In this document: positions 1-64,000 of the stretch, piece by piece | Layout of the letters: every line of letters begins with the position of its first letter | How positions within the stretch are numbered: position 1 is the first letter of the stretch | Source: Halobiforma lacisalsi AJ5 | Lineage (GTDB): Archaea; Halobacteriota; Halobacteria; Halobacteriales; Natrialbaceae | Assembly: GCF_000226975.2 (NCBI RefSeq) | Contig: NZ_CP019285.1 | Span: forward strand, 3,410,001-3,474,000 | Length of the DNA stretch: 64,000 nt | Direction of reading: 5' to 3' | The notes under the pieces: model-generated | Told to the model about the DNA's origin: nothing | Database searches by the model: none | The model's input: only the letters and a program-made list of their open reading frames with translations | Program-made: the position numbers and the translations under genes

Positions 1-1266
1 GACGGCGACGCCGGCGAGGATCGTCAACACGACGTAGATGAAGCCGATCTGGCGGAACGCCATCGTCGGGGTGCCGACGAAGTACAGCGCCAGGATCCCG
101 CCGAGCGGAATCAACGCGAGCGCGAGGTAGGTGACGAACGCGGCCGTCTCCCGTTCGACCTTCGTCCGGCCCAGCCACATCGCCAGAACGAACAGCCCGA
201 CGATGAGGCCGATGATCGCAGCGTCGAGGAACAGTGCCACGAACAGTTCGCCGATGCTGCCGCCGATCTCGGCCAGCGACGCCTCGCGCTGGCCGACCTC
301 GGTTCCGGCCCCTACGTCCGCCGCGAAGAGTCCGTAGACGACGCTCGAGATCGCGTCCCTGAACCGTTCGTTCGAGGCCGACCAGGCGAGGAACACGAGT
401 CCGAGGACCGCCGCGTGTGCGTACGCGGTCGGGTGCTCGAGCATCGGGTGGTCGTCGTACCGGCGGCGTGCGAGGAACTGGACGAGCGCGATCGCGCCGA
501 CGAGGACGACGACGTTGACCATCTGCTGGGGGTGGATCAGGAGGAGCGCGACGCCGCTCAGGAAGATAAGCACGCTGAACGGCGAGAGACCGAGCGGTAG
601 TCGCTCGATGACCGCCCGCCGCCGGAGGTACGCGACGACCGCGAAGACGACCACCGGGACGAAAAACAGTGCGTTCGAGTTCGTGTGCACGCCCATGTGC
701 GTCGCGACGTTGTTGACCGGCAGTACCATCCAGGAGACGATCGCGCCGAACCCGATCGCCGCAGCGCTCCCGCTAACGTTCCGAACGACCAGCGGAACGA
801 ACACCAGGAAGGGAACGAACAGGACGACCATCGTGATCAGCAACGCCCGTTCGACCGGGATGCCGCCGACCTCGCCCAGCACCGACCCGATCGAGTGGAC
901 GGCCGGGTAAAACAGTTCGTGGGGCTCGAGTTTGCCGCCGACGATGTCCCGTGTCCAGCCCAGGTGGGTCATCGCGTCACCCATCCCGGCGTACCGGTAG
1001 TTCCGGATCACCGGGAGGCTCACGATGGCGGTGACGGTCAGCGTGCCCAGGCCGATCCCGACCCCCTGGTACCAGCCGCGACAGACGATAGCGGTGCCGA
1101 CGGCGATCGCAAGCGCCAGCGCGAACGCGGCCCACGTCGCGGACGGCGTGCCCGCGTAGACGGACGACTCGTACCCCGTCGCCGGGTTCTCGCGCGCGAA
1201 GAGAACGCCGGCCGCGACGGCGACGAATCCGCCCGCGAACACGCCCTCGAGTATCGTTCGTCTCAT
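1..1266 (-). CDS. Large polytopic membrane protein, C-terminus outside window
   Basis: 422 codons are visible and the frame is still open at base 1. The protein is a chain of hydrophobic segments separated by short loops, so it sits in the cytoplasmic membrane. I do not recognise a named family. Two soluble motifs, ATGYE near residue 29 and GDAMTHLGW near residue 96, recur in the 627-residue protein at 47627-49510 (ATGYE, HDSLTHLGW), so the two are paralogues. The context of glycan enzymes suggests a role in glycan transfer or polymerisation, but that is inference. The ATG at 1266 was chosen because a GGAGGGGAG Shine-Dalgarno-like run lies about 12 bases upstream and because the TGA of a short leader ORF overlaps it as ATGA. 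Confidence 0.75.
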   Translation of the reverse strand, partial: MRRTILEGVFAGGFVAVAAGVLFARENPATGYESSVYAGTPSATWAAFALALAIAVGTAIVCRGWYQGVGIGLGTLTVTAIVSLPVIRNYRYAGMGDAMTHLGWTRDIVGGKLEPHELFYPAVHSIGSVLGEVGGIPVERALLITMVVLFVPFLVFVPLVVRNVSGSAAAIGFGAIVSWMVLPVNNVATHMGVHTNSNALFFVPVVVFAVVAYLRRRAVIERLPLGLSPFSVLIFLSGVALLLIHPQQMVNVVVLVGAIALVQFLARRRYDDHPMLEHPTAYAHAAVLGLVFLAWSASNERFRDAISSVVYGLFAADVGAGTEVGQREASLAEIGGSIGELFVALFLDAAIIGLIVGLFVLAMWLGRTKVERETAAFVTYLALALIPLGGILALYFVGTPTMAFRQIGFIYVVLTILAGVAV

Positions 1267-1319
1267 CGGTTCGGTCTCCCCTCCGTCTCGCGTTCGGTTC
1301 GCGTCACGTCGAAACGCAT
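1263..1319 (-). CDS. 18-residue leader ORF overlapping the membrane protein start
   Basis: The ORF reads MRFDVTRTERETEGRPNR and its TGA overlaps the ATG of the membrane protein (ATGA). Its own ATG lies 28 bases after an ATAACAAAC promoter element, where a leaderless start is expected. Translation is inferred from this geometry and from similar leader ORFs elsewhere in the window; codon composition is Arg-rich and not informative. Confidence 0.4.
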   Translation of the reverse strand: MRFDVTRTERETEGRPNR

Positions 1320-1347
1320 CTCTTGGAAACCCCTCACCGATACCGGA

Positions 1348-1356
1348 GTTTGTTAT
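1348..1356 (-). promoter_or_regulatory. ATAACAAAC element at TATA position
   Basis: Minus-strand reading ATAACAAAC, 28 bases before the leader ATG at 1319. It belongs to the recurring ATAACAAAG-type element of this window. The rest of the divergent spacer (1357-1682) shows no other feature I can support. Confidence 0.5.
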
Positions 1357-1682
1357 ACGGCTCATACCGCTCGAGCACGGTATCGGCGGTTCTCGGGGCG
1401 TTCCCGGGGGAGAACGGGACTGCTCGTTTCGGCAGCGTACAGGCGACGCTCGACGAGCGGACGATCCCCCCGAGGACCGACCGATCGCAGGACGGAACCC
1501 GGATCGGGGACTCGAGTGGTCGGCGACGACGGCTTCGATCACGATCCAGCCCTCTCGACCGTGTACGCCGATCCTATCCGAACGGCGTCGTCGCTACGGA
1601 GACGTTTCGGCTGCGACGACGGATCAACGATACCGATAGTTTTTGACGACGGTCGTGATGTCTCGGAGCAACGGCTTTCAGC

Positions 1683-3008
1683 ATGTCAGCGATCGTTATC
1701 GACGATATCACCGCCGATGGCAGGAGTCTCGAGTGCGACGTGCGCCCGCGGGGGCGGGTGGAACGGTTCTTCACGGGGGAGCCATTCGAAGTCACCTACG
1801 ACCGCCCGATCGAGGACGTCCCAGACGGCGTCCTCGCTATTCCGGTACTCGCGAACGTCTGTCCCGTCGCCTGGGCGAACGGCGCGGACGTCTACGTCGA
1901 CGAGGTCGACGAGACCTTCGCCCACGCACTGGAAGACGTCCAGGGGGTCCTCGAGTCGATGTACGAGTTCATGGAGGGCGGGGACCTCTACGCCCGCCGG
2001 ACGATCGACGCCGACCCCGACTCCGACCCCGATCCCGACGGCGACGGCGGCGAGAGCGCCCTGCTGTTTACCGGCGGCGTCGACTCGACGTGCTCGTACG
2101 TTCGCCACCGCGACGAGGAGCCGATCCTCGCGAGCATCCGCGGGTGGACGATCACGCCCGATCCCGAGGACGACGGCGACTGGGCCGACCTCCAGGAGCG
2201 CGTCTCGTCGTTCGCCGCGGAGCGGGACCTCGACACCGCCTTCCTCGAGACGAACGCCCTCGAGGCGCTGGACCACGCCATGCTGCTTGCCCACTACAGA
2301 CACCGCGTCGACGGGGCCTGGTACAGTTCCGTCGGTCACGGCCTCGGCCTGCTGGGGCTGTGCGCTCCGATGGCGTACGTCCGCGGCGTGGAGGACGTGT
2401 ACGTCGCCGCGACCCACTGGGAGGGCATCGACCTCGAGTGGGGCTCGTGCCCGGCAATCGACGACCGCGTCCGGTGGGCCAGCACCCGGTGTCACCACGA
2501 CGGCTACGAACTCACCCGCCAGGAGCGGGTCGACGTCATCGCCGACTACGTCGAGGCCGAGGCCCCTACTCTCGAGCTTCAGACCTGCAACCGGCGGATG
2601 GACGGCAACTGCGGCGAGTGCGAGAAATGCTACCGGACGGCCGTCGGTCTCCGGCTGTCCGGGCTCGATCCGACCGCACACGGGTACCCGTTCTCCCACG
2701 AGGAGTACGACGAGATCCGGCGAGCCATGGAACGCGGCGAATGGGAACTCGGCCAGGACGAGCGGTATATGTGGGCGGACATCCGGGAGCGAGCCCGCGA
2801 GACGGACCCGGAATCTCCGGCCGAACGCCGCTTCTTCGAGTGGCTGGTCGAGACGGATCTCGAGGCGCTCGTCTCGGAGGCGGAGTCGCCGCTCTCCCAC
2901 CGGCTTCTTCGTGCGGGCGCGCGGAACACGCCCGCGAGCGTCTACAACGTGGCCTATCCGACCTGGAAATCGATCCAGTCGGGACTGGATCGCGTCCGCT
3001 CGCAGTGA
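1683..3008 (+). CDS. PP-loop ATP-pyrophosphatase-like protein with cysteine cluster
   Basis: 441 residues. TGGVDS at about residues 130-135 matches the SGGxDS PP-loop of the adenine nucleotide alpha-hydrolase superfamily (QueC, GuaA, MnmA relatives), which adenylates a substrate and releases pyrophosphate. C302, C310, C313 and C316 (CNRRMDGNCGECEKC) look like a zinc-binding cluster as in QueC-type enzymes, but the rest does not look like QueC. An Asp/Pro/Gly-rich stretch at 110-123 precedes the loop. It stands alone between a divergent membrane protein and a convergent acidic protein. Within a glycan locus, amidation or thiolation of a sugar or lipid is possible; the substrate is unknown. Start at the ATG 1683, which gives a plausible acidic N-terminus. 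Confidence 0.7.
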   Translation: MSAIVIDDITADGRSLECDVRPRGRVERFFTGEPFEVTYDRPIEDVPDGVLAIPVLANVCPVAWANGADVYVDEVDETFAHALEDVQGVLESMYEFMEGGDLYARRTIDADPDSDPDPDGDGGESALLFTGGVDSTCSYVRHRDEEPILASIRGWTITPDPEDDGDWADLQERVSSFAAERDLDTAFLETNALEALDHAMLLAHYRHRVDGAWYSSVGHGLGLLGLCAPMAYVRGVEDVYVAATHWEGIDLEWGSCPAIDDRVRWASTRCHHDGYELTRQERVDVIADYVEAEAPTLELQTCNRRMDGNCGECEKCYRTAVGLRLSGLDPTAHGYPFSHEEYDEIRRAMERGEWELGQDERYMWADIRERARETDPESPAERRFFEWLVETDLEALVSEAESPLSHRLLRAGARNTPASVYNVAYPTWKSIQSGLDRVRSQ

Positions 3009-3030
3009 CCGCAGTCGGATCCATCATTTC

Positions 3031-3116
3031 ATACGAATCCCTGTCCCGATGGACCGGCGCAACCGCGACCCGTGCGGCGGGTGCCCCGGAACTGACGGAC
3101 AGTGACCCGTATCACT
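3031..3116. repeat. Palindromic ~86-bp dispersed repeat, copy A
   Basis: One of three related copies (others at 6651-6736 and 22709-22796). The reverse complement of this copy matches the others closely, sharing an outer inverted repeat (ATACGG...ACTGTCC and GGACAG...CCGTAT types) and an inner GC-rich inverted repeat. It lies between two convergent genes and overlaps the last few bases of the acidic gene that follows. It could be a MITE-like element or a bidirectional terminator. Confidence 0.7.
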
Positions 3117-3540
3117 CGTCCCGGTCCGTGCCGCCGGGTCGGTTCGCGTCTCCGGTTCCGCCGCCGGGTTCGCCCTCGTCGATGTCGATCTCGAGCGGTT
3201 CGGTCTCCCCGCTGCGTTCGGTCCCTTCCTCGTCGTCCCCGCCGACCGGGATCTTGGTCCGGAGTTCCGATGCGAACGACTGGACCTGGTCGACCAGCGT
3301 CTCCACCTCCTCTTCGAACCGTTCGACCGATCGTTCGACGTAGTGGACCCGCTTCGAGGGGATCCGTCGCACGATGTCGTTGCCCTCCTCGTCCTCGTCG
3401 GTCTTGATGATCCAGTGGTCCTGGAAGTACGCGACGTGCTCGTTCGGGACCGTCTTCCGGACCGTCCCCTCGTCGGGATCCTCGTACACGATCGTCGCCT
3501 CGCCGAGGTCGCGCTCGAGTTCGAGGTCGTCGTCGACCAT
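3112..3540 (-). CDS. Conserved acidic haloarchaeal hypothetical protein
   Basis: 142 residues. The N-terminal 100 residues are ordered and mixed (LGEATIVYEDPDEGTVRKT, then HVAYFQDHWIIKTD), and the last 40 are an acidic, Gly-rich tail. There is no signal peptide or membrane segment, so it is cytoplasmic. I do not recognise a function. The N-terminal part could be a small beta domain followed by a helix (residues about 65-95, with regular hydrophobic spacing). It is convergent with the PP-loop gene and stands 105 bases downstream of the phosphodiesterase gene's stop on the same strand; it may have its own promoter. Confidence 0.65.
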   Translation of the reverse strand: MVDDDLELERDLGEATIVYEDPDEGTVRKTVPNEHVAYFQDHWIIKTDEDEEGNDIVRRIPSKRVHYVERSVERFEEEVETLVDQVQSFASELRTKIPVGGDDEEGTERSGETEPLEIDIDEGEPGGGTGDANRPGGTDRDE

Positions 3541-3645
3541 ACGACGCCCACGCTCGCGACCAGTGTAGAACTCGTGCTTGCGAAAACGCTCGAGTAAAGC
3601 CGGGACCGACGGGTCGGCTGTCCTCCCGGCTACCCCGCTACCCCA

Positions 3646-5238
3646 CTACTCCATATACCCCAGGCCCTTCAACCGATCCTCGACGTCGTCGAAGTCCTCG
3701 TCGACGTCGTCGTCGGTCTCGAGCCGCGAGACGTCGGACCGCCTGACCTTCGTGGTGGCCGGCGTCGCCTCCTCGTCGAAGGCGTCGAACAGCACCCTGC
3801 CGTCGGCGTTCTTCGGGACCGGTTCGCCGATCCCGTGTAGCAGCGTCGGCGCGACGTCGACGACGCGTGCGCCGCGCAAGGTCGCCCCCGCGTCGATCGA
3901 TGGGCCGCGACAGAGGACGATCCCCGTGCTGCGGTGGCTCGCGGCGTAGGTTCCGGTGTCGCCGAAGGGCTCGTCGGCGATCGCGTTTCGCGACTCGTAG
4001 CCGTCGATCCCGTTGACGATCAGATCCGGCGACGACTCGTCGGTGGGGAACAGCTCCTCGCCGTCGTAGACCTGGAGCAGTTGGCGGCCCTCGCTATCGG
4101 TAACCGACTCGAACACCGCCGCTAGCTCCGTCTTTATTTCCGTGACGTCCTCCGGATCGACGACGCCGTTGTCGAACCGTGCGGTGTCGTTGATGTAGCA
4201 GTTGCCGGCGTCGTGGACGAACGCCACCGTCCGCTCGTAGTCGACGTCGTAGAGGGCGTGATCGCCGGGGATCTGCTCGGCGACCGTATCCAGCAGTCGC
4301 CGCGGGAGCTTCGAGACGAGCACCTCCTCGGAGATACCGACCCGCTGGAGCGCGTCCCGGATGCGGTCCCGGGAGATGCCGAGGCTCGCGAGCGCCCCCC
4401 GGGTTCCCTCGTCCTCGCGCCTGAAGAGGTACCCCTCCCGCTCGAGGATGTGGTTGACGTAGACAAGCTGTTCGATCTCCCCGAACCCGTGGTCCGAGAC
4501 CACGTAGAGGTCGGCGTCGTGGCGGTCCGTGTACGACATCACCTCGCCGAGAACGTCGTCGAGCGACCGGTAGTGCTCGAGCAGCCGGTCCATGTCCCAG
4601 ATGAGGTGCTGGAACCGGTCGGGGGCCGTGTAGACGAAGAAGAACAGCCGCCAGTCGTCGCCGGCGTTGTCCATCTGCAGGCGCATCAGTTCGCGCCGGT
4701 CCGCGAGCATCTCCGAGACGGCGGTCTCGAAGTCGTCCAGCCGATCCGCGTATTCGGGGTATTCGAGACTGATCTCGTAGTCGGGGATCCGGCGGTCGAT
4801 CTCGTCTTTGAGCTCCGGCGGGTGGGTGAACTCCCGCTCGGTCGACGGCGTCATCATCCCGGTCACCATCGTGCCGTCGATCTCACGCGCCGGGTAGGTC
4901 ATCGGGACGTTGCCGATGTGGGCCGGCGAGATCTGCTCCCACAGCGGCGGCTGCTTCACGTCGTGGCTGGTGTACATCTCGTGGGAGTATTCCGAAGAGA
5001 GGTTCTGGAAGCCGTAGATCCCGTGTTTGTCCGGCCAGACGCCGGTCGCGATCGACGGCCACGCGAGCGGTGTCGTCGGTGGCGTCGTGCTCTCGAGCGG
5101 GCCGGAGGCTCCTTCTTCGCGGAGTTTCGCGAAGTTGGGCAGTTCGCCCTCGTCGCTCCACCGCTCGATCAATCGCCACGGTACGCCGTCGAGGCCGAGT
5201 ACGAACGCTCGCTGTGACGTGGGGGAAGATCCGCTCAT
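3646..5238 (-). CDS. Alkaline phosphatase superfamily phosphodiesterase (NPP-type), paralogue 1
   Basis: 530 residues, close to the usual size of this group. Metal-binding and catalytic signatures of nucleotide pyrophosphatase/phosphodiesterases are visible: LGLDGVPW near residue 17 (Asp), STTPPTTPLAWP with the nucleophile Thr, APDRFQHL (Asp, His), SDHGFGEIE (Asp-His), and ASHRS (His). There is no signal peptide, so it is predicted cytoplasmic. It ends in RLKGLGYME, a tail shared with three other phosphodiesterases and a ribbon-helix-helix protein in this window. It is very similar to the enzyme at 62100-63743 (shared GDGVPW-to-YGFQ segment), and each lies beside a deacetylase. The substrate is unknown; a phosphate-linked glycan, lipid carrier or sugar nucleotide is inferred. 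Start ATG 5238 is preceded by an ATAACAAAG element. Confidence 0.88.
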   Translation of the reverse strand: MSGSSPTSQRAFVLGLDGVPWRLIERWSDEGELPNFAKLREEGASGPLESTTPPTTPLAWPSIATGVWPDKHGIYGFQNLSSEYSHEMYTSHDVKQPPLWEQISPAHIGNVPMTYPAREIDGTMVTGMMTPSTEREFTHPPELKDEIDRRIPDYEISLEYPEYADRLDDFETAVSEMLADRRELMRLQMDNAGDDWRLFFFVYTAPDRFQHLIWDMDRLLEHYRSLDDVLGEVMSYTDRHDADLYVVSDHGFGEIEQLVYVNHILEREGYLFRREDEGTRGALASLGISRDRIRDALQRVGISEEVLVSKLPRRLLDTVAEQIPGDHALYDVDYERTVAFVHDAGNCYINDTARFDNGVVDPEDVTEIKTELAAVFESVTDSEGRQLLQVYDGEELFPTDESSPDLIVNGIDGYESRNAIADEPFGDTGTYAASHRSTGIVLCRGPSIDAGATLRGARVVDVAPTLLHGIGEPVPKNADGRVLFDAFDEEATPATTKVRRSDVSRLETDDDVDEDFDDVEDRLKGLGYME

Positions 5239-5280
5239 GATTGCGAGAAGCCTGCTGTCGTGGAGGTGACCCGATTGACG

Positions 5281-5289
5281 CTTTGTTAT
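5281..5289 (-). promoter_or_regulatory. ATAACAAAG element upstream of phosphodiesterase
   Basis: Exact ATAACAAAG on the minus strand, 42 bases from the ATG at 5238, implying a 5' UTR of roughly 15-17 bases if it acts like a TATA box. Confidence 0.5.
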
Positions 5290-5562
5290 AAGGAGTGTTC
5301 AGGCGTGTCGGTCGCCCTGTCTGTCGTCGTTCGATGACCTTACCTCGGCCGCCCCGGGCGACCGCAGCTGTTGGCTCGGCCTACTGTTCGCGGCGACGAC
5401 GTTCTCCGACGGAGGAACTGTTGGGCGTCGAATCGGTTCGGTTCGTGGATCGATAGTCGAGCATCGCTCATCGTCCTCGTAACCGGCGGACCGTTCGTCA
5501 CTCCACGCCGTAGCGACTCAGAAACGATCGTCTCGGGCCGCCTTGCTATCGAAAGGCGATCA

Positions 5563-5571
5563 ATAACAAAA
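5563..5571 (+). promoter_or_regulatory. ATAACAAAA element, 25 bases before an ATG
   Basis: ATAACAAAA lies exactly 25 bases before the ATG at 5597, the spacing of a TATA box in a leaderless haloarchaeal promoter. Confidence 0.55.
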
Positions 5572-5596
5572 CCGTTCGGTCCACAGACTGACGAGC

Positions 5597-5626
5597 ATGA
5601 ACACCGGTGGTGGGTTCCGTGGGTAG
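5597..5626 (+). CDS. 9-residue leader ORF overlapping the deacetylase start
   Basis: ATG at the predicted leaderless position encodes MNTGGGFRG and stops at TAG (5624-5626), overlapping the GTG at 5619 used by the deacetylase. Removing one T from this overlap would fuse the leader to the deacetylase, so a sequence error or a real frameshift is the alternative. Confidence 0.35.
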   Translation: MNTGGGFRG

Positions 5627-6581
5627 CGTCGTGATATCGCTCGACGCCGAACTCGGCTGGGGCTTTCACGACCTCGAACGACCGCCGCTCGAGCGGCTCG
5701 AATCCGGCCGCCGCGGCTGGCGTCGAATGCTCGATCTCTGCGCCGAGTTCGACGTGCCCGCGACCTGGGCCGTCGTCGGACACCTGATGCTCGAGTCCTG
5801 TGACGGCGTCCACGCCGACCACCCCGCGCCAGACGGCTGGTTCGACCGCGAACGCGGCGAGTGGACGGACCGCGAGGACCTGCGCTTCGCCCCCGATCTC
5901 GTCCGGGGCGTCGTCGACTCCGACGTCGATCACGAGTTCGCCAGCCACTCGTTCTCCCACGTCCTCTTCGGACGGCCGGAGACTGACCGTGAGATCGCAC
6001 AGGCCGAACTCGAGCGCAGTCTCGAGATCGCCGACGAGTGGGGTGAGTCGGTCAACTCGTTCGTCTACCCGCGTAACGACGTCGGACATCGCGACGTGCT
6101 CGCCGAACACGGGATCTCCGCGTACAGAGGGCGATCGCCGACCTACGACGGGGTCCGGGGGCTGGTCGACTCGACGGTCCGGTCGCGGTCGATGCTCGTC
6201 CAGCCGACGGTCGACGAGTACGGCCTGATCGACGTGCCGGCCTCGCTGTTCCTGTTCGGGTTCGAGGGGCCGGTACGTACCGTTGCGGAGTCGATCTGGG
6301 AGGATCCGATGGTCGTCCAGGCTCGACGGGGGATCGATCAGGCGGTACGAAACGACGGCCTGTTCCACATGTGGCTCCACCCGAACAACCTCACTCGCGA
6401 GCGGGATGACCGGCGTATGCGGGCGATCCTCTCCTATCTCGATCGTCGCCGGTCCGAGACCGACCTCGCCGTCGAGACGATGGGCGACGTCGCCGAACGG
6501 CTCGCCGTCACCCGCGGGGTCGACGGCGGGACCGTCGCGGCCGACGGCGGATCGGAGACGAAGACGGCCGACGACGACTAG
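5619..6581 (+). CDS. Polysaccharide deacetylase (NodB-like), paralogue 1
   Basis: About 320 residues. ISLDAELGWGFHD carries the Asp of the NodB motif 1, and HEFASHSFSHVLF carries the His-x-x-x-His metal-binding pattern of motif 2 (CE4 family, deacetylating N-acetylated sugars). FDVPATWAVVGHL and YPRNDVGH are typical of archaeal and bacterial members. No signal peptide is visible, so it probably acts in the cytoplasm on precursors. GTG 5619 is preferred because it gives MGSVVISLDAEL, matching MGRVVLSIDAEL of the paralogue at 60892. In-frame GTGs at 5607 and 5610 are alternatives. It is divergent from the phosphodiesterase and followed by repeat copy B. Confidence 0.85.
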   Translation: MGSVVISLDAELGWGFHDLERPPLERLESGRRGWRRMLDLCAEFDVPATWAVVGHLMLESCDGVHADHPAPDGWFDRERGEWTDREDLRFAPDLVRGVVDSDVDHEFASHSFSHVLFGRPETDREIAQAELERSLEIADEWGESVNSFVYPRNDVGHRDVLAEHGISAYRGRSPTYDGVRGLVDSTVRSRSMLVQPTVDEYGLIDVPASLFLFGFEGPVRTVAESIWEDPMVVQARRGIDQAVRNDGLFHMWLHPNNLTRERDDRRMRAILSYLDRRRSETDLAVETMGDVAERLAVTRGVDGGTVAADGGSETKTADDD

Positions 6582-6650
6582 TGGCGGTCCAGTCAAGACT
6601 GTAGCATCGAATCGGGCGGAGTGGTTCGATTCGACCCTGCAGCCGACGCC

Positions 6651-6736
6651 TGATACGGGGTACTGTCCGTCAGTTCCGGCACACCCGCGACCCGGCAGCG
6701 GGTGCGCCGGTCCATCGGGACAGGATCCGTATGAAA
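6651..6736. repeat. Palindromic ~86-bp dispersed repeat, copy B
   Basis: Second copy of the repeat at 3031-3116 (inverted relative to it). The inner arms CACCCGC and GCGGGTG with flanking CCGG form a strong GC-rich hairpin. It is located just after the deacetylase stop. Confidence 0.7.
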
Positions 6737-6851
6737 CGGTACCGAGGCGGTTGGGACCGTTCGACCGTTGCTGACGCCTAATTCGGTAGGCCGATCGATC
6801 ACCACCAGCCACGGGAACGGCTACTCACTCCCCCGAGGCTGTACGTCGCAG

Positions 6852-6860
6852 ATAACAAAG
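6852..6860 (+). promoter_or_regulatory. ATAACAAAG element, 26 bases before ATG 6887
   Basis: Exact consensus ATAACAAAG, 26 bases from the start of the oxidoreductase operon, which fixes ATG 6887 as a leaderless start. Confidence 0.6.
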
Positions 6861-6886
6861 CCCGCAGACCGCTCCCTCTCTGCCAG

Positions 6887-8059
6887 ATGCTCTCGCTTTC
6901 GTCACCGTTCAGCCGGCGGACCGACTCGAGTACGCTCCGACTGGGGGTACTCGGGGTCGGAAATATCGGCATGGTACATCTGAAGTCGGCACGGGCGATG
7001 GCCGACGTCGAGGTCGTCGCCGCCGCCGACGCCGTTCCGGAGAACCGCAGGCGCGCCGAACGCGCCGGCGTGGCCCGGACCTACGACGACTACGCGGCGC
7101 TGCTCGAGGCCGAAGCCCTCGATGTCGCGGTCGTCGCGTTGCCGCCCGTCCTCCACCGCGAGGCGGTCGAACGGGCCGCCGAAGCCGGTGTCGACGTCTT
7201 CGTCGAAAAACCCCTCGCTCGCTCGACCGACGAGGCGGATCGACTCCTCGAGGCCGCGGCGGACGGGGCCATCGCGGTCGGCGTCGACCACACGCTGCGA
7301 TACCAGCCCGATATCGTCGGCGTCGCCGAGGAATACGCGGACGGTGCAGTCGGACACGTCCCCTACGCCTCGATGACGCGGCTCAACGACGGCCCGCTCG
7401 GTCGGCCTCCGGCCGACTCCGCCCCCGCGTCGTGGCCGTTAGACCCCGAGGCGGCCGGCGGCGGCTCCCTGCTCGAGCTCGGCATCCACTGTTTCGACGT
7501 CCTCGAGCACCTGTTCGGTGAACTCGAGGTGCGGAGCGCGTCGCTCGGTACGACCCTGGAGATTCCCGTCGAGGACGCGGCGACGGTGCTCCTCGAGGCC
7601 CCCGAGACCGGGACGACGATCACGCTGCACTGTGGCTCCTACCAGTGGGAGGAACTCCCCGAGGTGAACACCCGACTACGGCTCGAGGGCGTCACGGGGA
7701 CGATCAGCAACGAGGACCACCTGCCCGACAACATCTACGTCGACGCGGCGAGGGAAGCCCTGAAGAACGTCGCGAGCCGCGTCACCGACGACGAGCCGAC
7801 GGTGTTCGGTCCGACCTTCTACCTGCAGGCCCACTACCGGGCGCTCGAGGACTTCTGCGACGCGGTTCGCGCGGGCGAGTCGCCGCCGATCGACGGCGAG
7901 GACGGCAGGCGGACGCTCGCGCTGGCCGAGCGGGCGTACGAACTGGCTGCCGAGGACGCCCGGAAGCGCGACGAGGATCCGTTGGAATCGGAGGCGGACG
8001 CTCGCGACAGCGACCGAGACGGTGACCGAGACCAGGACGAAGCGGAGGTGACCCTGTAA
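6887..8059 (+). CDS. Gfo/Idh/MocA-family NAD(P)-dependent oxidoreductase
   Basis: 390 residues, normal length. LGVLGVGNIGMVHL near residue 18 is the GxGxxG Rossmann motif, and DVFVEKPLA near 105 is the EKP motif of the family. HCFDVLEHL supplies a likely catalytic-region His. The family oxidises or reduces sugars, often as sugar nucleotides. The last 35 residues are a charged low-complexity tail. It is first in an operon with a DUF362 protein (2-base gap) and an NAD-dependent epimerase. Substrate unknown; a glycan precursor is inferred from context. Confidence 0.85.
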   Translation: MLSLSSPFSRRTDSSTLRLGVLGVGNIGMVHLKSARAMADVEVVAAADAVPENRRRAERAGVARTYDDYAALLEAEALDVAVVALPPVLHREAVERAAEAGVDVFVEKPLARSTDEADRLLEAAADGAIAVGVDHTLRYQPDIVGVAEEYADGAVGHVPYASMTRLNDGPLGRPPADSAPASWPLDPEAAGGGSLLELGIHCFDVLEHLFGELEVRSASLGTTLEIPVEDAATVLLEAPETGTTITLHCGSYQWEELPEVNTRLRLEGVTGTISNEDHLPDNIYVDAAREALKNVASRVTDDEPTVFGPTFYLQAHYRALEDFCDAVRAGESPPIDGEDGRRTLALAERAYELAAEDARKRDEDPLESEADARDSDRDGDRDQDEAEVTL

Positions 8060-8061
8060 CC

Positions 8062-9004
8062 ATGACTGTGTCCGGCGATCCGACGGTGCGCGTGATACGC
8101 GCCGACGGCGACGCCCGAACCGGCTTTACACCGAACCTCGAGCGGCGACTCGACCGCTTCCGACCCGCGGTGGCGGACTTGCTCGAAGGCGTCGAAATCG
8201 CGGCCGACGTCGATCGTGTGACGATCCTCCCGGACGCACACTACCCGTTTCACCCCTCCTCCGGGATGGTGACGGATCCGGCCGTGGTCGGCGCGGTCGC
8301 GGCGGCGATCCGCCACGATCACCCTGACGTGGACGTAGCCGTCGCTGGCGCGAGCGACGACCGAATCGACTTCGATCGCACGGCCGCCTATCTGGGGTAT
8401 CGCGAGGCGCTCGAGCGGGCCGACGCGGACGCGGACCTCGTCGACCTCGCGGATGGGCGCCGGTCGCTCAGGACCGTCTCCGACGGGGATCGAGCGGTCG
8501 ACCTCCGGATCCCGGAACGGCTCGTGGAGGGGGGCGTCGTCCCCGTGCCGACGCTGCGGCCGACCGAGGCCGGGACCGTGGCGGGCGGGATGCGGGCGAT
8601 CGCTCGAGTCGTCGGCTCCGGCGGCTCCACTGTGGCGGGATCCGACGAAGACCCGGCGGCCGTCGTCGGTGCGGTGCGAACGATCGATCCCGCCTGGACG
8701 GTAGTAGACGCCGCGACGACCTACGGCGGGGGGCACGACCGCCGTCGACGCCCTCGGCGCGGTGTTGCTCGACCGGGACCTCCCGTCGGACGACGCGCTG
8801 TCGGCCGCCCTCGAGGGGGACGACGCGTCGATCACCGTCTCCCCGATCGGCGACGTGCCGGACCTCGAGACGCTCCGGGAACGGATGCCCGACGGCGAGT
8901 TGCCGCCCGCCGACGACACGCACCCGGCCGTCTCGGTGGCCTACCGGCTCTACGCCGCCGTGGGCAACGACGCCGTGCCGCCGCAACTCGAGGCGAGACG
9001 ATGA
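8062..9004 (+). pseudogene. DUF362-like protein interrupted by a +1 frameshift in a G6 run
   Basis: The frame from ATG 8062 reads a coherent acidic protein to VVDAATTYGGG, then becomes Arg-rich. The coherent sequence resumes in the next frame as GTTAVDALGAVLLDRDLPSDD and ends at TGA 9002-9004. The switch lies at six Gs (8728-8733); deleting one G restores a 313-residue protein. The sequence resembles DUF362 proteins, which often carry or accompany Fe-S functions, but no CxxCxxC cluster is visible here. The stop overlaps the next gene's ATG (ATGA), which supports the restored frame. It could be a sequencing error, a recent mutation or a phase-variable tract. Confidence 0.75.
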
Positions 9005-9993
9005 CTGGACGAACGGCTGCAGTCACCGGCGCCACCGGCTTCCTCGGTACGCACCTCTGCGAACGGCTGCTCGCGGACGGCTGGGCGGTGCGCGGGCTGA
9101 GCCGGCCGAGTTCGGACCGCGGTCGCCTCGCCGACTCGGAGGTCGAGTGGTACGTCGGCGACCTCTTCGACGGGCCGACGCTGCGCTCGCTCGTCGACGG
9201 CGCGGACGCGGTCTTTCACCTTGCCGGCGTCGGCCTCTGGAGCGCCGATCCGGACACCGTCGTTCGCGTCAACCGGGACGGCACGGCGAACGTACTCGAG
9301 GCCTGCCGGGACTCTGACGACGTCGGCCGCCTCGTGTTCACCAGCACGGCGGGCACCCGCCGACCAGGCAACGGCGACGCGTTCGCGGACGAGGAAGACG
9401 TCGCGGACCCGATCGGTGCCTACCAGGAGGGGAAGGCGGCCGCCGAGCGGCTGGTCGATCGCTACGCGGACGGCGACGACGGCGGCGACGCGGTCACCGT
9501 CCACCCGACCTCGGTCTTCGGACCCGGCGACGAGTCGTTTACGCCGCAACTACTGGCGATGGGCCTCGAGCCGACGATGCCGGCCCACCTCCCCGGCGGG
9601 TTGAGCATCGTCGGCGTCGACGACGTCGTCGACGGCATCGTGCGGGCCTACGAGCGCGGCGAGACCGGCGACCACTACATCCTCGGCGGCGAGAACCTCA
9701 CGTACGATCGCGCGGTCCGGCGGATCGCCGACGCGGCCAACGGGTCAGCGATGCCGGCACGGGTCCGCGTCCCCGCGACAGCGATCCGTGCGGCCGGCCC
9801 AGTCGCGGAGACGGTCGGGGCGGTCACGAACCGGCAGGTCTTCCCGTTCAACCGTGACATGGCCCGGCTGGCGACCGAGCGCCTGTTCTACACCTCGCAG
9901 AAGGCGAGCGAGGAGCTCGGCTACGAGTACCGGCCGCTGGAAGCTCACCTCCCCGAGACCCTCGAGTGGTACCGAGAGGAATTCATGGACTAA
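9001..9993 (+). CDS. NAD-dependent epimerase/dehydratase (extended SDR)
   Basis: 330 residues. TGATGFLGTHL at 9-19 is the GxxGxxG cofactor motif, FTSTAG near 113-118 supplies the Ser/Thr and Y141-x-x-x-K145 is the SDR catalytic pair. The family acts on NDP-sugars or related alcohols and ketones. ATG 9001 overlaps the stop of the DUF362 gene (ATGA), so the true N-terminus is here and not the long fused frame that begins at 8062. Third gene of the operon beginning at 6887. Confidence 0.88.
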   Translation: MTGRTAAVTGATGFLGTHLCERLLADGWAVRGLSRPSSDRGRLADSEVEWYVGDLFDGPTLRSLVDGADAVFHLAGVGLWSADPDTVVRVNRDGTANVLEACRDSDDVGRLVFTSTAGTRRPGNGDAFADEEDVADPIGAYQEGKAAAERLVDRYADGDDGGDAVTVHPTSVFGPGDESFTPQLLAMGLEPTMPAHLPGGLSIVGVDDVVDGIVRAYERGETGDHYILGGENLTYDRAVRRIADAANGSAMPARVRVPATAIRAAGPVAETVGAVTNRQVFPFNRDMARLATERLFYTSQKASEELGYEYRPLEAHLPETLEWYREEFMD

Positions 9994-10031
9994 TCCCCTG
10001 TAACGGCCCCGAGAGCGCCTGTACGGTTCCT

Positions 10032-10040
10032 ATTACAAAG
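10032..10040 (+). promoter_or_regulatory. ATTACAAAG element, 25 bases before ATG 10066
   Basis: Variant ATTACAAAG followed by CCCG, as at 6852. The spacing of 25 bases selects ATG 10066 over the upstream TTG 10054. Confidence 0.5.
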
Positions 10041-10065
10041 CCCGGAGCGGCCCTTGAGGAACCCG

Positions 10066-11178
10066 ATGCGGATTCTGGTCTTCGCGAACACGCCTGCACA
10101 CGTCCACCTGTACCGTCACGCCGTCGATCGACTCTCGGACGCGGGCCACGAGGTCCTCGTCCTGACCCGTGAGTACGCCTGTACGACCGACCTACTCGAG
10201 TTCTACGGCCTCCCCTACCGACGCTACGGCGAACACGACGTGGCTGCCTCCTCCACGCTTTCGATCGCTCGGGAACTCGGCGATCAGATAGTCTCGATCG
10301 TCCGCGAGGCGCTGCGGTTCGAGCCGGACGTCGTCTTCGGGCGGGGCCCCTACGCTTCCCTCGCGGGAACGGTCGCTCGAGCGCCGACCGTGCTCGTGCT
10401 CGACGACGAACCGGGCGATTTCAACCACACCGTTTCGCGACCGTTCGCCGACTGTATCCTCTCGCCGCGGGTGACGCGTCGGGATCTCGGCGATTCCCAC
10501 TACACCTTCGACGGCTTCAAGGAGTGTGCGTATCTCCACCCGGAGGTCTTCGAGGCCGACGGCGCGGTCCGCGAGTACCTCGGCGTCGACGAGGACGAGC
10601 CGTACGCGCTGGTCCGGTTCAACGCCCTCGACGCGCTCCACGACGCGGGCCTCGAGGGGTTCACCCGGCAACAGCGGCGGGACCTGATCGATCGGCTGAG
10701 CGAGCGTGCGACCGTCTTCGTCTCGGACGAGGGCGGCGAGATGGACCTGCGGAACCTGCCCGCCCGACCGTACGATCTCCATCCCGCACTGATCCACGAC
10801 GCGATGGCCGAGGCGTCGCTGCTGATCGCCGACACGGGGACGATGGTCACCGAGGCGGGCCTGCTCGGGACGCCGGCACTGCGATATCGGGGCACCGACG
10901 ACCACGAGTACGGCGAGTTCCGGGAACTCGAGCGGGTCGGCCTCGCCGAACAGTTCGACGGCTACGCCGGGGTCCGGGACCGTGCAATAGAGTTGCTCGC
11001 AGACGACGGGGCCGACGCCCGCTGGCGACGGCGGCGCCGGACCTACGTCGGGGACCTCGTGAACCTGACCGACCTGCTGGTCGACGTGGCGGAAGCGGCG
11101 GGCGACCTCGAGGAACTCGAGCGGTCCTCGAGGGCGGTGCTGCGGCCGGCGTCGGCCACGGCGTCGGGGCGTCCGTAG
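10066..11178 (+). CDS. DUF354 family protein, GT-B-like glycosyltransferase or epimerase fold
   Basis: 370 residues. MRILVFANTPAHVHLYRHAV is the DUF354 N-terminus, and RFEPDVVFGRGPYASLAGTVAR, LDDEPGDFNH and IADTGTMVTEAGLLGTPALRYRG (a nucleotide-sugar-type loop near residue 265) follow. The family resembles UDP-GlcNAc 2-epimerase and MurG-like GT-B proteins and is common in archaeal glycan loci. No membrane segment or signal peptide is visible, so it probably acts at the inner membrane face. It is transcribed from its own ATTACAAAG promoter and is convergent with the TRIC-like gene. Activity is inferred only. Confidence 0.8.
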   Translation: MRILVFANTPAHVHLYRHAVDRLSDAGHEVLVLTREYACTTDLLEFYGLPYRRYGEHDVAASSTLSIARELGDQIVSIVREALRFEPDVVFGRGPYASLAGTVARAPTVLVLDDEPGDFNHTVSRPFADCILSPRVTRRDLGDSHYTFDGFKECAYLHPEVFEADGAVREYLGVDEDEPYALVRFNALDALHDAGLEGFTRQQRRDLIDRLSERATVFVSDEGGEMDLRNLPARPYDLHPALIHDAMAEASLLIADTGTMVTEAGLLGTPALRYRGTDDHEYGEFRELERVGLAEQFDGYAGVRDRAIELLADDGADARWRRRRRTYVGDLVNLTDLLVDVAEAAGDLEELERSSRAVLRPASATASGRP

Positions 11179-11206
11179 TCCGTCGCTCGGAGAACGTTCG
11201 CGCCCG

Positions 11207-11878
11207 CTATTCGTCGGTCGCTCGATTGCCGATCAACCCGAGCGTCTGCATCGTCGGGAGGTGCCAGCCGTACGTCACCGCCGCCAGCCGCGTCCCGACG
11301 GTCACGGTCGCACAGAGCGCCGCGGCGGTGGTACCCGCCGCGCCCACAGTGACCGCCGCCCAGTACGCGCTCCCGCCCAGGACCGCACAGCTCGCGTAGA
11401 AGTCGTCGAAGAGGATGAAGGGCGCACGATCGAGGAGGACGTCGGCGACTGCGCCGCCGCCGACCGCGTTGATCGTGGCGATCGCGACGACGCCGAACGC
11501 CGAGACGTTCGCTTCGGTCGCGACGATCGCGCCGGTCGTGGCGAAGGCCGCGAGTCCGACGGCGTCGGAGACGAGCGTGATGGGGTGGGTGTCGGGCGAC
11601 GACAGGACGGCGCTCAGGCCGATCGCCAGGCCGACGCCGATCAGCCCCAGCGCGATCTCGATCGGTGACTGCAGCGCCAGCGGCACCCGGCTCACGAGGA
11701 GATCACGGGTCGCTCCGCCGGCGAAGGCCATCGCCAGCCCGACGACGGCGATCCCGAACAGATCGAACTCCTCGCGGATCGCCTTCGAGGAGCCCACGAG
11801 CGCGAACGCGATCAGGCCGACCGTGTTCATGACGGCGAACGGGTCTCCGAACGCGACTGCGACGAACTCCCGGATCAC
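11207..11878 (-). CDS. TRIC/UPF0126-type membrane protein
   Basis: About 223 residues from GTG 11878, with seven hydrophobic segments. The two halves each carry the family signature: GLIAFALVGSSKAIREEFDLFG with GGATRDLL, and AAFATTGAIVATE with INAVGGGAVADVLL. This is the YicG/UPF0126 (trimeric intracellular cation channel) family, K+-selective where tested. An ATG at 11926 would add 16 residues that look like out-of-frame sequence (CSRGPFPYLRA), so the GTG is preferred. It lies 188 bases downstream of the glycosyltransferase on the same strand and could be read through, but a functional link to it is not evident. Confidence 0.82.
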   Translation of the reverse strand: MIREFVAVAFGDPFAVMNTVGLIAFALVGSSKAIREEFDLFGIAVVGLAMAFAGGATRDLLVSRVPLALQSPIEIALGLIGVGLAIGLSAVLSSPDTHPITLVSDAVGLAAFATTGAIVATEANVSAFGVVAIATINAVGGGAVADVLLDRAPFILFDDFYASCAVLGGSAYWAAVTVGAAGTTAAALCATVTVGTRLAAVTYGWHLPTMQTLGLIGNRATDE

Positions 11879-12066
11879 TGCCCGCAGGTACGGGAAGGGA
11901 CCTCTTGAGCACTGCGCCCTCCGCAAGGGACCGCGAGAGCGCCGACCGGCATTCGAGTTGCGGACGCCGCTTGCCGCCCGTCGCTCGACGGCCGGGACCG
12001 ACTACTACTCGCTCTCGGCTCTCCCCGCGGAACGCACCGCCCTCACCCCTCCCGGGCGATCGAGAA

Positions 12067-13212
12067 TCAGTCGAGGGGTCGATTCCGTTCGGCTCGCCCG
12101 GTCGCCGCCGATCCCTCGAGTTCCCGGCTCGAGTCGGTCTCGACTGCCGGCGGCGACGTCGACCCCGAGCGAGTCACGGAGTTCGCGTCGGTCTCCGCCT
12201 CGTACTCGTAGCGGGTCACCTCGAGGTGCTCGCTCTCCTCGGCGTCCATCCGGATCGCGGTGGCCAGCGAGCAGACCCCGAGTAGCAGGGTCGCGAAGGA
12301 GGCGACCGACTCGGCGAGGGCGTCCTCGCCGCGGAGCAGTCGCCTCATCGAACCTGCCAGTCCGGCCGCGCCACCGGCCATCCCGGCCGTCCCGGTGCCG
12401 TAGAAGACCACGGCGGGATGGAATCCTTCGACGACGTAGCGGCGCTTGAGCCGCCACAAGAAGCTTTGCAGCAGGAGGAGGGAGACGTACCGGACGAACG
12501 ACGTGTACTCGATGCTGCTCTCCTCGTCGCCGTAGACGGCCGACATGGCGACGTCCGCCACCCGTAGTCCCTCGACGTTCAGGTGCGTGAGGATGTGATT
12601 GAGGAAGCCGTACTCGTCCGTGATCTCCTCGAGGTCGAGTTCCTCGATCGCCTCCCGCGAGATGGCGGTGTAGCCGTTCTGCGGGTCGCCGATCGTCCAG
12701 TAGCCGGAGGCGAACTTCGAGAGCCCGGTCAGCATGGCGTTGCCGACGAACCGGAACGTCGACATCCCCTCGCGGTCCTCGGGGTAGAGCAACCGGTTCC
12801 CCTTCGCGTAGTCGGCCTCGCCGGTGACGACGGGGTCGATGATCCGGTCCAAAATCTCGGGGTCCATCTGGCCGTCCCCGTTCATCACGGCGACGACGTC
12901 GATGCCGTCGGCCGCGGCCCGCCGGTAGCCGGTCTTGACCGCTGCACCGTAGCCGCGGTTCTCGTCGTGCCGGATGGGGACGACGCGTCGCCCGTCGCCG
13001 CCGTCTGCGACCGCCAGTTCGTGACCGGGCTCGGTCGACTCGTTGATCCGCTCGGCGACCCGGGTGATCACCTCCCAGCTATCGTCCGGCGAGGCGTCGT
13101 CGACCGCGTAGATCCGGTCGACGTACTCGGGGACGGTCTCGATGACCCGTCCGACGAACGACGCTTCCTGATAGGCCGTGACCACGACGGCGATCGATTT
13201 ACCCTTGTACAT
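12067..13212 (-). CDS. Family 2 glycosyltransferase with C-terminal membrane segments
   Basis: 381 residues. VVVTAYQEASFVGRVIETVP and DRIYAVDDASPDDSWE near 10-40 are the GT2 nucleotide-sugar domain, with DD metal binding and MNGDGQMDPE as the DxD-like motif near 115. NRGYGAAVKTGYRRA is typical of dolichol/polyprenyl-phosphate hexose synthases. Around residues 250-340 lie hydrophobic segments and an acidic tail. It probably loads a sugar onto a lipid carrier or extends a lipid-linked glycan. ATG 13212 is chosen because GGAGGAA stands just before it; ATG 13224 is an alternative. It is the last gene of the Wbp-like operon and overlaps the dehydrogenase by 14 bases. Confidence 0.87.
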   Translation of the reverse strand: MYKGKSIAVVVTAYQEASFVGRVIETVPEYVDRIYAVDDASPDDSWEVITRVAERINESTEPGHELAVADGGDGRRVVPIRHDENRGYGAAVKTGYRRAAADGIDVVAVMNGDGQMDPEILDRIIDPVVTGEADYAKGNRLLYPEDREGMSTFRFVGNAMLTGLSKFASGYWTIGDPQNGYTAISREAIEELDLEEITDEYGFLNHILTHLNVEGLRVADVAMSAVYGDEESSIEYTSFVRYVSLLLLQSFLWRLKRRYVVEGFHPAVVFYGTGTAGMAGGAAGLAGSMRRLLRGEDALAESVASFATLLLGVCSLATAIRMDAEESEHLEVTRYEYEAETDANSVTRSGSTSPPAVETDSSRELEGSAATGRAERNRPLD

Positions 13213-14701
13213 CGTTTCCTCCATCGGTTCTGCTGACTTCGGTCGGGTCCGCGCTCGTTTCCGGTGGCTCTCGAGGGGCGTCGTCGGCTTCCACGGCCGT
13301 GTCCGGCCGCGGCGCGCGTCCCGACGCGGACCCCGCGAGCGTGTACTCGCGGTGTTCCGTCCCGTCGAGGTCGACGGCGTCCCGGCCGTCGACGACCACC
13401 ATCGGCTCGAGGTCTGCCCACTCAATGCGGTCGAACTCCTCGTGTGGGGTCACGAGCACGGCGGCGTCGAACGACTCCGACTCGAGGTCGTCGATCCCGA
13501 CGGGACGGGCGCAGTAGTCTGCGGGATCCACCAGGGGATCGACGCCGGCCACGTCCGCGCGCCTGTCGTGCAGTTCGTCGATCACGCCGAGCGCGGGCGA
13601 CGCGCGGGTCTCCTCGACGCCCGGACGGTAGGTGATCCCGAGCACGACCACCGACGCGTCCGCGAGGTCGGTTCCCTCGGCCGCGAGTTCCCGCTCGAGG
13701 CGGTCGACGACGACGGTCGGCATGGTGTCGTTGACGCGCCGGGCGGTCCGTGTCAGGTCCATCGGCTCTCGGGCCTTCGACAGCAGGAAGTGCGGGTAGT
13801 ACGGAATACAGTGGCCGCCGACGCCGGGGCCGGGGTCGTGGAGCTGACACATCGGCAGGTCGTTGGCCGTCCCGATCGCCTCCCGGACGGAGATCCCGAG
13901 TTCGTCGGCGAGACGCCCCAGTTCGTTGGCCAGGGCGATGTTGACGTCCCGGTAGATCCCCTCGGAGACCTTGACGGCCTCCGCGGTCGTCGCGTCGGAG
14001 ACGGGGTGGATCTCGTTGTCCGTGATCTCGTCGTACAGCAGGCTCGCGGCGCGGGTGCTCTCCGCGTCGATCCCGCCGACGACCTTCGGGTACTCCCCGC
14101 GGATGTCCCGCAGGGCGGTGCCGGAGGACGTCCGTTCTGGACAGAACGCCAGCCCGAACTCGTCCGGATCGAGGCCGCTCTCGCTCGCCAGGTGGGGCTC
14201 GAGGACGTCCCGGCAGGTGCCCGGGGGCAGCGTCGACTCGGCGATCACCAGATCGCCCGGCGACAGTCCCGCGGCGATGTCCTCGGCGACGGACTCGACG
14301 GTCGCGAGGTTCGGCTCGTTCTCCTCGTCCAGTAGCGTCGGCACGATGATCACGTGGACGCGAGCGCAGTCGGCCGCGGCAGGGCCGTCCGTTGTCGCCT
14401 CGAGTCGATCCTGCTCGACCTGTTCCGCGACGAGGTCGGCCAGCCCGGGTTCGCCGACGACGTGGCTCTCGCCCTCGTTGATCGTCTCGACGACGTCGGG
14501 ATCGACGTCGACGCCGGTGACGTCGCCGGTCGTCTCGGCGTAGACGGCCGCCAGCGGCAGGCCCATTTTGCCGAGGCCGTAGACGGCGACCGGCACGTCG
14601 CCCTCGAGCAGGTGCTCGCGCTGTCGGGACTCGGCGAGCGAGGAGTCGTACAGCGGGACGGGCGCGCTCTCCGTGGCGTCCTCGTCGGTATCCGCGGCCA
14701 T
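13199..14701 (-). CDS. wbpA: UDP-N-acetylhexosamine 6-dehydrogenase (WbpA/WecC-like)
   Basis: 500 residues. VAVYGLGKMGLPLAAVYA near 38-55 is the NAD-binding motif, FGLAFCPER near 182-190 is conserved in UDP-sugar dehydrogenases, and GGHCIPYYPH contains the catalytic Cys (about C298). The family makes UDP-uronic acids by two successive oxidations. The relation to WbpA/WecC is suggested by overall pattern and by the neighbouring 3-dehydrogenase, aminotransferase and acetyltransferase. The C-terminal 50 residues are a haloarchaeal acidic tail. Its ATG overlaps the preceding stop (TGATG), so translation is coupled. Exact hexosamine (GlcNAc or ManNAc) cannot be read from sequence. Confidence 0.85.
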   Translation of the reverse strand: MAADTDEDATESAPVPLYDSSLAESRQREHLLEGDVPVAVYGLGKMGLPLAAVYAETTGDVTGVDVDPDVVETINEGESHVVGEPGLADLVAEQVEQDRLEATTDGPAAADCARVHVIIVPTLLDEENEPNLATVESVAEDIAAGLSPGDLVIAESTLPPGTCRDVLEPHLASESGLDPDEFGLAFCPERTSSGTALRDIRGEYPKVVGGIDAESTRAASLLYDEITDNEIHPVSDATTAEAVKVSEGIYRDVNIALANELGRLADELGISVREAIGTANDLPMCQLHDPGPGVGGHCIPYYPHFLLSKAREPMDLTRTARRVNDTMPTVVVDRLERELAAEGTDLADASVVVLGITYRPGVEETRASPALGVIDELHDRRADVAGVDPLVDPADYCARPVGIDDLESESFDAAVLVTPHEEFDRIEWADLEPMVVVDGRDAVDLDGTEHREYTLAGSASGRAPRPDTAVEADDAPREPPETSADPTEVSRTDGGNDVQG

Positions 14702-15741
14702 CAGATCTCCACCTCCCGGTCCTGGCTCGGATCCTGCGCTCGTTCGTGGTCCTGACTCGACCGGTCGGCGTCGACCAGCGAGTCGATCGCCAACACCGTC
14801 TCGAGCGCCTCGATTCCGTCCTCGGGGGTGACCTCGGGCTCCGTACCCGACCGGACGGACTCGACGAACGACTCGAGTTCGTGGCGCAGCGGCTCGCCGT
14901 TGTCGATCCGCGGGCGCTCGACGACGCTCTCGTGTCGGTAGCGGTTCTGCCCCTCGTCGTTGACGTACTCGGGGTAGGAGTCGCGGTGGATCAGCACGGA
15001 CTGCTCGAGGAAGTCCACCTCGACGAAACACTCCCGGGCGGTTACCGAGAGCTTCCGTACTTTCTTCTGGGTGACGCGGCTCGCGGTCAGCGTGGCGACG
15101 ACGTCGTCGTACTCCATCGTCGCCGTCGCGTACCGGCCGTCCGGGGTGCCCATCGCAGCCACCGAGTCCGGCGAGGCCCCGAGCAGCGAGCCGACGATAT
15201 CGACGTCGTGAACCATCAGGTCGAAGACGACGTTACCGGGCGCGGTGCGATCGATCGGCGGCCCGAGCCGTTCGGCCTCGAGGCTGATCACCTCGAGGTC
15301 GTCGATCAGGTCGGCCATCGTCCGTACCGCCGGATTGAACCGCTCGATGTGGCCCACCTGGAGGACGAGTCCGCGCTCGTGAGCCGTGCGGGCCAGTTCC
15401 CGGCCCTGTTCGACCGTCTGGGCGATCGGTTTCTCGACCAGGACGTGGACGTCCGCCTCGAGACAGCGCGAGACGACCTCGTGGTGGGCGGGCGTCGGCA
15501 CCGCGACGGTGACCACGTCACAGCGCTCGAGCAGCGTCTCGAGGGGGACCGAGTCGGTGCCGTACTCCTCGGCGACGCGTTCGGCGACGTCGGCGTCGTG
15601 ATCCGAGATCCCCGCGAGCGTGACGCCGGGGAGTTCGCTGTAGACGCGCGCGTGGTTCTCGCCCATCGCACCGACGCCGACGACGCCCGCGCGGACAGCC
15701 CGCGACATCGGCGTGGACGTGGAGAGTTTGTGTTCGCTCAT
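14701..15741 (-). CDS. wbpB: UDP-GlcNAcA 3-dehydrogenase-like Gfo/Idh protein (WbpB-like)
   Basis: 346 residues. VVGVGAMGENHARVYSEL near 20-37 is the Rossmann motif and VHVLVEKPIA gives E103-K104-P105. GHIERFNPAVRTM and NVVFDLMVHDVDI are typical of WbpB/WlbA-type sugar-3-dehydrogenases, which oxidise C3 of UDP-GlcNAcA so that an amino group can be added. The ATG overlaps the stop of the aminotransferase gene. It is distinct from the Gfo/Idh protein at 6887. Confidence 0.84.
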   Translation of the reverse strand: MSEHKLSTSTPMSRAVRAGVVGVGAMGENHARVYSELPGVTLAGISDHDADVAERVAEEYGTDSVPLETLLERCDVVTVAVPTPAHHEVVSRCLEADVHVLVEKPIAQTVEQGRELARTAHERGLVLQVGHIERFNPAVRTMADLIDDLEVISLEAERLGPPIDRTAPGNVVFDLMVHDVDIVGSLLGASPDSVAAMGTPDGRYATATMEYDDVVATLTASRVTQKKVRKLSVTARECFVEVDFLEQSVLIHRDSYPEYVNDEGQNRYRHESVVERPRIDNGEPLRHELESFVESVRSGTEPEVTPEDGIEALETVLAIDSLVDADRSSQDHERAQDPSQDREVEI

Positions 15742-16979
15742 TCGTAGTGTTCGTAAACTGCGTCGACGACCGTTCGGCGATCCGATTCGGAGACGCCCGG
15801 GTGGACGGGCAGGGAGAGGACCTCGTCGGCCGCCCGTTCGGCCTCGGGGAACCGCGCCGCGGCCGTGCTGACGGTCTCGTAGGCCGGCTGGCGGTGGATC
15901 GGCGTCCCGTAGTAAACCGCGGTATCGACCCCGCGGTCCTCGAGCGTCTCCGCGAGGGCGTCCCGGTCGTCGGTCCGGATCGTGTACTGGTGGTAGACGT
16001 GCCGGTAGCCGGCCGGTACCGTCGGCGTCTCGACCGGCAGGTCGGCGAATTCCTCGTCGTAGTAGGCCGCGTTTTCCCGCCGTGCCTCGGTGAACTCGGG
16101 CAGGCGCTCGAGCTGGTGGCGGCCGATCGCCGCCGCGGGGCTGGTCAGCCGGTAGTTGTGCCCGAGTTCGACGTGGTCGTAACCGCCGGTACCGCTCTCG
16201 GCCCGGCCGTGGTTGACGTACCGGGTCACCCGCTCGGCGACGTCCTCCCGGTCGGTCGCGACCGCGCCGCCCTCACCCGTCGTCATGTTCTTCGTCGGGT
16301 AGAACGAGAAGCAGGCCGCGTCGCCGAGTTCGCCGGCCCGCTCGCCGTCGATCTCGGCCCCGTGGGCCTGGCACGCGTCCTCGAGGACGAACAGGTCGTG
16401 ATCGTCCGCGACGTCGACCAGCGCCGGCACGTCCGCGGGCAGCCCGTAGAGGTGGACCGGAAGGATCCCGACGACGTCCGACCGGTCACGGACGACCTGC
16501 TCGACGGCTTCCGGATCGAGCGTGTACGTCTCGGGATCGATATCAGCGAAGACGGGTTTGCCGCCGGCGAGTCGGATCGCGTTCGCGCTCGCGACGAACG
16601 AGAACGGGGAGGTAACGACAGCGTCGCCGCCCTCGACGCCGAGCGCCTCGAGCGCGGCGTGCAGCGCCGTCGTCCCGTTCGACGTCGCGACGGCGTCCTC
16701 GGTCCCGCAGTAGGCGGCGAACTCCTCCTCGAAGGCCCTGACTTCCGGGCCGTCCGCGAGTGTGCCGTCCTCGAGGAGCGAGGCGACGCGTTCGACGGCG
16801 GCCGGGCTGACGTCGGGATCCGCGATCGAAACGCCGTCCGAGTCGGCGTCTGCATCCATCCCCTCGACGTCTACGGTCACCTCGACCTGCGGTTCCGACC
16901 TCCCTCCGGGATTCGCGTCCGATTCGGCCTCCTGCTGCGTATCGGTATCGGTATCGGTATCGTAATTCGTGTCGGTCAT
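15738..16979 (-). CDS. wbpE: DegT/DnrJ/EryC1-type sugar aminotransferase (WbpE-like)
   Basis: 413 residues. FSFYPTKNMTTGEGG holds the PLP-binding Lys (K230), with TSNGTTALHAALEALG (99-114), EDACQAHGA (200-208) and VNHGR typical of the family. It transfers an amino group from glutamate to a keto-sugar nucleotide; with the WbpB-like neighbour, C3 of a UDP-uronic acid is likely. The first 52 residues are an unusual extension with Asp-Thr repeats (four DT units encoded by a 6-base GTATCG repeat) and a long acidic run. The start ATG 16979 overlaps the acetyltransferase stop (ATGA). Confidence 0.87.
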   Translation of the reverse strand: MTDTNYDTDTDTDTQQEAESDANPGGRSEPQVEVTVDVEGMDADADSDGVSIADPDVSPAAVERVASLLEDGTLADGPEVRAFEEEFAAYCGTEDAVATSNGTTALHAALEALGVEGGDAVVTSPFSFVASANAIRLAGGKPVFADIDPETYTLDPEAVEQVVRDRSDVVGILPVHLYGLPADVPALVDVADDHDLFVLEDACQAHGAEIDGERAGELGDAACFSFYPTKNMTTGEGGAVATDREDVAERVTRYVNHGRAESGTGGYDHVELGHNYRLTSPAAAIGRHQLERLPEFTEARRENAAYYDEEFADLPVETPTVPAGYRHVYHQYTIRTDDRDALAETLEDRGVDTAVYYGTPIHRQPAYETVSTAAARFPEAERAADEVLSLPVHPGVSESDRRTVVDAVYEHYE

Positions 16980-17563
16980 GCGATCTGATTCGTCCCGCTC
17001 AGCGGTTCGGGCAGCGGTCGGGTGGTCGCCGGCGAGCCGACCGCGAGGCTATCCGGGGGCACGTCCTCCGTCACGACGGAGCCGGCAGCTACGAACGAGT
17101 TCTCGCCGATCGTCACGCCCGGCAGCAGCGTCGCGTTCGCCCCGACCGACACCCCCGTCTCGAGGGTCGGCCCCTCGAGGTCGGTGTCGACCCGGATCGG
17201 ATACTGGTCGTTCGTCAGGACCGCCCCTGGACCGACGAAGACGTTGTCCCGGATGGTCGTCTGGGTCGGGACGTAGACGTTCGTCTGGAGGCTAACGTGG
17301 GAGCCGATCGTCGTCCGGCCGTCGATGACCGTCTTGGTGCCGACGAGGACGTCGTCGCCGATGGTGGTCGCCTCCCGGACGAGGACGTCGTGGCCGGTCG
17401 TGAATTCGTCACCGATCGTCACGTTGCCGTAGACGATCGACCCGGACCGGATCGTGGCTCCGTCGCCGATCCGCGTCGGCTCGTCGAACTCGCCGTGGCC
17501 TACCGTCGCGTCGTCCGCGATCGTACAGTCGTCGCCGCGCACGACGGGTCGCTGGCTGCTCAT
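16976..17563 (-). CDS. wbpD: Left-handed beta-helix acetyltransferase (WbpD-like)
   Basis: 195 residues made almost wholly of hexapeptide repeats (IGDGATI, IGDEFTT, IGDDVLV, IGSHVSL, VGANATL, IGENSFV). NDQYPIR and GAGS/AAGSVVTEDV are typical of the WbpD/WlbB group, which acetylates the 3-amino group of UDP-GlcNAc3NA. Cytoplasmic, trimeric by family. It is the first gene of the operon with WbpE-, WbpB-, WbpA-like enzymes and a GT2. ATG 17563 has GGAGGTGA just upstream, a strong Shine-Dalgarno sequence, and overlaps the stop of a possible leader ORF. Confidence 0.85.
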   Translation of the reverse strand: MSSQRPVVRGDDCTIADDATVGHGEFDEPTRIGDGATIRSGSIVYGNVTIGDEFTTGHDVLVREATTIGDDVLVGTKTVIDGRTTIGSHVSLQTNVYVPTQTTIRDNVFVGPGAVLTNDQYPIRVDTDLEGPTLETGVSVGANATLLPGVTIGENSFVAAGSVVTEDVPPDSLAVGSPATTRPLPEPLSGTNQIA

Positions 17564-17685
17564 CCGCTCACCTCCGTTCGTCCGCTACTGATCGGTCGAC
17601 TCGCGGGCCGGGTCGGGCGCGGGCGCGGCGGTCCCGTCGTCCGTCCCTGAACTCGTAATCGTCGTCGTAGTTGGCGCTGTGTCAT
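17560..17685 (-). CDS. Possible 41-residue leader ORF before the Wbp operon
   Basis: ATG 17685 opens an Arg/Pro-rich frame that ends in TGA overlapping ATG 17563 (ATGA). It begins 51 bases after an ATAACAAAA element, farther than the other leader ORFs. Another frame (17583-17683, ending at TAG) reads a Thr/Asp-rich sequence (TNDTAPTTTTITSSG) but has no start codon. I cannot tell which, if either, is translated. Confidence 0.25.
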   Translation of the reverse strand: MTQRQLRRRLRVQGRTTGPPRPRPTRPASRPISSGRTEVSG

Positions 17686-17736
17686 TGGTTACTCGATACC
17701 CGGGTGGGAATCGTCCTGATACAGCGGGTAACGAGG

Positions 17737-17745
17737 TTTTGTTAT
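17737..17745 (-). promoter_or_regulatory. ATAACAAAA element upstream of the Wbp operon
   Basis: ATAACAAAA on the minus strand, 173 bases before the acetyltransferase ATG. The rest of 17746-18020 shows no gene I can support. Confidence 0.4.
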
Positions 17746-18020
17746 CCCCGACCTGACGGGTCCGTAGCCACGAACTACAGGGCTCGTAACCCGCGTCTGC
17801 TCGACCCCGCGAGCGAGCGTCGCTCGCCCCCGACACCGGCGGTTCGAAAGGTTCCGATCGCTGAATCGTCGGATTAGGCGTCTGTCACGAGCTCTAACGG
17901 GTACAATTCGATTTCGATCGGGTAGCCGAGCGATAGTAAAGGGAACCCGTATGGCACTCGGTGGTGTGAGGTATCCGAACACCCCCGATCGACAGTCGAT
18001 TCGGGACCGCGAGGGCACCC

Positions 18021-18557
18021 ATGTCTGAACGCGAACTCACACAGGCGGAACTGTTCGACGTGTTCAGTAACGCTCGCAGGCGTCGAACGGTCCAGTACCT
18101 GAAACGACGCGGCGGCAGTTGCGATCTCGCGCCGCTGGTCGAACAGGTCGCTGCCTGGGAGAACGACACCGAACCGGACGACGTAACGCGGACACAGCGG
18201 CGTCGCGTGTACATCTCCCTGTACCAGACGCACCTGCCGATGCTCGAGGATCACGGGATCGTCGACTGGGATCCCGACGGCCACAGGATCGAACTCCTCC
18301 CCGACGAGGAGGTGTTCGAGCCGTACCTCGACCGACACGTCGGCGCCGAACGTCCGTGGCACCGCTACTACGCGGTCGTGACCGCCGTTGGCGCGGCGGC
18401 GTTCGTCGGAGCCTGGCTCTCCCTGGGCCCGGCGACCGCGGCCGCCGCGCCGCTCGTCGTCCTGGTCCTGTGTGTCGCCGTCCTCGCGATCTCGATCGCA
18501 CAGCACGTCTCGCGACGGCCCGAGGTGCAGTTACCGTTCGGACCCGCGAGTCGATAA
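18021..18557 (+). CDS. DUF7344-like winged-helix membrane protein 1
   Basis: 178 residues. The N-terminal ~100 residues form a winged-helix domain (ELFDVFSNARRRRTVQYLKRRGG, ISLYQTHLPMLEDHGIVDWD). Two hydrophobic segments follow at about 118-150, so the domain is tethered to the membrane. A paralogue is at 22082-22585 and has the same order of wHTH plus two membrane segments. Such proteins are numerous in haloarchaea and presumed regulatory. ATG 18021 has GAGGGC upstream. It is divergent from the Wbp operon. Confidence 0.75.
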   Translation: MSERELTQAELFDVFSNARRRRTVQYLKRRGGSCDLAPLVEQVAAWENDTEPDDVTRTQRRRVYISLYQTHLPMLEDHGIVDWDPDGHRIELLPDEEVFEPYLDRHVGAERPWHRYYAVVTAVGAAAFVGAWLSLGPATAAAAPLVVLVLCVAVLAISIAQHVSRRPEVQLPFGPASR

Positions 18558-18831
18558 CGAGACAGTCGTTCAGACACCTGCGGGTCGGTGGTCGCCCTCC
18601 ACACTTCTCACCGGTTCGACCCCACGGTTTCGACCCCACAGTCGACAGTGCGTTCCGATGTCGACTCCCGCCTGCGTTCAGACGACCACCGACCACTCGA
18701 GTTACACGTAAGTCACGCTCGCGGGTCGCTCGAGCGGGGTAGCCCGATATATCGCCGAGCCAGGGGACGCGAACGACGTGTCCACCGACGGAAAAGCAAT
18801 ACCACCGAAGCCGTATCGGAACCGAAGGCCG

Positions 18832-19842
18832 CTACGTGTCGCCAGTTCCGTCCGCGGCGTCCTCAGTTACCGTCACCCAGAAGTAGGTGTCCTCGACGGC
18901 GTTGTCGTTCGTCGGCTCCACCGGGGGTTCGCCCTCGTAGAGGAGGACGCTGATCCGGACCGTTTCACCCGGTGCCGCCGTCGGCGTCGCCTCGTACTCC
19001 CTCGTCGCGGTGTCTCCCGGGGAGACGCTGCTCTCGAGTTGTCCGAGCTCCGTCCGCTCGACGACCTCGCCGTTCTCGAGGGTCTGTTGCTGGACGACGG
19101 CCGTGTACTCCGTTTGCTCGTCCTCGTGGTTCTCGATCGCGACCGTGATCGGCACCGACTCACCGGGCGCGACCTCGTCCGGGAGGTCCCCGGCCACGAG
19201 GTCGCCGTCCTCGTTCTCGGAGTAGAGCGCCAGTTCGGCGAAACCGCCGGTCGCTGCCGGTGCGAGAAAGCCAACGAGGAGCGCACCGACGGCAACCCCG
19301 ATCGCGATCACGAGCAGCACCGAGCTAACCTGCAGACCGGAGCCGACCCGGCGGACTCGAGCGATCCGCGACGCGAGCGAGAAGGTAAACCGATCGGCTT
19401 CGGGAGTTCGAAGCCGTCGCACTGCCCCGAGTTGGGCGAACGCTACGGTAACGACCCCGAGCGCCGCTGCAGCGGGTTCGGGCGTGACCCCCCACTCAGT
19501 GACCCCCAGGAGCAACACGATCGGGGGAACGACCGCGATCGATAGCGCAAACGAGAGCCCGAGTCGCTCGACCACGTCGATCCCTCGAGGGCGAGTCTCC
19601 GCCTCGGTCGCGGCCGCCTCGCGGGCGTTGCGCGCTTCGGCCGGGAACAGCACCGAAACGAGCCCGTACCCCGGAAAGAACAGCGCGAGACCGAACGTGA
19701 CGAACAGCCGGATCTCGGTACCGGGGGGAACCGACGTCACGACGAGGTACGCCACGACGGCCGCAATTGAGACGACCGCGAGGTCGGTCGGGTACTTCCG
19801 GATGGACCCGAGCCGTGTCCGCGTCGCCGTTCGAAAGCTCAT
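18832..19842 (-). CDS. DUF1616 membrane protein, paralogue 1
   Basis: 336 residues from ATG 19842. Membrane segments cluster at about 22-45, 50-68, 105-150 and 195-220, and the C-terminal 130 residues form an exterior beta domain (VPITVAIENHEDEQTEYTAVVQQQ, then RISVLLYEGEPP). PTDLAVVSIAAV and FPGYGLVSVLFPA are DUF1616 marks. The paralogue at 46246-47295 has the same C-terminal domain (IPVTIAVENQEG, RIAVMLFAGDVP). Function unknown; both copies are next to glycan genes. The longer frame from 20448 adds Arg-rich residues and is not used. The ATG overlaps the TGA of a leader ORF. Confidence 0.82.
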   Translation of the reverse strand: MSFRTATRTRLGSIRKYPTDLAVVSIAAVVAYLVVTSVPPGTEIRLFVTFGLALFFPGYGLVSVLFPAEARNAREAAATEAETRPRGIDVVERLGLSFALSIAVVPPIVLLLGVTEWGVTPEPAAAALGVVTVAFAQLGAVRRLRTPEADRFTFSLASRIARVRRVGSGLQVSSVLLVIAIGVAVGALLVGFLAPAATGGFAELALYSENEDGDLVAGDLPDEVAPGESVPITVAIENHEDEQTEYTAVVQQQTLENGEVVERTELGQLESSVSPGDTATREYEATPTAAPGETVRISVLLYEGEPPVEPTNDNAVEDTYFWVTVTEDAADGTGDT

Positions 19843-19901
19843 CGACGATCCCCCCGTTCTCCTCGACTCGCACGTGACTCGTCTTCGGACGGTCGTGTCA
19901 T
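19839..19901 (-). CDS. 20-residue leader ORF before DUF1616
   Basis: Reads MTRPSEDESRASRGERGDRR, starts 28 bases after an ATAACAAAA element and stops in an ATGA overlap with DUF1616. A GGGGGGATC run lies before the DUF1616 ATG and can act as its Shine-Dalgarno site. Confidence 0.4.
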   Translation of the reverse strand: MTRPSEDESRASRGERGDRR

Positions 19902-19929
19902 TTCGAATGTGGGGAAAGAGGTTCAACCG

Positions 19930-19938
19930 TTTTGTTAT
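19930..19938 (-). promoter_or_regulatory. ATAACAAAA element, 28 bases before leader ATG
   Basis: ATAACAAAA on the minus strand in the spacer between DUF1616 and the PadR gene. The rest of 19939-20165 contains nothing else I can identify. Confidence 0.5.
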
Positions 19939-20165
19939 GACCGTACTATTGTTCGGTTCTCGGCCGGCCCAGCCGGTCGACGGCCTCGAAACGCACGCGA
20001 CTGGAGAACGTCGAACGAAATCGACCGATTCGAACCGAAATACGCCGCTCGAGGGCGTCTGTCGGCCGCTCGAATCGAAATCGGGGGCCGTTTGGATGGG
20101 GATACAGGTCCCGTCAGAAGGGAGTGTGATCAGCAACGGAAACTGGGGGCCGGGGCTCGAGGCCG

Positions 20166-20441
20166 TCAGAAGTCGACGTACTGCTCTTCCCACTCGCGGC
20201 GCTCGGCGATGCGCTGGCGACCGGCTTCCGTGATCGCGTAGTAGTTCGTCCGTCTGTCGAGTTGGCCTTTCTCGACGAGCTCCTTGTTCACGAGCGTATC
20301 GAGGTTCGGGTACAGTCGACCGTGATTGATCTCGGAGCTGTAATACTTCTCGACTTCGTCTTTGACGGTCTGGCCCGACGGTCGATCCGCCCCTGCGATC
20401 ACGTACAGCAGATCTCGCTGGAAGCCGGTCAGATCGTGCAT
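20166..20441 (-). CDS. PadR-family transcriptional regulator
   Basis: 91 residues, the short PadR form. MHDLTGFQRDLLYVIAGADRPSGQ starts the winged helix, and INHGRLYPNLDTLVNKELVEKG is the recognition helix and wing. It lacks the longer dimerisation helix of larger PadR proteins. Its neighbours suggest control of surface genes, but no target is proven. An ATAACAAAT element lies 34 bases upstream and a 6-6-6 inverted repeat about 100 bases upstream. Confidence 0.85.
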   Translation of the reverse strand: MHDLTGFQRDLLYVIAGADRPSGQTVKDEVEKYYSSEINHGRLYPNLDTLVNKELVEKGQLDRRTNYYAITEAGRQRIAERREWEEQYVDF

Positions 20442-20475
20442 TGCTCAATCACAGTGACCGTTCCACTGAGTAGAT

Positions 20476-20484
20476 ATTTGTTAT
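20476..20484 (-). promoter_or_regulatory. ATAACAAAT element upstream of PadR
   Basis: ATAACAAAT on the minus strand, 34 bases from the ATG at 20441. Confidence 0.4.
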
Positions 20485-20540
20485 CCGTATCATACAGGCC
20501 TGTTAGTGCTTCTTTCATATTTTCCTCCGGGAACTAAATG

Positions 20541-20558
20541 TTCGTTCCGATGAACGAA
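20541..20558. promoter_or_regulatory. Inverted repeat TTCGTT-N6-AACGAA
   Basis: Perfect 6-base arms with a 6-base spacer in the otherwise featureless spacer 20485-20742. It could be an operator for the PadR protein or another regulator; no further support. Confidence 0.3.
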
Positions 20559-20742
20559 ACGGTTCCGTGATCGTCAGCAGTCTCGGGGTTGTCGTTCGGC
20601 TCACGGTCGCGACCGCCGTTTCGTGACTTCACGAATCCGCTGGGACCGAGCCCGATTCCGGCCCGAGAGAACGGGAATACCTAAATCGCGTAACCGATGC
20701 CTGCCGCGTCGAGCTGTCGGTTCCGAGAGACGAGACGGGCCG

Positions 20743-21075
20743 TCATTCCTCCGCCGCCGAGAGGGAAACGTCGATTCCGCCGGGGCCGACGTCGATACTG
20801 AGTCGATCGATCGTGGCCTCGTAGGCGGTGGTGTGTGAACCGTCCTCCTCGAACCTGACACACTCCGCCAGGAAGTCGGTCTCGAGCAGGTTGTTGATGC
20901 GTCGATACACCGTAGCGGAGGAGCTATCCGTCCGATCGGTCAATTCCTTGGCCGTTTTCGGCCCTTCGCTGGTCGCGACGAGGATAGTTCGTGCGCACTC
21001 GTCGCCGAGGACGTCGAGCTGTGCGGCGGAGTCCGGGGACGGTTCGGTTCGGGTGTTACTCGCTTGCGTAGACAT
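20743..21075 (-). CDS. ArsR-like winged-helix regulator
   Basis: 110 residues. QLDVLGDECARTILVATSEGPKTAKEL and SSATVYRRINNLLETDFLAEC are the HTH and recognition helix of haloarchaeal ArsR/TrmB-like regulators. A short C-terminal strand region (TTAYEATIDRLSIDVG) may bind an effector. No Cys metal motif is visible. Promoter not evident. Confidence 0.78.
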   Translation of the reverse strand: MSTQASNTRTEPSPDSAAQLDVLGDECARTILVATSEGPKTAKELTDRTDSSSATVYRRINNLLETDFLAECVRFEEDGSHTTAYEATIDRLSIDVGPGGIDVSLSAAEE

Positions 21076-21649
21076 CGTCGGTGTCGTTGTCGGTCAGTTC
21101 AGTTCGGCGGGTCCGTTCGCTCTCGATCGGGAGAGGTGTCGATACGGGGGCTCCGGGGATGCCGTGGATCGTCGTCGCGCATACCACCATTACTATCCAG
21201 CGCTACGACCGGTAAGCGATCGGAGTATTTTATAACGATCCACCTTATTCGGGGAAAGACCATCATTCGAAGCCGAAACATCGAGTTTCCGATCGGAAAT
21301 ATCGGATTTCGACGCGCTTAATCGACGGCGAACCGCGGCTCCGGAAACCGAACCCGGACCAACCCGTCTGAATTCACGTTGACAAGAGCGCGTCGCGGAT
21401 CGGCCCGAACTGCCCCGCAGTGGCTCGCTCAAATCCGATCTCGGCGCTCAAACACCGTGTTTCTCGGCGCTCGCGGTCGTTCCGTGGCTGAACGGTCTCC
21501 GTCCTTTATTCGCATCTGCTCCCCTGGGTGTACTGTGTACGACACACCGCGGGCGATACGGACGCTCGTAGCTCGATCGGACTGACCGACCCAATCGAAC
21601 CAATCGGGCGGACGGTGCTCTCGTCGCCGTTCGCGATCTCCACGCTCGG
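21076..21649. other. Spacer without a supported gene
   Basis: Contains several short frames, none with haloarchaeal codon or amino-acid character. An AT-rich patch at about 21226-21300 could hold promoters, but no start is positioned to use it. Confidence 0.4.
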
Positions 21650-21691
21650 AACATCCAACACCCAACACCCAATACCCATCACCCATCACCT
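21650..21691 (+). repeat. Six imperfect heptamer repeats ending at an ATG
   Basis: AACATCC, AACACCC, AACACCC, AATACCC, ATCACCC, ATCACCT run head to tail and stop exactly where ATG 21692 begins. The array fills the promoter and any 5' UTR of the zinc-ribbon gene. Confidence 0.75.
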
Positions 21692-21892
21692 ATGACACCA
21701 CAACGTCAAAACTGGCGACCGATGGAATCGTCGACGGCAGGGGCTCGCTGTCGAAACTGCGGCACCCACGTCACCCAGCAGTTCGCACGCGTCTTCGGTG
21801 ACAACGGGGATATCGTCCACGGCTGTCCTGGCTGTACGACGTACCGGGAAATGCAGTCCGGCGGCCACCTCCCACAGGAGGAGACCGGCTGA
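21692..21892 (+). CDS. Small zinc-ribbon protein (DUF7563-like)
   Basis: 66 residues with CRNCGTH and HGCPGCTTY, two Cys-x2-Cys pairs that should bind zinc. This resembles the abundant small zinc-finger proteins of haloarchaea. Residues before Cys20 are basic and unordered. It starts directly after a heptamer array, so it would be leaderless. Confidence 0.7.
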   Translation: MTPQRQNWRPMESSTAGARCRNCGTHVTQQFARVFGDNGDIVHGCPGCTTYREMQSGGHLPQEETG

Positions 21893-22081
21893 GGATCGAA
21901 GCGATTCGCTCGAGATGGCCGTAACGGCTCGTTTTCGTTCCCGATAGTCCAATCATTTCAAACATCTTATTCTGTAAAAAATACAGCAGGTTAAAGTCGG
22001 TGGTTCGCAAATAGGGCAGACGTGTACGATGGTCGGTGATGGACTGCTCGCCGAAGGCAATCGGGGAATCTCTTCCTCATA

Positions 22082-22585
22082 ATGTCCGTCCAGACGAGTC
22101 GCTCCGGTCCGCTGGCGGAAAGCGAGGTCTTCCACATCCTCGGTAATGACCGACGGCGCGCAATCGTTCAACTGCTCGCCCAGGAGTCGGGACAGATCGA
22201 CGTTTCCGACGTCGCCAACGAGATCGCCGCCACGGAGTCGGACACGACTCCGGTTCCGAACAACCTCTACAAGAGCGTCTACGTCTCGCTCCAGCAGACA
22301 CATCTGCCGCAACTCGAGGAGGACGCAGTGATCGAATACGATTCGGACACCAAGACGATCCACCCCGGGCCGAACTTCGACGACGTGCTCACGTACGTCG
22401 ACGGCCACGACGACGATCCCTCCCGCGTCCTCCAGCTCCACGTCGTCGCCTGCGTCGTCGGCCTGGGTATCATCGCGCTCTCGGGGCTGGAACTGCCGAT
22501 GCTCTCGAGCCTGGATCCCGTACTCTGGAGCGTCGTAGTACTGCTTGCGATCGGTGCGAGCAGTCTGTACCGCTTGCTCGAGTGA
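22082..22585 (+). CDS. DUF7344-like winged-helix membrane protein 2
   Basis: 167 residues. The wHTH region (SEVFHILGNDRRRAIVQLLAQ, VYVSLQQTHLPQLEEDAVIEYD) corresponds segment by segment to the protein at 18021, and two hydrophobic segments at about 120-162 form the membrane anchor. Presumed membrane-tethered regulator. Start ATG 22082; no clear TATA. Confidence 0.75.
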   Translation: MSVQTSRSGPLAESEVFHILGNDRRRAIVQLLAQESGQIDVSDVANEIAATESDTTPVPNNLYKSVYVSLQQTHLPQLEEDAVIEYDSDTKTIHPGPNFDDVLTYVDGHDDDPSRVLQLHVVACVVGLGIIALSGLELPMLSSLDPVLWSVVVLLAIGASSLYRLLE

Positions 22586-22708
22586 GTGCCGATTTGGTTT
22601 ATCGGTCCACCGAACAGTAGCAGCGTCGTGCTGCCCGTCGCTCCGACTCGGATCGTTTCCCGTGACGTCTGGCGTGACTCGCGGATCCGTCGGTTTTTAT
22701 CGACCCTG

Positions 22709-22796
22709 TCATACGGGTTACTGGACGCCAGTTCCGGCGCAACCGCCGCGCGGGTCGCAGTTGCGTCGGTACATCGGGACAGCAATCCGTGTCAGT
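22709..22796. repeat. Palindromic ~86-bp dispersed repeat, copy C
   Basis: Third copy, more diverged (GTACATCGGGACAG for GTCCATCGGGACAG). It lies between the DUF7344-like gene and the convergent acidic surface gene. Copies B and C also share TCGACCCTG just upstream of the repeat. Confidence 0.65.
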
Positions 22797-22861
22797 AGCG
22801 ACCGACGTCCGATCCGCTCACCGGATCGGTGCGAGTGCCTGAATAAAAAAGAACGGACCGA

Positions 22862-24880
22862 TCAGCCGGCGAGAGCGCCGATCGCGGCTCCCGGTTCGGT
22901 TACTGCTTCGTCCTCGTCGAGGTCGTCACCGTCCTCGACGAAGAGATAGATGTCCGCCTGTTCGACCACGATGCTGATCTGCTCGTCGGTATCGTGTTCG
23001 TCGTCTTCCTCGAGGCCGTCGTCCTCGTTCATGTCGTCTTCGTCATCGAGGCCATCATCGTCGTCGAGCCCATCCTCATCCTCGAGGCCGTCTTCCCCGT
23101 TGACCGGCTCGCCAACGGCGTCGGGTTCTTCGACGTACACGAAGATCGTCGCCTGTTCGAAGATGACGTCGAGTTGTTCGTCCTCGAGGCCGTCGGTTTC
23201 CTCGAATTCCTCGCCGTCCTCGTCGTTCAGTTCGTCGTCATCGAGGCTGTCGTCTTCATCGTCGAGGCCGTCGTCCTCGTTCATGTCGTCCTCGTCATCG
23301 AGGCCGTCGTCTTCATCGTCGAGTCCGTCTTCCTCGTCGACTGGCTCCTCAGTCGCTCCTTCGTCGTCGATATCCTCGGCGTCGACGACGATGAAGATCG
23401 TCGCGCTATCGACGGACACCCCGACGCTATCGTCCTGCTGAGCGGCGGTTCCGTCGCCGTCCTCGAGTAGTTCGGCACCTTCGAGCACCGCGAAGACGGT
23501 GGCGTCGCTGACAGTTACTTCGGTGTCAGTGTCGTCCTCGACGTCTTCGGGTTCTTCTTCGTCGATTTCGTCGGGTTCGTCGTCTTCGAGCTCATCCGAT
23601 TCATCGTCTTCGATCCCGTCCGATTCGTCATCCTCGGCGTCTTCGGGCTCTTCTTCGTCGATTTGGTCCGACTCGTCGTCCTGGACGTCATCTAGGCCAT
23701 CGATATCGCCGTTGAGCGCCGTCACGGTAGCCTGTTCGATCGATACGTCGAGTCCGCCCTCGGTAACCTCGAGTCCGGTCTCGTCCTCGAGTTCGTCCTC
23801 GACTGCGCCGTTCATTCCGTCGTCATTCGACTCGTCGTTCGTGTCGAGTTCGTCGTCATCCAACTCGTCGTCGTGCATCTCGTCGTCATCCAACTCGTCG
23901 TCATCGTTGAGTTCGTCATCATCGTCGCTCTCGTCCTCGTCGTCGAGACCATCGTTATCATCGACACCGTCGGTATCGTCCTCGAGGTCGCCGTCGTCGG
24001 CGTCGTCGAGTCCGTCGTCGGCGTCGATGTCGTTTACGTCGTCGACCGGCATCCCGTCGCCGTGGTCGACGTACGTGAATATCGTCGCCTGTTCGATGAC
24101 GACGTCGATCGCGATCTCTTCGGGAATCTCGTCGACGTCCTCTTCAGGCTCCTCGTCGATGTCCTCATCCGGTTCGTCGACCGGTTCGTCATCGAGTTCG
24201 TCTTCGGGTTCCTCGTCTAGTTCGTCTTCATCGTCGAGGTCTTCGTCGGGCGCTTCGTCGACGGCTTCGACGGTAACGTCACCGTCGTCAGTCACCGCCT
24301 CACCATCCGGCGTCAGGTACGGGATGTCCGCTTCACCCGGCTCCAGATCCTCGTTTCCGAGGAAGTCGTACTGCTGGTTGTCGTTCGTGTCACGGTGCGG
24401 CATCGCGAACAGCGTCTCGGACTCCTCGAGCGGTTCGTCGAGCGTGATCTCGATGTTCTCGTGGGTCCCCGCCTCGAGGTACTCCGACACGCCGATGACG
24501 CTGTCGAACGGCGCGTCGGGGTCGTCGAGCAGGAGGCGACTGTCGTGGATCACCACGAAGCCGCCGTTCGCCATCGTCACTTCGTCGACGACGACCGTGT
24601 CGCCGTCAGTAGCCTGATCCTCGAAGGTTACGTACGCGCCTTGTTGGCCGTCGTCTTCAGGTTCGTCCGGTTCGAGTTCTACCTCCTCCTCATCGTCGTC
24701 ATCGTTTTCCTCTTCGTCTTCGTCTTGTGTTTGTACAGCCTCTTCTCCTGCGTCGACGTCGGTATCGTGCTCGTCGACTGCTGCCGGTGCGCCGGCACCG
24801 GCTGCGGCGACCATCGCCCCGCTCGAGCACACCATCATCAACGCGGTGAGTACTACGAGCGCCTGGTTGCGTGCGTTCAT
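22862..24880 (-). CDS. Exported hyper-acidic surface protein with six beta-strand repeats
   Basis: 672 residues from ATG 24880. Residues 1-33 form a Sec-type signal peptide (MNARNQALVVLTALMM, Ala-rich end). Residues about 80-205 resemble the haloarchaeal DUF7282 domain (AYVTFEDQATDGDTVVVDE, HRDTNDN). After that, six short hydrophobic repeats of the type V-x-EQATIFVYV (about 258-272, 377-391, 453-467, 486-500, 570-584, 635-649) are separated by runs of Asp and Glu 25-110 residues long. No C-terminal membrane anchor is visible. It is probably a secreted or cell-surface protein; the acidic linkers might bind cations. A 7-residue leader ORF precedes it. Confidence 0.75.
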   Translation of the reverse strand: MNARNQALVVLTALMMVCSSGAMVAAAGAGAPAAVDEHDTDVDAGEEAVQTQDEDEEENDDDDEEEVELEPDEPEDDGQQGAYVTFEDQATDGDTVVVDEVTMANGGFVVIHDSRLLLDDPDAPFDSVIGVSEYLEAGTHENIEITLDEPLEESETLFAMPHRDTNDNQQYDFLGNEDLEPGEADIPYLTPDGEAVTDDGDVTVEAVDEAPDEDLDDEDELDEEPEDELDDEPVDEPDEDIDEEPEEDVDEIPEEIAIDVVIEQATIFTYVDHGDGMPVDDVNDIDADDGLDDADDGDLEDDTDGVDDNDGLDDEDESDDDDELNDDDELDDDEMHDDELDDDELDTNDESNDDGMNGAVEDELEDETGLEVTEGGLDVSIEQATVTALNGDIDGLDDVQDDESDQIDEEEPEDAEDDESDGIEDDESDELEDDEPDEIDEEEPEDVEDDTDTEVTVSDATVFAVLEGAELLEDGDGTAAQQDDSVGVSVDSATIFIVVDAEDIDDEGATEEPVDEEDGLDDEDDGLDDEDDMNEDDGLDDEDDSLDDDELNDEDGEEFEETDGLEDEQLDVIFEQATIFVYVEEPDAVGEPVNGEDGLEDEDGLDDDDGLDDEDDMNEDDGLEEDDEHDTDEQISIVVEQADIYLFVEDGDDLDEDEAVTEPGAAIGALAG

Positions 24881-24900
24881 GTTAACTGCCGTAAAGGCAT
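24877..24900 (-). CDS. 7-residue leader ORF before the acidic surface protein
   Basis: Reads MPLRQLT and its TGA overlaps ATG 24880 (ATGA). A TTTATGC TATA-like box at 24921-24927 stands 20 bases before its ATG, so this unit uses an ordinary TATA, not the ATAACAAAG element. Confidence 0.3.
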   Translation of the reverse strand: MPLRQLT

Positions 24901-25046
24901 GCGAAGGTCGTCGTATCGCTGCATAAACCGCTACAACGCTTTCGGGTGGAAACACCGGACTAGGCCGACCAAGCTGACGTTCGCGGGCTCCCACCGCGTC
25001 CGTTCGATTCGGAAACCCGGTGTTTTGTCGCCGACTCGGGTCCTAA

Positions 25047-25544
25047 CTATTCGTTTTGCGGCTGTTCGCGGGACTTCGAGGCAGTGGGTTCGTGGTCCGG
25101 TAAACAGACGAGATTCTCCCTGCCCAGCCGAAGCTTCGTGACCTTGCCTTCCTCCTCGAGTTCGGCCAGTAAACGGCTGACTTTCGCCTTCGACCAGTCG
25201 ACGGAGTCGACGATCCGTGATTGCTTCATGCGGCCGCCGTTCTCGTTGATCAGTTGCCGAACCCGTTCCCGATCGGTTATGAACTCCTCTTGATCCGGTT
25301 CCCGGTCGTTCCCGATGGACTCCCCCTTTTCGAGCCGATTGCGGATCGCGAGAAACCCCCCGAGCAAGGCGAGCCCGATGATCCCGACAGCCGCGGCGAC
25401 GTGTGGCCCCCCGCCGAGCTGGAGGATCGGTTCCCGGCCGTACGATACCGGCCCGTAGGAACCGAACTCGATCCCGACGGAGAATTCGCTCGACGAGAGA
25501 GTGAGAGCGACGATACTACCCGAATGTCGGAAATGGCGTCTCAT
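25047..25544 (-). CDS. Membrane-anchored MarR/IclR-like HTH protein
   Basis: 165 residues. One hydrophobic segment at about 48-66 precedes a C-terminal winged helix (DRERVRQLINENGGRMKQSRIVDSV, SKAKVSRLLAELEEEGKVTKL). The N-terminal 45 residues would be outside the cell. The arrangement resembles haloarchaeal membrane HTH regulators (DUF7345-type). The AT-rich stretch 25605-25650 upstream likely holds its promoter. It is downstream of nothing on its strand for 200 bases. Confidence 0.72.
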   Translation of the reverse strand: MRRHFRHSGSIVALTLSSSEFSVGIEFGSYGPVSYGREPILQLGGGPHVAAAVGIIGLALLGGFLAIRNRLEKGESIGNDREPDQEEFITDRERVRQLINENGGRMKQSRIVDSVDWSKAKVSRLLAELEEEGKVTKLRLGRENLVCLPDHEPTASKSREQPQNE

Positions 25545-25743
25545 GGCATGTAAGTTGGGTGGTGGTCGCTCACTCGTCTCTGTACCGTCGTGACCGCTCT
25601 ACAAAGTGTTTTTTATAATTCATTTATTGTTATTTATTGTTCTGTATCTCACAGGGAATGACAGGTGTGACTATCGATCGGTTCGCCCCAGTGCCGTGTC
25701 GGTCCACCCCCGATACGATGGCGAACTCGAGCGGCGGTCCCGG

Positions 25744-25986
25744 TTAGCCGGGCGACGACCACGGTACGTGGACCCGATCGCCGATGGAGAGATGACCGCC
25801 GGGAGCCTCGTCCGGCGTGTCGTCGGTCGTCTCGTCCGTCTGGTCCGTCTGGTCCGTCTCGTCCGGCGGCTGTTCGTCCGGATCATCGTCGTCCTCTTCC
25901 GGCGCATCGCCCGGACCGCCACACCCTGCGAGGGCGACGACGACCACGAGCGCAAGCGCCACCGCCACGACGAGTTCGCGTTCCAT
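25744..25986 (-). CDS. Small lipoprotein with Asp/Thr-rich linker
   Basis: 80 residues. A hydrophobic N-terminus ends in ALAGC, a lipobox with Cys near residue 22, followed by a Pro/Asp/Thr repeat (TDQTDQTDET). The last 15 residues (HLSIGDRVHVPWSSPG) are unlike the rest and may be truncated relative to a larger ancestor. No function assigned. Confidence 0.55.
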   Translation of the reverse strand: MERELVVAVALALVVVVALAGCGGPGDAPEEDDDDPDEQPPDETDQTDQTDETTDDTPDEAPGGHLSIGDRVHVPWSSPG

Positions 25987-26125
25987 ACCGGGGCGCAGAA
26001 GGCCGTTTGCGAAGGCCTCGAATAAACTCGGTCGGACGTTCGGGACGATTAGGTCGGATTCGATCCGGGTTCAGCGAGTAATACTGCTTTTCGTCGCCTC
26101 GAGTCGACGACGCGCGGGTGGGAAC

Positions 26126-26479
26126 TCAGACACCCGGGACGCCGACAGCATCGAATCCGGTAACGCCGAGCACTGCGAGGGCGTAGAGGACGACCAGTAC
26201 CGAGACCCACGCGACGATCGTGATCGCCGCCGCGTCGACCCAGCCACCGGGGTATCGGGAGTTGATCACCGCCAGGTAGGAGACGAATACGAGCAACGGT
26301 CCGAGAAGCGGAATCCACCCGAAGAAAAAGCCGACGACGGCCCAGACGATGGCACCGATCAACGCGGTGCCGATCGCGTACGTGTAGTTCTCCGCATCCA
26401 CGATTACTTTCGCGCCCATGAAAATCCCGAGGGCGCCGATCAGCAGGCTGACGCCGAATACGATGAGGCTATCGATCAT
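26126..26479 (-). CDS. Small four-helix membrane protein
   Basis: 117 residues with hydrophobic segments at about 3-22, 35-52, 55-70 and 85-110. FFGWIPLLGPLL is a conserved-looking loop. Resembles haloarchaeal uncharacterised membrane proteins; no function recognised. Confidence 0.68.
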   Translation of the reverse strand: MIDSLIVFGVSLLIGALGIFMGAKVIVDAENYTYAIGTALIGAIVWAVVGFFFGWIPLLGPLLVFVSYLAVINSRYPGGWVDAAAITIVAWVSVLVVLYALAVLGVTGFDAVGVPGV

Positions 26480-26673
26480 ATTCGGCGGTGAATCCCTCCG
26501 TACCGTTAGTTATCTCTCACGTACACGGACTGGATCGCACGTTAACCGCACGGAAGCGTAAACAATACGTCATTCATCGTATTTGGGGAACGATCACGCC
26601 AACAGGGTGGGCGACCGCGGTGGCGACCGTGATCGAACGGAACAGGTGCCGGTCCTCACGATACCGTCGCCTT

Positions 26674-27681
26674 TCAGTCGGTAAGATCGGTGTTTCCCCC
26701 GTCCGAGAGGACGAATTCCCCGGAACCCGGTTCGGTTCCACGGCGCCCACCGTCGACGAGCGAGTGGATACCGGCCCGGAGATCAACCCGTGACTCGAAC
26801 CCGAGGTCGCGCCGGGCTTTCGATACGTCGGCTCCGCTGTGGCGAACGTCGCCCGGTCGCGGCTCCGTATGGACGATCGGCGAGGCCGAATCGGTCACCT
26901 CTCTTATTATCTCGGCGAGTTCCCGGATCGAGGTTCGATCCCCGGTCCCGACGTTGTAGGCCTCGCCGACGGCGTCGGTCGTCGCCGCGGCGAGGTTCGC
27001 CCTGACGACGTCCGTGACGTGGACGAAGTCGCGCGTCTGCTCGCCGTCCCCCTGGATCGTGATCGGCTCGCCGGCGCTTGCTTGCTCCAGAAACGTCGAG
27101 ATGACGCCGCTGTAGGGGCCCTGCTGGCGTGGCCCGTAGACGTTGAAGTACCGCAGGGCGACGGTCGGCAGATCGTACAACTCCTCGTAGCGACGGGCGT
27201 ACCCGTCGAGGGCGAGTTTCTGGATTCCGTAAGGGGAAGTCGGTTCGGTCGTCGCCGTCTCGGAGACCGGAAGCTCGTCGGGGTGGCCATAGATCGCCGC
27301 ACTCGAGGCGAGGACGACCCGTGCGTCCTCCCGCCGGGCCTGTTCGAGCACGAGCAGGCCGGCGTCGAGGTTCGTCCGGTTGCTCTCCCAGGGCTCGTCG
27401 ACGCTTTGCGTGACGGAGACGATTGCGGCCTGGTGGAAGATCAGATCGGCTCCGCTGGCGGCCCGCCGGAGCAGGTCGGGATCACCGACGTCGCCGTCGT
27501 AGACGTCGATGTCGACGTCGCCGTCATCGTCGTCGGGCAGGTTTCCCCGACGGCCGCTCGAGAAGTCGTCGAGCACGCGTACGTCGTTGTCCGGAGCGAG
27601 CGCGTCCACGAGGTGGCTCCCAATGAACCCGGCACCGCCGGTGACGAGTATCGTCCGGTCACGGATCGGTGGCGTAGCCAT
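26674..27681 (-). CDS. UDP-glucose 4-epimerase-like NAD-dependent epimerase
   Basis: 335 residues. ILVTGGAGFIGSHLVDAL near 11-28 is the cofactor motif, ASSAAIYG supplies Ser, SPYGIQKLALDGYARRY gives Y-x-x-x-K. YFNVYGPRQ and TRDFVHVTDVV are marks of the GalE/WbpP group, which interconverts UDP-Glc/Gal or UDP-GlcNAc/GalNAc. It is likely a glycan precursor enzyme away from the main locus. ATG 27681 lies 24 bases after ATACTAAAC (27706-27714), a TATA-position element close to the ATAACAAAG type. A longer frame from 27828 is rejected on this ground. Confidence 0.88.
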   Translation of the reverse strand: MATPPIRDRTILVTGGAGFIGSHLVDALAPDNDVRVLDDFSSGRRGNLPDDDDGDVDIDVYDGDVGDPDLLRRAASGADLIFHQAAIVSVTQSVDEPWESNRTNLDAGLLVLEQARREDARVVLASSAAIYGHPDELPVSETATTEPTSPYGIQKLALDGYARRYEELYDLPTVALRYFNVYGPRQQGPYSGVISTFLEQASAGEPITIQGDGEQTRDFVHVTDVVRANLAAATTDAVGEAYNVGTGDRTSIRELAEIIREVTDSASPIVHTEPRPGDVRHSGADVSKARRDLGFESRVDLRAGIHSLVDGGRRGTEPGSGEFVLSDGGNTDLTD

Positions 27682-27705
27682 CGCCGGACCGACGTCGTGC
27701 ACGCC

Positions 27706-27714
27706 GTTTAGTAT
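27706..27714 (-). promoter_or_regulatory. ATACTAAAC element 24 bases before ATG 27681
   Basis: Minus-strand ATACTAAAC at the TATA position. It fixes the epimerase start. Confidence 0.45.
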
Positions 27715-27931
27715 CCCTCGCCTATGGCTCCGTAGATGGTCTCTACGCGGAGATCGGGGCCGAACTGGCTCTCTCGAAGCGCTGACGCAGCGTCGTGGGT
27801 TCGCGTAAATGGTACCGATACCTACCACGTCCGGAAATCGACTCTCGACGGTCCCGGAAACCGAGCGTTCGGGTCCCTTGTGCCCCTACTGCCCGTCGAA
27901 CGCCGGTACCGACCGATCCGCCGGCCGAAAC

Positions 27932-28297
27932 ATGAAAAACATCCCGTCACTGGCGTGGGTGCCGCTGTTCCTCCTGTGGTTCGGCATCGGCGAGGACGTG
28001 AAGGTGACCCTCATCGCGCTCGGGGCGTTTTTGCCGGTGTACCTCAACTTCTCGACGGGAATCCGGGACGTTGACCGGGACCTGCTCGAGGTTCGCGAGC
28101 GACTCGAGCAGACGACCGTGCTCGCCACCCACGACGTCGAAGAAACGACCTCCCTCGCGGACCACGTGGTCGTCCTCGACGACCAGCCCGGCTCCGTCGA
28201 GCGGTAGATCGACGTCGACGTCGCTCGAGCGCGCGATCGAACCGACGAAGCCCTCGTTCCGGTCCGCGAGGCGATCGGCGACGCGCTGGGGATCTGA
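27932..28297 (+). pseudogene. Fused remnant of an ABC permease and ABC ATPase (SsuC/SsuB-type)
   Basis: The first ~45 codons read IPSLAWVPLFLLWFGIGED and ALGAFLPVYLNFSTGIRDVD, the conserved loop of SsuC/TauC-type permeases. Then, with no break, the frame becomes QTTVLATHDVEETTSLADHVVVL, the H-loop region of the cognate ATPase. After an in-frame TAG (28205-28207) the ATPase C-terminus continues as IDVDVARARDRTDEALV to TGA at 28297. This is what a large internal deletion plus a nonsense mutation in a sulfonate/nitrate-type transporter operon would leave. Confidence 0.75.
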
Positions 28298-28357
28298 TCG
28301 CGGTCGCCGCATCGATCGACGCCTCGAGGCAGGGGTTCGTCGACCGGGCAACCGAAG

Positions 28358-28364
28358 CTATATG
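28358..28364 (+). promoter_or_regulatory. TATA-like CTATATG, 25 bases before ATG 28390
   Basis: Ordinary TATA box at 25-base spacing, a contrast to the ATAACAAAG elements of the surface genes. Confidence 0.5.
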
Positions 28365-28389
28365 CGCCCGCCTCGACAACCGCTGGCCA

Positions 28390-29772
28390 ATGACCGTCGA
28401 TCTCGTCGTGCGGAACTGTACCGTGGTCACCCCCGCAGGCCGAACGCCGGACGCGGGCGTCGCCGTCGAGGACGGCACCATCGTTGCCGTCGGCCGAAGC
28501 GACCGGTTGCCCGACGCCGATCGCGTCGTCGATGGCGAGGGCCGTGTACTCGTCCCCGGTATCGTCGACTGTCACATCCACAACCGCGAGCCGGGCCTCG
28601 AGTACAAGGAGGACTGGGAGTCGGCCACCCGCGCCGCAGCGGCCGGCGGCCTGACGACCGTCGTCGGGATGCCCAACACCGACCCCGTCATCGACAGCGC
28701 CGACCGCCTCGAACTGAAGTACGACCGCGGCGAGGCCGCTGCCCACGTCGACTTTCAGAGCTACGCGGTCGTCACCTCGGAGAACCTCGACGAGATCCCG
28801 GCGCTTTCCGACGCCGGCGTCCTCGGCTACAAGGTCTTCCTCGGCTCGACGGTCGGGGACGTGCCGCCGCCGAGCGACGGGGAGATCCTCGAGGCGATGG
28901 AGCGCATCCGGGAGACGGGGAAGCGACTCGGCTTCCACGAGGAAAACGGCGAGATCATCGATTACTATACGGAGAAGTTCAAGGAAGAGAGCCGGAACGA
29001 TCCTATCGATCACTCCCACTCCCGGCCCGTGATCGCCGAGCAGGAGGCCGTCGAGCGGATGATCACCTTCGCCGAGGAGACCGGCGCGAAGATCCACATG
29101 TTCCACGTCTCCTCGGGGTCGGCGGCCGAGGCCGTCGCCCGCGGGAAGGACCGCGGCGTGGACGTGACCGCCGAGACGACGCCTCACTACCTCTGGTTCA
29201 CCGAGGACGTCATGCGCGAAAAAGGGAATCCGGCGCGGATCCAGCCGCCGATCCGGGACGCCGACGAACGGGAGCGGCTCTGGGAGGTCGGGATCGAGGG
29301 GGGTGCGATCGACTGCTTCGCGACCGATCACGCACCCCACACCCCCGAGGAGAAGAAGGTCGACGATCCCTTCGGGAACACCTGGGACGCGACCTCGGGC
29401 TTCGTCGGTCTCGAGACCGAAGTTCCGGTGATGCTGTCGTTCGTAAACGAGGGCCGGTTCACCCTCGAGGAGTGGGTCCGCCGCCACTCGATGCGGCCCG
29501 CTCAGGTCTGGGGCATGTACCCGCAGAAGGGATCGCTGCAGGTCGGGACCGACGCCGACTTCACGATCGTGGACCCCGACGAGGAGTGGACGCTCGAGGA
29601 TAGTTCGGCGTTGCACTCGAAGAACTGCGTGACGCCGTTCGTCGGGGAGTCGTTCACCGGCAAGGCCGTTGCGACGGTGGTTCGTGGTGAGGTGGTGTAC
29701 GAGGACGGCGACGTGGTCGGTGAGAGTGGGTACGGGACTCGAGTCGAGGTAGACGACGATTCAGCGACCTGA
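28390..29772 (+). CDS. Cyclic amidohydrolase (dihydroorotase/allantoinase/hydantoinase family)
   Basis: 460 residues. GIVDCHIHNREPG gives metal-binding H62 and H64, GYKVFLG holds the carbamylated Lys (K148), FHVSSG and ETTPHYL follow, and CFATDHAPHT holds the catalytic Asp. Dihydroorotases have the same DHAPHT signature, but NREPG in place of LREPG and the length also fit allantoinase or hydantoinase. pyrD lies nearby on the opposite strand, which favours a pyrimidine role; the transporter remnant upstream would suit ureide or hydantoin use. I leave the substrate open. Confidence 0.82.
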   Translation: MTVDLVVRNCTVVTPAGRTPDAGVAVEDGTIVAVGRSDRLPDADRVVDGEGRVLVPGIVDCHIHNREPGLEYKEDWESATRAAAAGGLTTVVGMPNTDPVIDSADRLELKYDRGEAAAHVDFQSYAVVTSENLDEIPALSDAGVLGYKVFLGSTVGDVPPPSDGEILEAMERIRETGKRLGFHEENGEIIDYYTEKFKEESRNDPIDHSHSRPVIAEQEAVERMITFAEETGAKIHMFHVSSGSAAEAVARGKDRGVDVTAETTPHYLWFTEDVMREKGNPARIQPPIRDADERERLWEVGIEGGAIDCFATDHAPHTPEEKKVDDPFGNTWDATSGFVGLETEVPVMLSFVNEGRFTLEEWVRRHSMRPAQVWGMYPQKGSLQVGTDADFTIVDPDEEWTLEDSSALHSKNCVTPFVGESFTGKAVATVVRGEVVYEDGDVVGESGYGTRVEVDDDSAT

Positions 29773-30091
29773 TCGAATACTGTCTTCTCCCCATCACAAC
29801 TGGCTCATCACGTCAGCGAGGGACGGTTATGAGCGGAAGGGGAAGTCATCACGGCCCAAACGAGTGGTTTGAGCCGGGTGAGGAACCGATAGGCCGGATT
29901 TAATCCGCGCGGGTTTCGATGCGCCCGCTCGAGAATAGCCCCTGCCGTGCGGGGCTTCCCTCGTGCAGTTTTCGTTCCCGGATCCGCCGGCGCTCGGGAC
30001 GTTCTCGAGCGCTCGAATGTTCCCAGTAAGTGAGAGTAACACACACTTTATATTCACCTCACGGGCCTTCCACCGGGTGAGGGATCGATCC
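29773..30091. promoter_or_regulatory. Spacer with TATA-like box and an inverted repeat
   Basis: ACTTTATATTC at about 30046-30056 is a TATA candidate for the small gene at 30092. CCTCAC (30057-30062) and GTGAGG (30077-30082) form an inverted repeat just downstream. Nothing else is supported here. Confidence 0.35.
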
Positions 30092-30331
30092 ATGACTGCG
30101 ACCGACGCTGACGTCGAAGGCGACTCCGAGACGGATAGAACGGAACGACTCCGGTCGGTGTACCTCTCCGTGACCGACGGCGAGGCCGAGCCGACGGTCG
30201 AAACCCAACGCGAGGAGGCAACGACCCGGGAGTTGCGCGAGGAACGTGCCGAGGAGGCGGTCGGTCCCGCGGAACTGCACGGCCTCGACGATGCCATCGA
30301 CGACCCGGATCCGTCGAACGCCCCGTCGTAA
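30092..30331 (+). CDS. Small acidic haloarchaeal hypothetical protein
   Basis: 79 residues, highly charged, no membrane segment. RLRSVYLSVT followed by a long helix (ETQREEATTRELREERAEEAV) suggests a small helical protein. ATG 30092 is preferred over upstream in-frame codons, whose residues look non-coding. Convergent with pyrD. Function unknown. Confidence 0.6.
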   Translation: MTATDADVEGDSETDRTERLRSVYLSVTDGEAEPTVETQREEATTRELREERAEEAVGPAELHGLDDAIDDPDPSNAPS

Positions 30332-30354
30332 GGCTCCTTGTCGCGCTGCGTCCG

Positions 30355-31431
30355 TTACTCGAGCTCGAGATCCGCCCCGACCGCGTCCTCGACCGAGGAG
30401 AACCCGTCTCGCTGGAGCAGCGCCGCCAGTCCTCGGTTGATACGTTTCGCCGTCGACGGGCCGCCGTAGATGAACCCGGTATACAGTTGGACGAGCGACG
30501 CGCCCGCCCGGATCTTCTCGTAGGCGCTCTCGGCGGAGTCGACCCCGCCGACGCCGACGATCGGCAACTCGCCGTCGGTATGCTCGGCGATCGCCCGGAT
30601 CACGGCGGTCGACCGGTCCGCGATCGGCTTCCCACTCAGTCCACCCCACTCCTCACGCTCGGGCGACTCGAGGCCCTCGCGGGTCGTCGAGGTATTCGTG
30701 GCGACGATGCCGTCGACACCCAACTCGCGCACGATGTCGACGAGTTCGAGGATCGACTCCTCGGGCGAGTCGGGACCGATCTTCACGAGGATCGGCACGT
30801 CCGCGTCGTTTTCGGCCGCGAGCGTCTCGAAGATCCGCTCGAGGTGTTCGGGCGAGGATTCGTCGAACTCCTCTGGGGTGTTGGGACAGGAGACGTTGAC
30901 GACGACGTAGTCGGCAAAGGGCGAGAGGCGATCGAAGACGCGCCGGTAGTCCTCGATGGCCTCGTCGGCCGTCGAGGAGTTCATTTTCCCGACGTTGACC
31001 CCGAGCGGGACGCCGGGCGTGCCGTCTTCCTCGAGGCGTTCCTTAACGCGCTCCATCCCCTGGCCGTTGAAGCCCATCCGGTTTATCATCCCGCGGTCCT
31101 CCCGCAGGCGGAACAGTCGGGGGCGATCGTTTCCCTCCTGGGGGTACGGCGTGACGGTCCCGATCTCGACGAAGCCAAAGCCCAGCGCGGCCAGCGCGTG
31201 GGTCATTTCGGCGTTCTTGTCGAACCCGGCGGCCACGCCGACTGGGTTCGGGAACGTCTCGCCGAACAGGTCGACCTCGAGGGCGGGGTGGTCGTAGCCG
31301 TAGGCGTACGACAGCGCCGCTCTGGTCGGTCGCGTGGACTGGGCCGCCCGGAGCGTCCGCTTGCCGAGATCGTGGGCGGTCTCGGCCGGCAGTTTGAACG
31401 CGAGTGGACGAACCCGCGAGTACAGCGTCAT
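30355..31431 (-). CDS. pyrD: Dihydroorotate dehydrogenase, class 2 (quinone-linked)
   Basis: 358 residues, full length for the class. VGVAAGFDKNAEMTHAL and GTVTPYPQEGN are FMN-binding, NRMGFNG is the class 2 motif, VNVSCPNTP contains the active-site Ser region and the end GGPSTAKRINRGL is typical. It oxidises dihydroorotate to orotate in pyrimidine synthesis and passes electrons to quinone at the membrane. ATG 31431 is leaderless: GTTTACC lies 24 bases upstream. Confidence 0.95.
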   Translation of the reverse strand: MTLYSRVRPLAFKLPAETAHDLGKRTLRAAQSTRPTRAALSYAYGYDHPALEVDLFGETFPNPVGVAAGFDKNAEMTHALAALGFGFVEIGTVTPYPQEGNDRPRLFRLREDRGMINRMGFNGQGMERVKERLEEDGTPGVPLGVNVGKMNSSTADEAIEDYRRVFDRLSPFADYVVVNVSCPNTPEEFDESSPEHLERIFETLAAENDADVPILVKIGPDSPEESILELVDIVRELGVDGIVATNTSTTREGLESPEREEWGGLSGKPIADRSTAVIRAIAEHTDGELPIVGVGGVDSAESAYEKIRAGASLVQLYTGFIYGGPSTAKRINRGLAALLQRDGFSSVEDAVGADLELE

Positions 31432-31455
31432 TGCCGGGAGATGGTGCGGCCGGAT

Positions 31456-31462
31456 GGTAAAC
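31456..31462 (-). promoter_or_regulatory. TATA-like GTTTACC, 24 bases before pyrD
   Basis: Minus-strand GTTTACC at TATA distance from ATG 31431. Confidence 0.5.
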
Positions 31463-31537
31463 GTCCCGGACTGTGGTGACGCGAGCGGGCGTCGACGTGG
31501 ACGTGGACGTGGACGTCGACTTCGACCCCGCCGACCG

Positions 31538-32737
31538 CTACAGCGACGGCTCCTCGAGCAGCGCCATGATCGCCCCGCCGCCGCCGACGCTCATGCCGAC
31601 CATGCCGCGTTCGGCGTCCTCGCGCTGGAACTGGTACGCGAGGCTCGTCGCGAGCATGCCACCGGAGCCGCCGATCGGATGACCGAAGGCGACCGCGCCG
31701 CCCAGGGGGTTCATCCGCTCGCGGGGGATCCCGAGCCGTTCCATGACGTACACCGACTGCGCGGCGAAGGCCTCGTTGATCCAGTAGGCGTCGACGTCCG
31801 CGACAGCGAGGTCGTTGCGCTCGAGCAGTCCCGCGACGACGTCCCCGACGGCCTCGTTGAACTCGTCGGGGTCCCGGTAGACCAGGTCGTAGTCGACCAG
31901 CCGTGCCATCGGCTCGAGGCCGCGTTCGTCCGCTGTTTCGGCGTCGGCGAGCAACACGGTCCCCGCACCGTCGCTGAGCTTCGAGGCGTTCCCCGGAGTG
32001 ATCGTTCCCTCCTCGCGGAACGAGGTCGGCAACTCGGCGAGGTCCTCGAGCGTCGAGTCCGGACGCGGCCCTTCGTCCTGCCCGACGTGCTCGTCCCCCG
32101 TCTCGACGGGCACGATCTCCTCGTCGAACGTGCCGGACTCGATCGCTTCGGCCGCGAGTCGATGGCTCTCGAGGGCGTACTCGTCCTGGGCCTCGCGGGA
32201 GATACCCTCGCGATCGACCAGTCGCTCGGTGATCTCTCCCATGTGGACGTCGAGGTTTCGGTCCCACAGCGAGTCGAGGATCATCGAGTCCTTGATCCGA
32301 ACGTCGCCGTGACGTCGCCCTTTCCGGTAGTCGGGGAGGATCCAGGGGGCGTTGGTCATCGACTCGAAGCCGCCGGCGACCGCGAGGTCCGCCCGACCGG
32401 CGTCGATCCGGTCCGCCGCGAGCGTGATCGCCCGGAGCCCGGAGCCGGAAGCCTCGTTGACCGTCGTGGTCTGGGTCGCGTTCGGCAGTCCGGACTCGAC
32501 GACGGCCTGTCGACCGGGTACCTGGCCGATTCCCGCCTGGATGGCGTTGCCAAGGCCCACCCAGTCGACGTCGCCGCCGTCGACCGGGGCACGCTCGAGG
32601 AGTCCGTCGATCGCCGTGCGGGCGAGTTCGACGGCGTCCACGTCCGCCAGCGATCCCAGCAACGTTCCGTGGGGCGTGCGTGCGCCGTCGACCAGCACGA
32701 CGTCGGTATCGGCGTCAGCGTCGGCGTTCCGTGCCAT
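31538..32737 (-). CDS. Haloarchaeal-type thiolase with Ser in place of both catalytic Cys
   Basis: 399 residues. The fold signatures are intact: NEAFAAQS, GGAVAFGHPIGGSG (catalytic His) and a C-terminal Gly-rich loop. The position of the acyl-accepting Cys in TVNxxCGSG is Ser (S97 in NEASGSG), and the second Cys before the last GGGG is also Ser (MSVGGGG). Haloarchaeal beta-ketothiolases with Ser at the first site have been described, from memory, in Haloferax mediterranei polyhydroxyalkanoate synthesis; they need a small partner subunit, which is not adjacent here. Likely acyl-CoA condensation or cleavage. Confidence 0.85.
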   Translation of the reverse strand: MARNADADADTDVVLVDGARTPHGTLLGSLADVDAVELARTAIDGLLERAPVDGGDVDWVGLGNAIQAGIGQVPGRQAVVESGLPNATQTTTVNEASGSGLRAITLAADRIDAGRADLAVAGGFESMTNAPWILPDYRKGRRHGDVRIKDSMILDSLWDRNLDVHMGEITERLVDREGISREAQDEYALESHRLAAEAIESGTFDEEIVPVETGDEHVGQDEGPRPDSTLEDLAELPTSFREEGTITPGNASKLSDGAGTVLLADAETADERGLEPMARLVDYDLVYRDPDEFNEAVGDVVAGLLERNDLAVADVDAYWINEAFAAQSVYVMERLGIPRERMNPLGGAVAFGHPIGGSGGMLATSLAYQFQREDAERGMVGMSVGGGGAIMALLEEPSL

Positions 32738-32958
32738 GACCGGCTGTACAACGTCAGGGAAAATGAACGTTTACGGACTTACAGCCCTCGGCGGATCGCC
32801 GGTCGTGTCGTCGCTCATCCACTCCCGAAACGAACGGGCGAATCCGGACACTGGCTGCTCTCGGCCCCGTCGCTCCCAGTTGCGGGTCGAATCCGGGAGC
32901 GGGAATAACGAAACCGTTTTCCTCCGGCTAACGCTTGCATCGACTAACGAAAAGAGCC

Positions 32959-33006
32959 ATGAGTAGCAAACGACGGCCACCCGAGGGGATGGGCCGTGGC
33001 GGCTAA
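32959..33006 (+). CDS. 15-residue leader ORF overlapping the mrpE-like start
   Basis: ATG 32959 encodes MSSKRRPPEGMGRGG and stops at TAA, overlapping the GTG 32996 by 11 bases. A variant element ATAACGAAA is at 32905-32913 and GAGGGG precedes the GTG as a Shine-Dalgarno site. Confidence 0.35.
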   Translation: MSSKRRPPEGMGRGG

Positions 33007-34033
33007 CCGAGTGCTCGTACCGCTGTCGGACACGGTGACTGTTCGGCAGACGGTCGACTACGCCATCCGGTCCGGCCTCGAGGACGCCGACGAACTCGAG
33101 TGTCATCTGGTGGTCGCGCTCCCGTACGACGAGGAGATGCCCGAGGGGCGCACCCAGGCCGACGAGGCCGAGGAACTGCTCTCCCGGGCTCGCAACTGGG
33201 CCGAGGAAGACGCCGGCGACGCCGAGGTACGGATCGAAACGGCGGCGCTTGGCACCGACGAATACCTCTTCGGACCGCGGGACTACGCGGAGATCTTCGC
33301 GTCTTACGCCAGGGACCGCGAAATCGACAGGATCGTGCTCGATCCGGAATACCAGCCCGGGGTTACCGCACGGATACTCCAGCCACTCGAGCGCGAACTC
33401 GACCGCCGGGGGGTCTCGTACGACGAAGCACCGGTCGACCGACCGGCACGACACGGGCGACTGGTCACGGGCGGACAGCGGTTCGACCAGCTGTTCGCGA
33501 CGTTCTGGATCTCCTTTGGCTTCTATCTCGTATTGGGGGATCCGTTCTACTGGTTCGACATCGTGACCGGCGTCGCGGTCGCTGGGATCGTCTCGGCGAC
33601 ACTCGCACAGGTCACGTTCTCGTTCCCGCTGGACCGCGTGCGGTCGCCGATCCGTGTCGGTCGGTTCATTCTGTACATCCCGTACTTGCTCTGGGAGATC
33701 GTCAGGGCGAACATCGCGGTGTCGGCCGTGATCCTCCGTCCGTCGATGCCGATAGAGCCGACGCTGACGCGGGTCAACGCCCGCGTCCGCAGCGGACTCC
33801 CACTGACTGCGCTGGCAAACAGCATCACGCTCACGCCGGGGACGCTGACCGTCCGCGCCGACGATCAGCGACTGCTGGTCCACACGCTGATCCCGTCCGC
33901 TCGCGAGGACCTCTTCGATGGCGGCCTCGAGAAGGCGATCCGGTTCGTCTTCTACGGTCGGGAAGCGGCGGGCGCGATCGCCTCACCGCGGGAGCGCGAC
34001 GACGCGGACGTCGTCGGAGGTGACGAACTGTGA
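32996..34033 (+). CDS. mrpE: Mrp antiporter subunit E with N-terminal UspA-like domain
   Basis: 345 residues, about twice the normal MrpE length. Residues 5-150 resemble a universal stress protein domain (RVLVPLSDTVTVRQTVDYAIRSG, DRIVLDPEYQPG). Residues 160-300 are MrpE (FWISFGFYLVLG, LYIPYLLWEIVRANIAV, ALANSITLTPGTLTVRAD). It is the first gene of the nine-gene Mrp operon. USP-MrpE fusions may let nucleotide or stress signals act on Na+/H+ exchange. GTG start; stop overlaps mrpF (GTGA). Confidence 0.88.
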   Translation: MAANRVLVPLSDTVTVRQTVDYAIRSGLEDADELECHLVVALPYDEEMPEGRTQADEAEELLSRARNWAEEDAGDAEVRIETAALGTDEYLFGPRDYAEIFASYARDREIDRIVLDPEYQPGVTARILQPLERELDRRGVSYDEAPVDRPARHGRLVTGGQRFDQLFATFWISFGFYLVLGDPFYWFDIVTGVAVAGIVSATLAQVTFSFPLDRVRSPIRVGRFILYIPYLLWEIVRANIAVSAVILRPSMPIEPTLTRVNARVRSGLPLTALANSITLTPGTLTVRADDQRLLVHTLIPSAREDLFDGGLEKAIRFVFYGREAAGAIASPRERDDADVVGGDEL

Positions 34034-34317
34034 TCCCCGAACCGTTCGCCCTCGAGGAGGCGTTCCTCGTCGCAGCCGGCCTGTTCGTCGTGCTCGCGAT
34101 CGCGATGTTCTACCGCGCGGTCGTCGGGCCGACGACCCAGGATCGACTGCTCGCCGTGAACGTGCTCGGCACCAACACGGTCGTCATTCTGGCGCTGCTG
34201 GCCGTCGCACTCGACCAGCCGTGGTTCCTCGACGTGGCGCTGATCTACGCCCTGCTGAACTTCCTGATGTCGGTCGCCATCTCGAAGTTCACCGTCGAAC
34301 GAGGTGGTGTCCTGTGA
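34030..34317 (+). CDS. mrpF: Mrp antiporter subunit F
   Basis: 95 residues, three membrane segments. PTTQDRLLAVNVLGTNTVVILALLAV and DVALIYALLNFLMSVAISKF are the MnhF/MrpF signature. Small structural subunit of the membrane antiporter. GTG start overlaps the mrpE stop; its stop overlaps mrpG. Confidence 0.92.
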   Translation: MIPEPFALEEAFLVAAGLFVVLAIAMFYRAVVGPTTQDRLLAVNVLGTNTVVILALLAVALDQPWFLDVALIYALLNFLMSVAISKFTVERGGVL

Positions 34318-34673
34318 TCGAAACGCTGCGGTTCTGGGCGGCCGTCGTCCTGCTCGGACTCGGCGTGTTCTTCACGTTCGTCTCGACGGTTGGCATCCTC
34401 CGGCTGCCGGACATCTATTCGCGGGCACACACCGCCTCGCAGACGGACACGCTCGGGGCCGGGTTCGCTCTCGCCGGGGTCGCCCTGGCCTTCGGCTGGC
34501 GCCACGTGACGGTCTACACCGTCCTGTTGCTGTTTTTCGTGTTCGTCACGAACCCGACCGCAGCCCACGCGATCGCCCGCTCCGCGGCGGAGACGGGGGT
34601 CGAACCGCTGCTGGCGAACGAAGGCGAGGAGACCGATGCCGAGACCGTCGCCGACGGGGGTGAGAAGCGATGA
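34314..34673 (+). CDS. mrpG: Mrp antiporter subunit G
   Basis: 119 residues. GVFFTFVSTVGILRLPDIYSRAHTASQTDTLG is the MrpG/MnhG signature, and three hydrophobic segments follow. Starts at GTG 34314 within the mrpF stop (GTGA). Confidence 0.9.
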   Translation: MIETLRFWAAVVLLGLGVFFTFVSTVGILRLPDIYSRAHTASQTDTLGAGFALAGVALAFGWRHVTVYTVLLLFFVFVTNPTAAHAIARSAAETGVEPLLANEGEETDAETVADGGEKR

Positions 34674-35209
34674 GCGCGTTCGCCTACGCGCTTGCGGTGT
34701 TCATCCTGGCGTCGGCGGTCGCCACGGCCCTGTTCCGTGACGTGCTCTCGACGATCATCGTCTTCGGCGCGTACAGCCTGGGGATGGCGATCCTCTATAC
34801 GTTCCTGCTAGCCCCGGACGTCGCGATGACCGAGGCCGCGATCGGCGCCGGCGTGACGACGCTGTTGCTGTTGCTGACCATCGCGCGGACGGCCAGACCG
34901 TCGACGGACCACCTGTTCGAGCGGGTCGACGTGCCGGCGGTCGTCGCGGTCGGCGCGCTCGTCGTCGTCCTCACGGCCACCGTACTGCCCGAGATGTACG
35001 AACTCGGGAGCACTACGACTCCGGTCTGGTCGAACGAGGACGTGACCCAGCACTACATCGAGAACACGTACGAACAGACCGGTATCCACAACGCCGTCTC
35101 GGCGGTGCTCGCCGCCTACCGTGGGTTCGACACCTTCGGCGAGGCGGTCGTCGTCTTCGCCGCGGGCATCTCGACGCTGCTCGCGCTGAACCGGGAGGTG
35201 TTCGCCTAA
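34670..35209 (+). CDS. DUF4040-type Mrp subunit (MrpA C-terminal/MbhD-like)
   Basis: 179 residues. VLSTIIVFGAYSLGMAILYTFLLAPDVAMTEAAIGAGVTTLLLL is the DUF4040 core (MbhD, part of MrpA in bacteria). The second half has an MbhE-like pattern ending in GFDTFGEAVVVFAAG. In this operon the domain is a separate protein. ATG overlaps the mrpG stop (ATGA). Confidence 0.87.
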   Translation: MSAFAYALAVFILASAVATALFRDVLSTIIVFGAYSLGMAILYTFLLAPDVAMTEAAIGAGVTTLLLLLTIARTARPSTDHLFERVDVPAVVAVGALVVVLTATVLPEMYELGSTTTPVWSNEDVTQHYIENTYEQTGIHNAVSAVLAAYRGFDTFGEAVVVFAAGISTLLALNREVFA

Positions 35210-35788
35210 ATGTCCGACGCTAACTCTCGAACCGATTCCTACGACGACACCTACACCGAGAGCCAGGTAATCATGACTTCCGTCAAGATCATCGCTCCTT
35301 TCACCCTCACGTACGGCCTCTTTCTGGTCTTTCACGGGGCCAACACGCCGGGCGGGAGCTTCCAGGGCGGGACGATCGTCGGCGTCACCGTGTTGATGCT
35401 AGCGTTCGCCTTCGGTATCGACCCAACCCGCCGCTGGCTACGGGACGGGGTGCTCGTAGGGCTCGCCACCGGCGGTGTCGCGATCTTTACCGCCGTCGGC
35501 CTCGGGATGATCGCGCTCGGCGGGAACTTCCTCGAGTACGACCGGCTGTACTACGAACTCGGGATCAAGCAGAAGTGGGGCCTCGAGGCGATCGAGATCG
35601 GCGGCATCTCGCTGATCGTCTCGTCGGTCATCATCACGCTGTTCTTCGCGATGGCGGCCGGATTTACCCCGGACCGGCAGAACGGAGCGAGAACCGAAAC
35701 GGGTGCCGAAACGCCGGCCGAGCGACGCGGTCGCGGACGCGGACGCGGCGCTGGCAGTTCGGATACGGAGGTGAGCGACGATGATTGA
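35210..35788 (+). CDS. mrpB: Mrp antiporter subunit B
   Basis: 192 residues. LTYGLFLVFHGANTPGGSFQGGTIVG is the MrpB signature, with four membrane segments and a charged C-terminal tail with an Arg-Gly repeat. TAA of the previous gene touches its ATG. Confidence 0.92.
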   Translation: MSDANSRTDSYDDTYTESQVIMTSVKIIAPFTLTYGLFLVFHGANTPGGSFQGGTIVGVTVLMLAFAFGIDPTRRWLRDGVLVGLATGGVAIFTAVGLGMIALGGNFLEYDRLYYELGIKQKWGLEAIEIGGISLIVSSVIITLFFAMAAGFTPDRQNGARTETGAETPAERRGRGRGRGAGSSDTEVSDDD

Positions 35789-36137
35789 TCTACTCGCGAC
35801 GCAGTACGCCTACGTCCTGCTGTTCGTCCTGTTCGGAATCGGGATCTACATGGTTATCGCAAACGAGAACCTCGTCAAGAAGCTGATCGGCGTCAGTCTC
35901 TTCCAGTCGGCGATCTTCCTGTTTTTCATCGCCATGGCCTACGTCGAGGGCGGGTCGGCACCGATCGTGCCCGCCGACGGGCCGGTCGCCAGTCCGCTGC
36001 CGCAGGTCATCGTGCTGACCGCCATCGTCGTCGGCATCGCCATGACGGCGGTCGGCCTGGCGCTCGTCATCCGCATCTACTCGGAGTACGGAACGCTCCG
36101 CGAAGACACGCTCAGGGAGGTGCGCGCCGATGAGTAG
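35781..36137 (+). CDS. mrpC: Mrp antiporter subunit C (NuoK-like)
   Basis: 118 residues with three membrane segments. GIGIYMVIANENLVKKLIGVSLFQSAIFLFF and PLPQVIVLTAIVVGIAMTAVGLALVI are the NuoK/MrpC signature with the conserved membrane Glu region. Overlaps mrpB and mrpD by 8 bases each. Confidence 0.93.
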   Translation: MIDLLATQYAYVLLFVLFGIGIYMVIANENLVKKLIGVSLFQSAIFLFFIAMAYVEGGSAPIVPADGPVASPLPQVIVLTAIVVGIAMTAVGLALVIRIYSEYGTLREDTLREVRADE

Positions 36138-37695
36138 CGTCGAACTGCTCCCGGACGTTCTCTCCGGGATCGTCGACCTCGTTCCGGTCCTGCTGATCGT
36201 CACGCCGATCCTCATGGCCGCCGCTCCGGTCGCGCTCGGTCTGCGGTTCGACCGGACCGGCTGGACAGTCGCCGCGATTACCGCCGTCGGACTGGTCGCC
36301 GGCGCCCTCGCGCTCGCGGCCGAGGTCTACACGCGCGGCGCGGTGATCCACAACCTCGGCGGCTATCCGCGGACCTACGGGATCGAACTCGTCGCCGACG
36401 AGTTCTCCACGGCCATCGTCGTCCTCGTCGCGACGATTTCGGCGGGCGTGCTCGCGTACACCCGCCGCGGCGGCCCGCGCGGGAACACCTTCTACAGCGC
36501 CTACCTGCTGTTGACCGGCGGCCTGCTCGGTATCTCGCTGACCGGCGACGTGTTCAACCTGTTCGTCTTCCTCGAGATCTCGAGTCTCGCGACCTACGCC
36601 CTGATCGCCAGCGGGGACGGCCCGGAGTCGGCAGTCGCGGCCCTGAAGTACCTCATCCTGGGGACGATCGGGGCCTCGATCTACCTGACCGGCGTCGCCT
36701 TTCTCTTCATGGCGACAGGGACGCTGAACATGGCCGAACTCGCACTGGCGATCCCCGAAGCAGAAGCGCAGGTGCTGGTTCGGGCCGCGTTCGCGTTCAT
36801 CTTCGTCGGCTTCGCGCTGAAGGTCGCCCAGTGGCCGTTACACACCTGGCAGCCCAGCGCCTACCAGCACGCACCCGACGGCGTGACGCCGCTGGTCGCC
36901 GCGCTCGTATCGACCGCCTCGGCGTACGCGCTCGGGCGCGTGATGTACACCGTGTTCGGTCCCGACTTCCTCACGTCGACACCCTATCTCACAGAGATCG
37001 TCGTCACCGTCGGGACGGTGTCGATCCTGGCCGGCAGCACCCTCGCGGTGATCCAGCGGGACGTCAAGCGGATGCTCGCGTTCTCTTCCGTCTCGCAGTT
37101 CGGGCTGATCGTGGCCGCTTACGGCCTCGTCAACGAGACCGCCTTCGTCGGTGCGACCATCCACCTCGTCGGCCACGGGCTGATGAAGGCCGGCCTGTTC
37201 GCCGCGGTCGGCCTCGTCTCGGTCAGTTATGGCGCCCGGACCGTCGACGAGTACGCGGGCCTGGCGAACAACCGACCCGTCGCCGCCGGGGGGACGGCCG
37301 CCCTGCTGATCGCGCTCGTCGGCGTCCCGCCAGCGGTCGGCTTCGTCGGCAAGTGGTACATCGGCCTCGGGGCCGTCCGGGCCGAACAGTGGCCCGTCGC
37401 AGCCGTCATCTTCCTCAGCACGATGTTGACGCTTGCCTACACCGCCAGACTGATCGAGAAGATGTACTTCACGCCGGCGAGTCCGCTCGAGGCGGCCCAC
37501 CCCTCCGAGCCCGTCGCGGCGGACGGCGGGGACGGCGACGGCTCCTCGCCGCTCGACAGGGGTGTGCCGGGCGCGGTCTCCGTCGGGATGGTCGCGCTGG
37601 TCGTCGTCGCCGCGGTCGGCGCGATCGCGCTCGGCTTCGCCGGCGGCGCGTTCTTCGAACTGCTGGATCCGTTCGTCTCGGAGGTGTTTAACTGA
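36130..37695 (+). CDS. mrpD: Mrp antiporter subunit D (NuoN/M-like)
   Basis: 521 residues, about 14 membrane segments. LEISSLATYALIASG, KYLILGTIGASIYLTG, KVAQWPLHTWQPSAYQHAPDGVTPLVAAL and LIVAAYGL contain the channel Lys, Glu and His of the NuoL/M/N family. It is the smallest of three large subunits. TGATG overlap with the next gene. Confidence 0.9.
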   Translation: MSSVELLPDVLSGIVDLVPVLLIVTPILMAAAPVALGLRFDRTGWTVAAITAVGLVAGALALAAEVYTRGAVIHNLGGYPRTYGIELVADEFSTAIVVLVATISAGVLAYTRRGGPRGNTFYSAYLLLTGGLLGISLTGDVFNLFVFLEISSLATYALIASGDGPESAVAALKYLILGTIGASIYLTGVAFLFMATGTLNMAELALAIPEAEAQVLVRAAFAFIFVGFALKVAQWPLHTWQPSAYQHAPDGVTPLVAALVSTASAYALGRVMYTVFGPDFLTSTPYLTEIVVTVGTVSILAGSTLAVIQRDVKRMLAFSSVSQFGLIVAAYGLVNETAFVGATIHLVGHGLMKAGLFAAVGLVSVSYGARTVDEYAGLANNRPVAAGGTAALLIALVGVPPAVGFVGKWYIGLGAVRAEQWPVAAVIFLSTMLTLAYTARLIEKMYFTPASPLEAAHPSEPVAADGGDGDGSSPLDRGVPGAVSVGMVALVVVAAVGAIALGFAGGAFFELLDPFVSEVFN

Positions 37696-39608
37696 TGGTG
37701 ACCGTCGAAAGCGTTCGACCGCTGGCCGCCGTCCTGGTGTCGGCGATCGCGGTCGTTCTGATCGTCGCGTCGTATCGTCGGCCGAACGTGCGCGAGGGGT
37801 GGTCCGTGCTGGCCGCCGTCTCGAAGTTCGCAATCGTCGCCAGCATGCTCCCCGGCGTCCTGTCGGGGACCGTCTACGAGTGGAGCCTCGCGGACTCGCT
37901 GGGCGTGGAGTTCCTCGCCGGCGTCGACTTCGCGCTGCGGGCCGATCCGCTCGGCATGCTGTTTGCCATGCTCGCCAGTTTCCTCTGGATCTTCACGTCG
38001 TTCTACGCCGCGGGCTACATGCGGGGACTGGACGAACACTCCCAGACCCGCTTCTTCGCGGCGTTCGCGGCCAGCCTCTCGACCGCTGTGGGGATCGCCT
38101 TCGCGGCGAACCTGGTGACGATCTTCGTCTTCTACGAACTGCTGTCGCTCGTGACCTATCCACTGGTCGCACACAACGAGGACCACGAGGCCCGCGTCGC
38201 CGGCCGCAAGTACCTCACGTACACGTTCTTCGGCGGCGGGGTCTTCCTGCTCGCCGGGACCGTCATGGTCTACTGGCTCACGAGCACCGTCGGGACGGCG
38301 ACGACGGCCTTCGAGGCCGGCGGGATGGAACTGCTGGCCGAGGCAGCGGCCGCCGAACCCGGCTACGCCCAGGCTGCGTTCTTCCTGCTGATCGCCGGCT
38401 TCGGCGTCAAGGCCGCGGTCATGCCCTTGCACTCCTGGCTGGCGGACGCGATGGTCGCGCCGACGCCCGTTTCCGGGCTGCTCCACGCCGTCGCGGTCGT
38501 CAAGTCCGGCGCGTTCGGCGTCGCACGGGTCATCCTCGAGGTCTACGGTCCAGGGCTCATCCACGACCTACCGCTCTCCGTGCCGGGGATCGGTGAAGTC
38601 GGGCTGAACGTCCCGGTCGCGATCGTCGCGGCGTTTACGCTGACCGCCGCGAGCATTATCGCGATGCGCAAGGACCACCTCAAGCGGCGACTCGCGTTCT
38701 CGACGACGGCCCAGTTGTCCTACATCGTGCTCGGGCTCTCGATGTTGCATCCCTACGCCGTCGTCGGCGCGCTCTTTCACATCCCCGCCCACGCGTTCGC
38801 GAAGCTCACCCTGTTCTTCTGTGCGGGGGCGATCCACGTCGAGACCCACACCGACTACGTCAGCGAGATGGCCGGCATCGGCAAGCGAATGCCGCTGACG
38901 ATGTCGGCGTTCGCGATCGGCGCGGCGGGGATGGCCGGCATGCCCCTGATCGCCGGCTTCGTCAGCAAGTTCTACATGCTGCTCGGTGCCGGCTACGTCG
39001 GCGGCGAGTACTGGCTGTTCGCGGGCACGTTGCTCCTCTCGGGCGTGCTCAACATCGCGTACCTCTGGCCGGTGGTCTACACGGCCTTCTTCGAGAGCGA
39101 GGACCACCACGACGCGAAACCCGTCCTCGAGTTCTCGCGGGGCGGCGTCTTCGAGTCGTACTTCGCCGAGGACCGCGTGGCGACCGACGGCGGCGGGGCC
39201 GAAGATGCGGCGGAAGCGACCGAAACCGAAGCCGGAACCGAGACGGAAGACGACTACGAGTACGCCGTCGACGAGTACCCGAGCGACCACACCGTCCCCG
39301 GGGAGACCGACAGCGGGGGTGAACGCGTCGGTACCGTCGACCACCACGGCGACCACGAGGACCACCTCACCGGCGGTCCGCCGGCCGAGGGGTGGGAACG
39401 GCGCTCCCCGTTCGCGGAGAGCACCTGGCTCATGATCGCGCCGATCGCGGTCATCGCGACCGGCGCGGTCGTCCTCGGAATCGTCCCCGACACCGCCGTC
39501 TTCCTCGAGGTGGCGACGACCATCGTCGAGGGGGTCTTCGACGTCGAATCGTTCGGTGAGTTACAGGGCCTGTCGCTTTCCGAAGCACTGGAGGTGATCG
39601 CCGAATGA
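37695..39608 (+). CDS. Second large proton-channel subunit (NuoL/MrpA-N-like)
   Basis: 637 residues. FYAAGYMRG, FYELLSLVTYPLVAHNED, KAAVMPLHSWLADAMVAPTPVSGLLHAVAVVKSG and KLTLFFCAGAIH are NuoL/MrpA signatures with the channel Glu, Lys and His. An extended hydrophilic acidic loop of about 75 residues (residues 480-560) separates the last membrane helices. This domain is MrpA-like rather than MrpD-like by motif order, but I did not align it. Confidence 0.85.
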   Translation: MVTVESVRPLAAVLVSAIAVVLIVASYRRPNVREGWSVLAAVSKFAIVASMLPGVLSGTVYEWSLADSLGVEFLAGVDFALRADPLGMLFAMLASFLWIFTSFYAAGYMRGLDEHSQTRFFAAFAASLSTAVGIAFAANLVTIFVFYELLSLVTYPLVAHNEDHEARVAGRKYLTYTFFGGGVFLLAGTVMVYWLTSTVGTATTAFEAGGMELLAEAAAAEPGYAQAAFFLLIAGFGVKAAVMPLHSWLADAMVAPTPVSGLLHAVAVVKSGAFGVARVILEVYGPGLIHDLPLSVPGIGEVGLNVPVAIVAAFTLTAASIIAMRKDHLKRRLAFSTTAQLSYIVLGLSMLHPYAVVGALFHIPAHAFAKLTLFFCAGAIHVETHTDYVSEMAGIGKRMPLTMSAFAIGAAGMAGMPLIAGFVSKFYMLLGAGYVGGEYWLFAGTLLLSGVLNIAYLWPVVYTAFFESEDHHDAKPVLEFSRGGVFESYFAEDRVATDGGGAEDAAEATETEAGTETEDDYEYAVDEYPSDHTVPGETDSGGERVGTVDHHGDHEDHLTGGPPAEGWERRSPFAESTWLMIAPIAVIATGAVVLGIVPDTAVFLEVATTIVEGVFDVESFGELQGLSLSEALEVIAE

Positions 39609-41446
39609 TCGGCACCGAACTCGAACTCCTCTCCGTCGCGTACCCGCCCCTTCTGGTGTTCGCGGCGGCGCTGCTCGTGCTCGTCCTGCCGCGGATCGCC
39701 GGCTACGCCGTCGGCGCGCTCAGCCTCGCGGCCGTCCTGGCGATCTCGCTGACCGCCCCGGAGGGACAGCACCTCGCGGGCACCTTCCTCGGCCACTTCG
39801 AGGTCGTCCCCTACTACGTCGACGACTTCTCCCGGCTCGTCGGGATCGGCCTCGGGTTCCTCGGGGTCTGTTCGGTTATCTACGCCTACTCGAGCGAGGC
39901 CAGCCGGGAGCTGACGGCCATCGCGCTCGCCTACGTCTCATCGTCGCTCGGGGCGGCCTTCGCCGGCGACTGGCTCGTCCTGGTGTTCATGTGGGAGCTG
40001 ATGGCCCTGACGAGTACGCTCGTCGTCTGGCACTACGGCGGCGAGGCCGTCCGGGCCGGCTTCCGGTACGCGCTGTTCCACGGCACCGGGGGCGTGATCG
40101 TCCTTCTCGCGGTCGCCGCTCACTACGTGGAAGCCGGCACGTTCGTCTACGACGGCTCCGGGATTGCAGCCGGCTTCCCGGCGCTGCTCGCCGTGATCGG
40201 AATGGGCGTCAACGTCGGTTTCGTCGGCCTACACGTCTGGCTACCCGACACGTACCCACGGCCCCACATCGCTGCGTCGGTGTTCCTCTCGGTGTTCACG
40301 ACGAAGACGAGCGCGTTCGTCCTCTACCGGGCGTTCCCGGTCGGCGCCGAAAGCGATCTGACGATCTACGTCGCGTACATGGGCGGCGTGATGTCCGTCT
40401 ACGGGGCGACCTTCGCGCTCCTCCAGCACGACATGCGGGCGCTGCTGTCGTACCACATCCAGGCCCAGATCGGCTACATCGTCGCGGGGATCGGGATCGG
40501 CTCGCATCTCGCAACCGCCGGCGCGATGAGTCACCTGTTCAACAACATCCTGTTCAAGAGCCTCCTGTTCATGGCCGTCGGCGTCGTCATCTATCGCACC
40601 GGCGAAGAGGACCTGTACAAGCTCGGCGGCCTCTGGCGGGAAATGCCGCTGACTGCGGTCGGGTTCGGCCTCGGTGCCCTGTCGATCACCGCCATCCCCG
40701 GCTTCAACGGCTACGTCAGCAAGGGGATGATTTTCGACGCGGCCGATCCGGGCTACTACGGCCAACCCGAGTACCAGGCGCTGTACTATCTCCTGTGGCT
40801 CGGCGCGATCGGGACCCTGCTCTCGTTCATCAAACTCGGCTACTACGTCTTCTTCCACGGTGAGAGTGACATCTCGGTGCCCGACGCCAAACCCGGGCAG
40901 ACGGTCGCGATGTTTGGCCTCGGTGGCGCCTGTCTCCTCTTCGGCGTCTGGTGGCAGGGGCTTGCCGACCTCGCGCCGCTGATCGAGGAGGGTACCCACG
41001 CCTTCGAGTACTACGGCGGCGAGAGTCACCTGCACCCCTACAGTGCGAGCCACCTCGAGACGGCGGGGATCCTGACGGGCGTCGCGGCCGTCACCTTCGT
41101 CGTCGTCCGCAAACCGCTCTCGAAACTCGACCTCTCCGATCCGGCCCGGGTCGTCTTCCCGGCGGGGTACTACCTCGGGCGCTGGTCGATGCTCGCGGTG
41201 ACCGAGACGTACGCGGCGGTCGACGCCGCCGTCGTCGGGTTCGTCACGCGGTGTTACTGGATCGGGAACAACCCGGTACTGGCCGTCGAGGAGGCCGCAC
41301 GCCGGATCCCGATGGTCGACGTCGACGAGCGCCGGCCGGCCGACGGCGGACAGCCATCGACGATCCACCTCCGGACGACGATCGGGACGACGGTGCTCCT
41401 GCTAACGATCGTGTTGACGGTGGTCCTGTGGCTGCTCGTTAGCTGA
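39605..41446 (+). CDS. Third large proton-channel subunit (NuoL/M-like)
   Basis: 613 residues. FMWELMALTSTLVVWHYGG, YALFHGTGGVIVLLAV and VGLHVWLPDTYPRPHIAASVFLSVFTTKTSAFVLYR are channel-subunit motifs. Two terminal hydrophobic segments lie at about 485 and 590. It is less typical than the other two: PRPHIAAS replaces the common APTPVSA. Such three-subunit forms recall Mbh/Mbx-type antiporter modules, but there is no hydrogenase here. Last gene of the operon. Confidence 0.85.
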   Translation: MIGTELELLSVAYPPLLVFAAALLVLVLPRIAGYAVGALSLAAVLAISLTAPEGQHLAGTFLGHFEVVPYYVDDFSRLVGIGLGFLGVCSVIYAYSSEASRELTAIALAYVSSSLGAAFAGDWLVLVFMWELMALTSTLVVWHYGGEAVRAGFRYALFHGTGGVIVLLAVAAHYVEAGTFVYDGSGIAAGFPALLAVIGMGVNVGFVGLHVWLPDTYPRPHIAASVFLSVFTTKTSAFVLYRAFPVGAESDLTIYVAYMGGVMSVYGATFALLQHDMRALLSYHIQAQIGYIVAGIGIGSHLATAGAMSHLFNNILFKSLLFMAVGVVIYRTGEEDLYKLGGLWREMPLTAVGFGLGALSITAIPGFNGYVSKGMIFDAADPGYYGQPEYQALYYLLWLGAIGTLLSFIKLGYYVFFHGESDISVPDAKPGQTVAMFGLGGACLLFGVWWQGLADLAPLIEEGTHAFEYYGGESHLHPYSASHLETAGILTGVAAVTFVVVRKPLSKLDLSDPARVVFPAGYYLGRWSMLAVTETYAAVDAAVVGFVTRCYWIGNNPVLAVEEAARRIPMVDVDERRPADGGQPSTIHLRTTIGTTVLLLTIVLTVVLWLLVS

Positions 41447-41580
41447 GCGGCCCTGGCAGTCGGTACCGGTTTTCGACTCGAGTCACGGGGCGTCCCGAAC
41501 GGACGTTCGATGCTCGAGGAGAACAGAGAACACACCGGGCCCCGAGGAGAAGCGGGGATCCGGGGAGACGACCTCCCGAC

Positions 41581-42777
41581 TCACTCCGCGTCCGTCGACT
41601 CCGCGACGGACGACGGCCGCCGCTCTGGAACGGCGATCGCTCGTTCCTCGCTCGAGGTCCGAAGCGCGGGCTTCGACCGCGTCGCCTCGCGCCGGTCGCG
41701 CGTGCCGCCGTGCTCCCCTTCGGCCGCCGTTCTGCCGTCCGCGTCGTTGCCGGTGTTGCCGCTGACACCTCGCGGCGTCAGGTAATCGCCGTCGACCTCG
41801 ATCCCCGCGTCCGCACAGAGGCGTTTGAGCACCGACCGGGCTCCCTCGGTCGTGATCGCGGGCGGCGCGATGGCGCGTTCGCGTGCCACCTCGGTCGCCG
41901 TCCGGTCCTCGAGAATCGCCGCTATCTCGTCGTCGTCGTGCCCGCGCTCCCGGAGCCGTTCGCGTACCCGACGAGCGATCGAGGGGGCGTGACGCGTCGG
42001 AAACAGCGGCCAGTCGTTCGACGGCGGGTCGAGGACGACGCCGTACCGGCGCAGCGGCGTCCGGGCCGGGGCGAGCAGCGTGACGTCCTCCTGTCGCTGG
42101 GACTTGCCGAGCACGCGGATCGTCCCGTCGTAGAAGTCGACGTCGTCCCACGTCGCGCCCGCCCGGCGGTCGTCTTCGGGGACGCGGAACAGCTCCGATC
42201 CCCGGACCGCGGAGTGTGCGAGCAGGGCGACCATCGCGTACTCGCGAAGGCAGGTCCGTCGCTCGTCGGGATTCTCCCGGTCGGCCTCGAGTGCGCGCTC
42301 GCGGACGTAGCGCTCGAGGCGTCGCCGGGAGTCGGCGCTCCAGCGGTCGTCGTCGGCAGAGGCGCTCGAGGCGTCGGGGAGCGCCGCTTCGGCGTCCCTG
42401 TCGGTCGCCGGGTTCTCCGGGACGATTCCCCCGCGAACGCACCACGAGAGGAACGCCCGGACGACGGCGTAGTAGGTGTGGGCAGTCGAGGCCGTGTACG
42501 TCCCACCGTCGGCTCGCTCCCGGAGTTCGCGGGCGTACGAGCGCATGTGATCGGCCTCGAGCGCTCGGATCGCGACTACGTCGTGTTCCCGCTCGAGCCA
42601 GTCGGCGAACCGGTGCAGGATCGATCCGGCCTTGGCCGCGTACGCACCGGCCCCGGAGCCGTCGGGGTCGCCGACCGACTTGCGCTGGAGGTAGGCGTCG
42701 ACCGCGTCGGCGACGGCGACGCGGTCGCGGTCGCAGTCCTCCGCGGCGCCCGAGTCCGAGGGCAGGGCGTCGGTCAC
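41581..42777 (-). CDS. Tyrosine recombinase/integrase lacking visible C-terminal catalytic motifs
   Basis: 398 residues from a GTG start. The N-terminal SAM-like core-binding domain (about 22-125: ILHRFADWLERE, AFLSWCVRGGIVPENPA) and the first catalytic part are intact, with R192 in HSAVRGSEL and K225 in LGKSQRQE. The C-terminal part stops resembling the family after DGDYLTPRG (about residue 345): the HxxR motif is PRGVSG and there is no Tyr after Y340. The remaining 55 residues are Arg/Ser/Glu-rich. It may be an inactivated integrase, perhaps with a frameshift. No att site or tRNA is visible. Confidence 0.65.
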   Translation of the reverse strand: MTDALPSDSGAAEDCDRDRVAVADAVDAYLQRKSVGDPDGSGAGAYAAKAGSILHRFADWLEREHDVVAIRALEADHMRSYARELRERADGGTYTASTAHTYYAVVRAFLSWCVRGGIVPENPATDRDAEAALPDASSASADDDRWSADSRRRLERYVRERALEADRENPDERRTCLREYAMVALLAHSAVRGSELFRVPEDDRRAGATWDDVDFYDGTIRVLGKSQRQEDVTLLAPARTPLRRYGVVLDPPSNDWPLFPTRHAPSIARRVRERLRERGHDDDEIAAILEDRTATEVARERAIAPPAITTEGARSVLKRLCADAGIEVDGDYLTPRGVSGNTGNDADGRTAAEGEHGGTRDRREATRSKPALRTSSEERAIAVPERRPSSVAESTDAE

Positions 42778-42972
42778 GCCGGGATCACCCCCGGGTTGTC
42801 GCTCGAGTCCGACGTTGCTGGAGCCCCTGTCCGGGGTCGAACACCGGAGTCGACGCGACGGATCATCGTACAGTTCTTACTCGGTCACTGCCGTAAATCT
42901 GTGTTTCGCCCTCGCCTTTTCCGTGGCCGTCGTCCACGTCCACCCCTCGATCCCGCCGACCTCTCCCGACGC

Positions 42973-44589
42973 TTACTCGAGGTAGCCCAGGTCCGCCAGC
43001 CGATCCTCGACCGCGTCGTCGGCCGTCGCGACCGAGCGGTCGTCGTCGAGCCGGGGGTAACTGCGGTAGCCCGACGGGTCGACGCAGGGCAGCGGCGTGC
43101 CGTCCATCCGGTCGTCGATCGGCACGTCGAGCGTCGCCAGCACGGTCGGCGCGACGTCGAACAGGTGGGCGTCCCCGATCCCGGCCGCCTCGTCTACGTC
43201 CGCACCCCTCGCGGCGACGATCCCCTCGAGTTTGTGGTTCCAGGGCTCGGCGGGCGGACCGAACCAGTCGCCGCGCAGCGTCGCCGAGAGGAAGTGATCG
43301 AACTCGGCGGGAACGGCCACGACGTCGACGGCATCGTCCGTCTCGGGGCCGTGGAAGAACTCCTCCCTGGGTGCGACCGTCTCGAACACCCGCTCGCCCT
43401 CGGGGGTCCGCACCGACCGCAAGGCGTCGATGACCCGCGTCCGGACTGCCTCGTACTCCGCGGGCGGGACGACGCCGTCGGGCTCCCGCCCCTCGAGGTT
43501 GATGCGGACGCCGAGTTCGATTCGGGAACGAACGTACGCGCGCGAGGATTCGAAGTCGACCTGGGTCGCGCCGGCATTGACGAGCCCGGTCGGCGCGTAG
43601 CTCGCCACCACCTCCCCGAGCCCGAACCGGCGGAGAACGGCCCCGATGCGCTGGCTCGTCAGTCCCAGCCGGGCGGCCGACGCCATGGCGCGCTCGCCGA
43701 GCCCGGGATCTCGGTCGGTTCGATCCTCGCCCTGCTTGAGCGAGTCGTCGCGAACGGTCGCCCAGGTGGGCATCCCCGAGCCGCCGCGCTCGGTCTCGAC
43801 GAGCCCCTCGTCGCGGAGGAACTCGTTGATACGGAACTCCTGGCCGTCGTAGGGTCCCATTCCGTGGTCGCTTGTGAGGATCACGTTGTCCGGGTCGTGT
43901 TCCTCGAGGATCGCTTCCACCTGGCGGTCGACCTCCCGGTAGATCTCGCGGATCGCCGCGTCGTTGTCGGGTTCCTTGTGGAAGATCGAGTCCGTGACCT
44001 GGAACTCGAGGAAGCCGAACTCCGGCTCGTACCGGTCGGCGAGGTAGCGAAACGCCTCGCCGCGCATTCGAGCGCAGTCGCTGTAGGTTTCGGCGCGGTC
44101 GCCGTCCTCGTCGGGGTAGACGCGGTACTCGCCGATCCCCTCGCGAACGTCGTCGAGCAACCCCTCGGGGTGACAGCCCGGGTCTTCCGGCGCGGTGTAC
44201 CCCGGGATCAGCGCCCCGTCGAACTCGCGGGGTGGATGCGTGACGGGGACGTTGACGACGACGCTCGTGAGTCCACGATCGGAGAGCAGTTCCCACAGCG
44301 CCCGTTCGCGGACGTCGGTCGCGTTGACTACGTCCCAGTCGTAGCCATCGAAGGAGAGGAAGCCGTAGACGCCGTGTTTTCCGGGGTTTTTCCCGGTGTA
44401 CAGCGACGGCCAGGCGCTGGCCGTCCACGGCGGGATCTGTGACTCGAGCGGGCCGCTCGCTACGTCGGGATCGTCGATCAGCGACTCGAGGGTCGGCACC
44501 TCGCCGTCGGCGACGAGCGGCTCGAGCACCCGTTCGCAGGCCGCGTCGATACCGACCAGCAGCGTCCGGAGCGAGGATCGGTCGTCCAT
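42973..44589 (-). CDS. Alkaline phosphatase superfamily phosphodiesterase, paralogue 2
   Basis: 538 residues. LLVGIDAACERV (Asp), QIPPWTASAWPSLYTGKNPGKHG (nucleophile Thr), TDSIFHKEPDND (Asp, His), LTSDHGMGPYDG (Asp-His) and WNHKLEG (His) form the metal centre. It is closer to the enzyme at 49725 than to paralogue 1 (PPWT.SAWPS.YTG...HGVYGF in both). It ends in RLADLGYLE. No signal peptide. The substrate is unknown. ATG 44589 lies 25 bases after ATAACCAAG, which fixes the start. Confidence 0.87.
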   Translation of the reverse strand: MDDRSSLRTLLVGIDAACERVLEPLVADGEVPTLESLIDDPDVASGPLESQIPPWTASAWPSLYTGKNPGKHGVYGFLSFDGYDWDVVNATDVRERALWELLSDRGLTSVVVNVPVTHPPREFDGALIPGYTAPEDPGCHPEGLLDDVREGIGEYRVYPDEDGDRAETYSDCARMRGEAFRYLADRYEPEFGFLEFQVTDSIFHKEPDNDAAIREIYREVDRQVEAILEEHDPDNVILTSDHGMGPYDGQEFRINEFLRDEGLVETERGGSGMPTWATVRDDSLKQGEDRTDRDPGLGERAMASAARLGLTSQRIGAVLRRFGLGEVVASYAPTGLVNAGATQVDFESSRAYVRSRIELGVRINLEGREPDGVVPPAEYEAVRTRVIDALRSVRTPEGERVFETVAPREEFFHGPETDDAVDVVAVPAEFDHFLSATLRGDWFGPPAEPWNHKLEGIVAARGADVDEAAGIGDAHLFDVAPTVLATLDVPIDDRMDGTPLPCVDPSGYRSYPRLDDDRSVATADDAVEDRLADLGYLE

Positions 44590-44614
44590 CGAGGGAACGT
44601 CCGCGAGGATCCGC

Positions 44615-44623
44615 CTTGGTTAT
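44615..44623 (-). promoter_or_regulatory. ATAACCAAG element, 25 bases before ATG 44589
   Basis: Minus-strand ATAACCAAG at the standard 25-base spacing. The rest of the spacer 44624-44913 shows nothing I can support. Confidence 0.55.
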
Positions 44624-44913
44624 GGATGCGGTTACGCGCCGAATCCGTCGCTTTCGGCGGTTCGTCGGCGCTCGCGGGGCCCCTTTCGATCGGTTCCCGG
44701 CTCCGATACCGTGGTCGCGATCGGCCCCGTCGTTCGGGCGAGGAGAACCGACGGCTCGATGATCGACTCGATACCATGACGATCACTCGAAACGAATCGC
44801 TCGAGCGTCGACCATTCGTCGACCAGCTATCGATCAGCCGCCAACCAGCCGTCGGTCAGCCACCGACCAGCCATCGACCGATCGAACGAGAGTCCGTGAA
44901 AACGACCCAGCCG

Positions 44914-45924
44914 CTACTTCACCGAATCGTACAGCGACGCGATCCGTCGCATCCCCCAGGTCCCGTACTCGAGGCTGTAGTAGGTCCGCAGATCGGGGTT
45001 GAACTTCGCCTTGTACCGGTTGATCCGGCGGTTGTCCGCGCCGACGAGGTCGTAGCCGGCGAGGCCGCGCTCTATGCCGTCCTCCATGATGGCCCAGTCG
45101 AGCAGGTCGTTCGTCGGGAGGTCGACGTCGGCGTCCGTACGGACGCCGCCGAGCCATCGCCCCGTGGTGTCGCCGTATTCGACCGCGAGGATGCCGCCGA
45201 CGAACTCGTCGTTTACCCGCAGCGTGTAGGGGCGGATCTCGCCGCCCTCGACCCGCTCGTGGAGATCCAGGACGAACGCCGCCGGCACGCGGAAGTCGAT
45301 TCCCTGGGACTCGTAGCGGTTCCGGACCTGGTCCACGATCAGTTCGATTTCCTCGCGCCCGCCGACCGTGATCTCGTAGGCGTCCTCGTCCGCGTTGCGG
45401 ACGTTGCTCCGCGCATCGCTGCTGAACGACCCGAGGAGGTCGTCGCGGTCGCGCTCGAGGTCGACGACGTAGGTGTACTCCGGCGACGCCTCGTACTCGT
45501 TCCACTCGAGCGGGCGAGCGTCCTCGAACGCCGTCGCCGTCCGGACGTGACTGTACTTCGGCGCGAGTTCCGACCGGATCCACTCCGCGCAGTCGTCGAC
45601 GAACGCCTGTCTCCGACTCTCGCGCTTGCGCTGTTTCAGTTTCCCCATGTTCAGGAACGCGGGGCCGAGATAGGGAACCCGGAGGTGTGGCGGCGGGGAG
45701 AACGCCGTCGTGACGACCTTCTTGTCGATCTCGAAGACCGGAAAGAGGCCGACGGGTTCCTGTCCCTTGAACCCGATCAGCGGGTGTACGGTTGCGCCCG
45801 CGTACTCGGCCTGGATCTCGAGGGCCTCGAGTTCGTGCCAGAACCGGCCCTGCGGGGAGCGCTCGACGTAGCCGTTCCAGCGATCCCGGTCCTCCTCGGT
45901 CGCGAGGCGGACGTTGACGCTCAT
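44914..45924 (-). CDS. GNAT/FemAB-like aminoacyl- or acyl-transferase
   Basis: 336 residues. The first domain (about 1-130) contains GRFWHELEALEIQAEYAGA and VGLFPVFEIDK, the second (150-320) contains FSSDARSNVRNADEDAYEI, GGILAVEYGDTTGRWLGGV and LVGADNRRINRYKAKFNPD. This two-domain pattern resembles FemABX/GNAT proteins that add an amino acid or acyl group to an envelope precursor. Donor and acceptor unknown. Cytoplasmic. ATG 45924 is preceded by GGGGAGGG and overlaps the TGA of a leader ORF. Confidence 0.78.
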   Translation of the reverse strand: MSVNVRLATEEDRDRWNGYVERSPQGRFWHELEALEIQAEYAGATVHPLIGFKGQEPVGLFPVFEIDKKVVTTAFSPPPHLRVPYLGPAFLNMGKLKQRKRESRRQAFVDDCAEWIRSELAPKYSHVRTATAFEDARPLEWNEYEASPEYTYVVDLERDRDDLLGSFSSDARSNVRNADEDAYEITVGGREEIELIVDQVRNRYESQGIDFRVPAAFVLDLHERVEGGEIRPYTLRVNDEFVGGILAVEYGDTTGRWLGGVRTDADVDLPTNDLLDWAIMEDGIERGLAGYDLVGADNRRINRYKAKFNPDLRTYYSLEYGTWGMRRIASLYDSVK

Positions 45925-46016
45925 TCGTTCCCTCCCCGGTCGACCGCCGTCTCGCGCCCGCGTTGGACCGCGTGCGATCGGAGTTCCGTACCGCCCGCTC
46001 GTCGATGCTGGTTCAT
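45921..46016 (-). CDS. 31-residue leader ORF before the FemAB-like gene
   Basis: The ORF begins MNQHRRAGGTELRSHAVQRG and ends in TGA overlapping ATG 45924 (ATGA). It starts 24 bases after a CTTACAAAG element. Arg/Gly-rich; no other similarity. Confidence 0.4.
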   Translation of the reverse strand: MNQHRRAGGTELRSHAVQRGRETAVDRGGNE

Positions 46017-46040
46017 AGAGACGACCTCGAGACGAGGGCA

Positions 46041-46049
46041 CTTTGTAAG
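46041..46049 (-). promoter_or_regulatory. CTTACAAAG element before leader ATG 46016
   Basis: Variant of the ATAACAAAG element, like ATTACAAAG at 10032. Spacing 24. Confidence 0.45.
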
Positions 46050-46211
46050 CGCCCGATTTCCGCCGTCGTCCGGGGAGCGGTCGCTCCGCTGCGTGTGGAC
46101 GGGCGACGGGACGACAGTTTCGCGGTTCCACAACGCTAACGCGGGGGTGTGTCCGACCATCGTTCGGAGCGCCGAACGGTCGTCGATCCCTGACAGTCGG
46201 TTATGCGACCA

Positions 46212-46220
46212 GTAACAATG
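46212..46220 (+). promoter_or_regulatory. GTAACAATG element, 25 bases before ATG 46246
   Basis: Variant with the standard spacing, followed by CCCG as at 6852 and 10032. Confidence 0.5.
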
Positions 46221-46245
46221 CCCGAACCGGTCGACGCGTCGATGG

Positions 46246-47295
46246 ATGAAGGAACGTCTGATTCGAACGGTACGACCGCTCGGCGTCGGCCGCAGGCCGT
46301 TCGCGGGAGTCCCGACCGACCTGGTCGGGCTGACCGGATTCGCCCTCGCAGCGGCCACGCTCCTTGCGGTCGTCGACGTCTCGTCGCCGGTCCTCCGCGC
46401 CGCGGTCGGAGCCCCGCTGCTCTTTCTCGCACCGGGGTACGCCGTCGTCTCGACCCTGTTCCCCCGTGCTCGAGGGGCTGGAGTCGACACCGGGACCGAC
46501 ACCGACGGCGGCGACGGCTCGCTAATCGGCCAGACCGAGTCCCCGACTGACGCCGAACGCGCCGCGCTCGCGTTCGGGCTGAGTTTCGCGGTGCTGCCGC
46601 TGCTCGGCCTGGGAATCGCCGCCCTCTCCTGGCGGTTCGAGACGACGACGATCGTCGGCACCGTCACTGGATTCGTCCTGGTCACGACCGCGTTCGCCGC
46701 CATCCGTCGGATTCGCGTCTCCCCGCGGGACCGGTACTGCCTCGGACTCGATGGCAAGCTCCGACGGCTCCGCGCGGCGATCTTCGGGAGTCGATCGCTG
46801 ACTGCGACCGCGATCAACCTCGTCCTGGTCGTCAGCGTACTCCTCGCGCTCACGTCCGTCGGGTACGGACTCGCAGCGCCACAGGACGGGGAGCGATACA
46901 CCGATCTCCGCCTGCTCACCGAGGACGAGTCCGGCGAGTACGTGGTCGGCGATCACGCCGATAGCGTCGAACCCGGCGAGTCGATCCCGGTCACGATCGC
47001 CGTCGAGAACCAGGAAGGCGAATCGATGGAGTACACCGTCGTTGTCCAGGAACAGTGGGTCGATGGGGACGGCACCGTTCTCGAGCGCAACGAGCTCCGC
47101 CGGGTCGACTACAGCGTGGCCGACGGCGCGACTGCCCGCGGCGACCGCGAGGTGACGCCCGAAGCCGAGGCGGGCGAGGTCCGGATCGCCGTCATGCTGT
47201 TCGCCGGCGACGTGCCGGAGGACCCGACGACCGACGACGCCTACCGGCACGCCCACTTCTGGGTCGAGATCGAGGACGATCCCGAGGTCGAGTAA
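46246..47295 (+). CDS. DUF1616 membrane protein, paralogue 2
   Basis: 349 residues. Membrane segments at about 24-45, 50-65, 105-150 and 183-205 and an external beta domain ending in AHFWVEIEDD. Same C-terminal domain as the paralogue at 18832. It is divergent from the FemAB-like gene. The hydrophilic insert at about 68-105 is longer than in the paralogue. ATG 46246 is leaderless by spacing. Confidence 0.82.
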   Translation: MKERLIRTVRPLGVGRRPFAGVPTDLVGLTGFALAAATLLAVVDVSSPVLRAAVGAPLLFLAPGYAVVSTLFPRARGAGVDTGTDTDGGDGSLIGQTESPTDAERAALAFGLSFAVLPLLGLGIAALSWRFETTTIVGTVTGFVLVTTAFAAIRRIRVSPRDRYCLGLDGKLRRLRAAIFGSRSLTATAINLVLVVSVLLALTSVGYGLAAPQDGERYTDLRLLTEDESGEYVVGDHADSVEPGESIPVTIAVENQEGESMEYTVVVQEQWVDGDGTVLERNELRRVDYSVADGATARGDREVTPEAEAGEVRIAVMLFAGDVPEDPTTDDAYRHAHFWVEIEDDPEVE

Positions 47296-47586
47296 CGAGC
47301 GACGATCGGCGACCCGACGCTCGAGGTCACCTTTCTTCGAAGCGTTCGTTTTCGCAGGTGCCTCCCTCCTTCCTCCGCATGTCCGTCGTCGGTTTCCCGT
47401 CGCAGTCTCCGATCGGAGAGAGGCCGATCGTTCGGTCCCGCTCGAGCGGCTATGCTCCGTTACGGGCCCGCCCGGAGACCAGCGACCGCGGACCGGTCTC
47501 CCGCCCATTCGACGGGCGCTCGACGGTCCTGCTGGTCCGATCGAGGTTCGGGCGGTAGCCTCCATCACACGTCCGGAATGCGGAGA
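47296..47586. other. Spacer without a supported gene
   Basis: No frame with haloarchaeal character. Only the promoter element at its right end is supported. Confidence 0.4.
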
Positions 47587-47595
47587 ATAACAAGG
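47587..47595 (+). promoter_or_regulatory. ATAACAAGG element, 31 bases before ATG 47627
   Basis: One mismatch to consensus, spacing 31, so a 5' UTR of about 5 bases is expected. Confidence 0.45.
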
Positions 47596-47626
47596 GCTAC
47601 GACGGGACAACGACGGAGCAATTCGA

Positions 47627-49510
47627 ATGTCTCCCCACACAGTCGCCAACGCGGAACCGTTCAGGAAACTCGCCCTCGCGATCGGGTTTCTGGCCCTCGC
47701 CGGCAGCGCCTTCCTGGCTCGTTCTGCCCCGGCGACGGGGTACGAACTGTCGATCTTCACCTCGACCCCGCCGCTGGTCTGGGCCGGCCTCCTGCTGGCG
47801 GCGGCGATCGCCCTGACCGTCGCGTTCGTCCCGCCGGGCGGAAGCGAGAACCGGACCGACGACTCGAGGGGCCGAACCGGAACGGGAACGAGAACGAGAA
47901 CGAGGACCAGACCCGTCGCCCTGCTGCTCGGCGGGCTCTCGATGGCCCTCTTTGCCGGCTTGCCGATCGTCCGCGGCTACCGCTTCTTCGGCCGTCACGA
48001 TTCCCTGACCCACCTCGGCTGGGCCCGGGCCATCAGCGAAGGGACGATCGTTCCGTTCGACCTCTACTACCCCGGGATTCACACCGTGACCGTGCTCACC
48101 AGTTCCGTCCTCGGGACGCCGCTGGCACGCTCGATGCTCTACGTGGTGTTGCTCGCGGTGCTCGTGTTCTGTACGTTCGTCCCGCTGTGCGTCGGCACGA
48201 TCGTCGAGGACCGGCGAGCGGTCACGATCGCGACGTTCGCCGGTTTCCTCCTCCTGCCGGTGACGACCATCTCGATGTACATGTCCGCCCACGCGATGTC
48301 GCAGGCGGTCATGTTCTCGGCGCTGTTTTTCTACCTGTTGATCCGGTACGTCCGTGCCGACCGGACGACCGCGACGGTCTCGGCGACCGGCACGCTCCTT
48401 GCACTGGCCGCGGTCGCGACCGTCGTCTACCACCCACAGCTGGTGGCCCACCTGATCGTCGCCCTGGCGGGGATCGCCCTCGTTCAGTTCCTCGCACGCC
48501 GCGTCGCGAGCGACGGGCGCGTCGCCGGCCAGTCGACCGTCTACGGCCACACGCTCCTGTTGATCGCGCTCTTTCTCGTCTGGACGTCGAACCACGGTTT
48601 CTTCAGCGGGATGGCCGGGCACTACCTCGGCGCTGCCGTCGAGTTCCTCCTCGAGGGCCGTGGCGGTGCCGACACCGTCGCGGCACAGGGCGCGTCGCTG
48701 TCCGCGATCGGCGGGAGCCTGACGGAGGTGTTCGTCAAGCTGTTTCTCGCACAGCTCGTGTTCACGCTGCTGGCCGCCGCGCTGGTGACGGGGATCGTGA
48801 TCTCGCGGTCCTCGCTGCTGCGGCGGGTCCGACCGGAGACGACGTACTTCACCGTCGCCCTGCTCGGGCTGGGACCGCTGTTCCTGATCTACTTCGTCGC
48901 CCCCGACTCGACGATGCACTTCCGCGTGTTCGGACTGATGATGGTCTTCGTCACGGTTCTGGGCTCGATCGCGCTGTTCGGGCTCTACGCGTGGGCGACC
49001 GACTCGAGAGGGCCCCGCTCGAGGATGAGCGTGCGGCTGCCGGGTGGTCGACCGCTGTTCGCGGTCGGGTTCGCGCTGTTGCTCGTGCTCTCGCTTGCGG
49101 CCGTCTTCCCCTCGCCGTACACGTACAACGCGTCGCCACACGTCAGCGAGGCGGAGATGGGCGGCTACGAGGCTGCGTTCGACGAGAGCGTCGAGGACGT
49201 GCCGTTCGTCGGGCTCCGGAACGGTCCGAACCGATACGACGACGCGATCAACGGAAACGAGGATCGGATGCGGCTTCACGAGGGGCCTCCCGAGGGCGGA
49301 CTCGGCTCGAATCTCGCGGAGCAGTACGACGAGAATCGGTACCTCGTCCTCACCAGGTCCGACTACGAGCGGGAGACAGTCGCCTACCGGGAACTCCGGC
49401 ACACGGAGAGCGAACTCGATGCGGTCGACTCTCAGCCGGGGGTCGATCGACTCCGGTCGAACGGCGAGTTCCACCTCTACTGGATCGACGGCGGCGACAG
49501 TCCCGCCTGA
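47627..49510 (+). CDS. Large polytopic membrane protein, paralogue of the gene at 1-1266
   Basis: 627 residues with about 12-14 hydrophobic segments and an external C-terminal region (residues 500-620) rich in Tyr, Arg and Glu. ATGYE near residue 36 and RHDSLTHLGWARAI near 122 match the partial gene at 1-1266. A Thr-Arg repeat lies at about 83-93. The C-terminal hydrophilic domain and His-Asp motif near the membrane recall polytopic glycosyltransferases, but I cannot place it in a named family. It lies upstream of a phosphodiesterase and flippase. Confidence 0.78.
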   Translation: MSPHTVANAEPFRKLALAIGFLALAGSAFLARSAPATGYELSIFTSTPPLVWAGLLLAAAIALTVAFVPPGGSENRTDDSRGRTGTGTRTRTRTRPVALLLGGLSMALFAGLPIVRGYRFFGRHDSLTHLGWARAISEGTIVPFDLYYPGIHTVTVLTSSVLGTPLARSMLYVVLLAVLVFCTFVPLCVGTIVEDRRAVTIATFAGFLLLPVTTISMYMSAHAMSQAVMFSALFFYLLIRYVRADRTTATVSATGTLLALAAVATVVYHPQLVAHLIVALAGIALVQFLARRVASDGRVAGQSTVYGHTLLLIALFLVWTSNHGFFSGMAGHYLGAAVEFLLEGRGGADTVAAQGASLSAIGGSLTEVFVKLFLAQLVFTLLAAALVTGIVISRSSLLRRVRPETTYFTVALLGLGPLFLIYFVAPDSTMHFRVFGLMMVFVTVLGSIALFGLYAWATDSRGPRSRMSVRLPGGRPLFAVGFALLLVLSLAAVFPSPYTYNASPHVSEAEMGGYEAAFDESVEDVPFVGLRNGPNRYDDAINGNEDRMRLHEGPPEGGLGSNLAEQYDENRYLVLTRSDYERETVAYRELRHTESELDAVDSQPGVDRLRSNGEFHLYWIDGGDSPA

Positions 49511-49571
49511 TCGGCTCGCCACACCGCGGGGCGGCCGGGTTTTGGAGCTACTACTGTCCCGAAACCGCGCG

Positions 49572-49580
49572 ATAACAAAG
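49572..49580 (+). promoter_or_regulatory. ATAACAAAG element, 25 bases before leader ATG 49606
   Basis: Exact consensus at the standard spacing. Confidence 0.6.
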
Positions 49581-49605
49581 CACGCGACGACGGTCCGTTC
49601 GAGTA

Positions 49606-49728
49606 ATGAATCGGCCGAACGACCCGACTCGAAAGCGACGTGTCGACCACGACGGTGACGGTATCGACCCGGCCCCGAGTCACGCTCCGATCGTCTCTGC
49701 AACCTCGTGGAGGGGGCGGGAACGATGA
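49606..49728 (+). CDS. 40-residue leader ORF before the phosphodiesterase
   Basis: Begins MNRPNDPTRKRRVDHDGDGI at the leaderless position and ends in TGA overlapping ATG 49725 (ATGA). GGAGGGGG inside the ORF is the Shine-Dalgarno site of the next gene. It is the longest of the promoter-positioned leader ORFs apart from those at 17560 and 60368. Confidence 0.45.
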   Translation: MNRPNDPTRKRRVDHDGDGIDPAPSHAPIVSATSWRGRER

Positions 49729-51422
49729 AGACGGTCGTCATCGGACTCGATGCGCTCGATTTCCGCTACGTGGACCGGTTCGCCGACGCCACCCCCAACC
49801 TCCAGCGGCTCCGGGAACGCGGCCTCGAGGCGCGCCTCGAGTCGACCCACCCGCCGTGGACGGGCAGCGCCTGGCCCTCGATGTACACCGGCACGGATCC
49901 GAGCCACCACGGGGTCTACGGGTTCTTCGCCTACGACGGCTACCCCGACGAGGCGCAACTCGTCTCCCGCAGCGACGTTCGCCGACCCGCGCTCTGGGAT
50001 TACCTCTCTCACTCCCGGGACGGCGGTCGATCGATCGTCATGAACGTCCCCGTGACCCATCCCGCCGAGCCGATCGAGGGCGCGCTCGTGCCCGGTTACC
50101 TCGCCGTCGAGGACGACCCGGGCCATCCGGAGGGGATCCGCGACGAGCTGTCGGCAGCGATCGGCGAGGAGTACACCATCTACTCACGAGCGGAAGTCAG
50201 CGACGACAAAGACGAGAAGTTCGAGGGCTACCTCGACCTGATCGAACAACGTCGACGCGCGGCGGTCGAACTGGTCGAGCGCGAGGAGTGGGAACTCGCC
50301 GTCCTACAGGTTCAGAAGACCGACGCCGTCTTCCACAACTTCGAGCGAGACGAGGCGTTTCGACGGATCTACGCGGCCGCGGACCGGCTGGTCGGCGACG
50401 TGCTCGAGGCGGTCGACGACGACGCGGTCAACGTCGTCGTCTGCTCGGATCACGGGATCGGTCCCGTCACCGGCTACAACGTTCACGTCAACGAAGTCCT
50501 CCGGGATCACGGCTTCGTCGAGACGACCGACGAGACGGATCGACCGACCATCGGGACGGAGAAGGCATCGCTGGTCGAGGGTAACGGCTCCGGCGGTCCG
50601 GGCCCGAGCCAGGGTCCGGGGCCGGCCGACGATAGAGCCGAAACGGCACGGAACGGCGGCAACGGGTCCTCGCCCCTCCTCGAGGGGACCGTCCGTGCCG
50701 GCCAACGCCTCGCCTCACGCGTCGGCGTCGAACCGGCCGACGTCTACGCCGCCGCCGAGCGCGTCGGCCTCGAGTCGACCCTGCTCCGGTTGGCCCCCGA
50801 CGACGTCAAATCGGCCGCCACCGAGAGCGTCGACTGGCGCAACTCCCGGGCGTACTGCGCGGACGGCACCCGGATGGGCGTCCGGATCAACGTCGCCGGC
50901 CGGGACTCCCAGGGCGTCGTCCCACAGTCGGCCTACGAGTCGACCAGGGACGAGATCATCGAGATACTTGGCGACCTCGAGACGCCCGACGGCGAGCCGG
51001 TCTTCGAGTACGTCTGCCGGCGCGAGGAGCTCTACGACGGCCCCTACGTCGACCGGGCGCCGGACGTCTGCTTCCTCCCGACCGACATGAACCACCTCGT
51101 CTCGAGTACCCTCTACGGGCGGCGGTTCGTGAGCGTCGACACGTACAACCACAAGCGCGACGGCGTGTTCATCGGTGCCGGACCCGCCTTCTCAGCTTCC
51201 GGACCGGATCGGTTCTCGCTCACCGACGTCGCCCCGATCGCGATGGCGCTACTCGACCGTCCGGTCCCCGAACGGATGACGGGGTCGGTACCGCCCGGCG
51301 TCCTCTCGGCAGACGTCCGCCGAAGTGACTACGGCGACATCCCCTACGGGCGGACGACCGTCGAGCCGACCGCCGACGACGGCGAAGTGACCGAACGACT
51401 CGAGGACCTCGGGTACCTCTGA
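49725..51422 (+). CDS. Alkaline phosphatase superfamily phosphodiesterase, paralogue 3
   Basis: 565 residues from ATG 49725. VVIGLDALDF (Asp), PPWTGSAWPSMYTGTDPSHHG (nucleophile Thr), TDAVFHNFERDE (Asp, His), CSDHGIGPVTG (Asp-His) and YNHKRDGVF (His) form the metal site. It has a Gly/Pro-rich insert at about 285-320. It ends in RLEDLGYL with no further residues. Its stop overlaps the ATG of the flippase (TGATG), so the two are co-translated and probably act together on a lipid-linked glycan before or during export. Confidence 0.88.
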   Translation: MKTVVIGLDALDFRYVDRFADATPNLQRLRERGLEARLESTHPPWTGSAWPSMYTGTDPSHHGVYGFFAYDGYPDEAQLVSRSDVRRPALWDYLSHSRDGGRSIVMNVPVTHPAEPIEGALVPGYLAVEDDPGHPEGIRDELSAAIGEEYTIYSRAEVSDDKDEKFEGYLDLIEQRRRAAVELVEREEWELAVLQVQKTDAVFHNFERDEAFRRIYAAADRLVGDVLEAVDDDAVNVVVCSDHGIGPVTGYNVHVNEVLRDHGFVETTDETDRPTIGTEKASLVEGNGSGGPGPSQGPGPADDRAETARNGGNGSSPLLEGTVRAGQRLASRVGVEPADVYAAAERVGLESTLLRLAPDDVKSAATESVDWRNSRAYCADGTRMGVRINVAGRDSQGVVPQSAYESTRDEIIEILGDLETPDGEPVFEYVCRREELYDGPYVDRAPDVCFLPTDMNHLVSSTLYGRRFVSVDTYNHKRDGVFIGAGPAFSASGPDRFSLTDVAPIAMALLDRPVPERMTGSVPPGVLSADVRRSDYGDIPYGRTTVEPTADDGEVTERLEDLGYL

Positions 51423-52981
51423 TGGCCGACCAGGCGCGCGAACTCTCCGCGTTGCTCTCGAGTGCGGCGATCGTGATGGTCGGCGGCATCATGGGCTCGG
51501 CCGCCAAGTTGGCCGAACGGATCGTCATCGGTCGCTTGCTCTCGCCGGATGCCTACGGCGAGGTCAGCGTCGGACTCGCGCTGTTGACCGTCTCCGTGAC
51601 GATCGCACTGGCGGGCTGTACCCAGGGCGTTTCCCGGTTCATTCCGCGGTACGACTCGACGTCCGACAAGCGCGGCGTCTGGGTGAGCGGACTGCTCGTT
51701 GCGATTCCGCTGTCGGTCGCGTTCGGGACCGCAATGTTCCTCTTCGCGGAGACGCTCGCGGATCGACTGTTCGAAACCGGAGAGGCGGTGACGTTCGTCC
51801 GCCTGCTCGCGGTCTCGCTCCCGTTCGTCGCGGGCTTTCGGATCGCGGTCGCGGGGATTCGTGGCCACGAGAACACGGTCTATCGGACCGTCGTCCGCGA
51901 CGTGCTCGATCCCGGCCTGCGGATCGGGCTGATCGCCGCACTGTTGCTGGCCGGCTTCGGAATCGCAGCCGCGGGCGTCGCCTATCTCCTCGCGTCCGTC
52001 ATCGCGCTGGTCGTCGCCCACGTTCTGCTCGGACGGCTCATGCCGCTGGTCGGGGACGTGAGGACGCACGTGCCCGAACTCGTCCGGTTCTCCGCGCCGC
52101 TCGTGGTCTCGACCGTCGTGAGCATCCTCCTTACCCGGACGGACACCCTGATGCTCGGCTACTTCCGCAGTTCCTACGAGGTCGGCATGTACGACGCGGC
52201 CTACCCGATCGCGGGCGGGTTACTCGTCGTCCTCTCGGCCTTCGGGTTCCTCTATCTCCCGATCGCCTCGCGACTCGACGCGGAAGGCGACCGCGAGGCC
52301 GTCGACGACATCTACGCGACGACGACGAAATGGGTTTACGTCGTTACCTTCCCGGCGTTCCTGCTGTTCGTCGTGTTTCCGGAGGACGTCATCGGGTTGT
52401 TCTTCGGGCCCGAATACGCGGACGCGGCGACCGTCCTGCCCGTTCTCGCGGCTGGCTTCTTCTTCAGCGCCGCTGCCGGACGCGACCGGGAGACGCTGTC
52501 GGCACTCGGCGCGACCTCCTGGATCGCCGTCGGCAACGTCGCCGCACTGGCGCTTAACGTCTTGATCAACCTGATCGTCATCCCGCGCTACGGATTCCTC
52601 GGCGCTGGGTTCGCCTCGGTCACATCGCTGATCTCGCTGCATCTCGTGATCTGTACGGTCCTTGCGGTCCAGTACGGGATTACGCCGTTTTCACCCGCCG
52701 CGAACCGGACGTATCTCTCGCTTCCCGCGGTCTTGCTCCCGGTCGCGTACGTGCTGGCACCGGCGATCTCGATCTCCGTGCTGACGATCGGTCCGTTCCT
52801 GGTCGTCGCCGGCCTCACGTCGTTGTGCGTCGTCGCCGTCGCCGGCGGCCTCGAGGCCAACGACGCGGTCGTCGTCGACGTCCTCGAGGACACGGTCGGC
52901 GTCTCGCTTCCGTTCGTCCGACGGTGGCTCCCCAACGGGGAGAGCGACGAGGCGATCTCCGACGCGAGTTCCCCGAACTAG
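51422..52981 (+). CDS. MATE/Wzx-type polysaccharide flippase
   Basis: 519 residues, about 14 membrane segments. AKLAERIVIGRLLSPDAYGEVSVG, FSAPLVVSTVVSILLTRTDTLMLGYF and DAAYPIAGGLLV are typical of the Wzx/polysaccharide biosynthesis family. PEDVIGLFFGPEYADAATVLPVLAAGFFF is the second-half signature. It likely moves lipid-linked glycan across the cytoplasmic membrane. Translationally coupled to the phosphodiesterase. Confidence 0.9.
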   Translation: MADQARELSALLSSAAIVMVGGIMGSAAKLAERIVIGRLLSPDAYGEVSVGLALLTVSVTIALAGCTQGVSRFIPRYDSTSDKRGVWVSGLLVAIPLSVAFGTAMFLFAETLADRLFETGEAVTFVRLLAVSLPFVAGFRIAVAGIRGHENTVYRTVVRDVLDPGLRIGLIAALLLAGFGIAAAGVAYLLASVIALVVAHVLLGRLMPLVGDVRTHVPELVRFSAPLVVSTVVSILLTRTDTLMLGYFRSSYEVGMYDAAYPIAGGLLVVLSAFGFLYLPIASRLDAEGDREAVDDIYATTTKWVYVVTFPAFLLFVVFPEDVIGLFFGPEYADAATVLPVLAAGFFFSAAAGRDRETLSALGATSWIAVGNVAALALNVLINLIVIPRYGFLGAGFASVTSLISLHLVICTVLAVQYGITPFSPAANRTYLSLPAVLLPVAYVLAPAISISVLTIGPFLVVAGLTSLCVVAVAGGLEANDAVVVDVLEDTVGVSLPFVRRWLPNGESDEAISDASSPN

Positions 52982-53161
52982 CTCGTTCCGGGGAGTAATC
53001 CGGTATTTATTCGGGGCCGTTCCGCCCACAGTCCTTGCTCTCGGCGAAAGCGACGTGGGTCCTGTTACCGAACGGGCTGGTTGACTCCTCTCGAGTGCGC
53101 TGCTGAAACGGTTCGTATCCGGTCGTGACTCGTGGTCTCCCCCGGTCCCGGCGCAGACACC
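52982..53161. other. Spacer downstream of the flippase, no feature seen
   Basis: No supported gene or repeat; the sequence becomes AT-rich at its right edge. Confidence 0.4.
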
Positions 53162-53206
53162 TCATGGAATATTTAACAATATGGCACTTTATTCATTATT
53201 CCATGA
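53162..53206. promoter_or_regulatory. AT-rich inverted repeat TCATGGAAT / ATTCCATGA
   Basis: Nine-base arms at 53162-53170 and 53198-53206. Three ATGAAT units follow (about 53203, 53216, 53224). It lies 90-130 bases upstream of the beta-helix gene and could be an operator or an AT-rich regulatory loop. Confidence 0.45.
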
Positions 53207-53264
53207 ATGTATCCTCATGAATTGATGAATACTTAATCGAATGTGACCTACTGGAAGATAAAAC

Positions 53265-53270
53265 TTATAT
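53265..53270 (+). promoter_or_regulatory. TATA box TTATAT, 25 bases before ATG 53296
   Basis: The spacing selects ATG 53296 as leaderless start over the upstream ATG 53275. Confidence 0.5.
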
Positions 53271-53295
53271 CGTTATGATTCAGTTAACCGGACGC

Positions 53296-54969
53296 ATGGC
53301 ACGCGACTTTGCGGAACTGGATGACGGCAAAGCGTCCGATAGAGCGCCTACAGACGGCGGAAAAGGCAGTAATAGCTCATTACTCGGTCGTCGATCGTAC
53401 ATGAAGGTGGCCGGGGGCGTTGCGGCAGCGTCGGTCGCTGCTGGCAACGCGGCCGCAGCTGGCGGCAACGAGGAGTACGACGTGATCGAACTCGGGCCAG
53501 GTGAGACGCGAACGAAAACGCTGAGCGACGGTGAAACGTTCGAGAACGTCCTGATCGACATCACGGCTGACAACGCGTCGTTCAACATCAACGCGATGGC
53601 CGACGACTGGACGATCCGAAACGTCGGTCTCCGCGGGAACTGGGACAGTTTCGAGAAGAACCAGGTGATCGCCTGCCGAGTCAACAGCCCCGATGCCGAG
53701 GGACACATCGAGAACTTCTATTTCATGGGCAACGAGAACGACAACACGTACCCCGGGATCACCGGTATCTTCGTCTCTCCGCGCCACCGCGGCACGCTGC
53801 ACATCGATCGGGTCAACATTCAGAACTGTCCCGACAACGCGATCTACGCCAGCGCACCGGGGAACCCCGATCACCACTCGATCCCTGGGGGTAACGGTGA
53901 CGTCCACATCAGCAACTCCTTCGCCGCCGACTGTCAGGCCTCGAACTTCCGGCTCGGCACCGACGGCTCGACCCTGAAGAACTGCGTCGCCGTCGGCGGC
54001 GACCGCGGCTTCTGGGGCTTCTACAACAACCCGACGCTGATCGACTGCGACCTCTCCGGTGCGCGGGCCGGACGCGACATCCAGGCCGGCGCGGGCTGGG
54101 AGACGGGTGCGGAAGTGACCGTCGAAAACTGCCGGTTCGACGATGCTCGCGTGCGCAAATCGTCGCTCAACGCGATCCACGGCGAATCCGTCGGCTCGCC
54201 ACAGCGCTTCGAGCCATCGGACGTCGCGGGCGTTCCGCTCAGTGCGGAGGACGCCGCCTCGGGCTCGGGCTCTACCCCCGACCCGTCGCCGCCCGAAGAG
54301 CCCGACGACGAGGACCGGTCCATCGACGACGTCTGGCGCGACGACGCCGCCAACCACCTCGAGCTCGAGGCCGGTTCGGGAAGCCAGGCCGTCGAGTACC
54401 GCATTTCCGGGCTCGGTAGCGCCGAAACGGGCGAGTACGCGAACACGAACCCCGACGATCCGTACCGGGACGGTATCACGTCCGACGGCGACGAATTCGA
54501 GATCGCGGGCTATCTCGGCGGCTACGTCGACGACTTCCACGTCGACGGGGCGATCACCGCCGTCGAATCGGACGCGACCGTTACCGCCGTCGTCAACGGC
54601 CAGGAGTTCGATCTGAGCGCGCTGGAGGGTGTCGGCTCGTGGGACGAGGACGAAACCGACGGGAGCGAGGACGACGAGGGCGATGACACCGAGGGAAGCG
54701 ACGACCCCGACCGTCTCCCCCACGCCCTCGTGATCGACGGCCGCGAAGCGTCCGAACCGAGCACGTACTCGTTCACGGTCGACGGATCGGTCACGAAAGC
54801 CGAACGGATGGGTGCCTCGATCGACGACGAGGACGAGATCGAGGACGGGACGGTTCGCGGTGCCGTCGGCAACTGGCTCGACGCGTACTGGTTCGAAGGT
54901 GACATCACGGACTTCCGCCTGCTCGGTGACGCACAGGTTCACCTCGAGTACGACGCTCGAGACGAGTGA
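53296..54969 (+). CDS. Tat-exported right-handed beta-helix surface protein
   Basis: 557 residues. GRRSYMKVAGGVAAASVAAGNAAAA near residues 32-56 is a twin-arginine signal peptide with an Ala-rich cleavage site. Residues about 60-300 form a beta-helix domain (DNASFNINAMADDWTIRNVGLRG, HIDRVNIQNCPDNAIYAS, TLKNCVAVGGDRG). An acidic linker is followed by two copies of a C-terminal beta domain (about 355-445 and 475-555) ending in YWFEGDITDFRLLGDAQVHLEYD. Pectate-lyase-like folds bind or cleave polysaccharides; no catalytic residues can be assigned. It may bind the surface glycan. Confidence 0.8.
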   Translation: MARDFAELDDGKASDRAPTDGGKGSNSSLLGRRSYMKVAGGVAAASVAAGNAAAAGGNEEYDVIELGPGETRTKTLSDGETFENVLIDITADNASFNINAMADDWTIRNVGLRGNWDSFEKNQVIACRVNSPDAEGHIENFYFMGNENDNTYPGITGIFVSPRHRGTLHIDRVNIQNCPDNAIYASAPGNPDHHSIPGGNGDVHISNSFAADCQASNFRLGTDGSTLKNCVAVGGDRGFWGFYNNPTLIDCDLSGARAGRDIQAGAGWETGAEVTVENCRFDDARVRKSSLNAIHGESVGSPQRFEPSDVAGVPLSAEDAASGSGSTPDPSPPEEPDDEDRSIDDVWRDDAANHLELEAGSGSQAVEYRISGLGSAETGEYANTNPDDPYRDGITSDGDEFEIAGYLGGYVDDFHVDGAITAVESDATVTAVVNGQEFDLSALEGVGSWDEDETDGSEDDEGDDTEGSDDPDRLPHALVIDGREASEPSTYSFTVDGSVTKAERMGASIDDEDEIEDGTVRGAVGNWLDAYWFEGDITDFRLLGDAQVHLEYDARDE

Positions 54970-55082
54970 TTCCTCCCGTACCGAACGACTCGAACCTGAA
55001 CTGACCTGACGTAATCTCACCTGACGGCCCCGCGTTCGTCTCGTTCATCACGTTCGTCTACATTTGTTAGCAAGGGCGAGTG

Positions 55083-55104
55083 CCCCGCGCCACCGTGCGT
55101 GGGG
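55083..55104 (+). repeat. Left-end hairpin with CACCGT loop
   Basis: Arms CCCCGCGC and GCGTGGGG (one wobble pair) enclose the loop CACCGT. The right-end hairpin has the same loop. Confidence 0.6.
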
Positions 55105-55169
55105 GTGAAGCCCGACACTATCCCCGACTAACCACCACGTTTAAGTATATCCAAAGGATATACGTAGGT

Positions 55170-55325
55170 ATGTCGAATCGCTTTGAAATCGACGGCGAGG
55201 AAGTTCTGGACGGTGAGGTCAAGCCGTTCGGGAACAGCGCCCACGTCACCGTCCCGAAACGCTGGCGTGGCGCAGACGTGAAAGTCGTCCGCACCTCAGA
55301 ACCGACCGAACAAGACGAAGAATGA
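55170..55325 (+). CDS. DUF2080-like small transposon-encoded protein
   Basis: 51 residues, MSNRFEIDGEEVLDGEVKPF and GNSAHVTVPKRWRGADVKVV, the AbrB-like fold of small proteins found before haloarchaeal tnpB genes. ATG 55170 is preceded by TTAAGTATAT at about 55141-55150 as TATA. Stop overlaps the tnpB ATG (ATGA). Confidence 0.75.
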   Translation: MSNRFEIDGEEVLDGEVKPFGNSAHVTVPKRWRGADVKVVRTSEPTEQDEE

Positions 55326-55954
55326 CCGACGTACAGGCTCTCGTCAAGACGCTTGACTTCCAGCTCGACATCCAGAGTGACAACGAGAGCCTGCTGTACG
55401 ACGCCTGCCTCGAAGCGCGGTCAGCGTACAACGAAACCATTCGCCTCGCCAAAGAAGGCGTGGACTGGGATGCAATCCCCGACCGCGTGGCTGACGACGC
55501 AAGTCTCGTGAAGAACACGACTCAGCGTGTCGTCGCCAAAGCACTCGGGGCGATGGAAAACTACCACGAGTACGACGACTTCGGCCAGCCGAGCCACACC
55601 AAGGACGGTGCGTACCCGCTCCGAGCAAACTACGAGGAAGGGTACAACCTGTCGACCACCGACGACGGTGACGTGGCGTTCCGAATCAGCGCGAAACCCT
55701 ACAAGCACGTCAAGGGCGTTCTCGAAGGAGACGACGCCCACCTCGACATTCTCAAGACCGCACTCACGAGTGATGAGTGGAAGATTGGGACGGCAGAAGC
55801 CCTGTTCCACGACGACAATCCCGAGTTGCACGTCAACGTCATCAACACTGAGCAGACCGTCCGAGACAAGCAGGACTCACGGACGGTTGTCGGGATGGAC
55901 GTGAACGAGGACAACGTAGCACTCACCGCGCTCTCAGCGGATGGAGTGGAGGAT

Positions 55955-55962
55955 TCATTGGT
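55955..55962 (+). repeat. 8-bp direct repeat TCATTGGT, left copy
   Basis: Identical to 56667-56674. It flanks the nested element and is the length expected of an IS1595-family target duplication. Removal of one copy and the insert restores tnpB. Confidence 0.75.
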
Positions 55963-56666
55963 CGCTCATCCCGACCAGTCGTAACTTCCAGTAGCGAGGA
56001 GTTCGTTGGTTGCTGTTGATGGACAGGGACTCGGTAGAAGTGTTCCTTCCCAATCCGGACGACTGCTACGAGCGACTCCGTCGCGCCCGATTCGGCGCGA
56101 CGGTGTCGTGTGTCTACTGCGGGGAGAGCAACCCAGTCATCAAGAAGGGGACGACGGGGAAAGGCGCTCAACAGTACCGTTGCAAGGGGTGTGAGACATA
56201 TTTCAACGACCTCACGAATTCGGTCTTCGAGCATCGGAAGTTCCCCATCGAGGAGATGTTCTACATGATCAAGGAGATGCGATCTGTGCCGACGACACAG
56301 ATCGCATCGGACTTGGAGCGGGACTACGAGGCGGTGTTGAACTTCCGCCATGATCTCCAAGAGATGTGCGGTGAACTGGACGACCTGACGCTTTCAGAGG
56401 TGTGTGAAGCTGATGAGATCTACGTGACAGCAGGCGAGAAAGGGATTGAGAAGAAAGAGGAGAGTCCGCGCAAGCGCGGACTCAAAAAAAGGGGCGAGGA
56501 AGCTTCGAGTCGGACAAACCGCCGGTCGTGACACTCGTCCGTCGGAGCGACGGACGAGTTGAATTTCTGGTTCGAGAGAATCTCGAAGATGTCGACGAGG
56601 AGATTGCCGACCGAGGCGATGAGACGGTGATTCTCTGTACCGACGACTACACGATCTACGATGACA
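55963..56666 (+). mobile_element. Truncated IS1595-type element nested in tnpB
   Basis: 704 bp between the 8-bp repeats. It encodes an IS1595-family transposase without its C-terminal third and without a normal right end. No good terminal inverted repeat pair is visible; CTCATC at the left and TCATC (reverse strand) at the right are a weak match. Confidence 0.65.
56019..56666 (+). pseudogene. IS1595-family transposase, frameshifted and truncated
   Basis: The N-terminal part has two zinc-binding pairs (CVYCGESN and CKGCETYF) and the start of the DDE domain (SEVCEADEIYV, Asp). The frame must slip by -1 at A7 (56484-56490) to continue as GRGSFESDKPPVVTLVRR, then CTDDYTIYDD. It ends at the tnpB junction, missing the last catalytic residues. 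A poly-A slip or a single-base loss are both possible. Confidence 0.7.
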
Positions 56667-56674
56667 TCATTGGT
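56667..56674 (+). repeat. 8-bp direct repeat TCATTGGT, right copy
   Basis: Partner of 55955-55962. Confidence 0.75.
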
Positions 56675-57320
56675 TATCGACTTTCCCGAAATCAAGTTCG
56701 AGCGTCACCGCTACTTCACGATGCGGAAGCGCGTGCAGAACACGGGGAAGGAGAGTATCCACGACGCGCTCGAAGGGCGTGAGGAACGGTTCGTCCGTGA
56801 CCGGCTCCACAAGGTGTCTCGACACATCGTGGAGTGGGGTCAGCGGTTCGAGAAGCCGTGCATTGTCTTTGAAGACCTCAAAGAGATGCGCGACAGTATC
56901 GACTACGGCACGCGGATGAATCGGCGCTTGCACCACCTCCCGTTCCGCGCCCTTCAGTTCTATACGTCGTACAAGGCTGCGTTCGAGGGAATCCCGACTA
57001 GGTGGATTGACCCGTACAAGACGAGTCAACGGTGTCCGCTGTGCGGGCACGCCGAGCGTGCGAATCGGAACAAGAAGCGGTTCAAGTGCCGATCGTGTTC
57101 CCACCAAGACCACAGTGACCGTGGTGCAAGCGTCAACATCGCCGTGAAAGGCATCGAGAAGCATCAGGATTGGAATGTGCCTGCTCTCAACAACCTCCCC
57201 ACTGTTCGGAAGGTGCGACGGCAGGCATCGGGGGCCGTGGACGCCCCGACCGTGACCCACGACACTGTCCGAGGCTATCAGACCGATGGTGTCGCGGGAG
57301 TGTCTGACTAATCCACGGGA

Positions 57321-57346
57321 AGCCACGGGCCACCGTGCCCGTGGCT
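57321..57346 (+). ncRNA. Right-end hairpin, likely 3' end of the TnpB guide RNA
   Basis: Perfect 10-base arms AGCCACGGGC and GCCCGTGGCT around loop CACCGT. In IS200/IS605 elements the right end encodes the guide RNA (reRNA/omegaRNA) overlapping the tnpB 3' end. The RNA itself is inferred from family knowledge; the hairpin is seen. Confidence 0.55.
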
Positions 57347-57437
57347 GTTCACTGGCGCGAAAACGGCCGTCTCGAGCCCGGTTCCGTACCGGCGATTCCT
57401 GTGGCCCGGGTACCCGGGCGGGAACTGACCGACGGAG

Positions 57438-58673
57438 TTACAGCGCTTCGATGCGGCTGACGTCCGCCGCAGCCTCGTGTATGCGTGTTCTCTCGCGTTC
57501 CCACTCGAGGTGTTCGTCGACGAGTTCCCGTCCGATCCGCTCGAGTTCCGGTATCGACCGTTCCTCCCAGGAGTCGTCGTGCCTGACTTCGACCTTTTCT
57601 CCCGACTCCCGCCACTCGTATCGCCAGCGGGTTCCGCGTACGGCGACGGCCGGATCGTAGTTCCGACCCCGAACCGTCGGCTCGAGGACGTGTTCGTAGG
57701 AGCCATCGGTCGCCAGCGCCGTCAGCAACTCCGGCATCCGCCGCAGCGACACGGGACGTTCGACGTTCGCCGACGGGCCGTTTGCGACGACGAACGGGAC
57801 GTGCAGGGCGGTCTCCGAGACCTTCGATCCGTGTCCGTAGACGCCGTTCTCGCCGAACTCCTCGCCGTGATCGCCGACGACCGCGATCAGGGGGTCGCCG
57901 TCGACGTCGTCGACGAACTGCTCGAGGAACGCGTCCGTGTACCGGATCGAATCGTCGTAGGTGCGGACGAGGACGTCGTGAAACGGCGACTGGAGCGGCA
58001 GATCGAGGTTCTCGAGGAACAGCGATCCGTTCGCCGGATACGTCAACAGCCGCGAGTGAGTCCGATACTCGTCCGGCGGGAGGTAGGGCATGTGGACGTC
58101 GACGAGGAAGATCCACAGGAAATACGGGGACTCGACGTCCTCGACCCACTCGAGGATCCCCTCGTAGAGCCGCTCCCACGACATGAACATGTTCTGATCC
58201 TGCCACCAGTTGAGGATCGGTGCGACGACCAGGTTCGCGACGCCGCCGTTCCGGCGGTCGTCCATCAACTCGCTCGTAGCGTTCTCGTCCATCGTATCGA
58301 CGAAGTGATCGAAGTCCCGATCGAAGTCGAAGTACCGGGACGTCCAGGGGTTGGCAGTGAAGCCGGCCGTCTCGTAGCCCAGTTCGCGGAACCGCTCCGG
58401 GAGCGTGTGTCGCGTCCACATATGTCGCTGGATGTCCGGCATGACCTCGTCGGCGTCCCACTCGCGGTCCGGGTTCGGGTAGTGCCCCGTGAACATGGTC
58501 GTCACGGAGCTGTTCGTCTCAGGAGCGGGAGCGATGGCGTTCTCGAACACGAGCCCCTCCTCGGCGAGATCGTCGAGCGTCGGCGTAACGTCCTCGTCGT
58601 ACCCCATGAAGCCACAGTGGTCGGCCCGGAGACTGTCGACGGTTATCAGTACCACGTCCTCGCTGTCGGTCAT
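57438..58673 (-). CDS. Sulfatase-like hydrolase
   Basis: 411 residues. VVLITVDSLRADHCGFMGYDEDVTPTLD is the sulfatase N-terminal metal motif, APAPETNSSVTTMFTGHYP holds the nucleophile region (Ser/Thr, not the usual Cys), and AVVGDHGEEFGE is the Asp-His motif. It belongs to the alkaline phosphatase superfamily but not to the NPP-type enzymes elsewhere here, and lacks the LGYL tail. It may hydrolyse or transfer a sulfate or phosphate ester on the surface glycan. No signal peptide. ATG 58673 is 26 bases after ATAACTAAA. Confidence 0.86.
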   Translation of the reverse strand: MTDSEDVVLITVDSLRADHCGFMGYDEDVTPTLDDLAEEGLVFENAIAPAPETNSSVTTMFTGHYPNPDREWDADEVMPDIQRHMWTRHTLPERFRELGYETAGFTANPWTSRYFDFDRDFDHFVDTMDENATSELMDDRRNGGVANLVVAPILNWWQDQNMFMSWERLYEGILEWVEDVESPYFLWIFLVDVHMPYLPPDEYRTHSRLLTYPANGSLFLENLDLPLQSPFHDVLVRTYDDSIRYTDAFLEQFVDDVDGDPLIAVVGDHGEEFGENGVYGHGSKVSETALHVPFVVANGPSANVERPVSLRRMPELLTALATDGSYEHVLEPTVRGRNYDPAVAVRGTRWRYEWRESGEKVEVRHDDSWEERSIPELERIGRELVDEHLEWERERTRIHEAAADVSRIEAL

Positions 58674-58699
58674 CGGGCTGTGAAATTCGTTACAGCGGA

Positions 58700-58708
58700 T
58701 TTAGTTAT
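58700..58708 (-). promoter_or_regulatory. ATAACTAAA element, 26 bases before ATG 58673
   Basis: Variant of the element at the standard position. Confidence 0.5.
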
Positions 58709-58747
58709 AGGACGGCTGTCAGGCCGTCGGCCGATAGAAGCGAACAC

Positions 58748-58756
58748 ATAACAATT
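58748..58756 (+). promoter_or_regulatory. ATAACAATT element, 27 bases before ATG 58784
   Basis: One of the more AT-rich variants; divergent from the sulfatase promoter 40 bases away. Confidence 0.45.
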
Positions 58757-58783
58757 CGATTGACACTCATAGAGGGGAGTACG

Positions 58784-59068
58784 ATGGGCCGAAACGACGC
58801 GGACCGAACGTCATCGTACGTCACGTCGACGACGGTCGAACTACCGACGACGGTCGTAGAGGGCATCGAATCGCGACTCGACCACAGCGAGTTCGACACC
58901 GTCGACGAGTACGCCGCGTATGCACTCGAGGAGGTCCTCGCTCGCCTCGACGAGCCGATCGACGGCGGTGACGAGGGTGTGAACGCGGACGCGGACGCGG
59001 ACGCGGGTGACACCGTCGAGAAAGCCGATGTCGAAGCGCGGCTGAAATCGCTTGGATATCTGGACTGA
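58784..59068 (+). CDS. Small ribbon-helix-helix-like protein with LGYL tail
   Basis: 94 residues from ATG 58784. TSTTVELPTTVVEGIESRL and TVDEYAAYALEEVLARLD give a strand and two helices like CopG/RHH proteins. An Asp/Ala repeat (NADADADAG) is followed by KADVEARLKSLGYLD, the same tail as the four phosphodiesterases. Codon pattern is normal. It lies between a divergent sulfatase and a convergent ATP-grasp gene. It may regulate or bind the phosphodiesterases; that is inference. Confidence 0.7.
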   Translation: MGRNDADRTSSYVTSTTVELPTTVVEGIESRLDHSEFDTVDEYAAYALEEVLARLDEPIDGGDEGVNADADADAGDTVEKADVEARLKSLGYLD

Positions 59069-59112
59069 ACTCGTCGACCACACGTAGAGAGTACGAAAAA
59101 CGAAACGATCGG

Positions 59113-60375
59113 CTACTTGTACGCGTCGTAGGCGTCGAGCATGTCGCGGACGAACGGCCGCATGTCCGTGACGCTCGCGCAGTCGAACCGGGGATGTTCG
59201 ACGATCGAGTGGGCGATCTCGCCGACCGCCGACCAGAAGGACGGTTTCTCGGCCAGTTCGACGTCATCGACGAGGATCGACCGTAGATACAGGAGTTCGC
59301 CACGCAACAGGTGGCCGGCCAGCCCCGCCTCGTACTCGTGGTCGATCTCCTCTCGTTTCCCGTTCGCGAGCTGCCAGTAGTAGTAGGGGAAATCCGCGCC
59401 CGCCTGGACGGAGAACGGGAGCGACGACCAGAACCGCGGGTTGATCTCCATGAGTTTGAACTCTCCCGTCTCGTCGTCCCGCAGGAACTCGACCATCGCC
59501 AGTCCGTGCCACTCGAGGTGGTCCAGCAGGTCCCGGCCCGCTTCCTCGAGGGCCGGGATTCGGACCGACTCCCGGAACGAACTCGCACCGCCGGCGTAAC
59601 TGTAGCCCCGGAGCTGTCGGTGCTGGAAGGTCGCCACCGGCTCCCCGTGGTCGTACAGCGCGAAGAACCCGTACTCCTCGGTCGTGGGAACGTACTCCTG
59701 GAGCAGGGGGACGTGGTTCATCTCCTGCCGGAGGCGGTCGACGTCAGGTTCGACGCCCGATGGGAGGTACTCGGTCTTGGGCGGATCGAGGTACTCCGCC
59801 GGCGTACAGCGGTCGACGTACTCGTCGACGAGGATCGAGTACCGTGCCTTGACGATCCACTCGCGGTCCCAGTCCCAGTCGTCAGTCGAGTCCAGTAACG
59901 CGGTGTCGGGGACGGAGACACCGGCGGTCTCCGCGGCGTCGAACAACTGCACCCGGTCCTGGACGGCCGCGAGCGTCTCGAGGTCGGGCCACGGTGTGCT
60001 CACGTAGCCGTCGAACTCGTCTTTGTACTTCGCCAGCACGTAGACATCGACGTCCCGCACCGGAATGATCGTCCGCACGTCGGGCCGCATCGCGACCGAC
60101 AGCAGTGCGTCCTTGTACGCGATCAGGTTCTCGTGGGGGGACGGCACCGGGACCGTCTCGTCGCAGTACCTCGAGCGGGTCGCAGGAATCCCGTCGCGTT
60201 CGGCCAGCGCGATCGTTCGCACGTCGGTGCCGTCCCGCCCTCCGAGCGATCGGAAACACGCGAGGGTGCTCGGAGCCGTGATCGCGGGCACCGCGACCGA
60301 GGAGTCGGCCCAGTCGTCCGCAACGGCCATCGGTTCGCCGTCCGCGTCGATCGTTCCCTCGCCGGCTTTAGCCAT
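59113..60375 (-). CDS. ATP-grasp ligase (carbamoyl-phosphate-synthase-like)
   Basis: 420 residues from ATG 60375. VPAITAPSTLACFRSLGGRDG is the first domain, WIVKARYSILVDEY and VPLLQEYVPTTEEYGFFALYD the ATP-grasp core, and FKLMEINPRFWSSLPFSVQAGADFPYYYW the Mg-ATP binding motif (EINPRF). The family joins a carboxylate to an amine or thiol with ATP. It probably decorates a glycan or lipid intermediate. ATG 60459 would add 28 residues with poor composition; ATG 60375 has GAAGGTGGTC upstream and a leader ORF overlapping it. Confidence 0.85.
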   Translation of the reverse strand: MAKAGEGTIDADGEPMAVADDWADSSVAVPAITAPSTLACFRSLGGRDGTDVRTIALAERDGIPATRSRYCDETVPVPSPHENLIAYKDALLSVAMRPDVRTIIPVRDVDVYVLAKYKDEFDGYVSTPWPDLETLAAVQDRVQLFDAAETAGVSVPDTALLDSTDDWDWDREWIVKARYSILVDEYVDRCTPAEYLDPPKTEYLPSGVEPDVDRLRQEMNHVPLLQEYVPTTEEYGFFALYDHGEPVATFQHRQLRGYSYAGGASSFRESVRIPALEEAGRDLLDHLEWHGLAMVEFLRDDETGEFKLMEINPRFWSSLPFSVQAGADFPYYYWQLANGKREEIDHEYEAGLAGHLLRGELLYLRSILVDDVELAEKPSFWSAVGEIAHSIVEHPRFDCASVTDMRPFVRDMLDAYDAYK

Positions 60376-60499
60376 CGAGACCACCTTCGACTCCGGTGCC
60401 GTGTTGCGTCCGAACGGAGGCCGCCCCGGCGACTCGCGGTCCCATCCGAGACGAACCATCCGCTCGAGGCCGGCGCGATCCCGCGTCGTCGTCGATCAT
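60368..60499 (-). CDS. 43-residue leader ORF before the ATP-grasp gene
   Basis: ATG 60499 opens a frame starting MIDDDAGSRRPRADGSSRM that stops at TAA, overlapping ATG 60375 by a few bases. It starts 24 bases after TTAACTAAC, a weak variant of the element. If ATG 60459 is the true start of the ligase, this leader would overlap it more extensively. Confidence 0.3.
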   Translation of the reverse strand: MIDDDAGSRRPRADGSSRMGPRVAGAASVRTQHGTGVEGGLDG

Positions 60500-60722
60500 G
60501 ACAGGTCATATCGGATTCTGAACGTTAGTTAACAACGGAGTAACCCGTCGTCGCCGGCTGCCGCTCGGTCCGGACCGCAAATCGGGCTGGGACGAGCGTT
60601 TTTGGAGTCCGCGGTAGGAACCGCCTAGACGAAACGGCCCGAGTAACTGTATTCATACTTAACAAATCAACCTCTGTAACAGGAGGTACCGATCCGAGCG
60701 CCGTACCGAAGACCGAACTACT

Positions 60723-60890
60723 ATGACGCGCATCGATCGAACGGCGGCGACGATGACCGGCGGCCGACGGCGACGGGGCTTCTTCTTTCCCGTCGCCGCG
60801 AACCGAACCGAACCGAGCAGCGGTCGCGAAACCGGCACTGGAGCCGGAACCGTCACACGCCCGGCCGATTTCGGCCGGAGGGAACCGTAG
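60723..60890 (+). CDS. 55-residue ORF ending just before the deacetylase
   Basis: ATG 60723 begins MTRIDRTAATMTGGRRRRGF and the TAG ends one base before ATG 60892. A TTAACAAAT element lies 54 bases upstream. AGGAGGT at 60681-60687 has no start codon at a useful distance. Arg-rich composition makes translation doubtful; position suggests a leader role. Confidence 0.3.
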   Translation: MTRIDRTAATMTGGRRRRGFFFPVAANRTEPSSGRETGTGAGTVTRPADFGRREP

Positions 60891-60891
60891 T

Positions 60892-61971
60892 ATGGGGCGT
60901 GTCGTCCTCTCCATCGACGCCGAACTCGCGTGGGGGTTCCACGACCTCGAGGACCCACCCCAGCGACGGATCGACCGCGCCCGACTCGGGTGGCGGCGGC
61001 TGGTCGAGTGGCTGGACGCCTACGAGGTGCCGGCCACCTGGGCCGTGGTCGGCCACCTCTTCCTCGAGGACTGTGATGGGCACCACTCGTCCCACCCGGC
61101 GGCCGACGATGGCTGGTTCGCCCCGGATCCCGGCGGAACCGGCGCGGACTGCGACCGCTGGTTCGGCCCCGACCTGATCGACCGCATCGAGGACGCCGAC
61201 GTCGACCACGAGATCGGTTGTCACTCCTTCTCGCACGTCCTGTTCGACGGCGAGACGACGGACCGTGCGGTCGCCGCGGCCGAACTCGAGGCCTGTCGCG
61301 AGGTCGCCCGGGATCGAGGGATCGACCTCGAGTCGTTCGTGTTCCCGCGCAACGTCGTCGGGCACCGTGACGTCCTCGTAGAGTACGACGTCACCTGCTA
61401 CCGCGGACGGGGTCCCTCGCGGTGGTACGATCGGCCGTGGCTGTACCCCGTCGGCAAGTTCGCCAGCTACTCCGTCGGCCGGACGCCGCCCCCGCTGGTC
61501 GAGCCGACGGTCGACGAGGGCGGGCTCGTCGACGTTCCCGGCTCGCTGTGTCTATTCTCCTTCGAGGGGATGGCCCGATCGCTCGTCGAGCCGATCGCCG
61601 GGGACCCCGTCGTCCGGAAAGCGAAACGCGGGATCGACGCGGCGGCCGCGGCAAACGGCGACGAGATCTGTCACCTCTGGCTCCACCCCAACGACCTCAC
61701 GACGCCCCGTAACGTCCGGCGGCTCCGGCGAATCCTCGAGTACCTCGACCAGCGTCGCCGGGAGACCGACCTACGTGTCGAGACGATGGCCGAGGTCGCG
61801 AGGAACGTACTGGACGCGCCGGCGGAACCGGCGACCGAACGGGATCTCGGAGAACGCGGGTTCGAGCTGGAACCGGAGCCGGAGCCGGACCCCGAAGCGC
61901 CGCTGGTTCGCTCCGATCGCGGGCAGAGCGACGCCGACGCGCCTGTTGCCTCGGAGCTACGGAACCGGTAG
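60892..61971 (+). CDS. Polysaccharide deacetylase (NodB-like), paralogue 2
   Basis: 359 residues. LSIDAELAWGFHDLEDPP (NodB Asp) and DHEIGCHSFSHVLF (His-x-x-x-His) match the paralogue at 5619, as do YEVPATWAVVGHLF and FPRNVVGHRD. It is about 40 residues longer, with an extra stretch (RGRGPSRWYDRPWLYPVGKF) in the middle and an acidic Pro/Glu-rich C-terminus. 128 bases later is the NPP paralogue 4, mirroring the pair at 3646-6581. Probably cytoplasmic. Confidence 0.86.
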   Translation: MGRVVLSIDAELAWGFHDLEDPPQRRIDRARLGWRRLVEWLDAYEVPATWAVVGHLFLEDCDGHHSSHPAADDGWFAPDPGGTGADCDRWFGPDLIDRIEDADVDHEIGCHSFSHVLFDGETTDRAVAAAELEACREVARDRGIDLESFVFPRNVVGHRDVLVEYDVTCYRGRGPSRWYDRPWLYPVGKFASYSVGRTPPPLVEPTVDEGGLVDVPGSLCLFSFEGMARSLVEPIAGDPVVRKAKRGIDAAAAANGDEICHLWLHPNDLTTPRNVRRLRRILEYLDQRRRETDLRVETMAEVARNVLDAPAEPATERDLGERGFELEPEPEPDPEAPLVRSDRGQSDADAPVASELRNR

Positions 61972-62054
61972 TCAGTCCGATCTCGGAGGAGCGAGGAGCG
62001 AGGAGCGGGTGGGTTCGTCCCGTTACTCCCTTGCTGTGAGCGGTAACCCCGGCC

Positions 62055-62063
62055 ATAACAATC
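62055..62063 (+). promoter_or_regulatory. ATAACAATC element upstream of phosphodiesterase 4
   Basis: 36 bases before ATG 62100; a 5' UTR of about 10 bases would follow. GTG 62079 would be only 15 bases away, too close for a start. Confidence 0.45.
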
Positions 62064-62099
62064 AGTGCTCCCGGTGGGGTGACGAACGAACCCGCCTCT

Positions 62100-63743
62100 A
62101 TGACTCGAACTGGAACTGGAAACGGAACTGGAAACGGTACTGGAGCGCGAACTCGAGCCAGCGATACGGACCGCGCCTTCGTCCTCGGCATCGACGGCGT
62201 CCCCTGGAACCTCTTGCGGGACTGGATCGACGCCGGCGAACTCCCCTCGTTCCGTCGCCTCCGAGACGAGGGCGTCGCCGCGCCGCTCGAGAGCACGACG
62301 CCGCCGACGACGCCCGCCGCCTGGCCGACGATCGCGACCGGTGCACGGCCGGACAACCACGGCATCTACGGCTTCCAGCGCGTCGAGGGCGACTACACCC
62401 AGCAGATGAACACGAGCGCCGACCGGGAGCAACCGGCGCTGTGGGACCTGCTCTCGCCGGCCGTCGTCGGCAACGTCCCGATGACCTATCCCGCAAGCGA
62501 AATCGACGGGAAGATGGTCGCGGGGATGATGTCCCCCGCGACCAACGAGCGGTTCGCTCACCCCGACGGCCTCGCCGACGAGATCGACGACGAGATTCCC
62601 GACTACCGGATCGGGCTCAACTGGTACGACTACGCCGGCGAGGAAGCCCGGTTCCGTGACGACCTGAACTCCCTGGTCGCGGCGCGTCGTGCCCTCATGG
62701 ACCGCCTCATGGACGTCGACGATTGGCGGCTCTTCTTCTTCGTGTTCACCGCGCCCGACCGCCTCCAGCATCTCATCTGGGACGAGAACGTCATCCTCGA
62801 GCACTACACACTGCTCGACGACATCCTCGGGGACGTCCTCGAGTACGCCGACGAACACGACGCCAACCTCTTCGTGGCCTCCGACCACGGTTTCGGCCCG
62901 ATCTCGACGTTCGTCAACCTGAACGCGGTCCTCGAGCGGGAGGGGTTCCTCTCGCGGAAGGACCGCAGCGCGGCCGGCAGCTCGCTGGCCAGCCTCGGCG
63001 TGACGAAGTCGAACGTCCTCGGCGCCCTGAAACGGGTCGGGATCGACGAAAAACGGTTCATCCAGTCGCTTCCCAAGGGACTGGTCGACGGCGTCGCCGA
63101 GCAGGTACCCGGCGACCACGGGCTGTACGACGTCGACTTCGACGACACGATCGCGTTCGCACACGGTCCGAGCTACGTCTACGTCAACGACACCGAGCGG
63201 TTCGCGGAGGGAACCGTCGCGCCCGCCAACGTGGACTCGGTCAAGCGCGAACTTCGAGACGCCTTCGAGGAGGTCACCGATCCCGAAACCGGCGAGCAGG
63301 TCCTGTCGATTTACGACGGCGACGACGCCTTCCCCGACGACGAGGCCTCGCCGGACCTGATCCTCGTCGGCGAGGACGGCTACGAGGAGAAGACGCGGCT
63401 CGCCGACGACGTCTTCGAATCCGCCGGGAAGAAGGCCGCGAGCCACCGCAGCGAGGGCGTGTTCTTCGCCCGCGGGCCGACGATCGACGGCTCGAGCGAG
63501 GCGGGGGGGCCCCCCGACCTCTCGGTTGCGGACGTGGCTCCGACGCTGCTGCACAGCATCGGCGAGCCGATCCCAGCCGGGGTCGACGGCGACGTGCGGA
63601 CCGAGTTGCTCGAGACCGACACGGATCCGACGGTCCGGAACGTGGGGACGCAGGCGGCCACCGGTGCTGGTGGAGACGGGAGCGAAGACGAGGACTTCGA
63701 CGACGTCGAGGAACGCCTGAAAGGCCTCGGATATATGGGGTGA
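62100..63743 (+). CDS. Alkaline phosphatase superfamily phosphodiesterase, paralogue 4
   Basis: 547 residues from ATG 62100. An N-terminal Thr/Gly repeat (TRTGTGNGTGNGTG, encoded by a 6-base ACTGGA-type repeat) leads into RAFVLGIDGVPWNLL. Metal-site motifs equal those of paralogue 1: TTPPTTPAAWPTIATG, APDRLQHLIWDEN, ASDHGFGPI, ASHRSEGVFFARG. It ends in RLKGLGYMG. It is the closest relative of the enzyme at 3646 and, like it, sits beside a deacetylase. The extra GTG start at 62079 is rejected by promoter spacing. Confidence 0.88.
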   Translation: MTRTGTGNGTGNGTGARTRASDTDRAFVLGIDGVPWNLLRDWIDAGELPSFRRLRDEGVAAPLESTTPPTTPAAWPTIATGARPDNHGIYGFQRVEGDYTQQMNTSADREQPALWDLLSPAVVGNVPMTYPASEIDGKMVAGMMSPATNERFAHPDGLADEIDDEIPDYRIGLNWYDYAGEEARFRDDLNSLVAARRALMDRLMDVDDWRLFFFVFTAPDRLQHLIWDENVILEHYTLLDDILGDVLEYADEHDANLFVASDHGFGPISTFVNLNAVLEREGFLSRKDRSAAGSSLASLGVTKSNVLGALKRVGIDEKRFIQSLPKGLVDGVAEQVPGDHGLYDVDFDDTIAFAHGPSYVYVNDTERFAEGTVAPANVDSVKRELRDAFEEVTDPETGEQVLSIYDGDDAFPDDEASPDLILVGEDGYEEKTRLADDVFESAGKKAASHRSEGVFFARGPTIDGSSEAGGPPDLSVADVAPTLLHSIGEPIPAGVDGDVRTELLETDTDPTVRNVGTQAATGAGGDGSEDEDFDDVEERLKGLGYMG

Positions 63744-63876
63744 GTCCGTCCGAGCGGCGCCAGCTACTCGAGCGAGCGTCCGGCAGTCGTTGGAGATCGC
63801 TGTTGGGTTTGTACGGTGACCCGGTCGGGAAACCGGTCGCGACAGTACCGGAATTTGAAACGCGGCACAAGCTTCC

Positions 63877-63904
63877 TATGCCATAGTGATGTACCGCTGG
63901 CATA
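63877..63904. promoter_or_regulatory. Inverted repeat TATGCCA-N14-TGGCATA abutting an ATG
   Basis: Seven-base perfect arms with a 14-base spacer. The right arm ends directly before ATG 63905. It is a candidate operator covering the start region of the last gene. Confidence 0.5.
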
Positions 63905-64000
63905 ATGGTCAACCGGGAGTTTTCGAGACGAAGGTGGCTGAAATTAGCCGCGGTCGGTGGCGGTGTCGCGACGCTTGCGGGCTGTAGCGATTCCGACCCG
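63905..64000 (+). CDS. Tat-exported lipoprotein, start only
   Basis: 32 residues visible: MVNREFSRRRWLKLAAVGGG is a twin-arginine signal (RRRWLK) and VATLAGC is a lipobox with Cys at about residue 27. Such N-termini are common in haloarchaeal substrate-binding proteins and other anchored proteins. The mature part is outside the window. Confidence 0.7.
   Translation, partial: MVNREFSRRRWLKLAAVGGGVATLAGCSDSDP

Follow-up and report, generated by a model that had tools for sequence, protein, structure and literature searches.

Which part of a secreted, extremely acidic haloarchaeal protein is held constant, and what might that part form? The question is raised by one gene in Halobiforma lacisalsi AJ5, within the window, a stretch of 64,000 nucleotides. 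An earlier note on this DNA described six short hydrophobic repeats, here called beads, set in acidic linkers. The reading frame runs from an ATG at 24880 down to 22862 on the minus strand and contains the following features.

22862..24880, minus strand: secreted hyperacidic six-bead protein, whole gene (open reading frame and translation; stop in the coordinates, 672 aa)
24785..24880, minus strand: signal peptide region, aa 1-32 (Sec-like, by eye from the sequence)
24272..24637, minus strand: DUF7282 domain (PF23951), aa 82-203 (Pfam E 1.7e-40)
24068..24109, minus strand: bead 1, IDVVIEQATIFTYV, aa 258-271 (this and the other beads by matrix and motif matches)
23711..23752, minus strand: bead 2, LDVSIEQATVTALN, aa 377-390; atypical, without the aromatic tail
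23483..23524, minus strand: bead 3, TEVTVSDATVFAVL, aa 453-466
23384..23425, minus strand: bead 4, VGVSVDSATIFIVV, aa 486-499
23132..23173, minus strand: bead 5, LDVIFEQATIFVYV, aa 570-583
22937..22978, minus strand: bead 6, ISIVVEQADIYLFV, aa 635-648

Layout and composition of the protein

The protein opens with a Sec-like signal peptide and a short acidic stretch, followed by DUF7282 and then about 470 hyperacidic residues that hold the six beads. The DUF7282 domain, a feature that the earlier note missed, matches the PF23951 profile over its full length (1-112 of 112) with 138.1 bits against a curated cut-off of 27. The Sec-like signal peptide suggests a position at the cell surface; no membrane anchor and no PGF-CTERM-like anchor is visible. 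PGF-CTERM and S-layer glycoproteins carry a C-terminal PGF motif and a transmembrane anchor. We do not count the window protein among them, as it matches no NCBIfam model and its C-terminus reads ...AVTEPGAAIGALAG.

Over 430 residues, the linkers are 58.6% Asp/Glu and lack Lys and Arg altogether; the beads are 13% Asp/Glu, the mature chain as a whole has two Lys/Arg, and at pH 7 the computed charge comes to -292. Background Asp/Glu content, taken from twenty-eight open reading frames of the window chosen by a crude composition rule, has a median of 19% and peaks at 30%. The linkers thus lie well above that maximum, bearing out the view that this acidity exceeds the ordinary haloarchaeal bias.

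Each bead has fourteen residues with the consensus [IL]-[DE]-V-T-I-E-Q-A-T-I-F-V-V-V, and the six motifs quoted in the earlier note begin at residues 262, 381, 457, 490, 574 and 639. A loose regular expression returned exactly these six in residues 205-672, while 10,000 shuffles gave a maximum of one and a mean of 0.002. The spacing is as irregular as had been described (up to about 110 residues), with 105, 62, 19, 70 and 51 residues between successive 14-mers. Across 211 distinct beads the residue pattern is h-p-h-p-h-p | p-h-p-h-aromatic-h-h-h, as would suit a strand interrupted at E-Q. The bead matches no family in Pfam, NCBIfam or the PDB, and we take the best hit of its profile among PDB sequences (E 0.37) as chance. 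With its signal peptide, several beads above the shuffle threshold and acidic linkers, the window protein belongs to the six-bead family that we propose.

Several known systems resemble this protein in part. DUF7282 proteins are secreted haloarchaeal proteins, and by eye some in other haloarchaea carry several copies of the domain; the likeness lies in the full-length DUF7282. The definition of that domain includes neither a bead nor a hyperacidic linker, and some bead proteins do without it. Two acidic secreted proteins with pentad arrays (G000 C1:330-342 kb) share the signal peptide, acidic linkers and (V)T(I/V)E-N/Q/D-L/A units. They differ in having pentad runs and no separate 14-residue beads with an aromatic tail, and the bead profile scores them no better than E 1.2-1.9. 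Their genes are adjacent (L197, G000 C1:330123-342123; VTVENVTIEELNVEE) and are possibly related to the bead-like units. A long DUF7282 paralogue in the same genome (L002) has V-x-V-E-Q-x-Q repeats ahead of its domain. The Pfam pentapeptide-repeat profile matched neither the window protein nor the relatives that were scanned.

Two ideas about the linkers were tried for the window protein and rejected. Thrombospondin type-3 calcium repeats are arrays of DxDxDGxxDxxD loops; residues 205-672 hold one loose match, with no Pfam TSP_3 match. Among the relatives, the linkers of one Natrarchaeobius protein (L093) hold nine loose matches against a shuffle maximum of two, the only clear enrichment. Glycosylated linkers were also considered: the window protein has no N-x-S/T sequon, whereas many relatives are rich in them, although their counts are inflated by tandem repeats, for which shuffles are no proper control.

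Bead number and order among orthologues

The closest record is from Halobiforma haloterrestris (L012; now Natronobacterium, family Natrialbaceae), with 95% identity over DUF7282. Of the 125 Natrialbaceae genomes, 92 contain DUF7282 relatives at E<=1e-28. Our sample comprised eighty fetched regions and L012 (81 loci), which we compared by the gene upstream.

25047..25544, minus strand: DUF7343 (PF24034) winged-helix gene with a membrane segment (by eye), upstream of the bead gene (Pfam E 1.8e-28)

The product of this gene is possibly a regulator. In 77 of the 81 loci a DUF7343 homologue precedes the gene in the same orientation, and we therefore treat these 77 as orthologues at one locus. The other four (L103, L130, L131, L132) show no synteny and were left out of the ortholog counts.

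Beads were counted with a position-specific matrix built from twenty-four seeds; the threshold is the 99th percentile of the top scores, one from each shuffled protein. The matrix replaced a count of hydrophobic islands that missed bead 2 in many proteins. The six beads of the window protein score 19-35 bits against a threshold of 10.3; 638 of 639 control reading frames had no match, and none had two. By threshold, exactly six beads are present in 16 of 78 DUF7282 proteins (the window's included), and this becomes 18 of 78 once a sub-threshold third bead is entered by eye in two Natrialba proteins (L109, L111). The remaining proteins have seven beads (two proteins), four (three), three (eighteen), two (twenty-five), one (eleven) or none (one, L125, which is cut by a contig end). 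These counts retain L061 and L125, both cut by contig ends, and the short L117.

The six-bead proteins come from eight genera: Natronobacterium/Halobiforma, Halopiger, Natrarchaeobius, Natrialba, g4, g18, g19 and g20. We grouped the two seven-bead proteins with this set, using the first six beads of each. Beads were compared in their matrix registers, as a full-protein MAFFT alignment misaligns them across genera. With one representative for each of the eight genera, beads of the same index are more alike than other pairs (32.8 vs 26.1), a difference reached in 0 of 5000 permutations. The atypical bead without an aromatic tail is usually the second, in most three-bead proteins too; the g18 protein is an exception. 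The earlier note had named a lack of conservation in bead number or spacing as evidence against its proposal. Number and order are conserved in these eight genera with DUF7282, and six beads are also found in two genera without it; spacing is not conserved, and other lineages carry fewer beads.

Linker length between beads spans 7 to 210 residues, and linker chemistry varies from D/E/N runs to EEPVEEP, TETDTET and sequon-rich DNETD. Sequons and the CARDB domain likewise vary freely among homologues. A CARDB-like domain, as in CARDB and Ig-like surface proteins, is present in 53 of the 78 DUF7282 proteins (PF07705 in L024), as called with a family-made profile that replaced a crude regular expression. 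The window protein has no Pfam match to CARDB (PF07705), and the family-made profile finds the domain in none of the five Natronobacterium/Halobiforma proteins.

Four proteins from g13 and Natrarchaeobius (L065, L093, L102, L104) have a reversed order of beads, CARDB and then DUF7282; modules have therefore been shuffled at one locus. In a g16 protein (L101) a block of two beads plus linker is duplicated, making four beads, so block duplication does occur. On the tree, bead number changes four times when scored as six or more against fewer, and thirteen times with four states, the direction not being settled. For these counts two truncated rows were removed, four-bead rows were placed with two, and three rows were set to three by eye.

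Comparison with L012 separates the parts of the protein. None of the first 35 residues differs (0/35), and a similar opening is found in most of the homologues listed. Among the 84 bead residues one differs between the two proteins, against 63 of the 426 in linkers; L012 has 65 residues with no partner in the window protein, and the four unpartnered residues of the latter all lie in linkers. Linker dS is unreliable in this pair because the repeats align ambiguously.

The tail could instead serve, largely passively, as an acidic brush or spacer keeping DUF7282 off the cell, with the beads as pentad-repeat remnants of little function. The linkers do resemble the drift of tandem repeats, and two beads are fused into a pentad array in some relatives. 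Between the window gene and L012, however, the beads have changed less than either the linkers or DUF7282, and we consider a passive brush quite improbable.

Position-specific bead sequences and a usually atypical second bead would also suit docking motifs that act separately along a disordered chain, each binding a partner such as an S-layer protein, a secreted enzyme or a cell-envelope glycan. The number of beads would then set the number of partners, and that number does change between lineages. Among the conserved neighbours tested, though, there is no partner gene, most being predicted regulators, and hydrophobic 14-mers would be unusual as exposed motifs at high salt. We regard docking motifs as unlikely.

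Bead proteins without DUF7282 and their upstream elements

We ran a 14-column bead profile on 195 genomes of the order. At E<=0.05 it matched 21 of those 195, every one Natrialbaceae; within that family, 72 of 125 genomes, from 23 of 29 genera, contain a match to the bead profile. In the window's own genome the six beads of the window protein are the sole matches below E 1. The earlier note had proposed a search for bead-linker proteins elsewhere, and they turn out to occur across Natrialbaceae, including proteins that have beads only. Neither DUF7282 nor CARDB was found in any of the thirty-one bead-only reading frames (L197 included). The seven bead-only proteins tested contain no Pfam or NCBIfam domain, giving only sub-cutoff Pfam matches that are mostly low-complexity.

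In g9 and g28 (two genomes each), the bead-only protein sits at the same syntenic locus and has six beads above threshold. The remaining bead-only genes lie at other loci. Most of those in g19, g12, g25 and g5 have common flanks, with a 503-residue reading frame on one side and two more reading frames on the other, which we take to be pckA, cutA and rplK. For bead counts we used thirty reading frames, dropping L197 and keeping L187 (cut by a contig end), L177 (a 91-residue frame) and L196 (without its N-terminus). Six beads are present in 10 of the 30 by threshold and in 20 of the 30 with one or two weak beads entered by eye, additions that bias the count towards six. Seven others have five beads; three beads occur in two, one of them truncated at a contig end, and the last is a fragment.

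Since DUF7282 is lost while six beads stay, the constant core is the bead set and not the annotated domain. This core is not universal, as other lineages have seven, five, three, two or one bead. The persistence of beads in proteins without DUF7282 is a further point against a passive spacer for that domain.

Cysteine is the very last residue in 12 of the 30 bead-only proteins (L179-L186, L189, L170, L174, L178), and three end in C-x-C. Most of these have no further cysteine after the first bead. The terminal cysteine suggests disulfide pairing or lipid attachment.

Two elements precede the window gene.

24887..24899, minus strand: palindrome TGCCTTTACGGCA directly before the ATG; a stem, with variants among orthologues
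24923..24943, minus strand: conserved promoter-like element GAAAGCGTTGTAGCGGTTTAT, beginning 63 bases before the ATG, its GTTTAT end 42 bases before the ATG

Of 75 upstream regions at this locus, 58 contain the promoter-like element, as do 18 of 26 upstream regions of bead-only genes, those at other loci included; its background over the fetched DNA is about 0.004 per 120 bases. A stem lies within 40 bases of the start in 70 of the 75 regions, against 4.3 expected by shuffling. Three Natrialba proteins (L109, L111, L112), for which the regular expression gave no start, were left out of these analyses. Because bead genes at different loci have the element in common, gene and promoter have probably moved or been duplicated together. 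We also considered a wider regulon and rejected it: the element has five matches in the window's genome (three for a pattern control), and the other four precede no bead protein.

What the beads may form

An AlphaFold model built with fifteen sequences places a strand at all six beads, where the mean pLDDT of 10-residue blocks is about 31-59. The whole-chain mean is 48.7, and DUF7282 is the only well-modelled part. Together with the residue pattern, this low-confidence model agrees with the original description of the beads as hydrophobic, beta-strand-like segments. In the AlphaFold model of a two-bead Natrinema relative the CARDB region is confident, and the beads show no strand. A PDB fold search with the AlphaFold model returned mostly Ig-like domains (best E 0.006) and nothing at E<=0.001, so DUF7282 can be called 'Ig-like' at most; against PDB sequences its best E is 0.47.

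Our favoured reading, to which we give a probability of roughly 0.4, is that the beads are strands of a single beta-structure with hyperacidic loops, rather than independent stickers of a polymer. We infer both that the beads are strands and that they pack within one chain. The functional core would consist of six short beta-strand segments, linked through hyperacidic loops that are probably disordered, and the six beads of one chain would converge into one compact beta-structure, whether sheet, sandwich or small barrel. The acidic loops would project as a highly charged, salt-compatible brush, probably glycosylated in some species. Optional additions to this core would be DUF7282 and the Ig-like CARDB module of other genera.

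The main argument for a single structure is that bead count and order are conserved while linkers vary freely. Where the count stays fixed and the spacers change freely, a defined structure is at least as good an explanation as an open-ended polymer. The main argument against it is the variable count in other lineages. Syntenic orthologues with one, two or three beads (11, 25 and 18 of 78) indicate that six are not needed in every lineage, and five beads are found in seven bead-only proteins. The two beads of most Natrinema, moreover, overlap every ten residues, unlike two separate strands of a hairpin. Lineages with fewer beads could perhaps rebuild a six-strand unit as dimers, trimers or hexamers, the number per chain usually being a divisor of six (6, 3, 2, 1). 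Counts of four, five and seven (three, seven and two proteins) weigh against a strict rule of this kind, and we give little credence to a split beta-fold of this sort, in which hyperacidic loops of nearly any length would separate six strand-beads.

The earlier note had named a cation-responsive surface polymer as one possibility. Beads would pair between molecules as beta-sheet stickers, while the acidic linkers would space them and sense cations, the result being an extracellular gel or coat. Short hydrophobic strand-like segments do alternate with long charged spacers, the linkers vary as freely as spacers would, and the C-terminal cysteine of the 12 bead-only relatives could cross-link chains. 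A condensing extracellular surface protein is also known from anammox biofilm (PMC7482068); it is surface-exposed, with beta-rich and disordered parts, and serves as a model of how such a protein could work. A polymer of stickers has no obvious need for exactly six beads in a fixed order with the atypical one usually at position 2, however, and the mature part of the window protein contains no cysteine. We therefore hold such a polymer to be somewhat unlikely. Our literature search, which covered few subscription papers, found no publication on DUF7282, on bead strings, on DUF7343/7344/7345 or on this protein family.

Conserved beads with changing linkers suggest an undescribed beta-structure strung on disordered loops. 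Beads of fixed number and order in free linkers amount to a natural experiment that sets strand segments, which must be conserved, against charge-rich loops, which need not be, in a recognisable, unannotated family present in the majority of genera of a major haloarchaeal family. The bead proteins would also offer a test of how extracellular proteins fold or assemble close to salt saturation. Should the beads prove to form a structure, its fold would be one whose loops can be longer than 200 residues.
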